From positions 1 through 32,200 of the IMG/VR virus record IMGVR_UViG_3300030328_002601: DNA of 32,200 bases; one strand, given 5' to 3'. Under the pieces are notes generated by a model, which worked only from the letters and a program-made list of their open reading frames with translations, was not told where the DNA came from and searched no databases. The DNA comes from a virus. Below are positions 1 through 32,200 of this stretch, in pieces (positions within the stretch are counted from its first letter, which is position 1; every line of letters begins with the position of its first letter). The translations under genes were made by a program, and so were the position numbers.

Positions 1-50
1 GTGTCGGTCTGATTAGTTTTTAAGATTATTTTGTTTGTGTTGTCCCTCAT
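1..50 (-). CDS. N-terminal part of a 51-aa Ser/Asn-rich protein that crosses the window ends
   Basis: An ATG at 50 opens a frame of 16 complete codons (begins MRDNTNKIILK) that runs off position 1 with two bases of a codon left. If position 1 is joined to position 32200, the codon completes as Thr and the frame continues 34 more codons to a TAA at 32097-32095. It lies 18 bp after the HNH gene stop, behind an A18 tract, and 12 bp before the ParB-like gene, which is ordinary operon spacing. I do not recognise the family. The frame agreement and the fit to the gap are the only evidence. Confidence 0.5.
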   Translation of the reverse strand, partial: MRDNTNKIILKTNQTD

Positions 51-52
51 AA

Positions 53-70
53 TTTTTTTTTTTTTTTTTT
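53..70. repeat. Homopolymer of 18 T (A18 on the coding strand)
   Basis: Eighteen consecutive T on the plus strand lie between the HNH gene stop and the ATG at 50. On the mRNA this is an A18 leader just before a start codon. A-rich leaders are favourable for translation in Bacteroidota, but a run this long is also prone to polymerase slippage and to assembly length errors. Confidence 0.85.
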
Positions 71-425
71 AAGGCAGCATATTATATTTATTATACACAA
101 TAGTATCTCGTTCTTGTCGTGACTTCTTATCGTGGCAGACCTTGCATAGGGGTTGTAAGTTAGTATCGTTATACATATCTCCTCCTTGACGTATAGGTGT
201 TATATGGTCTATAACCTCTGCTCCTTTAACTATACCCTTATCTCCACATAATTTACACAAAGGATTTCTCCTTATAAAATAAGCCCGCTTACTTCTCCAT
301 TTAGAGTTATTATAGAAGGCACTCATATCTCCGAAGGTATTCTTATTAGTCTTATCAGATGTTATCTCTTTCTTATCTCGTTTGACTATCCAGGGTCTCT
401 GTACATTGTCTGGTCTTTTAGGCAT
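69..425 (-). CDS. HNH endonuclease, packaging-associated type
   Basis: This 118-aa protein has a basic N-terminal half followed by a compact HNH fold. It shows a first zinc knuckle CKLCG (about residues 57-61), the core VIDHITPIRQGG with the catalytic His pair region, the Asn of NDTNLQPLC, and a second knuckle CKVCHDKKS. HNH proteins of this size sit next to terminase genes in many HK97-type phages and assist genome cleavage during packaging. Joined across the window ends, this gene lies directly upstream of the ParB-like and terminase genes, which fits that role. It could instead be a free-standing homing-type nuclease. The HNH assignment is firm and the packaging role is inferred. Confidence 0.88.
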   Translation of the reverse strand: MPKRPDNVQRPWIVKRDKKEITSDKTNKNTFGDMSAFYNNSKWRSKRAYFIRRNPLCKLCGDKGIVKGAEVIDHITPIRQGGDMYNDTNLQPLCKVCHDKKSRQERDTIVYNKYNMLP

Positions 426-489
426 AGTATATATGTCTTATTCTGTTATTATTTTTTTGAGTAATTCCCAAAGGGCATACCCTATTTTT

Positions 490-828
490 TCAATCGTTCC
501 ATCCGGTTATTAAGCCATAATATTCTACATCATTCTGTAATATATATTCTATATTCTTATGGTAGTCTAATAAGCTATCCTTATTACCGCTATCCCATAT
601 CTCGTGGCACCCTCGACGTTCTCCCATACTTAAGCAGTGGTAAGTAATATTATTTTTATCTGTTTGTAGGTCTGGCCTTCTGCTTCGTGGTATTATATGA
701 GAATGACTTAATGGTACATCAGACCTCCCGCATCCAGTGCAATAATGAGGCCTATCTAATTCTATCTCTTTATATACCTTCTTTAATTCTCTGTTTATTT
801 TACTTTGTTTTACACTTACTTTTTTCAT
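490..828 (-). CDS. HNH-like zinc-binding nuclease
   Basis: This 112-aa protein has a basic N-terminus followed by CTGCGRSD (a CxxC knuckle near residue 31), then SHSHIIPRSRRPDL with the paired histidines expected of an HNH core, and later CHEIWDSGN. The order of knuckle, H-rich strand, Asn and His follows the HNH/treble-clef plan, but it is divergent and I would not assign a named subfamily. It sits 3 bp after the VRR-NUC gene and before the second HNH gene, making a three-nuclease block. After its TGA another frame stays open for about 20 codons (see findings). A role in recombination or DNA processing is likely. Confidence 0.6.
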   Translation of the reverse strand: MKKVSVKQSKINRELKKVYKEIELDRPHYCTGCGRSDVPLSHSHIIPRSRRPDLQTDKNNITYHCLSMGERRGCHEIWDSGNKDSLLDYHKNIEYILQNDVEYYGLITGWND

Positions 829-831
829 ACG

Positions 832-1191
832 CTATTTATTAATTGTAGGTTTCAACTTCATATAAGTATCAATACAATTCATAGCTTCATCTATCCCTTT
901 ACATATTTCTGCTTTATAACCTAACTGATTTAAGTCTTTTATCCATTCTTTTTGTTCTTTAGTAGGATAACACCTCTTATTTAATTTAAGCTCTAAAAAG
1001 AGTCCAAAATAGCCTCCTCGAGCGTTTAGTATTTGTACATCTGGGAATCCTTTGACATAACCAGTAGCTTTTGCTTTTTTAGCTTGTTTCATACTGGTCC
1101 TTATACCTCCTAATGAAGCGCAATATCTTAACTTAGTATATTTTAACTGTATATACTTAATTAGATTTTGCTGGAGGGTCTCTTCACTCAT
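832..1191 (-). CDS. VRR-NUC domain nuclease
   Basis: This 119-aa protein is a complete stand-alone VRR-NUC (PD-D/ExK superfamily) domain. An N-terminal helix begins SEETLQQNLIKYIQ. Then come the basic GGIRTS segment, the GFPDVQIL strand carrying the metal-binding Asp, FLELKL carrying the ExK pair, and PTKEQKEWIKDLNQLGY, the usual closing helix. Stand-alone VRR-NUC proteins in phages cleave branched or flap DNA and probably act in recombination or replication-intermediate processing. Its start overlaps the end of a small membrane-protein gene by 8 bp. Catalytic residues appear intact. Confidence 0.85.
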   Translation of the reverse strand: MSEETLQQNLIKYIQLKYTKLRYCASLGGIRTSMKQAKKAKATGYVKGFPDVQILNARGGYFGLFLELKLNKRCYPTKEQKEWIKDLNQLGYKAEICKGIDEAMNCIDTYMKLKPTINK

Positions 1192-1315
1192 ATATTGCTA
1201 AACTTATTTTTTTTGCTATAATCATGAATATTGCAGCTAAATATATAACTGCTAAAACGGGAAAGATTATAATACAACTACTCGTGTATATAATCAAATT
1301 TAATAGTCTCTTCAT
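1184..1315 (-). CDS. Small single-pass membrane protein, 43 aa
   Basis: The ATG at 1315 lies inside the 3' end of the 64-aa gene, and the TGA at 1184-1186 overlaps the start of the VRR-NUC gene, so this frame exactly fills an otherwise empty 86-bp gap. The product starts MKRLLN, has one long hydrophobic stretch (about residues 8-34, including IIIFPVLAVIYLAAIF), and then AKK, the pattern of a single membrane segment with positive flanks. No family is recognised. It could be an inner-membrane effector such as a superinfection or lysis modulator, but nothing in the sequence proves that. Confidence 0.55.
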   Translation of the reverse strand: MKRLLNLIIYTSSCIIIFPVLAVIYLAAIFMIIAKKISLAIYE

Positions 1316-1472
1316 CTGTTTCAATAAACTCTATATTAATAACTGTCTGTCCTTTTAACCATTCATCTAAATGGTGTATTAAATATTGTGTTAAAAATTC
1401 TTTTTTTTCCTCTCTTGTTTTTAAACTCTTAGCGTCTTTCTTACTTATTTCAAATTCTATTACTGCTTTCAT
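1278..1472 (-). CDS. Hypothetical protein, 64 aa
   Basis: This short acidic/basic mixed protein (MKAVIEFEISKKDAK) has a predicted alpha/beta pattern: a first strand, a Lys/Glu-rich helix (residues about 12-40), then INIEFIETDEETIKFDYI as further strands. No family is recognised. Its ATG lies 4 bp after a TATATTTG box, so it may start a small transcript, possibly leaderless. The 43-aa membrane gene overlaps its 3' end in another frame. Ordinary composition suggests it is a real gene. Confidence 0.6.
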   Translation of the reverse strand: MKAVIEFEISKKDAKSLKTREEKKEFLTQYLIHHLDEWLKGQTVINIEFIETDEETIKFDYIHE

Positions 1473-1476
1473 TGTT

Positions 1477-1484
1477 CAAATATA
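1477..1484 (-). promoter_or_regulatory. Possible Bacteroidota -7 box (TATATTTG)
   Basis: The sequence matches the TAnnTTTG consensus of Bacteroidota sigma-70 promoters and lies 4 bp upstream of the ATG at 1472. No clear TTG -33 element is seen 17-23 bp upstream, so the call is weak. Confidence 0.3.
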
Positions 1485-1556
1485 TTAATAATTATTTTTT
1501 AACGCTTCGTTTAGAACATCGTAATTTATCACTTTCTAAGGTACTTATTAACCACC

Positions 1557-1994
1557 TTATTTTTTATTTTTAGTTCTCCATTGTCCATTTAATCTCCAAT
1601 AAGCTAATTTCTTTTGTTGAGAATATATAGAAGGATATTTTTCTTTTAACCAGAACAAATCTATTTCTGTTTTTATCTTTTTATCAAATGGGTTGGCATT
1701 AAATTCTTTATTATATTCTAAATACTTAAATGGAACTTTGCTTTTATTACTTTTAAAATAATTAAGCATGTTTTGATGAATTTGTTCTTTTGAGAATCTA
1801 GAATCTATCTTATTGTAAGTTTTTAAGCTTATTTCGTCACGTTTAACGGGCTTTTCTAGTTCGTTTGATATTCTAACTAGTTCGTCCTCTAAAAGTGATA
1901 TGTAAGTCTTTATAAGTGTTCTATCCTGAAACGTTAAAGAATCTAATGTTCGGAATACTTGTCTCCCTAAAGTTATGAAATTTGATAGATTCAT
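1557..1994 (-). CDS. Hypothetical protein, 145 aa
   Basis: This is a largely helical, basic protein. It begins MNLSNFITLGRQVFRTLD, has a helix through the LEDELVRISNELEK segment, and ends in an aromatic/basic tail (LAYWRLNGQWRTKNKK). No catalytic motif or known domain is recognised. Its start overlaps the stop of the 53-aa gene upstream as ATGA, indicating translational coupling. The basic C-terminus could contact nucleic acid, but this is not evidence of function. Confidence 0.6.
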   Translation of the reverse strand: MNLSNFITLGRQVFRTLDSLTFQDRTLIKTYISLLEDELVRISNELEKPVKRDEISLKTYNKIDSRFSKEQIHQNMLNYFKSNKSKVPFKYLEYNKEFNANPFDKKIKTEIDLFWLKEKYPSIYSQQKKLAYWRLNGQWRTKNKK

Positions 1995-2152
1995 CTTTTA
2001 TAAGTTCCTTGTTCTCTGGAATCCCAAAATAACTCACCTTTCAAATGTTCTTTTATACGTGTTTTATTTTTTTTCCTTCTGATTTTATATTCCTCAAAAG
2101 TTTCATTCTTATCACGTTTATCGCTTAAGTTTATTTTATCAAAGTGTCCCAT
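1991..2152 (-). CDS. Small basic protein, 53 aa
   Basis: The ATG at 2152 follows the MazG-like gene stop by 2 bp, and the TGA overlaps the next ATG as ATGA, so the frame fills the gap exactly. The product is highly charged (MGHFDKINLSDKRDKNETF) and ends with KEHLKGELFWDSREQGTYKR. A Lys-rich helix followed by an aromatic WDSREQGTY tail resembles small phage proteins I have seen without known function. No domain can be named. Confidence 0.55.
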   Translation of the reverse strand: MGHFDKINLSDKRDKNETFEEYKIRRKKNKTRIKEHLKGELFWDSREQGTYKR

Positions 2153-2154
2153 AA

Positions 2155-2451
2155 TTATTCTTTTACAAATGTACCATTTTTCATTTTACCTTTTCTATTT
2201 GATATTTCGGCATAAGCTGCTTCAATACAATCCTCAATTGACATATCAATTAATTCTGCTAAGTTGGTTAACACTACAACACAATCACCAATTCCATCTA
2301 TAATTTCCTCTTTATCATTTTTAAGTACAGCTCTACAGATTTCTCCAGCTTCCTCTATTAACTTTAATGTTTGTGTTTTCGGGTCTCCTTTTTCATAGAG
2401 TCCTCTTTCTCTTGCCCATTGTCTAATTAAATCAAATTGTTTTATTTTCAT
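2155..2451 (-). CDS. MazG-like nucleoside triphosphate pyrophosphohydrolase
   Basis: This 98-aa all-alpha protein has the MazG-type metal-binding pattern: EEAGE at residues 33-37 (ExxE type), then EIID (49-52) and GDCVVVL (55-61). Such enzymes convert dNTPs to dNMPs plus pyrophosphate using Mg2+. Length and architecture fit the single-domain phage MazG-like/dCTPase-like group. It lies two genes downstream of a thymidylate-synthase-fold enzyme whose active site suggests dCMP specificity. A dCTP-to-dCMP role, as for T4 gp56, would fit but is inferred. Alternatives are house-cleaning of damaged nucleotides or lowering of (p)ppGpp-type signals. Confidence 0.8.
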   Translation of the reverse strand: MKIKQFDLIRQWARERGLYEKGDPKTQTLKLIEEAGEICRAVLKNDKEEIIDGIGDCVVVLTNLAELIDMSIEDCIEAAYAEISNRKGKMKNGTFVKE

Positions 2452-2455
2452 CTTT

Positions 2456-2545
2456 TTATTGTTTTTGGTTATTAAATAAGTATTTTATCGTCGGTGGAAA
2501 TAACTTAATTACTAAAGTTCCTTTTCCTATTTTTATTTTAAACAT
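2456..2545 (-). CDS. Possible tiny protein, 29 aa
   Basis: An ATG at 2545 overlaps the last codons of the thymidylate-synthase-fold gene in another frame, and the TAA lies 4 bp before the MazG-like gene. The predicted peptide MFKIKIGKGTLVIKLFPPT then continues to end in NNQKQ. It has a plausible strand-rich composition and fills an 86-bp gap in a genome with almost no such gaps. There is no homology evidence, so it could be chance. Confidence 0.35.
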   Translation of the reverse strand: MFKIKIGKGTLVIKLFPPTIKYLFNNQKQ

Positions 2546-3320
2546 TTAACTTTGCTTTTATATATTCATTACTATTATAGTTTATAATCTTATAATCCTC
2601 AACTCTAAAGCTATATTTATCTATTTCAATTTCTGGGTCTGGGAATGTTGGTTTTAATAACATTTCGTTTACTTCGTTTAAATGATTTTCATAAATATGA
2701 GCATTAGCTAAATTAAAATAAATACTTCTTGCATTATGATTAGTAGCATGAGCAATATATTTAAGCATTAAAGTTCCTACAATAATATCATAAGGCAACC
2801 CTAAAAAAACATCAGAACTTCTAAAGTTCATAATCATATCTAAGCTTTTACCTTCTGCTACAAAAGTCATATCCACATAACAACATGGTAACGGTTGTTC
2901 TTTAATTACTTCTGGATTCCAAAAAGAAATAACAGCTCTCCTTGATAAACCATGAGGGTTATCTCTTAACTCATTTATTACGTAAATTAATTGGTCAAAA
3001 GTACCATTATATTTTCGTAACATTTGAGGATATGAATTTTCTAAATCATTATTTTCATCTGCCCACGCATTCCACCATGTAACATTATGTTCTAATAAAT
3101 AATCAATACTTTTTTTACCCTGCATCAACCAACAAAATTCTGCTATTCCTTTATTATAAAATATTTTTTTAGAAGTTATCACTGGAAATCTACCCTCACT
3201 TAAACTTAACTTTAATGTTTGATTAGTTAATTGAACAGCATAACCATTTCTAGTTTTAAGTCGACTTCCTCCTAAAATTATTTTTCTTAATAATTCATTA
3301 TACTTATCACTACTTCTCAT
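2538..3320 (-). CDS. Thymidylate-synthase-fold enzyme, probable dCMP (hydroxy)methylase
   Basis: This 260-aa protein matches ThyA in length and motif order. Seen are the catalytic Glu61 (AEFCWLMQG), the NVTWWNAWADENNDL segment, the SRR phosphate arginines (126-128), nucleophile Cys146 (LPCCY), RSSDVFLGLPYDI (167-179) and AHIYENH (207-213). The His normally after the nucleophile is Cys. More telling, E. coli ThyA has Asn177 (LPFN) reading the uracil ring, whereas this protein has Asp178 (LPYD). Asp at that position is characteristic of dCMP-specific enzymes such as T4 dCMP hydroxymethylase. I infer action on dCMP rather than dUMP, and methyl versus hydroxymethyl transfer cannot be told from sequence alone. 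The gene overlaps its upstream neighbour by 11 bp. Confidence 0.85.
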   Translation of the reverse strand: MRSSDKYNELLRKIILGGSRLKTRNGYAVQLTNQTLKLSLSEGRFPVITSKKIFYNKGIAEFCWLMQGKKSIDYLLEHNVTWWNAWADENNDLENSYPQMLRKYNGTFDQLIYVINELRDNPHGLSRRAVISFWNPEVIKEQPLPCCYVDMTFVAEGKSLDMIMNFRSSDVFLGLPYDIIVGTLMLKYIAHATNHNARSIYFNLANAHIYENHLNEVNEMLLKPTFPDPEIEIDKYSFRVEDYKIINYNSNEYIKAKLNV

Positions 3321-3702
3321 AATTTATTTGCTTTATGGAATTTCCTAAAGATTTCATTCCAGTTCCTATTCTGTTTCTATATTTTAATCGTTTGTCTATT
3401 TGTTTTTCATCTTTACCTTCATTTTGCCATATTAAATCTCGATGTCTTTTAATCCATTTATACCAAACTTTTGGACCAATCAAAAAATCATCTGTGTTTC
3501 TTATTCCTAATCTAAAAGATTTTTGAATATCCTCGATATGTAAATTACCAAAGTCTTCATTAAGGTCTTCCGCTAATATTAAACTTAGCGAAACAACATC
3601 ATCCTCTGATATATTAGTTTGTCTTAATTGTAAAAATGTATTACTTAATAAGTCTACAGAAAAATTTCTTAAACTTTCTATTGGAATTTCTTTAATTAAC
3701 AT
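3310..3702 (-). CDS. Replication-region protein of unknown function, 130 aa
   Basis: This helical protein contains the block LSLILAEDLNEDFGNLHIEDIQKSFRLGIRNTDD (written here in parts: an acidic helix, then a helix ending FRLGIR), followed by VWYKWIKRHRDLIW and a basic tail. Similar blocks occur in phage proteins coded beside replication initiators, where helicase-loader or accessory roles have been suggested, but I cannot assign a family. It overlaps the initiator-like gene upstream by 11 bp and the thymidylate-synthase-fold gene downstream by 11 bp, so it is co-expressed with both. Role in replication is inferred from context only. Confidence 0.65.
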   Translation of the reverse strand: MLIKEIPIESLRNFSVDLLSNTFLQLRQTNISEDDVVSLSLILAEDLNEDFGNLHIEDIQKSFRLGIRNTDDFLIGPKVWYKWIKRHRDLIWQNEGKDEKQIDKRLKYRNRIGTGMKSLGNSIKQINYEK

Positions 3703-4318
3703 TGTTGTTTATTTTATTTATCATTTCTTTTGCTTTAGCATGAGCATCTAATGTTTTTTGAATTTTAGATTTATTATTAGTTTTAAATCTGGAATTCATT
3801 CTTTCCCACCTTTGTAAGCGAGCTTTTAAATTCCAGGTTTTTTCTAACTCCCATCTCATTTTGGTTTTACTCTTATTTGTTTCTCTCCAGTAATCAAAAA
3901 ATTCTTTTTGCATTGGTATAGGAAACCCTAATAAAGAAATATCATTTGAAAATTTTTGTTCTCTTATAAGAATATTATTATTTGTAGTATTATTATTTAT
4001 AATATTATATCCATCATTATTAATGATAGGGGTACCGCTCGGAATGATGGTAGCTATACGTCTTTGAACAATTTGATTATCTTTTTTAATAATAGTATTA
4101 GTAATAAATTTATTAGTTTCCAATTCTTTAATCCAAAGACTAATAGTGTTTTTTGTTACTGAATATAAATCTGCAAAATATTTATTGCTAGCAAAACAAT
4201 ATCCTTCTTTATTTGATAATGCAGTTATTTCCCCATATAATAATTTTGCATGAGGTTTGATTTTAGCATACCTTACATGAGCTGGAATAATTGCGTAATA
4301 TGTTGGACTATGACTCAT
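3692..4318 (-). CDS. HTH replication initiator-like protein
   Basis: In this 208-aa protein the N-terminal ~85 residues form a winged-helix domain of the HTH_36 type used by phage replication initiators: PHAKLLYGEITALSNKEG, then YFADLYSVTKNTISLWIKEL as the recognition region. An Asn/Ile-rich linker (about 100-115) follows. The C-terminal half, FFDYWRETNKSKTKMRWE with LQRWERM and a Lys-rich helix, resembles the ends of replisome-organiser proteins. The AT-only DNA encoding the linker could be the origin itself. It stands between the DnaA-like gene and the thymidylate-synthase-fold operon. Transcription-factor function is an alternative. Confidence 0.7.
   Translation of the reverse strand: MSHSPTYYAIIPAHVRYAKIKPHAKLLYGEITALSNKEGYCFASNKYFADLYSVTKNTISLWIKELETNKFITNTIIKKDNQIVQRRIATIIPSGTPIINNDGYNIINNNTTNNNILIREQKFSNDISLLGFPIPMQKEFFDYWRETNKSKTKMRWELEKTWNLKARLQRWERMNSRFKTNNKSKIQKTLDAHAKAKEMINKINNNVN
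3974..4003. repeat. Tandem 15-bp AT-only direct repeats, possible origin unwinding element
   Basis: Two adjacent 15-bp units starting ATTATTATTT (13 of 15 bases identical) are followed by more A/T up to about 4010 and a short dyad near 4013-4028. They lie inside the initiator-like gene and encode its Asn-rich linker. In lambdoid and many Gram-positive phages the origin lies within the initiator gene, so this is a candidate unwinding region. The repeat may also simply reflect Asn codons. Confidence 0.35.
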
Positions 4319-4709
4319 CGATTAATGATTTTAAAGCTTTAATATTATTTTCAATTCCTTGTCTTAAGTCTACTTGTCTAGTCAATTCTTTTTCTAATTT
4401 ATCTAATCCAGAATTTAACATTGCTTCTTTAAAATTATCATACTTCTTTTTAAGATGCTTTTCAATAATCATAAATTGTTCTAATTTTTTATAATGATGC
4501 ATCACTGTTGCATGACTAATATAAGTTGGACAATACTCACAAATTTTTTCGTAAGTAATGTCTAACTCTTTTCTTAAAAAATAAACTAAAAACCTTCTTG
4601 CTTCAACTACATTTTTTTGTCTTCCTTTATATTCTTTTTCAAATATATTTACTGGAACATTAAAAGTATCAGCTAAAGTTATTTTCGCTATTTGTATTGT
4701 CTTTTCCAT
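4308..4709 (-). CDS. Stand-alone DnaA domain IV-like DNA-binding protein
   Basis: This 133-aa protein covers the DnaA C-terminal DNA-binding domain. It opens with IAKITLADTFNVPVNIF, continues with KNVVEARRFLVYFLRKEL (basic loop and first helix), and has SHATVMHHYKKLEQF, matching the DnaA signature (D/S)H(T/S)TV(M/L)HA..KI(E). The AAA+ ATPase domain and domain I are absent. Residues 85-133 form a charged helical tail. It should bind DnaA-box-like DNA without ATP-driven oligomerisation. Roles could include marking the phage origin for the host replisome or competing with host DnaA. It lies 10 bp before the HTH initiator-like gene (overlapping) and 2 bp after the SSB-like gene. Confidence 0.8.
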   Translation of the reverse strand: MEKTIQIAKITLADTFNVPVNIFEKEYKGRQKNVVEARRFLVYFLRKELDITYEKICEYCPTYISHATVMHHYKKLEQFMIIEKHLKKKYDNFKEAMLNSGLDKLEKELTRQVDLRQGIENNIKALKSLIDES

Positions 4710-4711
4710 AA

Positions 4712-5134
4712 TTAAAATGGTAAGTCGTCAGTAGTTGATGAAATATTTGTAGTTGGTTTAATTTCGTCTTTATTTAAAAAATCATTTAAAAAAGATGTTG
4801 CTAATGAAATAGTTTCTTTCCCACTTAAACCACTTGCAGCAGCTATTTGAGAAGCACATTTTAATGCTACTGCTTTTCTAATGTTATCCTCATCATTTGA
4901 AGTTGAATAAGAAATATTATTATTATTATTATGATTTGCATATTCTGGGTTTACAATTTTCATAGACCCATTAGGTTTTAATGTATAATGAACTTCCTCT
5001 CCTTCTTTTACTTTTGCATCATTTTCAACTTTGAATATCATACCAACATCTCCGTTATCCATAGTTAATTCAAATTTAAACATCTCTTTAAATTTATCTT
5101 TTGCTTCGATTTTTTTAATTATTCCTTTTTTCAT
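4712..5134 (-). CDS. SSB-like single-stranded DNA-binding protein
   Basis: This 140-aa protein has a beta-rich N-terminal ~65 residues (FKFELTMDNGDVGMIFKVEN, then EGEEVHYTLKPNG) consistent with a small OB fold. A poly-Asn linker follows, then a helix IRKAVALKCASQIAAASG that recurs in phage recombination/SSB proteins. It ends in TTDDLPF. The DDLPF tip is the classical SSB tail that recruits replication and repair proteins. The sequence is otherwise unlike E. coli SSB, so the assignment rests on fold pattern, tip and position beside replication genes. Its start overlaps the upstream gene as ATGA. Confidence 0.72.
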   Translation of the reverse strand: MKKGIIKKIEAKDKFKEMFKFELTMDNGDVGMIFKVENDAKVKEGEEVHYTLKPNGSMKIVNPEYANHNNNNNISYSTSNDEDNIRKAVALKCASQIAAASGLSGKETISLATSFLNDFLNKDEIKPTTNISSTTDDLPF

Positions 5135-5379
5135 TTTAATTTGTTATTTATAATATCAACGCAATTTGAATAATGAGTTGCGTTGTTCCTCATTGTGTTT
5201 ATTATTTCTGTAATATCATGAATAAAATTTTGGTACATGTCAATTTGTAATTCATGAACAGTTTTCATAACTCCCTCAGTATTATTTTTTCTTTCATTCA
5301 ATTCTGTTAATCTATTTATGTAACGTTCTCTAAGGTCAGATAACATTTGAAGATTTGGGTTAAGCAATTCTACTTCCAT
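5131..5379 (-). CDS. Hypothetical helical protein, 82 aa
   Basis: The product is nearly all helix-forming, with a run LQMLSDLRERYINRLTEL that looks like a coiled coil, followed by HELQIDMYQNFIHDITEIIN. No catalytic motif is seen. It overlaps the gamma-glutamylcyclotransferase-like gene by 10 bp and the SSB-like gene by 4 bp, so it is translationally coupled to both. It may be a small structural or adaptor protein. Function is unknown. Confidence 0.6.
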   Translation of the reverse strand: MEVELLNPNLQMLSDLRERYINRLTELNERKNNTEGVMKTVHELQIDMYQNFIHDITEIINTMRNNATHYSNCVDIINNKLK

Positions 5380-5747
5380 GATAATTCTCTTTTATAATTT
5401 CCTGTTTTATTAAGTCTTGCACCAATAGGTAACTTAGTAATTAAAAAATATGTCCAACATTCTATACAACTTCCTGTAGCTGGAATGCAAACTAATATTT
5501 TTTTTCGATTATACCAATCTGGGTGACCTTCTAAAGCATCTAATCGTTGTAATGTTTCATCTGTTACTGAATAAACTTCTCCTCCAATAGGGGAAATAGG
5601 GTCATCAATTAAATAAGGCAATCCATCCTCATATAAAGCGAATTTTCGTCTAGTACAACCAGTTCCAAGAAATTCACTATCACCTAACATACCATTATTT
5701 CCATGACTTCTTTTTAAAGTCCCATACACAAAAACATTATTTGTCAT
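5370..5747 (-). CDS. Gamma-glutamylcyclotransferase-like (GGCT/AIG2 family) protein
   Basis: This 125-aa protein has the hallmark strand-loop VFVYGTLKRSHGN (residues 5-17; YGTL binds the substrate carboxylate and amine), GGEVYSV and LDALEGHPDWYNR, where Glu of LEGH is the expected catalytic acid/base. It covers a full single-domain GGCT fold. Members release 5-oxoproline from gamma-glutamyl amines or dipeptides. In this genome it accompanies an Amidoligase_2 gene and a class II glutamine amidotransferase 1.4-3.6 kb upstream, a combination known from Amidoligase_2 gene neighbourhoods. It may edit or release a gamma-glutamyl intermediate made by those enzymes. Substrate is unknown. Confidence 0.82.
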   Translation of the reverse strand: MTNNVFVYGTLKRSHGNNGMLGDSEFLGTGCTRRKFALYEDGLPYLIDDPISPIGGEVYSVTDETLQRLDALEGHPDWYNRKKILVCIPATGSCIECWTYFLITKLPIGARLNKTGNYKRELSWK

Positions 5748-6015
5748 TTTTTTTATCTTTTAAATTATAATTATGAAGACCTTGAATGTATGCACATAAG
5801 TCCATTAAGGTGTCTTCTTTCATTTGATAAGCCATTCTGGACGCTTTTAAAGCAATCATACATTTAAAGAAGTCTTGTGTACTAATATCTTTATTACACA
5901 TAACTGAAGCAATTTTAGCTGCTTTTGACATTGAATCGTTAAATGGTCCATATTGTCTTTCTTTTTCCTCAGCTCCATGATTAACTATTTCGTCTGCTTT
6001 TTTTAATATACTCAT
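5737..6015 (-). CDS. DUF6378-like phage protein
   Basis: This 92-aa helical protein has an N-terminus ILKKADEIVNHGAEEKERQYGP and later FFKCMIALKASRMAYQMKEDTLMDLCAYIQGL. The ADxxv...RQYG block, followed by a conserved K-x-(S/A)R helix and (D/N)xxDxxxY helix, is the pattern of DUF6378-type phage proteins. These are often coded among nucleotide-metabolism genes and resemble all-alpha pyrophosphohydrolases. The metal-binding carboxylates are not clear enough to claim activity. The gene overlaps the GGCT-like gene by 11 bp and abuts its upstream neighbour by 1 bp. Confidence 0.6.
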   Translation of the reverse strand: MSILKKADEIVNHGAEEKERQYGPFNDSMSKAAKIASVMCNKDISTQDFFKCMIALKASRMAYQMKEDTLMDLCAYIQGLHNYNLKDKKNDK

Positions 6016-6407
6016 TATAAAAATCTTTTATTTTCTGGGTCTAACGCATACTCTGACCATAACTTACAGCCAGAAACTTTTTTATTAAACCAGCATTGTT
6101 CATACTCTTTTTTTAAATTAATGTCGCAACTAAATTCGTGCTTTCTTTCTGTTACGCTTTCAACCATATCATTTCCATCCACATGGTAACGGTCATAAAT
6201 ATATATCTCATCAATCATTTCCCATTGTTCGTTTTCTTTCATCCAATCTATAAATCGATTATATTTTTTTTTGTCTCCTATAAACATTAATTTTCCTGTG
6301 ACTGTTTCAGTATCTGAATAATAATGATTTGTTGCAGAGTCTAAAACCGCTTTAGGGGCTTCAAAGGGCTTGCTCACCGCAATTATTATTTTTTCTAATG
6401 GTTTCAT
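6015..6407 (-). CDS. Hypothetical protein, 130 aa
   Basis: The sequence opens with a beta strand (LEKIIIAVSKPF), then a Thr/Gly-rich segment VTGKLMFIGDKKKYNRF, a Trp-rich helix IDWMKENEQWEMIDEIYIYD, and a C-terminal part with two Cys (CDINLKK, CWFNKKVSGCKLW). No family is recognised. It lies in an unbroken chain of small genes in the accessory block with 1-bp overlap downstream. Context puts it between the amidotransferase and cyclotransferase genes, so a link to that pathway is possible but unproven. Confidence 0.6.
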   Translation of the reverse strand: MKPLEKIIIAVSKPFEAPKAVLDSATNHYYSDTETVTGKLMFIGDKKKYNRFIDWMKENEQWEMIDEIYIYDRYHVDGNDMVESVTERKHEFSCDINLKKEYEQCWFNKKVSGCKLWSEYALDPENKRFL

Positions 6408-6412
6408 ATATA

Positions 6413-6523
6413 CTATTTTTCTTGTTCTAATATTTCAGTTATTTCAGCTAAAGTCATTTCATCTATTTGTTCATCAGTATAAATATCTCCAGCTATTTCT
6501 TTTAATAATTTCCAGGGGTTCAT
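6413..6523 (-). CDS. Tiny acidic protein, 36 aa
   Basis: The ATG at 6523 follows the upstream stop by 1 bp, and the TAG is 5 bp before the next ATG, so the frame fills a 117-bp gap precisely. The peptide (MNPWKLLKEIAGDIYTDEQ, then a DEMTLAEITEILEQEK helix) is acidic and amphipathic. The TLAEITEIL segment looks like a small helical interaction module. No family is recognised. Confidence 0.55.
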   Translation of the reverse strand: MNPWKLLKEIAGDIYTDEQIDEMTLAEITEILEQEK

Positions 6524-6524
6524 A

Positions 6525-6773
6525 TTATAATAAATTTAATTGTTTGCATTCTAGTTTTATTTTTGATTTTCTATAGTTAGGTCTTTCCTCTTTATTATCT
6601 AAAGCTAATCCAGAAATCATATCGCCTTTATTAAGACCTTTAACAAAACCTCTTCTGCCGTTTTCGTGCCATGCAACAATTTTACCACAGCTTAATCTTA
6701 ATTTGTAGGTTAATATATTTCTTTCGAAAGGACCATCATAAGGACCAATTATGTTATGTATATTAGCCCTCAT
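6525..6773 (-). CDS. Hypothetical beta-rich protein, 82 aa
   Basis: The protein is predicted to be mostly strands: ILTYKLRLSCGKIVAWHENG, then RRGFVKGLNKGDMISGLALD, then a basic SKIKLECKQLNLL end. The Gly/charged turns and the K-G-D-M-I pattern suggest a small barrel (OB- or SH3-like), which is a weak structural guess. It overlaps the upstream gene by 11 bp. No function can be assigned. Confidence 0.55.
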   Translation of the reverse strand: MRANIHNIIGPYDGPFERNILTYKLRLSCGKIVAWHENGRRGFVKGLNKGDMISGLALDNKEERPNYRKSKIKLECKQLNLL

Positions 6774-7062
6774 GAGTCATGTATTTTGGAGTTGAACTTA
6801 TATGTCTTAAGTAACCAGATTTAATTAAACTTTTAACAAAAGCTTTATCACTGGAATCATCTAAAATTGTTCCGTCCCACATAGAAAAAAATTCTTTAGA
6901 TAACTTTCGATGTTGCTCATTTGTTTTTGGTTGGTCAAATGGAATTTGGCGCATTTGAGCCACTAAGTCTTTATAGCTTCTTGCTATAAACATCATTGGG
7001 TTTTTTGGGTCATCGTATAATTTATAAATACTTACCCAGTGTTGAGTTGCTTGTAATTTCAT
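6763..7062 (-). CDS. Hypothetical protein, 99 aa
   Basis: This is a mixed alpha/beta basic protein. Visible blocks are HWVSIYKLYDDPKNPMMFI, a helix YKDLVAQMRQIPFDQP, HRKLSKEFFSMWDGTILDD and KSLIKSGYLRHI. No catalytic motif is recognised. A TATATTTG box lies 28 bp upstream of its ATG, directly after the amidotransferase gene, so it may head a transcript running to the replication genes. Confidence 0.55.
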   Translation of the reverse strand: MKLQATQHWVSIYKLYDDPKNPMMFIARSYKDLVAQMRQIPFDQPKTNEQHRKLSKEFFSMWDGTILDDSSDKAFVKSLIKSGYLRHISSTPKYMTHEG

Positions 7063-7089
7063 AGTTTATTATTATTTAGTTTGTTGATA

Positions 7090-7097
7090 CAAATATA
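7090..7097 (-). promoter_or_regulatory. Possible Bacteroidota -7 box (TATATTTG)
   Basis: A TAnnTTTG match lies in the 36-bp gap between the amidotransferase stop and the ATG at 7062. The distance to the start (28 bp) suits a short leader. No clear TTG -33 element is visible inside the amidotransferase gene end, so the call is weak. Confidence 0.35.
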
Positions 7098-7098
7098 G

Positions 7099-7836
7099 TT
7101 AAAATAACCTTCCTTGACTTCTTGACCACCCTGAAGTTGCTAAGGGCTTTGTTTTAGGTGTGTCATATTCCCACCAATTTTTTATTTCATACTCTTGCTC
7201 TTGAATTGGTTTATATTCAATTCTACGCTTTACAATACGCTCACCATTTTCATAAATATATAAATATCCTTCATCCAGCATAAATATATTTTTACACCCA
7301 ATAACTTCTAATGGGTTTTTTAAACTTGAAAAGTATTTATTGCCATTAATATTCCCACAAAATAACGGGTTGCCTTTCCTGTATGCGTATAAGCGACTAT
7401 TGTTTTTCGTGTATAAAGTAGCTAGAGTATTATTAAATAGCCCTAAAATTTTTGGGTCATTAGTATGGTTTAATAACTGAAATATCATTTGAGAATCAAC
7501 ATCAGTTCTATCAAAACCAAATTTCTCTCCAACCTCAGCAAAATTTAAAACCACTCCATTATGGGCTCCAGTAAATTCACCATATGTAAATGGGTGTTGA
7601 TTTGCAATAGTTACCTCTCCATGAGTCTTATGTCTTGTGTGACCTATGAATAGGCGCGTTTTAAGACGTTTTAAATCTTTTTTAAGGTTAACAGTTAGAC
7701 CTAATGTTTTCTTTAGTCTAAACGTGTCGAAATAGCCACAAGAGTGTTTACCCCTAGATTCATTCATTTTCATTAAATACATTATTCGTTTTGGCTCAGT
7801 ATTTGATTTGCCATTATATCCTATTAATCCACACAT
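7099..7836 (-). CDS. Class II glutamine amidotransferase (Ntn hydrolase)
   Basis: This 245-aa protein begins MCGLIGYNG. After Met removal, Cys2 is the N-terminal nucleophile. Other class II motifs are in order: RGKHSCGYF (about 29), FIGHTRHKTHGEV with NQHPF (about 68-85), TGAHNGVVLNF (about 92) and DRTDVDSQMIF. These define the glutaminase domain that releases ammonia from glutamine, as in GlmS, PurF and AsnB, but no synthetase domain follows. The C-terminal ~70 residues are strand-rich and end in a basic tail. It must pass ammonia or a glutamyl group to a partner. The Amidoligase_2 gene 258 bp upstream is the obvious candidate. Confidence 0.88.
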   Translation of the reverse strand: MCGLIGYNGKSNTEPKRIMYLMKMNESRGKHSCGYFDTFRLKKTLGLTVNLKKDLKRLKTRLFIGHTRHKTHGEVTIANQHPFTYGEFTGAHNGVVLNFAEVGEKFGFDRTDVDSQMIFQLLNHTNDPKILGLFNNTLATLYTKNNSRLYAYRKGNPLFCGNINGNKYFSSLKNPLEVIGCKNIFMLDEGYLYIYENGERIVKRRIEYKPIQEQEYEIKNWWEYDTPKTKPLATSGWSRSQGRLF

Positions 7837-7837
7837 G

Positions 7838-8005
7838 TTATTTATTGTTTTTAAATTGATTACTAATTTTAATTGTTGTCTTTTTATCGATTTCAGCTAA
7901 ACGCTTAATTTCTTTTTTATACCAGTCAAATCTTTCTTTAGGCATTTTGTTTGTTTGAATTCTTAAATATTGAATCCATTCGTTGTAACTTAATTCTCTG
8001 TTCAT
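7838..8005 (-). CDS. Small basic protein, 55 aa
   Basis: The ATG at 8005 and TAA at 7838-7840 place this frame 1 bp before the amidotransferase gene, so it is almost certainly co-translated with it. The product (MNRELSYNEWIQYLRIQ, then a KMPKERFDWYKKEIKRL helix and a Lys-rich end) is helical and basic. No family is recognised. Its position between the amidoligase and amidotransferase genes makes it a candidate small partner of that system. Confidence 0.6.
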   Translation of the reverse strand: MNRELSYNEWIQYLRIQTNKMPKERFDWYKKEIKRLAEIDKKTTIKISNQFKNNK

Positions 8006-8042
8006 TGTTTTTGTTTTAAATTAATATTAGGTTTCTACCACC

Positions 8043-8068
8043 AAAAGCCCGACGCTTTCACGCCGAGC
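8043..8068 (-). terminator. Hairpin with GAAA tetraloop and short U tail
   Basis: On the minus strand a 9-bp stem (including G-U pairs) from GCTCGGCGT and GCGTCGGGC encloses a GAAA loop at 8056-8059 and is followed by TTTT. It begins 25 bp after the amidoligase stop and is far richer in GC than its surroundings. A terminator is the simplest reading. The GNRA loop and short U tract also suit an RNA structure that stabilises the 3' end. Confidence 0.6.
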
Positions 8069-8093
8069 AATTGATGCAAACAAAAACTAACTT

Positions 8094-8984
8094 TTAAAAT
8101 CGTCTTAAGGAAGCTCCTTTGTCAAATGACCCAGAGAATATGTTAAACCCAAAATGTAATGCTCTTGACTCAAAATGTTTCATTACTTTTCTGTTTTGCT
8201 TAACACCGAATACATCGATAAAAACGTCTTGATGATTAACTGAAGGAGCAAATTGAACAGCTTTCATTTTGAAAACTTTGTCAACTGTGTTTAAACAAAA
8301 TGCAACCCACGTAGTGATTTTTTTAGAATCAACTGTTCCAGAGTGTTGTCTGAATTCAACTGTTCTGTACCTTCTAAAAGAGTGTAAATTTATTTTATTA
8401 TATCTGTTTCCTAAAAAGTTTGCAATTGCACTGATTTGAGTAGGTAAACCTTCAGCGTCATTTTGCTTTACTAATTTGTTTAGTCTTTTTATATTAGAAG
8501 CGTTATAAGTCATAACTGGTTTGCAGTACATATTGTTGTTGCTTCGTCTGCTGTTAGGCATTACTGAATCAATTATAGATTCGTTCTTAGCATAGTATTT
8601 TACTAAGTTTGCAACTTTCTTTGCAGTAGCATCTTGAATTCCTACGTGAACATGAATTCCGCAAGACTTATTTACTTTTACTGTTGGGATAGAATCTAAA
8701 GCGTTAACTATAATATTTAATTCATTCATTCCCTCTTGACCTCTTAAAACTGGTGAAACTAATTCGTAGCCACAGCTTGAGTCAGTTACTAATTTCCAGT
8801 GGTTTCTTGTGTTGTGATTATAAGACTCGTGGTATACATTAATATAATTAGATGGGTCTCTAGTTTCATTTATTGAAGCTAAAGCCGCATTTAATTTATT
8901 ATTAATAGTGCTTAATCTGTTTGATGAAGTAAACTCGATTTCTACTCCGAAAGTTCTTGTTGATTTGTTTTTAATTGTTTTCAT
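8094..8984 (-). CDS. Amidoligase_2-family COOH-NH2 ligase
   Basis: Taking the ATG at 8984 (an upstream GTG at 9053 is also open but includes promoter-like DNA) gives 296 aa. Family motifs are TFGVEIEFTSSNR (about 9-21; the Glu pair binds metal/ATP), CGYELVSPVLRG, CGIHVHVGIQDA (HxHxG) and RTVEFRQHSGT. Amidoligase_2 proteins are glutamine-synthetase-like ligases predicted to join a carboxylate to an amine with ATP. Neighbourhoods with glutamine amidotransferase-like and Aig2/GGCT genes are known for this family, and both are present here. Substrates are unknown. It has its own upstream -7-like box and downstream hairpin, so it may form a single-gene transcript. Some annotations would call it hypothetical. 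Confidence 0.85.
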   Translation of the reverse strand: MKTIKNKSTRTFGVEIEFTSSNRLSTINNKLNAALASINETRDPSNYINVYHESYNHNTRNHWKLVTDSSCGYELVSPVLRGQEGMNELNIIVNALDSIPTVKVNKSCGIHVHVGIQDATAKKVANLVKYYAKNESIIDSVMPNSRRSNNNMYCKPVMTYNASNIKRLNKLVKQNDAEGLPTQISAIANFLGNRYNKINLHSFRRYRTVEFRQHSGTVDSKKITTWVAFCLNTVDKVFKMKAVQFAPSVNHQDVFIDVFGVKQNRKVMKHFESRALHFGFNIFSGSFDKGASLRRF

Positions 8985-9022
8985 TTTTCTAGTTTTTGTT
9001 TTTATTTGTTTGTTTGATACTG

Positions 9023-9030
9023 TAAATATA
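9023..9030 (-). promoter_or_regulatory. Possible -7 box (TATATTTA) for the amidoligase gene
   Basis: TATATTTA differs from TAnnTTTG only in the last base and lies 38 bp upstream of the ATG at 8984. T-rich DNA about 20 bp upstream could serve as a degenerate -33 region. The call is weak, but it lies in the only long non-coding gap. Confidence 0.3.
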
Positions 9031-9099
9031 GGACATTTCCTGTTAAAAAACACTATCTTTTAACAATTATTTTCAATAAAAGTGCATATTTTTTTCTTT

Positions 9100-9111
9100 C
9101 TATCTAGTAAT
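9100..9111 (-). promoter_or_regulatory. Shared 12-bp element ATTACTAGATAG, copy 1
   Basis: The minus strand reads ATTACTAGATAG followed by an A-rich run. The same 12 bases, again followed by an A-rich run, occur at 28971-28982 upstream of the portal gene. Both copies lie in non-coding leaders before -7-like boxes. It may be an operator or activator site, though distances to the boxes differ (about 69 and 54 bp). Confidence 0.35.
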
Positions 9112-9236
9112 CAAGCACTTAGGAGGATAAAAAAAACTTAAAAAAACTTAAAATTAGGGTATAAATGGGGTTATTTTGATGATTTTCTGAGCTTAAGAAA
9201 GTTAAATTTAGCTCATTTTTAGAATTTAAAAACGAA

Positions 9237-9262
9237 AAAAGACCCCGGAATGGAGGCCTTTT
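9237..9262 (-). terminator. Rho-independent terminator after the metallophosphoesterase gene
   Basis: On the minus strand AAAAGGCCTC pairs with GGGGTCTTTT (10 bp with G-U pairs) around a 6-nt loop, and two more T follow. The A/T flanks allow it to act in both directions. It lies 63 bp past the gene stop and ahead of the amidoligase promoter region. Confidence 0.7.
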
Positions 9263-9325
9263 CTCTAACAAACAACAATAAACTAGATGATTTCCGAAGT
9301 AATCAACTTGAATATTACAAAAATA

Positions 9326-10555
9326 CTAAATAACAATTTCAAATAAAGTCTTTTTGGTCTTTGTTTTCAACAAGGACTTTGCATTATATTCAGCTAGTTT
9401 TAAATTTATTGGATAACCAGTGTAACTTTCTGCATTTTGTAAATCTATACGGGTATCATATCTGCCTTCATTTGTATATATATATATATTCTGACTTGCT
9501 CTACTGCTTAAGTTTAAAGCATTATCGCTGTATGAATTTGCTCCAACAGTGCTTCCAGCTTGAGCGTAAAAATCTCCAATTAAGCAATGATGTTTATGAC
9601 CACAAATAACAAAATCAATTTTAGTTCCTTTATTAGAATATTTAGAAATCAATTTTGATGTTTGACTATCATTTAATCCTTTCATTTGATGGCCATGAAT
9701 TAATAAAATATTTTTATCTCCAATATTTACAACTACTTCTAATCCACAATCTATAAAGTTTACACCTTTTTTATTTTCATATAATAACCTCAGCATTTCG
9801 TAAATAGTGAAATCATAATTATCACTGGCAGTTATATCGGTCCATCCATTGTTTTCTTTTACACGGCTTTCGTTCCCTGTTACACAAGCGATATTCACAT
9901 GACCTATTTTATTTAAGTCTTGAATAAAATGAGAAATCAAATTAACAGATAAAAAAGTTGCCTTAGCTCTATTAGTACTCATAGACAACATTTCATCTAA
10001 ACGCCTATCTGAATTCATTAGGTCTCCAGTGATAGCTAATAATATATTTTTAACCTTATATATTTTCGCGTGCTTTTTAGCTATATCAGCAAATTTTTGT
10101 AATCTTTGAGAAGCAATTTTAAAGTCATATTTATTCCCGTCAATATTAACTAACTCGTTAAAATGAGTATCTGTTAAATGAACTATTAAAGCGGCATTTG
10201 ATTTTTCTGATTTGTATTCCTCTGTATATAAAGTTAAATTATAATCTTTCAAAAGTGACACTATCTCTTTGCTATATTCTGCAATAGCATTTTCAATTCT
10301 TGCGTGTTCTCTAAACGATTTTCTTTCAATACGATTTAAGTCTTGTTGTTTTTGTTTTTGCTTAGCTAACTTTACGCTTGACTTTAAAAGTTCTTTATCA
10401 ATATAATGGTATTTAACTAACTGCTCAATTATACGGTTGGAATCGTTTATATGAATATCTAAGTTATTTTCTGAAATTAATTTTTTAGAAATATAATCCA
10501 GCCCATAACCTTCTCGCCATAGTGATATAATTAAGTCTTTATATTTATCGTACAT
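9326..10555 (-). CDS. Metallophosphoesterase with N-terminal HTH-like region
   Basis: This 409-aa protein has the calcineurin-like metal motifs in order: HLTDTHF (about 126-132), ITGDLMNSDRR (GD), VTGNESR (GNxxx), LLIHGHQMKG (GH) and ICGHKHH (GHxH). The set is complete, so it should be an active binuclear metal phosphoesterase. The N-terminal ~55 residues (LIISLWREGYGLDYISKKLI) look like a resolvase-type helix-turn-helix, followed by a basic Gln/Lys helix, suggesting nucleic-acid targeting. It could be a DNA nuclease, nucleotide phosphodiesterase or second-messenger hydrolase. It has its own terminators on both sides and is thus transcribed separately from the lysis genes. Confidence 0.8.
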   Translation of the reverse strand: MYDKYKDLIISLWREGYGLDYISKKLISENNLDIHINDSNRIIEQLVKYHYIDKELLKSSVKLAKQKQKQQDLNRIERKSFREHARIENAIAEYSKEIVSLLKDYNLTLYTEEYKSEKSNAALIVHLTDTHFNELVNIDGNKYDFKIASQRLQKFADIAKKHAKIYKVKNILLAITGDLMNSDRRLDEMLSMSTNRAKATFLSVNLISHFIQDLNKIGHVNIACVTGNESRVKENNGWTDITASDNYDFTIYEMLRLLYENKKGVNFIDCGLEVVVNIGDKNILLIHGHQMKGLNDSQTSKLISKYSNKGTKIDFVICGHKHHCLIGDFYAQAGSTVGANSYSDNALNLSSRASQNIYIYTNEGRYDTRIDLQNAESYTGYPINLKLAEYNAKSLLKTKTKKTLFEIVI

Positions 10556-10582
10556 AAAAATAAAGGGGGCTATTACACCCCC
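10556..10582 (-). terminator. Terminator closing the tail/lysis transcript
   Basis: GGGGG and CCCCC enclose an 8-nt loop on the minus strand, followed by TTTATTTTT. It begins 6 bp after the stop of the 68-aa membrane gene, and the metallophosphoesterase ATG follows at 10555. Confidence 0.8.
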
Positions 10583-10588
10583 ATAATA

Positions 10589-10795
10589 TTATTTCTTTTT
10601 TGCTTCCTTTCCAAAATCTGCAAGACCTTGAAAACCGGCTAAAGATAAAAGTGCAATAAATAGGTTGGTTGCTGTTTGCTCGTCAACACCAAGCGCTGAC
10701 ATAATAGCTGGAACAATTACCGAACTTATTGCGTAAATAAATTTTTTAGATTTGAATATTTGTTTTACAAATAACATGCTAAACCAATTTTTCAT
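10589..10795 (-). CDS. Small membrane protein, possible holin or lysis accessory
   Basis: In this 68-aa protein the N-terminus is basic (MKNWFSMLFVKQIFKSKK). A hydrophobic stretch FIYAISSVIVPAIMSALGV (about 19-37) and a second moderately hydrophobic one NLFIALLSLAGFQGLADF (about 44-61) follow, then a Lys-rich tail. Two short membrane helices with charged ends fit a class II holin-like topology or a small lysis accessory. The position 15 bp after the M15 peptidase gene, last in the transcript, supports a lysis role. It does not match a holin family I can name. Confidence 0.55.
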   Translation of the reverse strand: MKNWFSMLFVKQIFKSKKFIYAISSVIVPAIMSALGVDEQTATNLFIALLSLAGFQGLADFGKEAKKK

Positions 10796-10810
10796 TTTAG
10801 TATATTTTAA

Positions 10811-11245
10811 TTAATAATAATGCCAGCAGACTTCTGGCGTTTTAGTGTTGTCTGTATCAACATGAATAAATGAATTTCCTATCCCAATACGGTTAAAAAA
10901 ATTACATCTAATTATAGCTGATAAAATTTTATATCTTATTTCAGAATTTGGAGTTGATATATCTGCAGCCAATCCTTTTAAATGGGCTGAATTATTTGAA
11001 GCTTTATATCCTCTCTTTTTTAAATCTTCATTATATTGTTTAGTACGATAGCCGCTATTGATTTTAAAACTAACCCCAGCTATCTCTCTACATATGTCTA
11101 ATTTTCTTACAAAGTCTAGGTCCATATTTTGTCCTGACCCAGGAGAATCAGGAGAATCAAACTCAGAAAGTTTAAAAAATTTAATCTCTCGAATTGCCTC
11201 TTGATTTCTGTCTTTCTCGTAATAGTGTTTGCTGTGTTTTTGCAT
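10811..11245 (-). CDS. Peptidase M15-family endolysin
   Basis: The protein contains FKLSEFDSPDSPGSGQNMD, the typical M15_3 opening, then INSGYRTKQYNEDLKKRGY, SAHLKGLAADIS (zinc ligands His and Asp) and IGIGNSFIHVDTD (third His). These define a zinc LD/DD-peptidase that cuts peptidoglycan stem peptides. No signal peptide is seen, so a holin is needed for release. The frame is open up to a GTG at 11302, but the ATG at 11245 (144 aa) is a better start. It overlaps the 47-aa gene in another frame. Catalytic residues are intact. Confidence 0.85.
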   Translation of the reverse strand: MQKHSKHYYEKDRNQEAIREIKFFKLSEFDSPDSPGSGQNMDLDFVRKLDICREIAGVSFKINSGYRTKQYNEDLKKRGYKASNNSAHLKGLAADISTPNSEIRYKILSAIIRCNFFNRIGIGNSFIHVDTDNTKTPEVCWHYY

Positions 11246-11324
11246 ATACTGTTTTATTAACTTTTTGAATAAGTTTTTTAATTTCTGTAGGAGTAAGCAC
11301 ACCGTTTATTTTTTTTTCTTCCAT
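11181..11324 (-). CDS. Small basic protein in the lysis cassette, 47 aa
   Basis: The ATG at 11324 lies within the last codons of the membrane-protein gene, and the TAA at 11181 lies inside the M15 peptidase gene, so three frames interlock. The product (MEEKKINGVLTPTEIKKLI, then KVNKTVYAKTQQTLLRERQ) has the regular composition of a small helical protein. A longer upstream frame to 11459 exists but is only a shadow of the membrane gene. Function is unknown; a spanin-like or regulator role cannot be shown. Confidence 0.5.
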   Translation of the reverse strand: MEEKKINGVLTPTEIKKLIQKVNKTVYAKTQQTLLRERQKSRGNSRD

Positions 11325-11482
11325 TCGCTTACTTCGTTTATTATTTTTACAATTGTATATATAATTGCAACTGAATAAGATAATATTTTTAATCCAATTT
11401 CTACGTCTGTTAAGCTCATTCCAATTGCCCCGACGTTTAGTAAAATTGTTGTTGGACAAAGTTTCCCTATTATTTCATTCAT
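11306..11482 (-). CDS. Small membrane protein, holin candidate, 58 aa
   Basis: The ATG at 11482 (a TTG three codons upstream is less likely) gives MNEIIGKLCPTTILLNVGAIGMSLTDVEIGLK (two parts), then ILSYSVAIIYTIVKIINEVSEWKKKK as the second part. The two hydrophobic stretches (about 10-23 and 31-47) are separated by a short polar turn, and the tail is Lys-rich, matching a small holin. It lies directly after the tail-fibre gene and before the endolysin, the standard place for a holin. Family membership is not certain. Confidence 0.6.
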   Translation of the reverse strand: MNEIIGKLCPTTILLNVGAIGMSLTDVEIGLKILSYSVAIIYTIVKIINEVSEWKKKK

Positions 11483-11511
11483 TGTTTTCAATTTATTAAA
11501 TTTTTTTCACT

Positions 11512-14500
11512 TTACGCTATTTTCATTATGTTTAATATTGTTCCGTCTTTGTCTAAAGTTATTCCTGACGCTGAGGTAGCTCTTCCTTCAATCCAGAATC
11601 CCATATGTATTGTCACAAATGAAATTTCATCACTACCTATTTCTGTTATTTTTAATATACAACTACTGCTTCCACTTCCTTTATAAACAGTACCCCAAGA
11701 GGCAGCTCCTGAGCTAGTAGCTGTTCCTCTATCATAATTAAATACTTGAGTTCCTGTGACAGCATATTCCTCATCTCCTACTGTTTTAAATAACATTCCT
11801 CCAGCTAATGTTCTATTGGCAGTTCCTGAAACTGTAGTACACAAAGAAAAATCAATTTTATAAGTTCCATTTTCAGAAATCTTAACTTTACTTGACGCAA
11901 CAGTAAAAGGAGTAGCAGCAGATAGTCCTCCAATAACGGTATTTAAAGCAACTGTAGTATAACTTGTTTTGGACCCAACATTTCCTCCTGAGCTTATAGC
12001 TGTATTTGTAGTTGTTCCAACAGATATACATTTTATTGATGTTGCTCCTCCTCCAGAAGGGGTTGGGATGTTTAATATATTATCCTCAAATGATGCTGCT
12101 CCACTTGTACCCTCTGTTGTTAAAGTTATTGTGCCTTGTTTTCCCTCTATAGCTGTTGTATTAGTTTCTATATTAGAGGTGTTTGTTGAAACATTTGTAT
12201 TAGTTGTATTTAAAGCAGTGGTATTTGCTTTAGTAGCAATTGCTGATGTATTAGATTCTATAGAAGTTGTATTTGATTCTATAGCTGTTGTATTTGAAGC
12301 AATATTTGTAGCATTAGTGGTAACGTTCGTATTAGTTGTATTTAAAGCAGTGGTGTTTGCTTTGGTATCAATAGCGGTTGCATTGGTTTCAATACTCGTG
12401 GTGTTTGATTCTATACTTGCAGTGTTTGTTCCAATGTTTGTTGCATTAGTTGATATGTTTCCAGTAGCGGTTGTTAAGACTGCGTCTCTTGATGCAATAT
12501 CTACCCCGTCAACCGTTCCACTTACAACAATATTTCCTGTAATATCACAATCACTAGAACTAATTTTCATTCTAGTTGTTCCCCCGGTTTTAATTATCAT
12601 TTTACCATTGGAATCAACATTAATGCTACCATTAGAATCATCTCCATTTGTAAATCGTAAAACGGGGGTAGCTCCAGCGCCGTCATCAATAACTAAATTT
12701 CCAGTCATTGTTCCTCCAGTTTTTGATAATTTACCACTTAAAGATGACGTGTTTGATTCTATAGCCGTTGTATTTGATTCTATAGTTGTAGTGTTTTCAG
12801 ATATGCCTGTAGCATTGGTTGAAATATTTGTAGCGTTGTTAGATACATTTGTGTTTGTAGTACTTAAAGCAGTAGTTGTAGCTTTAGCATCTAATGCAGT
12901 TTGTGTTGCAGTACTAATAGGTTTATTAGCATCACTTGTATTATCAACAGCACTCAATCCAACCATAGTTTTATCAATCCCACCAACTGTTCCCGTGAAT
13001 GTAGGTGAAGCAATATTTGCTTTTAAAGCTATATTACTTGTGTTACTATCAATAGCACTTGCTTGTTCCTCTGTTATCCCAGTTTTAGCAGTATTAGCGG
13101 TAATTTCGTCAGCTTGAGTAGAGGTGATAGTTGTAGTATTTCCAGCCAGCGCTTTTGTTGCTGATGTTCCAAAACCTGGGAATGTAACTTTATCAGTATT
13201 TGCAGCCACTGCAGTTTCTAAATTAGCAATATTAGGAATAGCAACTGTCCCAGTAAAAGTTGGATTATTTTTAGGAGCTTTATTAGTATCTAAGTTTGAT
13301 ATATCTGTATCGTTATTTGAAATGTTAGTAGCATTAGTTGATATATTAGTACCATTAGTAACTACATTTCCAGTTAAATTAGTAACATTTGTAGCGTTGG
13401 AAGTTATACCACTATTCATTGTATTTAAATCAACAGCACTAGATACAGATATATGACCTAATTTAGTTTGTTCAGTAGTAGTTATTCCAGTTTTAGCAGT
13501 GTTAGTACTAACTGCACTTTCTAAATCAGCGATATTTGGGATAGCTACTGTTCCTGTAAAAGTTGGATTTTCTTTTGGTGCTTTTAAACTATCTAAATTA
13601 GATATATCAGTATCATTACTTGATATGTTAGTTGTATTTGTAGCAATATTAGTAGCATTATTTGTTACATTAGTGTTCGTTGTGTTTAAATCACTTTGAC
13701 TTGCTTTAGTTCCTATTGCTGTTGCATTATTTGCTATATCTGTATCGTTACTTGCTATGTTTGTTGCATTTGTAGTAACATTGGTATTTGTAGTATTTAA
13801 GTCCGACTGACTTGCTTTAGTTCCAATAGCAGTAGAATTATTAGATATGTTAGTTGTATTAGCAGCTATATTAGTTACATTAGTTGCAATATCAGTATCG
13901 TTATTAGATATGTTAGTTGCATTCGTTGAAATATTTGTAGCATTATTTGTAACATTGGTATTGGTAGTTGCTAAAGCCGAACTATCTGCTTTGTTTGTTA
14001 TTGCTGTAGCGTTGGTTGAAATATTTGTTGTATTTGTAGCGATGTCTGTCGCGTTTGCAGTGATATTTGATGTATTAGTACTAACATTAGTATTGGTTGT
14101 GTTTAAAGCACTCGTAGACGCTTTAGAATTGATGTTTGTTGTATTTGTTGCAATATCAGTTGTGTTAGTCGCAATATTTGTTGTATTTGTTGAAACATTA
14201 GAATTGGTTGTAGCTAACGCTGAGGAATCTGCTTTATTCGAAATCGCCGTTGTATTACTTGAAATATTAGTTGCATTAGTGGTGATGCTTTCTGTTGCAG
14301 AGGTTAAAACCGCATCTCTTGCAGCAACATCTACACCATCAACAGTTCCGCTTAATTCAATATCATTAATATCGGATATATCTCCACTTGATAAATTAAC
14401 TTTAAATTTTTTGGTAGATGAATCTGGACCTATCCAAAATGAACTTCCTTCAGAAACTAAATGAGCTTGTGTATCATTATCATCTATTCTTATAAATCCT

Positions 14501-17500
14501 TTATTATCATTACTTTTAAAAATCGCAATAGTATTTGTATCTCCAGAATTAGCATTTAATGCAACTCCTTCTGTATCAATATCAATCTGATTAGTGGACG
14601 AATTACCTCTATCAGTTACTGACTGTAATGTATCTCCTTCTGTTTGGTCTATTTTTTGCCAAACATCAGTATTGCTAAATATAATCCAATCACCTGCTTT
14701 CCATTCTGAAATACCATCAATCGTAGTTGTTCCCGCAACACTTACTATATAATAATATCCTTCTGTTCCAGTTCCTGAAGCTAGTGTAGGACTATTAGTT
14801 TCTGCATTCCATGTACCTTGATAGCTTAATCCTTTTGGAACGGAAGCAACTTTAGTATCTACATAAGCTTTAACACTTTCAGAAGTAGGTACACTATTAG
14901 CACTTGTGCCAGACATAGTATCAGAATCTAACCATCCAGTAATTTCAATTCCACCTTTAGAAAGACCATCAGCATCAACACTAAAACCGGCTACAGTTCC
15001 TTTGGTTTGACGCATAACTTGTTCGAATTCTGGAATATCAGGAATTGTTATAAAAGGATAACCGTTTCCTGGATTAATTAATTGGTCTTCATCTGAGTTC
15101 CCTATTGTAATAGACGAAAATGATATTGATGTAGCGTCAGAAGCAACGTCCGCTGTTAAAGTAATTTTTTGTTTATAACCGCTAGTGTATTCTAATTGTA
15201 ATACATCACCAGATTTACAAACATAATCCGTTCCATAAACAAAATTTTCTTGATACATAGTATTAGGAGCTGCAATATTCAAAGACGTAATTGTTGCTCC
15301 TTGTGCTGGGGCTGATGTTGCTTGTAATAAAGTTCGTGTGTTTCTTGTGCTTGATGGAGCTGTAATTGCTGGATTATTTCGACTCCTTCCTCCAGGATTA
15401 AAATTATTTCCTCCCGCTAGTCTTGCTTGTACACTTCCTGCAGGAGCGCCAACTGTTGCCTCTATCCATTCTCCTTCCCACCTGTCATCGGTCACTGAAT
15501 AAGTTCCACGTCTAAAAAAGTATCTTGTGTTTACAGCAGTTCCTGACCCATCTACATCACAATCTTGTATAACCCCAATAGGATTAATAAAATAAGGTCT
15601 TCCATTTGGATTAGTTATTCCAGCGGGAGCATTTACAATTGAAAAATTTGCCCTTCGTAATGTCGCTTGTTGACATTCTTTCATCTGATAATTTAGTAGC
15701 TCTACAAAATTTCTTCCAGAATTTAACGTAGGAACTGTTGTAGAGGAATAATCTCGTCTATCCCAATTATCATTAGTCCAGTCTGTAAATACCCATCCTG
15801 ACCCATCGTAAACCATTAAAGCACTATCATCCCAATATTCTGGACCATCACCATAGAAAACATCTCCCCAATCTAATTCTTTTGAATCGGTAGTTTGAGT
15901 ATTAATAAATATAGTATTTGTAGTTGGTCCTTGTTGTGCATTTGAAATTGGTTGAACAGTGCTCAACATATTATTCGCAAAACCGGTACTCCAAGAAGGA
16001 GGGTTTTGAGCTGAGGTGTCAATTGGGTTTCCAAAATCTGTTAAGTAAGTTGGAACACTAGAACTATAGGGCCATCCAGTTTGAGCGTTTATTGTAGTCC
16101 CAAATTGATTTTTAATATACGGAGGAGGGAAACCTCCAAGCTTAAACCCATACTTCGTGTTTGCTGCCTGAAAGCCAGGGAATTCTATATTCTTTAACGA
16201 AACTGTTACATTAACACCTGGAGAATAAGGACCTTGTCCATCTGCTAAATCAATTGGTGGGCCATAATTATTTGTATTCATTGAACCAGAATATGGGGTT
16301 CCAGACGCCGGTGTTACCCAAGAATAAGAATTATTAACACTATCCCAAGATAAAGTTGCATAAACTCCCGGACCACTACCTCCAATTGATGTATCTGCTT
16401 GTATTTGTGTAGCCGCAGGATTCATTGCAAACACCCATATAGTAATTTGGTCTAAAGTCCAATTTTGAGTAAACCAATATGAATCTACATTCATATCAAT
16501 AAATAAGTTTGTTCTAAATTTATACTGGTCACTATTAATCATAGCTGGAGTAGTCATTTGAAATGGATTCTCAAAAGTTGCAGTTGGACCATTGTAACCA
16601 CTTGCAGAAGGTAAATACCATCCAGGAAAAATATTTTGATAACCCTCGTGAACTAAATTTGTTTTTACTTCTCTTAAAACTGGTAAAAATTTATATTGTG
16701 TTCCTTCTAATTTTTGTATTTGTTCTCCCGGAGCTGAATTGTTTGCAAACTCATTAAAAAATCTTGACCAATATTGATTACCTATAGAAGCTTGTCTACT
16801 TCCATAAAAATCTCCATCCGCGTAAAATCTTTGAGCATACTGGTCTAGAGGAACAGTCCATGTATTGGGTTGACCTGGAGCAATCTCCGGTGGATTAAAA
16901 TACTCGCGAATTTGTACAAAATAATAAAACCCTCCCCAAAAGATTACACGGCATCCCCAAGACCTACAAATTTGTTTTAACACTTCATAAGCACTTGCTA
17001 TATTTCTTTGACCATTTGCTAAGTTTGTTTGGTCAGCCCATTTAACAGTACACTTAGTAAGTCCCCAGACACTACGTGAGCCACTCGTTTGATTTGGTGC
17101 ACCATAACTACCCATTGAAGTATTATACCACCTTATACACGTTTTAAATGCAACTTTATTTGTTGCGTTATCGTAAAATCCTTCAGTTTGTGCTTGTGTT
17201 GTAAAATGACCGGTATGTTGTAATATTTGTCCAATCCAATATGCAACTTTCTTATGACCTTGAGCTTTATATTCGGCCGCATTTGTATCTACATTTTCAG
17301 CTTTAAAAGGAATTGATTTTAATTTTCCAATACCATCAGTAAAATTTAATTGAATAGGAAAAGGGCGTGACTGGTCAACAAGAGTGTCTAAGTCATGTAA
17401 AAATTCTCCATACCATATTGTTGCACCCCCTTGTTTAATAACTAAAAAGACATCCCCTTCTTTATATGGTAAGTATGTTTGATTACTAATACCTAATATA

Positions 17501-17775
17501 TCATCAACAAACTCGTGTGTCCATTGGTCATCAACAATAAAATTTAAAGATACTTTTGACCCAACAATTGGAGCAAATTTTTCATCTCCTTCACAATCAT
17601 ATTTAATATTAATACCCCCATCAGTTACTTTAAAATTATAAGGGGGAGTCCCTTGTCCTGCTCCTCCGGTGAGTTGCCATGCTCTATCCCATATTTGAAC
17701 TGTCCAAGTCCTTCCAGTTGGTGATTTAAAATTTGCTTGAAAACGTAAATCGTATGCTGAATTTATTACTGCCAT
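11512..17775 (-). CDS. Giant tail-tip/receptor-binding fibre protein, 2087 aa
   Basis: This gene follows the tape measure by 1 bp and fills one fifth of the genome. Residues 1-~350 resemble tail-tip (baseplate hub-like) proteins: AYDLRFQANFKSPTG, FVDDILGISNQTYLPYKEGDVFL. About 390-860 is rich in Gly/Asn/aromatic residues, with carbohydrate-binding character. About 985-1060 holds a GLSYQGTWNA...YYIVS...GDWIIFS module common in tail fibres. About 1160-1875 is a long trimeric-coiled-coil-like repeat of units such as TNATNIS and NTTNIAS. The last ~150 residues form a strand-rich head (ISENGTYKIDFSL) like TNF/C1q-type receptor-binding tips. There is no S74-type self-cleaving chaperone. The fusion of tip and fibre in one chain is unusual. 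Confidence 0.82.
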   Translation of the reverse strand: MAVINSAYDLRFQANFKSPTGRTWTVQIWDRAWQLTGGAGQGTPPYNFKVTDGGINIKYDCEGDEKFAPIVGSKVSLNFIVDDQWTHEFVDDILGISNQTYLPYKEGDVFLVIKQGGATIWYGEFLHDLDTLVDQSRPFPIQLNFTDGIGKLKSIPFKAENVDTNAAEYKAQGHKKVAYWIGQILQHTGHFTTQAQTEGFYDNATNKVAFKTCIRWYNTSMGSYGAPNQTSGSRSVWGLTKCTVKWADQTNLANGQRNIASAYEVLKQICRSWGCRVIFWGGFYYFVQIREYFNPPEIAPGQPNTWTVPLDQYAQRFYADGDFYGSRQASIGNQYWSRFFNEFANNSAPGEQIQKLEGTQYKFLPVLREVKTNLVHEGYQNIFPGWYLPSASGYNGPTATFENPFQMTTPAMINSDQYKFRTNLFIDMNVDSYWFTQNWTLDQITIWVFAMNPAATQIQADTSIGGSGPGVYATLSWDSVNNSYSWVTPASGTPYSGSMNTNNYGPPIDLADGQGPYSPGVNVTVSLKNIEFPGFQAANTKYGFKLGGFPPPYIKNQFGTTINAQTGWPYSSSVPTYLTDFGNPIDTSAQNPPSWSTGFANNMLSTVQPISNAQQGPTTNTIFINTQTTDSKELDWGDVFYGDGPEYWDDSALMVYDGSGWVFTDWTNDNWDRRDYSSTTVPTLNSGRNFVELLNYQMKECQQATLRRANFSIVNAPAGITNPNGRPYFINPIGVIQDCDVDGSGTAVNTRYFFRRGTYSVTDDRWEGEWIEATVGAPAGSVQARLAGGNNFNPGGRSRNNPAITAPSSTRNTRTLLQATSAPAQGATITSLNIAAPNTMYQENFVYGTDYVCKSGDVLQLEYTSGYKQKITLTADVASDATSISFSSITIGNSDEDQLINPGNGYPFITIPDIPEFEQVMRQTKGTVAGFSVDADGLSKGGIEITGWLDSDTMSGTSANSVPTSESVKAYVDTKVASVPKGLSYQGTWNAETNSPTLASGTGTEGYYYIVSVAGTTTIDGISEWKAGDWIIFSNTDVWQKIDQTEGDTLQSVTDRGNSSTNQIDIDTEGVALNANSGDTNTIAIFKSNDNKGFIRIDDNDTQAHLVSEGSSFWIGPDSSTKKFKVNLSSGDISDINDIELSGTVDGVDVAARDAVLTSATESITTNATNISSNTTAISNKADSSALATTNSNVSTNTTNIATNTTDIATNTTNINSKASTSALNTTNTNVSTNTSNITANATDIATNTTNISTNATAITNKADSSALATTNTNVTNNATNISTNATNISNNDTDIATNVTNIAANTTNISNNSTAIGTKASQSDLNTTNTNVTTNATNIASNDTDIANNATAIGTKASQSDLNTTNTNVTNNATNIATNTTNISSNDTDISNLDSLKAPKENPTFTGTVAIPNIADLESAVSTNTAKTGITTTEQTKLGHISVSSAVDLNTMNSGITSNATNVTNLTGNVVTNGTNISTNATNISNNDTDISNLDTNKAPKNNPTFTGTVAIPNIANLETAVAANTDKVTFPGFGTSATKALAGNTTTITSTQADEITANTAKTGITEEQASAIDSNTSNIALKANIASPTFTGTVGGIDKTMVGLSAVDNTSDANKPISTATQTALDAKATTTALSTTNTNVSNNATNISTNATGISENTTTIESNTTAIESNTSSLSGKLSKTGGTMTGNLVIDDGAGATPVLRFTNGDDSNGSINVDSNGKMIIKTGGTTRMKISSSDCDITGNIVVSGTVDGVDIASRDAVLTTATGNISTNATNIGTNTASIESNTTSIETNATAIDTKANTTALNTTNTNVTTNATNIASNTTAIESNTTSIESNTSAIATKANTTALNTTNTNVSTNTSNIETNTTAIEGKQGTITLTTEGTSGAASFEDNILNIPTPSGGGATSIKCISVGTTTNTAISSGGNVGSKTSYTTVALNTVIGGLSAATPFTVASSKVKISENGTYKIDFSLCTTVSGTANRTLAGGMLFKTVGDEEYAVTGTQVFNYDRGTATSSGAASWGTVYKGSGSSSCILKITEIGSDEISFVTIHMGFWIEGRATSASGITLDKDGTILNIMKIA
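12150..14290. repeat. Degenerate coding repeats of the fibre coiled coil
   Basis: About 2.1 kb of short repeating units encode seven-residue motifs of the type TNxTNIx. A longer module (a TVDGVD segment and RDAVLT) occurs twice, about residues 1143 and 1753, and another (PTFTGTVAIPNI) occurs twice, about 1405 and 1505. The repeats are related at the DNA level, so they can recombine and change fibre length. They also create long spurious frames on the plus strand. Confidence 0.85.
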
Positions 17776-17776
17776 G

Positions 17777-20401
17777 TTATATATATCTTTCTAGTCCAAT
17801 ATTTGCTTTATCACTTGATAAAACTATTTCACCTCCTGAAATCGAACCAACAACTTTTACTGTTTGTCCTTGTTTGCCCAACATATTTTGTAACTTACTT
17901 AATGGAGCAATTACCTCAGGGTCATTTTGAGCGTTAATATTATCACCAACTATCGCGTTTGTAGGAGAAAATGCTAAAGCTCCCTTTGCCATTGGAATAG
18001 GTTGAGCTGATATAGCAGATATTTGAGCCGCTCCTAAGACCCCCGCAAGAATTGATAATGGTATATTAGGTAAAGCTTTTGCAATCGCAGCTGCGGTACC
18101 TATAATAGCATTAAAGATAGCCATTTTCTTTTCTCTTTTAGCTGCTTTTCTATCTAACTCTTTTTTCTTGTCAGCATATTTTTCGTCTAATGCTTCTTTA
18201 GCTTTATTATATTCTTCCTCTGATAATCCTCTATTAGCAAGGTTTTCCATTTCTTGTTGATACTCATTGTCCATTTGTATCATTTCGTTCTGATGACGTT
18301 GTTGGGAAATTGCATTTAATTGTCCCATGGTAGCACCTAAAAATTCTACCACTGCTAATGTAATTTCTTGAGTTTTTTGTCCCCAAGATAACCAGTCAGC
18401 ATCTTGTTTTGCAAAGTAATCTTTCCACCCTTGTCCCATTCCTTCTAAATGAGTTCTCATTGCAGATTTTTGGTTTGCTAAAGTTGCTTTAAAATCTTTC
18501 ATTCCATCATCACCTCCACCTGTTCCGCCATTACCTCCGTTACCTCCACTGCTACCATTTCCACCGGTAGGAGGAATAACTGGAGCATCTCCAAATAAAT
18601 CGTTTAAATCTATATCTCCAGCAGCTCCACCAAAAAGTGCTTTTACTTTATCTAACCCACCTTGTGCCCAAGCCATCATTCCATCAACACCATTTTGAAT
18701 ATCCTCCTCTGTTACATATTCAACATTTCCATCTCTTAACGTTTTTTCTACAGCGCTCGTCCAATTCTCAGCAGTGTCCTCTCCAAACTCATCAGCCCGT
18801 TTAGTTATTTTTTTCATGGCCTTATCAAAACCATCTCCCATTGAATTGGTAACTTTTTTCCAACCTGATTTTACAGAGTCCCAACTTCCAGTAAAAATTC
18901 CTTTTATAATATCACCAACCCCTGATAAAATATTTCCAGCACTATTTGCAAACTCAACTATAACATCATAAATAACACCAAAAGAAAATTGAGCGTTAAG
19001 CCATAGCTGTTTGAATACTGCAATTATTAATTGAATAGCCCCTCTGAATACCATTGATTCATTGTATATATCAATAAAATAATTTGTTATAGCAACTATC
19101 CATTTTTTTACAGTGTCCCAATTTTTATAAATAGCAACACCTAATAAACCAATTATTCCAATAACCATTCCAATAGGACTCATTAAAAATGATAGTCCTG
19201 ATAATATAATTCCAAAGAACGACATAAGTGGACCAGATAAAGCTATTATACCTCCAATAGCTAATGCCCAATTTTTTGTATCTGAATCTAAATTTTTAAA
19301 CTTCTGAATTACATTAGATATTCCGTTTACTATATCACTCATTACAGGTAAAACAATATCACCAATATCTTGAAGCGTTAATTTAATATTATTAATCGCT
19401 TGTTCCATTTTAAACCCAGGAGTGTTTGCTAACTCGTCAAAAGCTTCTTGAGTAAAGTCTGCTGAATCTCCCATCTCGTCAAGAATTTGAATGTAGTTTT
19501 CTCCTTGCTCTCCAAGAACACCCATAATATTTTTAACTGCTTGAGACTTTCCAAACAGTTCCGTCATCTCAACTCCATTAGCTGCAAAAGAATCTTTTAA
19601 ATGAAATAATGTAGAAGCTAATCCAGAGTCCGCTACCATTGCTCTTAAGCTGTCATAAGACATATTTATTTTGTCTAATGCAGCACGTCCCATTTCTGTT
19701 GGTTTTGTTATAGCCATCATAACTCCACCGAAACCAGTTGTAGCAGAACGCGCATCTCCTGTTGTTCGTGTATAAGTAGATATATTAGCAAGGAGTTCTT
19801 CAAATGATATACCTAGCTCTGCAGCCATACCAACTTGAGTTCCTAAACTTTCCGCTAGTTCTTTAGATTCAAACATACCAGTTCTAACAGCCATACCAAA
19901 AGCATCAACTGCTCCTGTTGCTGTAATCACTTCAGCTCCATATGCGTTTTGTGCAGCCGCAGCAACCTTAGCTAAATCTCCAGCTTCACCAAGTCCTATA
20001 GCAACCCCTTTATTTACGGTCATTAATGTTTCTAAAGCATTAGTTCCACGTAATCCAGCTGAGGTTAAAAAGAATAATCCTTCGGCTGTTTCATTTGCAG
20101 AGACCGCTGTAACTGATGAAATTCGTTTAACCCCTTCTGCGTATTTATCTAAATCTTTTGCTGACCCTAAAACCAAAGTAGATATTTTGGTCATAGTTTT
20201 TTCAAAGTCTATTGCCATTTTAGCACCAGCACCAGCAATTAAAGCAAACGGCATTGTAAAGCTAGAAGTAATTTGAGACCCCATTGCTTTCATTTTTCCA
20301 GCAAATTTTGCTACCCTAGCAGATGCCGCTTGTAGTCCTTTATATAATCCTGTGTTAACTACACCAAGGACTATATTCATTGATGTTAAATTCTTAGCCA
20401 T
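17777..20401 (-). CDS. Tail tape measure protein
   Basis: In this 874-aa protein the N-terminal ~350 residues have the TP901-type tape-measure core: KAMGSQITSSFTMPFALIAG, FEKTMTKISTLVLGS, VTAVSANETAEGLF and GDLAKVAAAAQNAYG. A hydrophobic block follows (about 375-430, SFFGIILSGLSFLMSPIG), then a Gly-rich linker (about 613-640), a coiled coil (RHQNEMIQMDNEYQQEME) and a C-terminal hydrophobic tail. Tape-measure length sets tail length; at about 0.15 nm per residue this implies a tail near 130 nm. It overlaps the GT-frame gene by 8 bp. No peptidoglycan-hydrolase domain was seen. Confidence 0.92.
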   Translation of the reverse strand: MAKNLTSMNIVLGVVNTGLYKGLQAASARVAKFAGKMKAMGSQITSSFTMPFALIAGAGAKMAIDFEKTMTKISTLVLGSAKDLDKYAEGVKRISSVTAVSANETAEGLFFLTSAGLRGTNALETLMTVNKGVAIGLGEAGDLAKVAAAAQNAYGAEVITATGAVDAFGMAVRTGMFESKELAESLGTQVGMAAELGISFEELLANISTYTRTTGDARSATTGFGGVMMAITKPTEMGRAALDKINMSYDSLRAMVADSGLASTLFHLKDSFAANGVEMTELFGKSQAVKNIMGVLGEQGENYIQILDEMGDSADFTQEAFDELANTPGFKMEQAINNIKLTLQDIGDIVLPVMSDIVNGISNVIQKFKNLDSDTKNWALAIGGIIALSGPLMSFFGIILSGLSFLMSPIGMVIGIIGLLGVAIYKNWDTVKKWIVAITNYFIDIYNESMVFRGAIQLIIAVFKQLWLNAQFSFGVIYDVIVEFANSAGNILSGVGDIIKGIFTGSWDSVKSGWKKVTNSMGDGFDKAMKKITKRADEFGEDTAENWTSAVEKTLRDGNVEYVTEEDIQNGVDGMMAWAQGGLDKVKALFGGAAGDIDLNDLFGDAPVIPPTGGNGSSGGNGGNGGTGGGDDGMKDFKATLANQKSAMRTHLEGMGQGWKDYFAKQDADWLSWGQKTQEITLAVVEFLGATMGQLNAISQQRHQNEMIQMDNEYQQEMENLANRGLSEEEYNKAKEALDEKYADKKKELDRKAAKREKKMAIFNAIIGTAAAIAKALPNIPLSILAGVLGAAQISAISAQPIPMAKGALAFSPTNAIVGDNINAQNDPEVIAPLSKLQNMLGKQGQTVKVVGSISGGEIVLSSDKANIGLERYI

Positions 20402-20702
20402 TTTCTTTTGATTCTATTATTTTCTTAAATAACTCTGCTTCTTTATAAATCTTTTCTAACTCCTCTTTATTCTTAGCCGCAGATTTTCTTTCCCAAGGGA
20501 ATTTACAAATATCTTTCGGACTAATATTCTTTTTAACATGAGGGTTTATAACAATTGCAGAAACCCATCTTGCTATTTCCCAATTTGTTCTGGTTGAAAC
20601 CTGGTGTTGTTCAAATAATCCCTTTTGAGCATTATAAAACATTCTAGGAGTTAGGTCATATAATTCCTCTCTATTATATCCTAATTGACCTAGCCCCACC
20701 AT
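20394..20702 (-). CDS. Tail assembly chaperone, T-frame of the G/GT pair
   Basis: The 102-residue frame beginning MVGLGQLGYNREELYDLTP is open well upstream of its ATG, back to the slippery heptamer at 20750-20756, and reads AEKVELTWDYVEM before that Met. It is therefore most likely expressed as the C-terminal part of a -1 frameshift fusion with the preceding gene, not from its own start. Such GT proteins bind the tape measure and recruit tail-tube subunits. The LTWDYVEM block and the tail EELEKIYKEAELFKKI are consistent with this. It overlaps the tape measure by 8 bp. Confidence 0.75.
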   Translation of the reverse strand: MVGLGQLGYNREELYDLTPRMFYNAQKGLFEQHQVSTRTNWEIARWVSAIVINPHVKKNISPKDICKFPWERKSAAKNKEELEKIYKEAELFKKIIESKENG

Positions 20703-20713
20703 TTCAACATAGT

Positions 20714-20756
20714 CCCACGTCAGTTCTACTTTTTCTGCGTGGGCGTCTGCTTTTTT
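20714..20756 (-). promoter_or_regulatory. Programmed -1 ribosomal frameshift signal
   Basis: In the zero frame (GGA AAA AAG) the minus strand reads the heptamer A AAA AAG at 20756-20750, the same slippery sequence as E. coli dnaX. Six nucleotides later CCCACG (20743-20738) pairs perfectly with CGTGGG (20719-20714) around an 18-nt loop. Heptamer, spacing and stem are all in the ideal range. The -1 frame remains open into the T-frame gene, whereas the zero frame stops at 20726. These are observations; frameshifting itself is inferred. Confidence 0.8.
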
Positions 20757-21079
20757 CCGCTTTTAGGTTCTTCAGTTCCAAAGGTCATTCCCATATGTTC
20801 ACTAAACAATTCTAAAGCTTTTTGCATTCCTGTTGCATCTCCATCCAACATATCAGCAATATCATCTGATGTATAATTAAAGTCTGCTCCGGCTCTCCTG
20901 TGTCCTTCTTGAGTCCCCGCAAATATTAGTTCAACTATATCATCTAAACTCATATTATTTCCAAGCTGTGCTAATTCATTTAAACTAGTTCCAGTTTTTC
21001 TACAATATTTTCTTAAAGCATTAAACCCAAAATAAATTGGTAAATCTTTTTTTCCTAAATTAACTATTTCATATTTCAT
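20726..21079 (-). CDS. Tail assembly chaperone, G product
   Basis: The frame is open to a TTG at 21151, but the ATG at 21079 (117 aa, MKYEIVNLGKKDLPIYFGF) gives the usual chaperone opening, with strand-turn-strand then NALRKYCRKTG. The middle is acidic and helical (SLDDIVELIFAG, RRAGADFNYTSDDIADML) and the end is Lys-rich, where the slippery site lies. Size, order after the tail tube and before the tape measure, and the frameshift signal all mark it as the lambda gpG-like partner. It prevents tail-tube and tape-measure misassembly. Confidence 0.78.
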   Translation of the reverse strand: MKYEIVNLGKKDLPIYFGFNALRKYCRKTGTSLNELAQLGNNMSLDDIVELIFAGTQEGHRRAGADFNYTSDDIADMLDGDATGMQKALELFSEHMGMTFGTEEPKSGKKQTPTQKK

Positions 21080-21109
21080 TTTTTCGTATGTTTTAAGAAG
21101 TTCCGCTAA

Positions 21110-21136
21110 GGTGAAATCATACGAAATGAAATCACC
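21110..21136 (-). other. RNA hairpin upstream of the tail assembly chaperone start
   Basis: The minus strand reads GGTGA-TT-TCAT, a TTCGT loop, ATGA-TT-TCACC: two perfect arms separated by a symmetric TT/TT internal loop. No U-run follows, so it is not a normal terminator. It sits 31 bp before the ATG at 21079 and could lower chaperone expression relative to the abundant tail tube, or stabilise the upstream mRNA. Confidence 0.5.
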
Positions 21137-21162
21137 AAAGCTTCCCTTCAATTATTGTGTCG

Positions 21163-21591
21163 TTATGGTAGTGTAGCCAAACTTAAAGGACCTGCAGCTG
21201 CAAACGACACTGTAAATGTAGCTGTTTCCTCCATTGGTGCATCAATTGATAATTCTGATACTATCGCATTGCCTGTAAAATATTTATCCCCTGACACTGA
21301 TGTTCTAAACTGAAGTTGTAGAACCTGTTGATATGCCATATAAGAACTAAAAATCTGATAAAACTTCATACCACCAGTAGTTCCAGCTCCACCCATTGCA
21401 ACTAAAGCATCACACGAAATTTCCCAATCACGTCTACCTGGAATTCTTGAATTCCAATTACCAGTAGAGGCATCAGTAGTGTTTAATGTTTCTTGTGTGA
21501 TAGTAATACTACAAGAGGTTGAAAAACCAATATCTGCAGAATCCATTCTAACAAACAAAGCTGTTCCATTAATTTTACCAGGACTTGCCAT
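21163..21591 (-). CDS. Major tail tube protein paralogue 2
   Basis: This 142-aa protein is of the TP901-1 tail-tube type. It opens with GKINGTALFVRMD and continues SCSITITQETLNTTDASTGN, GRRDWEISCDALV, then YFTGNAIVSELSIDAPMEET and TFTVSFAAAGPL. Its neighbour at 21595-22026 has the same order of blocks (xxxINGTxFxI, RDWEISCxxxV, xxDAPxEExxTxSxSFxG), so they are tandem duplicates. Each could form part of the tube, or one may be the tube and the other a cap or tail-tip adaptor. The gap between the two genes is 3 bp. Confidence 0.82.
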   Translation of the reverse strand: MASPGKINGTALFVRMDSADIGFSTSCSITITQETLNTTDASTGNWNSRIPGRRDWEISCDALVAMGGAGTTGGMKFYQIFSSYMAYQQVLQLQFRTSVSGDKYFTGNAIVSELSIDAPMEETATFTVSFAAAGPLSLATLP

Positions 21592-21594
21592 ATA

Positions 21595-22026
21595 TTATAC
21601 AGTAGCTTGAGTTAGTACAGAAGTTCCTGTGAATGAAGCACTATAAGTAGTTGATTCTTCATTTGGAGCATCCATTGATAAAGAAGCCATATAAGCAGTT
21701 CCAGACCATTTAAAGTCTCCAGACTCAGAAGACTCAAAAGTTACTGTTAAACTCGCTCTAGTAGCTATATAAGCAGTAAACAACTCATCCATTGTTTTAC
21801 CAGCTACAGCAGCGCCTCCTAAAGTTTTGAATGCTACCATACCTTCACAAGATATTTCCCAGTCTCTTTGACCTTCCATTACTTCTTTCCACCCAAGACT
21901 TTCTTTATTTGAAGTTTCTCTCGCTGAGTGGTTAATTGATATACTTCCAGAAGTCGCGTAAGCAATAAGCGTTGTTCCGTCATATATACCAAACTTAGTT
22001 CCGTTTATAATTCCATCGGTTGCCAT
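21595..22026 (-). CDS. Major tail tube protein paralogue 1
   Basis: In this 143-aa protein visible blocks are GIINGTKFGIYDGTTLIAYA, SISINHSARETSNKES, GQRDWEISCEGMVAF, FKWSGTAYMASLSMDAPNEE and TYSASFTGTSVL. This is the TP901-1-family tail tube pattern (beta-sandwich with a long loop). An A-rich leader precedes the start. As the first of the pair it is probably the main tube subunit, though which is the major one cannot be decided from sequence. Confidence 0.85.
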   Translation of the reverse strand: MATDGIINGTKFGIYDGTTLIAYATSGSISINHSARETSNKESLGWKEVMEGQRDWEISCEGMVAFKTLGGAAVAGKTMDELFTAYIATRASLTVTFESSESGDFKWSGTAYMASLSMDAPNEESTTYSASFTGTSVLTQATV

Positions 22027-22056
22027 GATTTTTTTTTTTTAAATTATTTAATTATT

Positions 22057-22413
22057 TTAATATACAAAACTGCAAATTGCTACGCTAACGCTAGTTGCCG
22101 CAGAATAAGTTATGTTTAAGTACCCATCACTATCGTTATAAGCTTGTACGTCAAAAGGACCAATAAAACCAACCCCACCTGCTGGGACTGCTAAAGTTGA
22201 ATTTGACTTCGTAGCGTTGCCATAAGTAGGTGATACAAAACTTGTAACTTGTGTTGCAAAAGTAAAAGTCACTGCTCCTTCTGATGCGTTTTTACAAGCT
22301 ACAAACATTCTACCATTATTTTCAAATTTATCTCCCTCTGCAGAAGCTGAGGTATAAGTTAAACCTGTTAATCCTGTTTCTGTAATTCCATTAACTGTTG
22401 TGATGTCTGCCAT
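22057..22413 (-). CDS. Small beta-sandwich virion protein, 118 aa
   Basis: The product is rich in Thr/Ser/Gly/Val and low in Lys: VNGITETGLTGLTYTSASA, then FVACKNASEGAVTFTFATQV, and GYLNITYSAATSVSVAICSF. This fits a compact strand-only domain, like Ig-like decoration or head-fibre proteins. It lies between tail-tube and neck genes. Its Ala/Gly-rich composition and GGVGFIGPFDVQAYN segment recall a surface-binding domain. A decoration, neck-fibre or adaptor role is inferred; no family is assigned. Confidence 0.6.
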   Translation of the reverse strand: MADITTVNGITETGLTGLTYTSASAEGDKFENNGRMFVACKNASEGAVTFTFATQVTSFVSPTYGNATKSNSTLAVPAGGVGFIGPFDVQAYNDSDGYLNITYSAATSVSVAICSFVY

Positions 22414-22607
22414 TACTCTTTTGTTTTTGCGTTATCAATTTTGGTTTTCTTTTTCGTGTTTTTTACTTCTTTGTCATTGTTTAATTTGTTGCAGTATTCT
22501 TTATCGAGTAATTCTCTGTACCCCGACCATGAAGTGAAATATTCCGTGTTTACTGGAAACACTTTGTCACCTCTTTTTAATTCTTTTATTAATTTTATAT
22601 AAGGCAT
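22413..22607 (-). CDS. Small basic protein, 64 aa
   Basis: I take the ATG at 22607, 10 bp after the upstream stop; a frame from 22637 is also open but overlaps it. The product begins MPYIKLIKELKRGDKVFPVN, then has SWSGYRELLDKEYCNKL and a strongly basic Lys/Asp tail. It resembles small neck-region phage proteins of unknown role. Its stop overlaps the next ATG by one base (TAATG). Confidence 0.5.
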   Translation of the reverse strand: MPYIKLIKELKRGDKVFPVNTEYFTSWSGYRELLDKEYCNKLNNDKEVKNTKKKTKIDNAKTKE

Positions 22608-22617
22608 AATTTTTATT

Positions 22618-22836
22618 TTAATTTGTTCCCCATCCATTATCGGGGGTTAATAACTCTATCATTTGTTGTCTATTATATTCCTCGTAATTTATTAAAAAAC
22701 TAGGAGTTTCTCCTATAAATTTTAGTACACATTTTGTTCCGTCATTTGAGACCCTTAATGTATCAAGACTAGTTTCTATAACCTCATTGAAGTTTACTTG
22801 ATTTAACTCGCTTGTATTATAAATTACATATTTCAT
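22618..22836 (-). CDS. Small protein, 72 aa
   Basis: The sequence MKYVIYNTSELNQVNFNEV, then LDTLRVSNDGTKCVLKFIG and a short helix NRQQMIELL suggests an alpha/beta fold. No catalytic residues or known family. It starts 1 bp within the end of the tail-terminator fusion gene (stop and start overlap), so it is probably translationally coupled to it. It could be a small neck accessory. Confidence 0.5.
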   Translation of the reverse strand: MKYVIYNTSELNQVNFNEVIETSLDTLRVSNDGTKCVLKFIGETPSFLINYEEYNRQQMIELLTPDNGWGTN

Positions 22837-24032
22837 TATGGTACATCTGTTTCAAAGTCTGCCGCTATCATATTTTGGCATTCTCCTGTGTTATTATATG
22901 AACTGTTATCATTAATTTCCGGGAAAACTCCAGAGTCTCCCATTCTCCAATATCCGTTTAACTCGCTATTAAAAGTAAGCAATAAATCATTTGGTGTTCC
23001 TCCATTATAAATAGAAGTCACTTGTGTTGATGTTAACTCTACATTAAATAAAGCCACCTCATCAATGTTTCCATCCATATATGTAGTTTCAACTCTTCCT
23101 ACAGTAAACTCTGAAGCAGTATTTTCCATTGCTGTATAAGTTCCACTGCTACCAAACCCTAGTGCTGGTATTGACCCGTTAACATAAATATTCATACCTG
23201 CATGAGTTCCACTACCATCATACGTAAACACAAGATGATACCACTGACCTGTATTTAATGACCCTGCTAAATTTTTTGTAATATACGCAGAATTTGAATC
23301 ATCGTATAATCTAAATCTTAAACCAGAAAAACCAAACCTCACTTGATATTCTTTTGCCGCAGCACCAGAATCTTTACCTAATACTCCAACAGTACTTGCT
23401 GTAGAATCAAAGTTAGCCCAACATGATATTGAAAACGGAGAATCCGTTGTTCCGTTACCAAACGTAAATTTATCTGAATCTCCCATTGTAACATATTCAT
23501 CATTCCCATCAAAATTTGTAGAATAAACATTAACAAATGGATTTTTAAATTTTTCGTTAATTACTCTTACAACATAATCATGCGAAATATGATAAACTCC
23601 TTCTGGAGCAATATCTTTTTCAAATTGAGTATTCATTGAATCAAATATCATTGAATCAATTACAGGACCCACAGGGTCCGGTTGTACTCCACTATCAACA
23701 ACATTATCTAAAGCATCTCTTACTGCTGCTGATAAAGTTGCAATATCAGAATAAGACCGATGGTACATACTTATTTGGATAGTTAAAATATCTAAGGGGC
23801 TTCTTCTGTTTTTCGTTCTAAGTAAAGCGGTTGAATCTCCTGGGTTCGCTAAACTTCCTTTTGTATTTGTCGGCTCTGTTGATATTAAATGATAAACAAT
23901 ATATGGAGCCATCGGTGTTGATGCGTTTAATAATGGAGCAACATTAGGATATATCCTAGTCCCCACAACACCCGCAACAGTCGCGTCATTACTTAATAAA
24001 TGATATATAGTAGCCCCTATATTAGCACTCAT
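22836..24032 (-). CDS. Tail terminator (DUF3168-type) fused to LamG-like lectin domain
   Basis: This 398-aa protein: residues 1-~158 (IGATIYHLLSNDATVAGVVG, IYPNVAPLLNASTPMAPYIV, ISMYHRSYSDIATLSAAVRD, HDYVVRVINE) match the DUF3168/tail terminator fold that caps the tail tube at the neck. After a short linker, residues ~168-398 are a full LamG/concanavalin A-like domain: FDGNDEYVTMGDSDKFTFGN, FSISCWANFDS, LNTGQWYHLVFTYDG, MNIYVNG, DGNIDEVALFNVEL, NGYWRMGD. Usual tail terminators are about 120-150 aa, so the C-terminal part is an addition. It would display a carbohydrate-binding domain at the head-tail joint. The domain call is strong and its ligand is unknown. Confidence 0.85.
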   Translation of the reverse strand: MSANIGATIYHLLSNDATVAGVVGTRIYPNVAPLLNASTPMAPYIVYHLISTEPTNTKGSLANPGDSTALLRTKNRRSPLDILTIQISMYHRSYSDIATLSAAVRDALDNVVDSGVQPDPVGPVIDSMIFDSMNTQFEKDIAPEGVYHISHDYVVRVINEKFKNPFVNVYSTNFDGNDEYVTMGDSDKFTFGNGTTDSPFSISCWANFDSTASTVGVLGKDSGAAAKEYQVRFGFSGLRFRLYDDSNSAYITKNLAGSLNTGQWYHLVFTYDGSGTHAGMNIYVNGSIPALGFGSSGTYTAMENTASEFTVGRVETTYMDGNIDEVALFNVELTSTQVTSIYNGGTPNDLLLTFNSELNGYWRMGDSGVFPEINDNSSYNNTGECQNMIAADFETDVP

Positions 24033-24038
24033 GATATT

Positions 24039-24497
24039 TTATATTTTCCATTCATAATAGCGTTTACCTTTATTCAATCCTTTAATTGCTCTAGCAACTA
24101 TTAATTTACAACTGTTAATCATTTCTTTTTCTACAATACTTTTTGTAGCTGACCATGCTGGTCTCATAAATGGATGGGGTGGCATATTAACTGTTCCATA
24201 TTCTACATTCATTCCGTAAATTGCACCTCCCTCCCATTGTTTTCCTTTTGGAATTCTTACTCCTATTGTTACATATCCATCTTTCCTTCCTTTTCCGGTT
24301 ACAAAAACTTTTATTGACTTTTTTAGTAACCCTGTATCTTTTTTAACCTTACCTCTTGCTGCTTTAGCAACATGTCCCGCTGTCTTTCTAAATGCGGCAA
24401 TAAAAAATTTCTTTTTATCTATTAAGTATGGTAATTTTTGTAAGTCTTTTTGTACTCCTCTCCATCCTTCTAATCTTGTTACGTTTATTCCAGCCAT
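24039..24497 (-). CDS. HK97 gp10-like neck protein
   Basis: This 152-aa basic protein has a gp10-like order: GWRGVQKDLQKLPYLIDKK (helix), AAFRKTAGHVAKAARGKVKK, DTGLLKKSIKVFVTGKGRKD, then the conserved ending YGMNVEYGTVNMPPHPFMRP and WSATKSIVEKEM. The VEYGT...PPHPFMRPAW block is the family hallmark. gp10-type proteins join the completed head to the tail or act at the tail top. Its start overlaps the head-closure gene stop by 1 bp. Confidence 0.82.
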   Translation of the reverse strand: MAGINVTRLEGWRGVQKDLQKLPYLIDKKKFFIAAFRKTAGHVAKAARGKVKKDTGLLKKSIKVFVTGKGRKDGYVTIGVRIPKGKQWEGGAIYGMNVEYGTVNMPPHPFMRPAWSATKSIVEKEMINSCKLIVARAIKGLNKGKRYYEWKI

Positions 24498-24850
24498 TAT
24501 TTTTGTATGTCTGTTGGTTTTATTTGATAAGCAACTATCTTTAAAAATTTACCTCTACCATCAACAGAATTAATATACTCAATATAAAATTGTCCATCAT
24601 CAAAATATATATAATCTCTCACAGTAGCTTGAGCTCCCATTCCAGAATTTCTTACATAAAATTCACAATATTGATTATTCTGCATTTGCTCTCCTTCCTC
24701 TGATACTTTTCCACCTTTCCATACTACATGAGCATACATAAACCCCGCTGCAGTATACTGCGACTTATTATATCCTCCGTAGTCTGTATTCTGCGTCTGA
24801 GCTGGTTGCCATAAAGAAACCTTTCTATCTAACATTCCTACAGCTATCAT
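24497..24850 (-). CDS. Head closure (SPP1 gp16-like) protein
   Basis: This 117-aa strand-rich protein contains MLDRKVSLWQPAQTQNTDYG, the usual opening of phage head-tail joining proteins, then AHVVWKGGKVSEEGEQ, CEFYVRNSGMGAQATVRDYI and FLKIVAYQIKP. Two starts are possible: the ATG at 24850 overlapping the connector stop (ATGA) or the ATG at 24835 after a TGTAGGA leader. It seals the connector after packaging and offers the tail-docking face. Confidence 0.78.
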   Translation of the reverse strand: MIAVGMLDRKVSLWQPAQTQNTDYGGYNKSQYTAAGFMYAHVVWKGGKVSEEGEQMQNNQYCEFYVRNSGMGAQATVRDYIYFDDGQFYIEYINSVDGRGKFLKIVAYQIKPTDIQK

Positions 24851-25467
24851 ACGGTTTGAATTTTTAAAGTGTCTAATAAATATCCCGAAGTTTTTGGAAT
24901 AGATGAAGCTATTCTACCTACAATAACTGACTGCCTATTTTCATACATATCCGCTATCATTATTAATACCGCTTGTTTCGCTAATTCTAAATTCCCTCCA
25001 AAATCTTTTGTAGTTGTATTAAAATAAATATGAACATTTCCTATCCCATCCCTTAAAGTCGGATATTCTTTATTGTCATGCAAACATATCCTATTAGGAA
25101 AAATACTTGTATCTAAATAATAATTTGCAAGCTGCCATGTTGTTAATACCCCATTATCATTGTAATATTCAATTTTTGTAATTGTTTTAACCCCTGAATA
25201 AGGAATAGTTTTTGACTGTTCCCACACATCACATTTATACAACCAATTACAAGTGGTTAAGTCTCTATTAATATAATACTCTGCTGTTAATTGTGCTGCT
25301 TTTGTTAAAGATGTAATATAGGTATCATCATCATTATGTAATATCCTTAAATGCGTTTTAGCTTCGTCTGTTGTAACCAAAAAGCTTCTAGGTACATCAA
25401 CATTCTCAACTCTTGTTAATCCCTTAGCGGGTAAATAATTTCTAGAAAATGGATTTAAAATAGACAT
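24847..25467 (-). CDS. Head-tail connector (gp6-like adaptor)
   Basis: This 206-aa protein: SFLVTTDEAKTHLRILHNDD, DTYITSLTKAAQLTAEYYIN and later ELAKQAVLIMIADMYENRQ make the helical gp6/gp15-type adaptor core. A beta insertion (YSGVKTITKIEYYNDNG, VHIYFNTTT) lies in between. The dodecameric adaptor binds beneath the portal. It is the first gene after the capsid terminator, which sets head and neck expression apart. Confidence 0.82.
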   Translation of the reverse strand: MSILNPFSRNYLPAKGLTRVENVDVPRSFLVTTDEAKTHLRILHNDDDTYITSLTKAAQLTAEYYINRDLTTCNWLYKCDVWEQSKTIPYSGVKTITKIEYYNDNGVLTTWQLANYYLDTSIFPNRICLHDNKEYPTLRDGIGNVHIYFNTTTKDFGGNLELAKQAVLIMIADMYENRQSVIVGRIASSIPKTSGYLLDTLKIQTV

Positions 25468-25482
25468 AGTAGTTTTTTATTT

Positions 25483-25516
25483 AAAAAAAAGGGTGGCAGA
25501 TTTTCCACCACCCTTT
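25483..25516 (-). terminator. Strong terminator after the major capsid gene
   Basis: GGGTGG and CCACCC (extended by AAA/TTT to 9 bp) enclose an 11-nt loop on the minus strand and are followed by more T in an eight-T run. It lies 24 bp past the capsid stop. A partial terminator here would reduce expression of downstream neck genes relative to capsid. Confidence 0.88.
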
Positions 25517-25539
25517 CAAATTATTAACTTAAAACAGTA

Positions 25540-26817
25540 TTATGCAGTAATCGAACCTCTGCAGAATGAACCAGTTCTTCTAAATGCTGAGTCCCAGAAT
25601 GAGTTAATTACTATTCTTATTTCACCATTAATTGACTGAGAATAAGGGTCAACAACTACGTCAAGCGCATTTCCAAATTGACCAACAACTAAGTCAGACC
25701 ACATTCCAAATAAGATACCAGTTTCAGACCCACCAGTTGTTGCAGCACCACCAGCTGTACATGCATCAGAAATATTATTTGTGATTAAACATCTGTGACC
25801 ATTCATCGTACCATCGTTATTTAATAACGGAGAAGCATATCCAGTTGTTGTACCAGTAATACCAGGGTTTCCTACAATTTGCTTTAAGATTCCACGTCCT
25901 TTAGCCGAAGTAATGTAAGCTGTTCCATTTGCATTATTCGCAGAAATATCAGATTCCATTTCAATTATCTTAGCTAACGTAGCAGCACCACCGGCCATTG
26001 ACGTACCCGCTTGGTCGAATGCTCCAACAGGTGAAGCACCAGTACCATCTGAGTCAGATAGGATAGCAGCTTCTAATGCAGCAGCGATAGCTCTATTCAT
26101 ATCATCTTTAATAACATTCTCAATATTTCCATTAGTTTGTGCCATTAACATTTTTGATATATCCATGTACGAAGCTAATTTATGAGGTACTAAAGTTGAA
26201 CCTCCGATAGCTGTAGCAGCATCAGGTGCAGCATTAACTTCAGTAGCCCACCCAGCAGTAGTTTCAGATAAAACAGGAAGTTGTACGTTACTAGATAAAC
26301 CAGTTAAAAACGTTGCTCCAGCATCAGCTAAAACTAAATAGTTTTGTAATGTACCCATCCAGTCATAAACATCAGTTGCAATCATTTCGTTTGCATTAGA
26401 TGTTAATTGCGGATTACTTCTTGTAAGAACTCCAGTAGGTAAAGCTAAACCTGAAAAACCAGGATTACTTCTTTTTGCTTCTGTGTGTAATTCTTTTTCA
26501 ATTCCATCTAAGTTTCCATCGATGTATTGATTTATTGCTTTAGTTATGTTAAAACTTCTGTTTAACTTAACCTCTTCTTTTTTTGCAGACGTACTAGTTG
26601 TTCCTGAAAAGCTTGCAGCTCTTTTTAATTGAGCTTCTAATTTCTCAGCTCTTTCAATTTTCTCGTCAACTACATCTACCGATTTTAATAACTCGTCCAC
26701 TTTTGTGTTCTCGTCATCTGTAAGGTCACGCTCTTCAGTTACAGCCACGTCTTTAATTTCTTCCAACTTAGCCATTACATCAGCACGCTCCTCTTTTAGT
26801 GCTATTGAATTTTTCAT
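25540..26817 (-). CDS. HK97-fold major capsid protein
   Basis: This 425-aa protein: residues 1-~75 form a Glu/Lys coiled-coil delta (scaffold) domain (LKEERADVMAKLEEI, VDVVDEKIERAEKLEAQL). This is followed by a flexible Ser/Thr/Ala part, a likely protease cleavage zone around 75-120, and then the HK97 shell: TDVYDWMGTLQNYLVLADAGATF, KLASYMDISKMLMAQT, FDQAGTSMAGG, ILFGMWSDLVVGQFG and VDPYSQSINGEIRIVINSFWD. It is 3 bp after the protease gene. A strong terminator follows. Confidence 0.95.
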   Translation of the reverse strand: MKNSIALKEERADVMAKLEEIKDVAVTEERDLTDDENTKVDELLKSVDVVDEKIERAEKLEAQLKRAASFSGTTSTSAKKEEVKLNRSFNITKAINQYIDGNLDGIEKELHTEAKRSNPGFSGLALPTGVLTRSNPQLTSNANEMIATDVYDWMGTLQNYLVLADAGATFLTGLSSNVQLPVLSETTAGWATEVNAAPDAATAIGGSTLVPHKLASYMDISKMLMAQTNGNIENVIKDDMNRAIAAALEAAILSDSDGTGASPVGAFDQAGTSMAGGAATLAKIIEMESDISANNANGTAYITSAKGRGILKQIVGNPGITGTTTGYASPLLNNDGTMNGHRCLITNNISDACTAGGAATTGGSETGILFGMWSDLVVGQFGNALDVVVDPYSQSINGEIRIVINSFWDSAFRRTGSFCRGSITA

Positions 26818-26819
26818 GT

Positions 26820-27590
26820 TTACTTCTTTTTTTTGATTATTTTTAATTTTAATTCTAACAAATTTCGACTGATTAAATCGATTTCCTCATCTTTTTTCTG
26901 TTGTTTTTCTTTTTGTATTGCTAAGCTTCTTTTTGCTACCATTAAATCATTAGCGTCTGGATATGCCGGAATGGAAACTGGAGAAACATCATAAAGTCTT
27001 TTTACTTTACTAATACTTCTTACGTCTATTCCTTCCTCCTTTTGCCATTCGTCAGCATCTACGGTAAATGCAAATGAGCTTTGTGTTATATCCCCCCTCT
27101 CTAAAGAAACTAATAAATCTCTTCCTGAAGTTGTGTCCGGCACATCAAATTCATATCTTAACCCAGTATCATCAACAGATAATCTTAATGTTCCACTAGA
27201 ACTACGTGCTAATAAATGATTTGGGTCGTGATTAAAAAAAGCGCGAACATCATTTTTTAATACACCATCAAAAGCCCCAGGTAAAATTCTTTCTTGAAAC
27301 CCTCCTAAGTTTTCTGATAATTTATTAAACACTGCAGCATGTCCTACAACTACAGTGCTTTGGTTTTCTTGTGATTCTCTTTTTTCTAATGATATATTAA
27401 AGAATCTTTTTTCTGTAGTGTTTTCCATATTATTCCATATATTATTATTACTCTTTTTTTCTTTTAACTGTGCTTCACAAATTGCATATCGCTGTTTATC
27501 ATCATATTCAGATTTCATTGTACTATCAGCCATACAGCGTTTCATAAAGTCTTTTTTACTTTCTTTATTATTTGGTTTAGGTATCGGCAT
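26820..27590 (-). CDS. HK97 prohead protease with N-terminal extension
   Basis: In this 256-aa protein residues ~53-215 are the U35/S78 prohead protease: VVVGHAAVFNKLSENLGGFQE, RAFFNHDPNHLLARSSSGTL (His), ERGDITQSSFAFTVDADEW (Ser) and DVSPVSIPAYPDA. The N-terminal ~47 residues (KPNNKESKKDFMKRCMADS, YDDKQRYAICEAQL) are a separate small motif seen fused to, or beside, phage head proteins. An internal Met before NTTEKRFF could give a shorter form. A coiled-coil tail may act as internal scaffold. It cuts the delta domain during head maturation. Confidence 0.9.
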   Translation of the reverse strand: MPIPKPNNKESKKDFMKRCMADSTMKSEYDDKQRYAICEAQLKEKKSNNNIWNNMENTTEKRFFNISLEKRESQENQSTVVVGHAAVFNKLSENLGGFQERILPGAFDGVLKNDVRAFFNHDPNHLLARSSSGTLRLSVDDTGLRYEFDVPDTTSGRDLLVSLERGDITQSSFAFTVDADEWQKEEGIDVRSISKVKRLYDVSPVSIPAYPDANDLMVAKRSLAIQKEKQQKKDEEIDLISRNLLELKLKIIKKKK

Positions 27591-28885
27591 TATTCCTCCT
27601 CTTGATATGTTTCTTCCTCTACGTCTACAGCTTCACAGACGCCGTTTACACACTCACCATCGCAGTCTTTACATTTTTCTAAGTCTTCCACTTCATCTAT
27701 CTCATCTCCAGCTACAGGGGTCATATTAGCTGGCATATATAAAATATCACCATCATCAACTGCATTCATATTTTCTTTTTCTCGTACTTCATTAATTGTC
27801 ATTGCTCCAATTTTTACCATCTTATCGTAAAAAGAAGCTCTATCATTTGGACTACCTCTTAATAAAGAGTTAGCGTCAAAGTTTGTAAATATTTTTCCTT
27901 GTTCGTCCTCTCTGAATAATTTTAAATTCATTTCAGCTTCCATATTAGATAAATAAGGCATTACAGAATAACGAACAAATTCGGTTGACTGTTGCTCGAT
28001 ATTGTTGAAACTGGATTTTGAAAGGTCTTTAAGCATATGCGGAGGGAGGTTGAATACTCGAGCCACTTCTTGAATAGCCATATCTCTGGAGGATAAAAAT
28101 TGTGCCTGCTCATTTGATATAGATACTTGCTGAAATTTTAATCCCTCTTCTAATATCAATGTTTTGTTTGCATCATTTAATGAAGCATATTGTTCTTGAA
28201 AGCTTCTTTTAAGTCTATCAATTGCAAGCTCTGACATTTGTCTATCTGTAGATAATACCCCGCTTAATTTTGCCCCATTAGAAAAAAATGTATTTCCATA
28301 GGTTTCTACAGCTATCCCCCATCCAATTGCTTGTTTGCATTGCTTTATTGGACTGACTCCCACATATCCGTCTACAGATAAAGATTTAAAATGTAAAATA
28401 TCTTTCGAATTATAAGTAACATGAGAATCCTTATCTGAATAAAATAAGTCTCCCTCATAATGTTTTACTGTAATATCATCTGCGTTTAAACAATATAACC
28501 CTACAGGAATTCCTTTATTATCTCTTTCAATATGAACATAAGAATTACCATCTAAACATAAGTCTACAATTATTTTAGAAAAGAAATCAATTTTAGTTTG
28601 ATAGTGATTTGGGTTTCTTGTTAATATAGTAGACAATACATGGTCCTCTCTTTTTACAATATCTCCATTGTTATCTCGCTCACATATTTCTAAAGGAATT
28701 TGTGATATGCTTTCACTTAATAATTTTACAGCACACCAAACAGGGGTAAACCCCATTGCTGTTTTTTTATTCACAACAGCCCCTGATGCAGCATTTTGAA
28801 ACCACTGTTTTGGGTCTATAAAACTTTTTGTTGCGCGCTTTTCCGATGCCGAAAAAATACCTGTAATTCTGTCTAAAATCCCCAT
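27590..28885 (-). CDS. HK97-type portal protein
   Basis: This 431-aa protein has typical blocks: GFTPVWCAVKLLSESISQIP, LTRNPNHYQTKIDFFSKI, DLCLDGNSYVHIERD, DILHFKSLSVDGYVGVSPI, ARVFNLPPHMLKDLSKSS, SFNNIEQQSTEFVRYSVMPY and GAMTINEVREKENM. The dodecameric portal is the DNA gate and packaging motor dock. A C-terminal extension (about 398-420, KCKDCDGECVNGVCEAV) has four closely spaced cysteines plus an acidic end, which is not usual for this family. A -7-like box lies 24 bp before the ATG and AAAGGA serves as a ribosome-binding site. The stop overlaps the protease start. Confidence 0.93.
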   Translation of the reverse strand: MGILDRITGIFSASEKRATKSFIDPKQWFQNAASGAVVNKKTAMGFTPVWCAVKLLSESISQIPLEICERDNNGDIVKREDHVLSTILTRNPNHYQTKIDFFSKIIVDLCLDGNSYVHIERDNKGIPVGLYCLNADDITVKHYEGDLFYSDKDSHVTYNSKDILHFKSLSVDGYVGVSPIKQCKQAIGWGIAVETYGNTFFSNGAKLSGVLSTDRQMSELAIDRLKRSFQEQYASLNDANKTLILEEGLKFQQVSISNEQAQFLSSRDMAIQEVARVFNLPPHMLKDLSKSSFNNIEQQSTEFVRYSVMPYLSNMEAEMNLKLFREDEQGKIFTNFDANSLLRGSPNDRASFYDKMVKIGAMTINEVREKENMNAVDDGDILYMPANMTPVAGDEIDEVEDLEKCKDCDGECVNGVCEAVDVEEETYQEEE

Positions 28886-28908
28886 TGAATATTCCTTTTG
28901 CTTTTATG

Positions 28909-28916
28909 CAAATTTA
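28909..28916 (-). promoter_or_regulatory. Possible -7 box (TAAATTTG) for the head operon
   Basis: A TAnnTTTG match lies 23 bp before the portal ATG, downstream of a terminator and the shared 12-bp element. No clear TTG -33 box is present at the usual distance, so activation by a phage factor would be needed or the match is fortuitous. Confidence 0.4.
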
Positions 28917-28970
28917 ACATAATAGTATTTTTATAAGTGTAATCTAGTTTCATTTTTTAGTGTTTTTTTC

Positions 28971-28982
28971 CTATCTAGTAAT
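28971..28982 (-). promoter_or_regulatory. Shared 12-bp element ATTACTAGATAG, copy 2
   Basis: This is identical to the element at 9100-9111 and again precedes an A-rich run. It lies in the non-coding DNA between the packaging-block terminator and the portal promoter-like box. Position suggests a regulator-binding site. Confidence 0.35.
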
Positions 28983-29001
28983 TTCCCCCTATCGTAATAA
29001 C

Positions 29002-29030
29002 AAAAAAGTTGGATAGTAATACTTACCAAC
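29002..29030 (-). terminator. Terminator closing the packaging transcript
   Basis: GTTGG and CCAAC (extendable by two bases with a bulge) flank a loop on the minus strand and are followed directly by TTTTTT. It lies about 50 bp past the stop of the 76-aa gene. An additional possible imperfect stem is formed by GCG/CGC-containing arms in 29036-29065. Confidence 0.6.
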
Positions 29031-29077
29031 ATAGCGTAAGTTCTTTAAACGCGCTCTATTGCGTCCTGGGGGCTTTT

Positions 29078-29308
29078 TTAATAATCACGTGTTTTGCTAG
29101 GTTTTTTACTATTTTTAACCCTATTATTATGGCTAATTCTAAACGAATCGTAGCTAGAATAATTTCGTTTTGCATAATAATTTTCAAACTCTGTTTCTGT
29201 TTTTTCATATGCCTCAACATATGTTTTTGAAGACTTACAATGTTCATGAAATCTTTCGTCAAAACCCTCTGGAGTTAACATTGCTAATATTTCAATTGGG
29301 TATCTCAT
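29078..29308 (-). CDS. Small protein downstream of the large terminase, 76 aa
   Basis: The start overlaps the large terminase stop as ATGA. The product begins RYPIEILAMLTPEGFDERFH, followed by helix KTYVEAYEKTETEFENYY and then a Ser/Tyr/Arg-rich basic tail (SYDSFRISHNNRVKNSKK). It resembles small proteins found after terminase or portal genes in related phages, without known role. A second frame in the same DNA (up to 29262) is a shadow. Confidence 0.6.
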   Translation of the reverse strand: MRYPIEILAMLTPEGFDERFHEHCKSSKTYVEAYEKTETEFENYYAKRNYSSYDSFRISHNNRVKNSKKPSKTRDY

Positions 29309-30855
29309 AATCCTATAATTCCTCTGCTGTCATATATACTTGTCCCCGTGTCGTTTGTCATATACTCCCCAATCCCCATAACTAAAGAAACAACCCCATC
29401 CACTTTTTCAGACGAGCGAGCTTTATCTATTTTAATATTCCCCGCTGGGTCTGTTCTTAATTGCACATTTTGAATCTGCCATCTGAGTACAGGATTATTA
29501 CCATGAACAACATTTTTTTTCAAAACATATTTTTCCATCTCTTTTGTTGGAGCGCTCATTGACGCATATCCCTGCCCAAAAGGAGACATCATTGCTCCAT
29601 CATCAACCAATCCATTTACAAGCTGAGACGAATTCCAACGGTCATAAGCTATAGAAATTATCCTATACTTTAAAGCCAATTCATTAATTGTATGTCTTAT
29701 AAAATTATAATCTTGTACGTCTCCGTCAGTTAAATTTATATATCCTTGCCTAGCCCATGTTGTATATGGAACCTTATCTTTTCTGCTTCTTTCCTCTGCT
29801 GTTAATTCAGGCAGCCAGTAAAATGGTAAGACATGAATTGTTCCATCGTCCATTGGAAACACTAAAGTTAAAGCGCTTAAGTCTCTTGTAGAAGCTAAAT
29901 CTAATCCTCCATAACACTCTCTTCCTTTTAAAAATTCTAAATTTAATTCTTGGTTACATGCTGTCCATTGCTTATCACTTAACCATTTCGTTTCGTTTGT
30001 AGTCCATTGATTAAGGTGCAACCGACGAAAAGAATTTTCATAAGAAGGTAATTCTGATGCTAACTTTGCTTCAGCTTTTAAATATTCTTTTTTCACACTT
30101 ACCCCATAATTTGGGTTTGCTTTTTCCCATGTAGACTCTAATAATATATCATCAGAATCGTCTGCCGCATAAATAACTGATAAAAATGTTTCGTCTTTTA
30201 TAACTCCCTCTTGAACTTTTTTTGCATAATCATGAACTTCCCAACAAATATTTCCGTCTGTTTTACTTGCTCCTGCTGTTGTTAAAGCTATTAATAATGG
30301 TTGAGTTCTTGCTCCAGTAGATGTTTTCATAACGTCCCAAAGTTCTCGATTAGGTTGAGTATGTAATTCATCAAATAAAATTGCATGAGCATTATGTCCG
30401 TGCTGAAGTTTTGCGTCTGCACTTAAAGCTTTATATGTATTTCCTTTTGACGGATTAACTATTGAGCTTCTATAAACCTCACATCTTTTTAATAATTGAG
30501 GATTATTTTGTATCATACTTTTTGCAATATCAAAAATAATACTCGCTTGACTTCTATCCCCTGCACAAGAATACACCTCTGCCCCACGCTCATTGTCTGC
30601 GAAAAAAATATAAATTGCTATTGCTGCTGCTAAAGTACTTTTCCCATTTTTACGCGGTATCTCTACATAGCATGTACGATATTTTCTTAGCTTGGTTTCT
30701 TTATGTTTCCACCCAAATAAAGGTTTTATTATATCATCTTTTTGCCACTCTTCTAAAACCATTGGGGTTTGTGAAAGTTCTCCTTTAGTATGAGTAATAA
30801 ATTCCTCAATAAAAGAACACGCACGCTCAGCTGCTTTTTCATCAAAATAATACAT
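29305..30855 (-). CDS. Terminase large subunit (P27/HK97-type TerL)
   Basis: This 516-aa protein has the ATPase domain with Walker A PRKNGKST (about 67-74), Walker B AILFDELH (Asp162/Glu163), and coupling motif LTTAG. The RNase H-like nuclease domain has GGLDLASTRD (Asp319), SIAYDRWNSSQL and SEKVDGVVSLVMG with the later Asp. It cuts concatemeric DNA and drives it into the head through the portal. Stop-start contacts on both sides (TerS stop overlaps its ATG) show a packaging operon. All catalytic residues seem present. Confidence 0.95.
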   Translation of the reverse strand: MYYFDEKAAERACSFIEEFITHTKGELSQTPMVLEEWQKDDIIKPLFGWKHKETKLRKYRTCYVEIPRKNGKSTLAAAIAIYIFFADNERGAEVYSCAGDRSQASIIFDIAKSMIQNNPQLLKRCEVYRSSIVNPSKGNTYKALSADAKLQHGHNAHAILFDELHTQPNRELWDVMKTSTGARTQPLLIALTTAGASKTDGNICWEVHDYAKKVQEGVIKDETFLSVIYAADDSDDILLESTWEKANPNYGVSVKKEYLKAEAKLASELPSYENSFRRLHLNQWTTNETKWLSDKQWTACNQELNLEFLKGRECYGGLDLASTRDLSALTLVFPMDDGTIHVLPFYWLPELTAEERSRKDKVPYTTWARQGYINLTDGDVQDYNFIRHTINELALKYRIISIAYDRWNSSQLVNGLVDDGAMMSPFGQGYASMSAPTKEMEKYVLKKNVVHGNNPVLRWQIQNVQLRTDPAGNIKIDKARSSEKVDGVVSLVMGIGEYMTNDTGTSIYDSRGIIGL

Positions 30856-31331
30856 TAGTCAAAATAATTATGTTCATTGTGTTGTATATTTATTGTTGGT
30901 GCTGATATTGAACTTCTACCTGTTGGAGTTAATCCAAATTGTGTTGCTATTTTTAAAGCAGAATTTAAAGCGTCTCTTGCAACTTTAACATAAGGAACAA
31001 CCTGAGCATGCTTTATAGACCCGTCTTTATTTTTATATATTTGAATTCTGCCCTTCTCCCTAAGCATAGTTTCAGTTTCAATATACAAAGAAATTTCATT
31101 TGCATATGCTTCAACTAATCTTAAATCAATTGCATGCAACATATTTTTTCCAAATAACTCTTTACATACTTTTAAAAATTCTTGTTGTCCTATTTCAGAT
31201 AACCACATAGGGGGAGTTGGAATTTCTTTTACTAAAGGAACTTGCATTTCATTTTCTACTAATCTATCTTGTCTTGCAGTGCCTCTTAATTCTTTAATCC
31301 TTGTAGGAGTTTTTTTTCGTCCTTTAGCCAT
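30855..31331 (-). CDS. Terminase small subunit, P27 family
   Basis: This 158-aa protein opens with AKGRKKTPTRIKELRGTARQ, the typical basic P27 start. Conserved PPMWLSEIGQQEFLKVCKEL and LRLVEAYANEISLYIETET follow, then a loop YKNKDGSIKHAQVVPYVKVA and the helix ARDALNSALKIATQFGLTP with TGRSSI. This protein binds the packaging site and loads TerL. It overlaps TerL by one base. Confidence 0.92.
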   Translation of the reverse strand: MAKGRKKTPTRIKELRGTARQDRLVENEMQVPLVKEIPTPPMWLSEIGQQEFLKVCKELFGKNMLHAIDLRLVEAYANEISLYIETETMLREKGRIQIYKNKDGSIKHAQVVPYVKVARDALNSALKIATQFGLTPTGRSSISAPTINIQHNEHNYFD

Positions 31332-31333
31332 GT

Positions 31334-31516
31334 TTATTTTTTTAATGAGGGCTCTGTTCTTATCAAATTTGGGAACCCTTCAGTGGGTTTACTCCTCATA
31401 TATAATTTACAGTCTTTACAATAAGCGTCTAAGGTAACCCATTCGCCATCTCGATAAACAGTTTTTGCTTTGTGTAACTCCTTTTCTGCTTTACATTTTT
31501 CGCAATAAAATATCAT
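31334..31516 (-). CDS. Small zinc-ribbon-like protein, 60 aa
   Basis: Two CxxC pairs are visible: CEKCKAEKE (residues 5-8) and CKDCKL (residues 33-36), separated by a strand region AKTVYRDGEWVTLDA. This is the four-cysteine zinc-ribbon pattern. It lies between the Lys-rich 41-aa gene and the small terminase, overlapping the former as ATGA. It may act as a DNA-binding helper of packaging, or may be structural. Function is unknown. Confidence 0.65.
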   Translation of the reverse strand: MIFYCEKCKAEKELHKAKTVYRDGEWVTLDAYCKDCKLYMRSKPTEGFPNLIRTEPSLKK

Positions 31517-31638
31517 TTGCCTTGTCCTTTGTATTTTTTCTTATAACCATTTTGCCCAGCCGAAGCATTTTTAGAATGTACTCCAGGACGTTTTTTCTTT
31601 TTATCTTTTTTATACGGTTGAATTATTTTTTTTGCCAT
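31513..31638 (-). CDS. Tiny Lys-rich protein, 41 aa
   Basis: The ATG at 31638 follows the ParB-like gene by 9 bp and the TGA overlaps the next ATG. The product MAKKIIQPYKKDKKKKRPG then VHSKNASAGQNGYKKKYKG is over one third Lys/Arg. Very similar small basic proteins stand before terminase genes in Bacteroidota phages as far as I recall. It may bind DNA or be a head-internal protein. It is too short for domain analysis. Confidence 0.65.
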   Translation of the reverse strand: MAKKIIQPYKKDKKKKRPGVHSKNASAGQNGYKKKYKGQGK

Positions 31639-31647
31639 AACTTTTTT

Positions 31648-32082
31648 TTATTTACCACAACATTCACATTTTTCTTTTTCTTTTTTTTCTTCCTCAACAT
31701 CATCTATTTTGTAAAATAAATCTTTGTCTTCAAACCCCCAATCAATTAAATTTTCGTACTCAAAGTCATTTGCTAAAGTATCAAAGTCCCAAGACCCTAC
31801 GTTTTTATTTAACCTTATATTTAATTCTCTCTCTGCTTCTAAGTCTAAATTTAACTCAACACAAGGAACATTTTTTTTACCTAATGAATTCCAAACTCTT
31901 GTTCTTTGATGACCTCCAATTATAACATTAAACCTATCTGGGTTTTTATTTATTATAACAGGGTCTACAAAACCGAAGCGCTCTAAAGAAGACTTTAAAT
32001 CTTCAAATTGTTTATTAGATAAACTTCTAGGATTATACTCTGAAAATTTTAATTCTGATATTTTATATTTTTTTATTTCCAT
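31648..32082 (-). CDS. ParB/sulfiredoxin-fold (ParB-like nuclease) protein
   Basis: This 144-aa protein shows ISELKFSEYNPRSLSNKQFE (NPR), LERFGFVDPVIINKNP and NVIIGGHQRTRVWNSLGKK with the GGHQR box that binds nucleotide in the ParB/Srx fold. Continuing LNIRLNKNVGSWDFDTLA recalls domains attached to phage DNA methyltransferases. The C-terminus has an acidic helix and CECCG, a possible metal site. Stand-alone proteins like this are common beside terminase genes and may have CTP-binding, DNA-clamp or nuclease roles. It heads the packaging block. Confidence 0.82.
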   Translation of the reverse strand: MEIKKYKISELKFSEYNPRSLSNKQFEDLKSSLERFGFVDPVIINKNPDRFNVIIGGHQRTRVWNSLGKKNVPCVELNLDLEAERELNIRLNKNVGSWDFDTLANDFEYENLIDWGFEDKDLFYKIDDVEEEKKEKEKCECCGK

Positions 32083-32094
32083 ACTTTAAGAATG

Positions 32095-32200
32095 TTAACT
32101 GAAACTAGAACTGTTTGAGTTTAGGTTTGAACCTGAACTGGAACTGGTTCTGGTTTGGGTTTGGGGGGGTCCCCCAATTTCGACACCGAGTGTAGAAAAA
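32095..32200 (-). CDS. C-terminal part of the 51-aa Ser/Asn-rich protein crossing the ends
   Basis: Reading minus from 32200, one base completes the Thr codon left open at position 1, and 34 codons follow to TAA at 32097-32095. The residues (FSTLGVEIGGPPQTQTRTS, then a Ser/Gly/Asn-rich tail) are in a frame open over the whole stretch. The low-complexity hexamer-like DNA pattern at 32101-32160 is largely explained by these Ser/Asn/Thr codons. No family is recognised. Confidence 0.5.
   Translation of the reverse strand, partial: FSTLGVEIGGPPQTQTRTSSSSGSNLNSNSSSFS
32161..32177. repeat. GC-only dyad TTGGGGG-GGT-CCCCCAA
   Basis: A perfect 7-bp inverted repeat with 3-nt centre stands in a strongly AT-rich genome, inside the junction-spanning frame and between the HNH and terminase genes. 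Two more dyads lie next to it: AGGTT-TG-AACCT (32123-32134) and GAAC-TG-GTTC (32141-32150). A packaging recognition or cleavage site is possible. Confidence 0.55.

Follow-up and report, generated by a model that had tools for sequence, protein, structure and literature searches.

Which reaction is catalysed by a phage enzyme of the thymidylate synthase (TS) fold whose base-reading residue is an Asp, and does its pairing with a MazG-like pyrophosphohydrolase bear on the cytosines of the phage DNA? The question is raised by the virus record IMGVR_UViG_3300030328_002601 (IMG/VR), whose 32.2 kb, with 32% GC, were analysed as a whole and are termed the window here. The terminase, portal, HK97-type head genes, tape measure protein and endolysin that it encodes indicate a siphovirus-like phage. 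An earlier note, made from the sequence alone, had placed TS-like and MazG-like ORFs in it, the latter downstream; their coordinates, on the minus strand, are confirmed and both have Pfam matches. In the direction of transcription, this segment comprises an HTH protein, a 130-aa ORF, the TS-fold gene and the MazG-like gene. The features discussed below are the following:

3692-4318, minus strand: replication-initiation-like HTH protein
3310-3702, minus strand: ORF of 130 amino acids with no assigned function, directly upstream of the TS-fold gene, an order conserved in L018
2538-3320, minus strand: TS-fold enzyme of 260 amino acids with LPYD Asp178, Cys147, Leu144 and Tyr148; predicted dCMP 5-methylase
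2155-2451, minus strand: MazG-like NTP pyrophosphohydrolase of 98 amino acids (Pfam MazG/PRA-PH); predicted to convert dCTP to dCMP
5737-6015, minus strand: DUF6378 protein of 92 amino acids, several genes away from the TS-fold gene
5370-5747: GGACT
7099-7836: GATase II (class-II glutamine amidotransferase)
8094-9053: Amidoligase_2

The end of the 130-aa ORF overlaps the start of the TS-fold gene by 11 bp, so that the two may be translationally coupled, and a gap of 86 bp separates the TS-fold gene from the MazG-like gene. In the nearest relative (L001/L018, 71% identity), gene order is kept over about 9 kb. Comparison of the TS-fold genes of this pair yields a dN of 0.20 and a dS of 0.80: the gene is under purifying selection. 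No gene of the window was recognised as encoding a nucleotide kinase or a phage DNA polymerase.

Active site and fold of the TS-like enzyme

The protein matches the Pfam Thymidylat_synt profile (PF00303) with an E value of 3e-63 and, together with the catalytic Cys, possesses the equivalents of Glu58, Arg126/127/166, Asp169, His207 and Tyr209, which places it in the thymidylate synthase superfamily. Alignment to E. coli (Ec) ThyA confirms that Glu61 (Glu58), the phosphate arginines and His208/Tyr210 (His207/Tyr209) are kept, as the earlier note had read them; the arginines are Arg24/127/128/167 (Arg21/126/127/166), and Asp170 (Asp169), Trp83 (Trp80), Trp86 (Trp83) and Tyr97 (Tyr94) are retained as well. 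The nucleophile had been assigned to Cys146, followed by a Cys in the place of the ThyA His, and both assignments have to be shifted by one residue. In the motif L144-P-C-C147-Y148, it is the second Cys that aligns with Ec Cys146 and the first with Ec Pro145, while the position of Ec His147 is occupied by Tyr148. Leu144 stands at the Ec143 position, three residues before the nucleophile (C-3).

Another change concerns the residue that reads uracil. The Asp178 of the LPYD motif aligns with Ec Asn177 of the ThyA motif LPFN, in agreement with the earlier reading, and the Asn that defines ThyA is replaced. The other ThyA features are present: the Leu of Ec143, the Trp of Ec80 and the C-terminal tail that seals the active site for hydride transfer. 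The AF2 model (pLDDT 93) superimposes end to end on ThyA complexes, tail included (Z 34, rmsd 1.5-1.6, residues 4-260 on Ec 1-264), with about 29-30% of residues identical to those of E. coli ThyA in these alignments; with 4gev, for example, the match reaches the last residue (Z 34.2, rmsd 1.6, 4-260 on 1-264). T4 gp42 is absent among the 50 structure matches listed, an absence that excludes nothing.

In studied enzymes, as cited in PMC8670742, an Asn-to-Asp change at this site shifts the preference from dUMP to dCMP. The sugar can be read in the same way. A Ser/Arg pair selects deoxyribose, and the CMP hydroxymethylase MilA has Ala176 and Lys133 at its ribose-selecting sites (PMC5175136). The window protein does not have the Ala and Lys of the MilA type; it keeps Ser168 and Arg128, which argues for dCMP rather than CMP. 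Judging from these residues, the substrate is very probably dCMP.

An Asp-type clade in viruses

Relatives were collected by alignment-guided scans, which returned 80 viral loci and, after removal of duplicates, 59 distinct proteins; as these loci come from related viruses, the locus counts given below are not independent. Every one of these 59 viral proteins carries LPYD at Ec174-177 and Leu at Ec143, and the Ec147 position is Tyr in 47 and Phe in 12. At the Ec Trp83 position, Trp86 of the window protein is replaced by Phe or Tyr in most relatives. Canonical viral ThyAs, gathered in a separate scan, have Asn at Ec177 and His147 in 79 of 79 cases, and bacterial ThyAs have Asn at Ec177 in 80 of 80. 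Since LPYD is invariant across the relatives as against the Asn of canonical ThyA, Asp178 is, on these alignments, neither a chance substitution nor a lone change. The same scan of bacterial species genomes returned only proteins of 26-32% identity, every one with Asn and none of the Asp type; to judge from the scans, the clade occurs in viruses only. To note, a more distant viral TS homologue (L019:3051-3842) exhibits LPSD, with Asp at 177, and Leu at C-3, and is possibly another dCMP-methylase-like lineage.

Clustering inside true ThyA, with the Asp as a lone change, had been named as the outcome that would sink the proposal. The tree of 61 proteins displays instead a separate and well-supported group for the window clade (100/99), in which the Asp is invariant. 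The nearest neighbour of the clade in this tree is ThyA, a weakly supported placement (85/59); the clade stands apart from both the T4-type dCMP hydroxymethylases and the enzymes of the Xp12 type, that is, of Xanthomonas phage Xp12, AXL1 and DLP4 and also of RcRudolph, RDJL6 and Achromobacter 83-24. An independent origin of the Asp was considered and set aside: the tree separates the groups, yet AU tests leave the union of the window clade with the Xp12 type and gp42 unrejected (p 0.13-0.27; a single origin with the Xp12 type, p-AU 0.23).

The MazG-like partner

The downstream protein matches Pfam MazG with an E value of 1e-8 and PRA-PH with 2e-4. Its metal site follows the EExxE/ExxD motif: E33, E34, E37, D52 and D56 are invariant in 30 sequences, and E49 is conserved in at least 90%. 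By clustering, the MazG gene lies directly after the TS gene in 72 of the 80 clade loci; by profile, 78 of the 80 loci have it at most 2.5 kb away, which after clustering at 70% identity corresponds to 15 of the 16 clusters. The same holds for the Xp12-type loci (8/8), and for none of 80 canonical viral or 80 bacterial ThyA loci. This neighbour profile had been trained partly on the clade, and the control was therefore repeated on 50 canonical records with the Pfam MazG profile: a match above the cut-off occurs somewhere in five, and in no record does it come closer to the TS gene than 2.5 kb. The MazG gene is located upstream of the TS gene in the Xp12 type and downstream in the window clade, so that the pairing either arose twice or outlived a rearrangement. 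About half of the relatives have a GIY-YIG/T5orf172/MUG113-like domain fused to the N-terminus of MazG (L021:5765-6502, L029:2957-3691 and others).

MazG enzymes can act on many NTPs, and the substrate of this one is unpredictable from its sequence; it probably supplies dCMP from dCTP. Its breadth also leaves room for a dUMP-active thymidylate synthase that tolerates the Asp, with MazG acting as a house-cleaning enzyme or a dUTP pyrophosphatase, and both the fold and the best tree do place the protein nearest to ThyA. However, the Asp does not vary across a clade that is diverse, and comes together there with Tyr177 and Tyr/Phe148, the same exchange switches the preference away from dUMP in the enzymes covered by PMC8670742, and the MazG neighbour never stands beside canonical viral ThyA in the tested set. 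A dUMP enzyme is accordingly regarded as improbable.

A methyl or a hydroxymethyl product

Granted a dCMP enzyme, the nature of its product hinges on position C-3. This residue is Asp in 55 of 55 T4-type dCMP hydroxymethylases and in gp42 (56 in total), as well as in three dUMP hydroxymethylases, SPO1 gp29, Mutine and PAC7; Mutine and PAC7 are taken to be such enzymes from their phage groups, Ackermannviridae and Yuavirus. It is Leu in the window protein and all its relatives, and Asn in the eight Xp12-type sequences. The base-reading position is distributed differently, being Asp in all 55 T4-type dCMP hydroxymethylases and all eight Xp12-type sequences and Asn in the SPO1 dUMP hydroxymethylase. 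Because dUMP hydroxymethylases carry the C-3 Asp though they act on uracil, the acid appears to follow hydroxymethylation and not the base, a rule that rests on few biochemically tested enzymes. A mechanism is at hand: in the ternary-complex study of the T4 enzyme, Asp145, three residues before the nucleophile, activates the attacking water, the D145N variant is unproductive, and the corresponding residue of TS is Leu (PMC6400193).

Compared with gp42, the window protein thus shares the Asp of the base-reading site (T4 Asp179) and has Leu144 in place of the C-3 carboxylate; of the Ser94-x-Tyr96 pair described in PMC6400193 it retains the Tyr only, as Asn95-x-Tyr97. An Asp at 177 with a carboxylate-free C-3 is the combination expected of a dCMP 5-methylase, and a TS engineered from Asn to Asp is a dCMP methylase that yields 5mdCMP (Liu and Santi 1992, as cited in PMC8670742). 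Leu at C-3, Trp86 and the ThyA C-terminal tail, with the model aligned to its last residue, favour hydride transfer, and hence a methyl product, as the more likely chemistry. With dCMP as the substrate, methyl rather than hydroxymethyl can be predicted with good confidence from these features.

The earlier note had proposed a dCMP-specific TS and a MazG in a cytosine-modification route reduced from that of T4, with 5-hydroxymethyl- or 5-methyl-dCMP as the product. The clade-fixed Asp, the specific association with MazG and published work (PMC8670742) uphold the route itself, and of its two variants the methyl one fits better. A hydroxymethylase of the gp42 kind, leading to 5-hydroxymethylcytosine DNA, would have the same Asp at Ec177, its pyrophosphatase could parallel the dCTPase of T4, and TSs linked to a carbamoyltransferase in modified contigs have been taken as dCMP hydroxymethylases (PMC8670742). 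It is nevertheless unlikely here. At C-3, all relatives have Leu in the place of the Asp that every hydroxymethylase compared possesses, whichever base it acts on, and that the T4 enzyme cannot do without (PMC6400193); the Trp83-to-Val change and the loss of the C-terminal tail seen in dCMP hydroxymethylases are absent from the window protein, which lies nearest ThyA and not gp42; the best tree does not group the clade with them; and a carbamoyltransferase, as in 5-carbamoyloxymethylcytosine phages, was found in none of 31 records (the window and 30 relatives).

Genes around the cassette

Many of the relatives' records are fragments, so that the gene absences reported here are soft. No DHFR was found in the contigs of 30 relatives. 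A DHFR would be in keeping with a methylase, since dihydrofolate is then a product, and with clade contigs devoid of it the host DHFR must suffice; its absence counts a little against a methylase and, if anything, fits a hydroxymethylase, which needs none. A homologue of the DUF6378 protein lies immediately upstream of the TS gene in 59 of the 80 relatives. Profile-profile comparison found nothing to make DUF6378 a relative of MazG, and its AF2 model, of five helices, has no PDB match at an E value under 0.001.

A dCMP deaminase is encoded directly after the enzyme in Votkovvirus S28C10 and L044, the only two of the 30 relatives' contigs with this gene; none was found in the window itself. In a rival reading, 5-methyl-dCMP is a step to dTMP by deamination, and the enzyme would serve thymidine supply and not DNA modification; the Xp12-type cassettes also include a deaminase, and the window is AT-rich. 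The rarity of the gene in the clade speaks against this, as do the deaminase-bearing Xp12-type phages, which still have 5-methylcytosine or restriction-resistant DNA (PMC9206674), and the published association, which is with modified DNA (PMC8670742). Thymidine supply as the role of the enzyme is thus given very little probability. ThyX, which would provide a second thymidylate supply, was found in none of the 31 records. Votkovvirus S28C10 harbors the fullest nucleotide cassette of the clade (L016:8152-10173), in the order MazG, thymidylate-kinase-like protein, Asp-type TS and dCMP deaminase.

The window and its closest relative, L018, also have in common the order GGACT, GATase II and amidoligase, and a cytosine hypermodified by these amide-forming genes had been deemed conceivable. 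This proposal is abandoned: the amidoligase is present only in these two, in none of the 29 other contigs carrying an Asp-type TS, and is therefore unlinked to the TS-MazG cassette.

A proposed route to 5-methylcytosine DNA

The explanation that best accounts for these observations, and a likely one, is a phage dCMP 5-methylase that works with MazG, as a source of dCMP from dCTP, in a route to 5-methylcytosine DNA. The steps that we infer, from the substrate and product of the methylase and the substrate of MazG to phosphorylation, incorporation into DNA and purpose, would be the following. The Asn-to-Asp exchange at the base-reading position would make the enzyme take dCMP. With the reductive chemistry of ThyA retained, a methylene from 5,10-methylene-THF and then a hydride from the folate would be transferred, giving 5-methyl-dCMP and dihydrofolate. 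The MazG-like enzyme would hydrolyse dCTP to dCMP, which would both lower the pool of the unmodified nucleotide and provide the methylase with its substrate, a role also expected of MazG in the 5-methylcytosine phage Xp12. Host kinases would convert the product to 5-methyl-dCTP, and the host polymerase would insert it, so that 5-methylcytosine replaces cytosine in the phage DNA, probably for protection against restriction. The presence of 5-methylcytosine in virion DNA is considered rather probable.

The recurrence of the TS-MazG pair in environmental viruses suggests that their DNA, too, carries 5-methylcytosine. A broader generalisation is put forward tentatively: small environmental phages would widely convert C to 5-methylcytosine by a minimal set of a natural dCMP methylase and MazG, in most cases alongside DUF6378, doing without a DHFR, dCMP deaminase or nucleotide kinase of their own, and the C-3 acid would predict 5-hydroxymethylcytosine versus 5-methylcytosine. 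If true, these viruses would form a second, numerous group of 5-methylcytosine phages with a simple two-gene route; their enzyme would be a natural counterpart to the engineered thymidylate synthase; the presence or absence of the C-3 acid would be a residue rule separating makers of the two bases in metagenomes; and bisulfite or enzymatic assays for 5-methylcytosine would report such DNA as fully methylated.

Comparison with known systems

Systems in which a phage TS that modifies dCMP is accompanied by a pyrophosphatase are already known. The literature searched appears to contain no description of the clade, of its set of residues or of its gene order, and none of it presents the clade as dCMP methylases. 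To our knowledge, no assayed enzyme has Tyr or Phe at 147 or Cys at 145.

Among phages, 5-methylcytosine throughout the genome is known for Xp12, in which it replaces all cytosine, and is suspected in a few relatives, the responsible phage genes not being firmly assigned (PMC9206674). The Xp12 relative AXL1 resists most enzymes cutting at sites that contain G/C, by a mechanism called unknown, and its cassette, like that of DLP4, consists of pyrophosphohydrolase, TS, dCMP deaminase and DHFR (PMC9206674). In the present comparison, DLP4 and AXL1, of the same group, represent the Xp12 type instead of Xp12's own record. The window clade shares with this type a TS with LPYD, an acid-free C-3 and a MazG/PRA-PH neighbour. 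Whereas the Xp12 type has Asn at C-3, Pro at 147, a C-terminus unlike that of ThyA, MazG upstream, and a dCMP deaminase and usually a DHFR downstream, the window clade has Leu, Tyr/Phe, MazG downstream and DUF6378 upstream, and no DHFR was found. Three phages of Rhodobacter, Roseobacter and Achromobacter (L270, L271 and L272) have a cassette of the Xp12 type, with a pyrophosphohydrolase or annotated hydrolase, a TS with LPYD and a deaminase, with a DHFR in the first two, and are further candidates for 5-methylcytosine DNA.

With T4 gp42 (PDB 1b5d, 6a9b) the window enzyme shares the TS fold, the base-reading Asp and the conserved Cys, Glu, Arg and His/Tyr. It differs by Leu144 for the C-3 Asp, Trp86 for the Val in the place of Trp83, an Asn at the site of Ser94, and the ThyA tail that gp42 does not have.

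A third comparison is provided by MetaGPA, in which phage DNA with deamination-resistant cytosines was selected: TS was the most associated family, its residues 177 and 147 the top two associated positions, with Asp177 in most modified contigs, and it co-occurred there with PRA-PH and dCMP deaminase (PMC8670742). By their published description, these homologues have Asp177, a changed 147 and the PRA-PH co-occurrence in common with the window enzyme; some, unlike those of the window and the 30 relatives' records, are paired with a carbamoyltransferase. It is the match of Asp178, Tyr148 and the PRA-PH/MazG neighbour to this pattern that links the window to modified-cytosine DNA.

Finally, the enzyme shares with ThyA the fold from end to end, the folate and phosphate residues, the Leu at C-3 and the C-terminal tail, and with the engineered TS the Asn-to-Asp change itself. 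In contrast to both, its Asp is natural and fixed in a viral clade, and is accompanied by Tyr177, Tyr148 and Cys146.

Follow-up and report, generated by a model that had tools for sequence, protein, structure and literature searches.

A short-form amidoligase cassette and its small partner gene in a virus genome

A 32.2-kb linear IMG/VR virus record (the window, meaning the whole stretch of DNA that was analysed, possibly a fragment) carries genes predicted to encode an Amidoligase_2-type ligase, a class II glutamine amidotransferase (GATase), and a gamma-glutamylcyclotransferase (GGCT) within a few kilobases. The question raised by this locus is whether these genes form a set that works together, and if so, what the ligase modifies.

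Genes of the set

The open reading frames of the set, all on the minus strand, were confirmed at the coordinates given here. The first gene (8094..8984) encodes a protein that matches Pfam Amidoligase_2 (PF12224) with an E-value of 8.4e-40 and a score of 137.6 bits, compared to a cut-off of 22, over profile positions 2-243 of 245. Its AF2 model (pLDDT 94.6), which like that of u99 (below) was built from an alignment restricted to viral and genome loci plus the window, shows the glutamine-synthetase (GS)/GCS fold of ATP-dependent carboxylate-amine ligases, with the conserved metal/ATP-site motifs ExE, HxH, and ExR. The best Foldseek matches were YbdK (E=1.2e-6), glutamine synthetase, and gamma-glutamylmethylamide synthetase, all of which are carboxylate-amine ligases, and the GS-fold Pup deamidase Dop was a weak structural match. 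Residues E15, E17, D68, E74, H111, H113, R146, R194, and N199 were invariant among 51 ligases, and E210, R212, and H214 were at least 90% conserved; these were assigned to metal or ATP by motif, following glutamine synthetase. Among PDB sequences, the ligase profile also matched R.Ecl18kI (E=0.022); this match was weak, gained no support from the fold search, and was discounted. ATP-dependent amide formation is a prediction for this protein, no reaction being known for a phage member of the family from the cassette papers cited below.

The GATase gene (7099..7836) encodes a stand-alone class II (Ntn) domain that matches Pfam GATase_6 (E=2.7e-11), and is GlmS/PurF-like according to NCBIfam and PDB sequences. 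The nucleophile Cys2 is retained together with Arg68, Asn93-Gly94, and Asp114, and the catalytic residues are conserved in relatives; the candidate synthase partner of this domain is the adjacent ligase. The GGCT gene (5370..5747) encodes a GGACT-type gamma-glutamyl(amine) cyclotransferase, identified by Pfam GGACT (PF06094; E=6e-23) and by a match to mammalian GGACT (AIG2-like domain protein 1) in which the catalytic Glu is aligned; its YGTL motif and Glu73 are invariant. The three family calls of the original prediction were borne out, as was its reading of the catalytic motifs as intact, and the substitution check that it had proposed found the metal/ATP residues of the ligase and Cys2 of the GATase to be kept in relatives.

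The gene order of the whole set is retained in a close relative of the window (L002), and dN/dS between the two ranged from 0.12 to 0.29 for the ligase, the GATase, the GGCT, a 99-residue protein (u99, described below), and a 55-aa gene. Judged from these ratios, the ligase, GATase, and GGCT genes are under purifying selection, and they are real genes whose products look catalytically intact.

Other small genes lie among them. The 55-aa gene between the ligase and the GATase (7838..8005), noted earlier for its wedged position, has no Pfam family above cut-off and recurs only in L002, with a weak match elsewhere in L037, and was rejected as a core part on these grounds, the conserved small partner being u99 instead. 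An 82-aa gene that overlaps u99 (6525..6773) is 98% identical in L002 (dN/dS 0.03), and was seen only in the window and L002. The GGCT neighbour, which encodes a DUF6378 protein (5737..6015), travels with the thymidylate-synthase-like (ThyA-like) gene of the phage rather than with the ligase, and also adjoins ThyA in the ligase-less contigs L091-L093 and L095-L097. PADLOC gave no match for eight genes, and a defence-system reading found no support there.

Partners of the ligase across viral and bacterial loci

Neighbourhoods were compared among 80 IMG/VR relatives of the ligase, 80 genome loci, and 64 background contigs. GGCT was found near the ligase in 58 of the 80 IMG/VR relatives, compared to none of the background contigs (Fisher p=4.6e-22), and GATase in 7 of the 80 (0/64 in the background; p=0.017). 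Nearby partners in the viral loci lie downstream of the ligase, on the same strand. The ligase thus clusters with its partners beyond chance, and the claim of the original prediction that the enzymes form a recurring set is supported by this co-occurrence check; what the prediction had missed is that the class II GATase is present in a minority of the relatives. The "amidotransferase-like" neighbours of Amidoligase_2 that are mentioned in the Pfam note are probably class I-fold thiol peptidases rather than class II GATases.

The other common partner is u99 (6763..7062), a conserved small gene that had not been singled out before. It adjoins the ligase in 47/80 (by another count, 48/81) viral loci, on the same strand, and in 49/80 genome loci, and was absent from all 64 background contigs (Fisher p=1.5e-16); a reverse search from u99 alone led to loci that contained the ligase in 16 of the 16 cases that could be assessed. 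An HMM built without the clade of the window matched the window's u99 at E=8e-7, and one relative was matched by searching with this u99 alone, as another search did with the window's GATase alone. No family was found for u99 in Pfam, PHROG, or NCBIfam. The AF2 model (pLDDT 86) is that of a folded domain, for which a fold search of the PDB gave no match. u99 is a small protein without an earlier name that accompanies the ligase in many phages and prophages. The possibility that it is fused to the C-terminus of ligases accompanied only by GGCT was tested and rejected.

In most relatives, the ligase is accompanied by GGCT, u99, or both. The make-up of the locus varies: the ligase may stand alone or have GGCT, u99, or GATase beside it, and in roughly every second viral locus that has a GGCT, no u99 could be detected. 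Each partner switches between present and absent at least 10-21 times on the tree, where the independent pairs that bear on a possible mutual exclusion of GATase and u99 were too few. All four genes occur together in the phage lineage of the window. A YGTL-type GGCT was present in 9/10 GATase-positive loci, compared to 4/62 loci that have no GATase (p=8e-8, uncorrected for kinship). GATase lies directly 3′ of the ligase in 18 of the 80 bacterial-genome loci, and in L003 it adjoins a distant ligase. The ligase is often found without any GATase, indicating that a supply of ammonia is no general need of the family.

Relation to described amidoligase cassettes

A "peptidoglycan modification" cassette has been described in phiEco32/LUZ24/RIO-1-like podoviruses (PMC5498523, PMC3890496, PMC10580990, PMC11945000), and passages in papers that cite Iyer 2009 and Hardies 2013 trace it to these studies for phages like phiEco32, LUZ24, PaP3, tf, UFV-P2, RIO-1, and PSA-HP1 (PMC5498523, PMC3890496, PMC6256558, PMC11945000). 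Like the window, this cassette combines an Amidoligase_2 ligase, a class II GATase, and a GGCT/AIG2 enzyme in one block. It additionally contains an ATP-grasp protein and a second, PF14395 (phiEco32-like) ligase, copies of which were not detected in the window or its relatives; custom profiles for the two matched cultured podovirus and crAss-like loci only, and found none in the window (possibly a fragment) or in the other viral or genome loci. The window, in turn, carries u99, and its ligase is far apart in sequence from those of the podoviruses, from which it is separated by long branches. Long cassettes were found in Pseudomonas, Klebsiella, Vibrio, and Cellulophaga phages. The set in the window is a short form of the published cassette, in which no ATP-grasp or second ligase was found, and hence does not represent a new kind. 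This kinship was missed in the original prediction. The three-linkage peptidoglycan scheme rests on the ATP-grasp protein and the second ligase, neither of which was found in the window.

Similar sets occur in other phages. The Arthrobacter phages of cluster AL and related phages (Salgado, Laroye, Ottawa; PMC5513430) encode the same trio with no ATP-grasp annotated; their ligase is about 33% identical to that of the window, is preceded by the GGCT and directly followed by the GATase, and has no detectable u99 beside it. In Bacteroidota prophages, a ligase of the same family is directly followed by a mini class II GATase of about 175-190 aa (for example, L208) or by u99 (for example, L168 and L178), never by both in 80 loci, unlike in the window, and GGCT is rare. 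The cultured phage C75C1 (OQ984151) shares with the window the Amidoligase_2, the GATase, and a YGTL-type GGCT; however, the latter two are naturally fused in one protein downstream of the ligase, and no u99 was detected. Going by published annotation alone, the OM43 phages MEP401 and MEP402 have an amidoligase and a GATase (PMC10580990), and the Planctomycetes phage ZRK32 has an amidoligase, a GATase, and a GGCT (PMC10945688), together with a glutathione-synthase-like gene that the window does not share.

Proposed role of the cassette and alternatives

The best explanation as a whole, to which we assign a probability of roughly one half, is that the set is a short-form cassette that writes and trims a gamma-glutamyl amide, with u99 as an accessory and the envelope as the favoured target. 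The chemistry outlined in the original prediction is plausible, and its interpretation as a whole is partly supported. Based on its fold, the ligase would activate a carboxylate with ATP and join it to an amine or ammonia, and the GATase, whose active site is in place, may hydrolyse glutamine to provide local ammonia and/or glutamate for the ligase. The amide is probably a gamma-glutamyl one. The cyclotransferase, by its family, would cut a gamma-glutamyl-amine product to give 5-oxoproline, and the set could therefore write as well as remove or trim such an amide. From its association with the ligase, u99 is likely to be an accessory subunit or adaptor rather than a covalent substrate. The broader proposal, that u99 is a dedicated Amidoligase_2 subunit or adaptor and that ligase and u99 form the core of a modification enzyme that is widespread in phages and prophages but has gone unrecognised, with GATase and GGCT as add-ons, is put forward tentatively, at a little under even odds.

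The most likely single target would be the one guessed at in the literature: the peptidoglycan or envelope of the host, which the phage might modify while it infects the cell, one conceivable purpose being to block superinfection. In that literature, the envelope role is a hypothesis repeated by inference (PMC5498523, PMC6256558, PMC11945000, PMC10580990). Some phages have the cassette close to replication genes and others next to terminase or head genes, and its position thus indicates no single target.

Alternatively, the set might make or recycle a gamma-glutamyl-amine or glutathione-like small molecule, and thereby transfer nitrogen, shield an amine, or render a host metabolite harmless. 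The similarity of the ligase fold to YbdK (a gamma-Glu-Cys ligase type) and gamma-glutamylmethylamide synthetase, the GGACT type of the cyclotransferase, and the reading of the same enzyme types in the Planctomycetes phage as nitrogen or amino-acid metabolism (PMC10945688) are consistent with this pathway, which we nevertheless consider unlikely: a dedicated small protein partner such as u99 is unusual for plain metabolism, and the neighbour clusters of the ligase revealed no conspicuous transporter or other gene of such a pathway.

The frequent adjacency of u99 to the ligase, and the inclusion of Dop among GS-fold enzymes, could also suggest protein or peptide tagging, in which the ligase would attach an amino acid or peptide to a protein, u99 would serve as the tag, carrier, or substrate, and GGCT would be the eraser. 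However, the columns of u99 contain no conserved Lys, C-terminal tail, or acidic residue across all clades, including that of the window. A role of this folded domain as the covalent substrate was judged unlikely from this conservation pattern, and the lack of a detectable u99 in roughly every second viral locus with a GGCT argues further against tagging, of which we are decidedly sceptical.

We give similarly poor odds to a role in DNA or nucleotide modification, in which the ligase would decorate modified phage bases or nucleotides. The same phage encodes a MazG-type pyrophosphatase and a thymidylate-synthase homologue with an Asn-to-Asp change at the base-selecting position (LGLPYD), a signature of dCMP (hydroxy)methylases, and the ligase adjoins DNA methyltransferase and terminase genes in some phages. 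Most ligase loci, however, have no LGLPYD ThyA, which is present in the ligase-less contigs L091-L098; no ThyA is annotated beside the cassette in the long-cassette podoviruses, and no known DNA-hypermodification gene stood out in the neighbour clusters. Finally, the view that these are independent accessory genes and neighbours by chance, for which the variable composition and repeated changes on the tree could be cited, is largely refuted and very improbable, given the absence of the partners from the background contigs, the recovery of the ligase from u99 alone, and the natural fusion in C75C1.

Amidoligase cassettes are known from phages that infect many different hosts, and they tend to be called cell-wall modifiers without direct proof. 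The present analysis sets the short form apart from the long podovirus form, and the GGCT and an unnamed small protein, not the GATase, emerge as its most frequent partners within this lineage of ligases. The four testable genes, together with the natural GATase-GGCT fusion, could offer a means to settle what the ligase modifies.

Gene block and active sites

In the linear IMG/VR virus record of 32,200 bases, which is possibly a fragment, the Amidoligase_2 ligase gene (8094-8984; PF12224, E = 8.4e-40) was found to come first, in transcription order, in a block on the minus strand. It is followed by a 55-aa gene (7838-8005), a stand-alone class II glutamine amidotransferase (GATase, 7099-7836; GATase_6, E = 2.7e-11), and then by a 99-aa gene named u99 (6763-7062), an 82-aa gene (6525-6773), a 130-aa gene (6015-6407), a DUF6378 protein (5737-6015) and, last, a GGACT-type cyclotransferase (GGCT, 5370-5747; GGACT, E = 6e-23). 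This order is preserved in the nearest relative, L002 (ligase 82%). The 82-aa protein stands far above its neighbours in conservation, with 98% identity to its L002 counterpart and a dN/dS of 0.03; a family was sought for it, and none was found.

Comparison of 51 ligases revealed that E15, E17, D68, E74, H111, H113, R146, R194, and N199 are invariant, and that conservation reaches at least 90% at E210, R212, and H214. A PDB search with the AlphaFold model of the ligase (pLDDT 94.6, alignment of 46 sequences) recovered YbdK, glutamine synthetases, and gamma-glutamylmethylamide synthetase, with a best E of 1.2e-6, and these matches support a predicted carboxylate-amine ligase fold. The GATase, which is similar to the glutaminase domains of GlmS and PurF, retains Cys2, Arg68, Asn93-Gly94, and Asp114, and the cyclotransferase aligns to mammalian GGACT with the catalytic Glu matched. 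In the comparison with L002, the ligase, GATase, GGCT, u99, and 55-aa genes all have dN/dS values of 0.12-0.29. The original prediction that all three catalytic sites are intact was borne out; with the catalytic residues kept and dN/dS in this range, the substitutions it had named as contrary evidence were not found.

Linkage among viral loci

Seven aligned phage ligases served as the query for a scan of IMG/VR, and partners were scored by custom profiles on the viral loci and on 64 background contigs, of which 51 were picked by an arbitrary 14-mer and 13 by the thymidylate synthase (ThyA) of the window. Among the best 80 of 571 ligase relatives, the neighbourhood to which these counts apply rather than to all phage amidoligases, GGCT was present in 58 loci, u99 in 47, and GATase in 7, compared with 0/64 background contigs for each (Fisher p = 4.6e-22, 1.5e-16, and 0.017, respectively); the presence counts are lower bounds, since loci are often incomplete, and the p-values overstate independence, the viral loci being akin to one another. 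The co-occurrence beyond chance proposed for GGCT and GATase in related phages was thus confirmed. In the viral loci, the partners lie on the same strand as the ligase and downstream of it. When all collected ligases were grouped by single linkage at 60% identity, 86 clusters resulted, of which 41 contained GGCT, 46 contained u99, and 21 contained GATase. Minimum presence changes on the ligase tree numbered 10 for GATase, 17 for u99, and 21 for GGCT, some of them reflecting truncated loci; the linkage was therefore lost and regained, or repeatedly assembled.

In phage C75C1 (L254 8503-9399; OQ984151 CDS0020), a single protein within the ligase block, annotated only as gamma-glutamyl cyclotransferase, joins an N-terminal class II GATase (E = 3.6e-8) to a GGCT of the YGTL type (E = 1.5e-26). 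This type occurs in 9 of the 10 GGCT loci with GATase, versus 4/62 without (p = 8e-8, kinship ignored). The fusion and this association support the proposal that the glutaminase and the cyclotransferase would act in one pathway.

Known cassettes and possible chemistry

A longer block, in which Amidoligase_2 is accompanied by a PF14395 ligase, a class II GATase, and an ATP-grasp enzyme, is present in the cultured LUZ24-like (L006), Klebsiella (L004), Vibrio (L007), and crAss-like Cellulophaga (L008) phages, with GGCT in addition in L006 and L008. It has been named a peptidoglycan modification cassette, and superinfection exclusion has been suggested (PMC5498523, PMC11945000, PMC6256558, PMC10580990); a gene table is available (PMC3890496), and these papers cite Iyer 2009, the founding paper, and Hardies 2013. 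Arthrobacter phages carry the trio of GGCT, ligase, and GATase, with no ATP-grasp annotated. ATP-grasp and second-ligase profiles had no matches in the window, itself possibly a fragment, in the other viral loci, or in the genome loci, although an ATP-grasp gene may lie outside the window in the same phage. Judged by gene content, the window set is thus a short variant of an already known cassette.

The data show the fold, the active sites, and the linkage; for the reaction, the order of its steps, and the substrate, we infer a scheme. In it, a carboxylate activated by the ligase at the expense of ATP would be coupled to an amine or to ammonia, the GATase would be the source of ammonia or glutamate, and the GGACT-type enzyme would convert a gamma-glutamyl-amine to 5-oxoproline. 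It is solely the literature that makes the envelope the leading guess for the target. The location of the ligase is not constant: in the long cassettes it lies near replication genes, whereas in prophages and in Porphyromonas and Lachnospiraceae phages it is close to terminase or head genes. Bacillus phage 055SW001 encodes an annotated poly-gamma-glutamate hydrolase (L010 20800-21438) about 8 kb from its amidoligase and GGCT genes.

Elsewhere in the window, the base-selecting Asn of a ThyA homologue (2538-3320, minus strand) is replaced by Asp (LGLPYD), a change known in dCMP (hydroxy)methylases; the same variant occurs in L002, L015, L017, and the ligase-less contigs L091-L098. Together with a MazG-type pyrophosphatase (2155-2451), it suggests that the phage DNA contains modified cytosine. 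In the tail region, a 2,087-aa protein (11512-17775, minus strand) contains long Asn/Thr-rich repeats with TNATNI.. units, and the translation of 22836-24032 (minus strand) appears, by eye, to join a short N-terminal tail protein to a LamG/lectin-type second half.

The u99 family

Neighbour clustering placed the window gene 6763-7062 in a family of proteins about 80 residues long, the second commonest partner of the ligase. A profile trained on 34 sequences from outside the window's clade picked out the window protein among 10,639 frames (E = 8e-7), with the next-best frame at E = 0.07; no matching family was found in Pfam, PHROGs, or NCBIfam. A reverse search with one u99 subfamily alone retrieved 17 mutually related viral loci, 16 with the ligase immediately upstream and one starting at the contig end. 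Of 80 bacterial-genome loci, which are mostly from Bacteroidota, 49 have u99 and 18 have GATase, but none has both. In Bacteroidota prophages among the genome loci, the class II GATase that directly follows the ligase, at the slot used by u99 in others, is very small, at about 175-190 aa (MCVI.. HFRLATHG .. HNG .. TDSE) (L186, L189, L199, L208-L210, L212-L215, L220, L221, L225-L227, L229, L232).

The u99 model (pLDDT 86) forms a beta-beta-alpha-alpha-alpha-beta domain with no PDB fold match and a few uncharacterised viral matches. The clades share no conserved Lys, acidic residue, or tail, which favours u99 as a putative accessory subunit over u99 as a covalent substrate. The u99 family is a new element of the phage amidoligase set.
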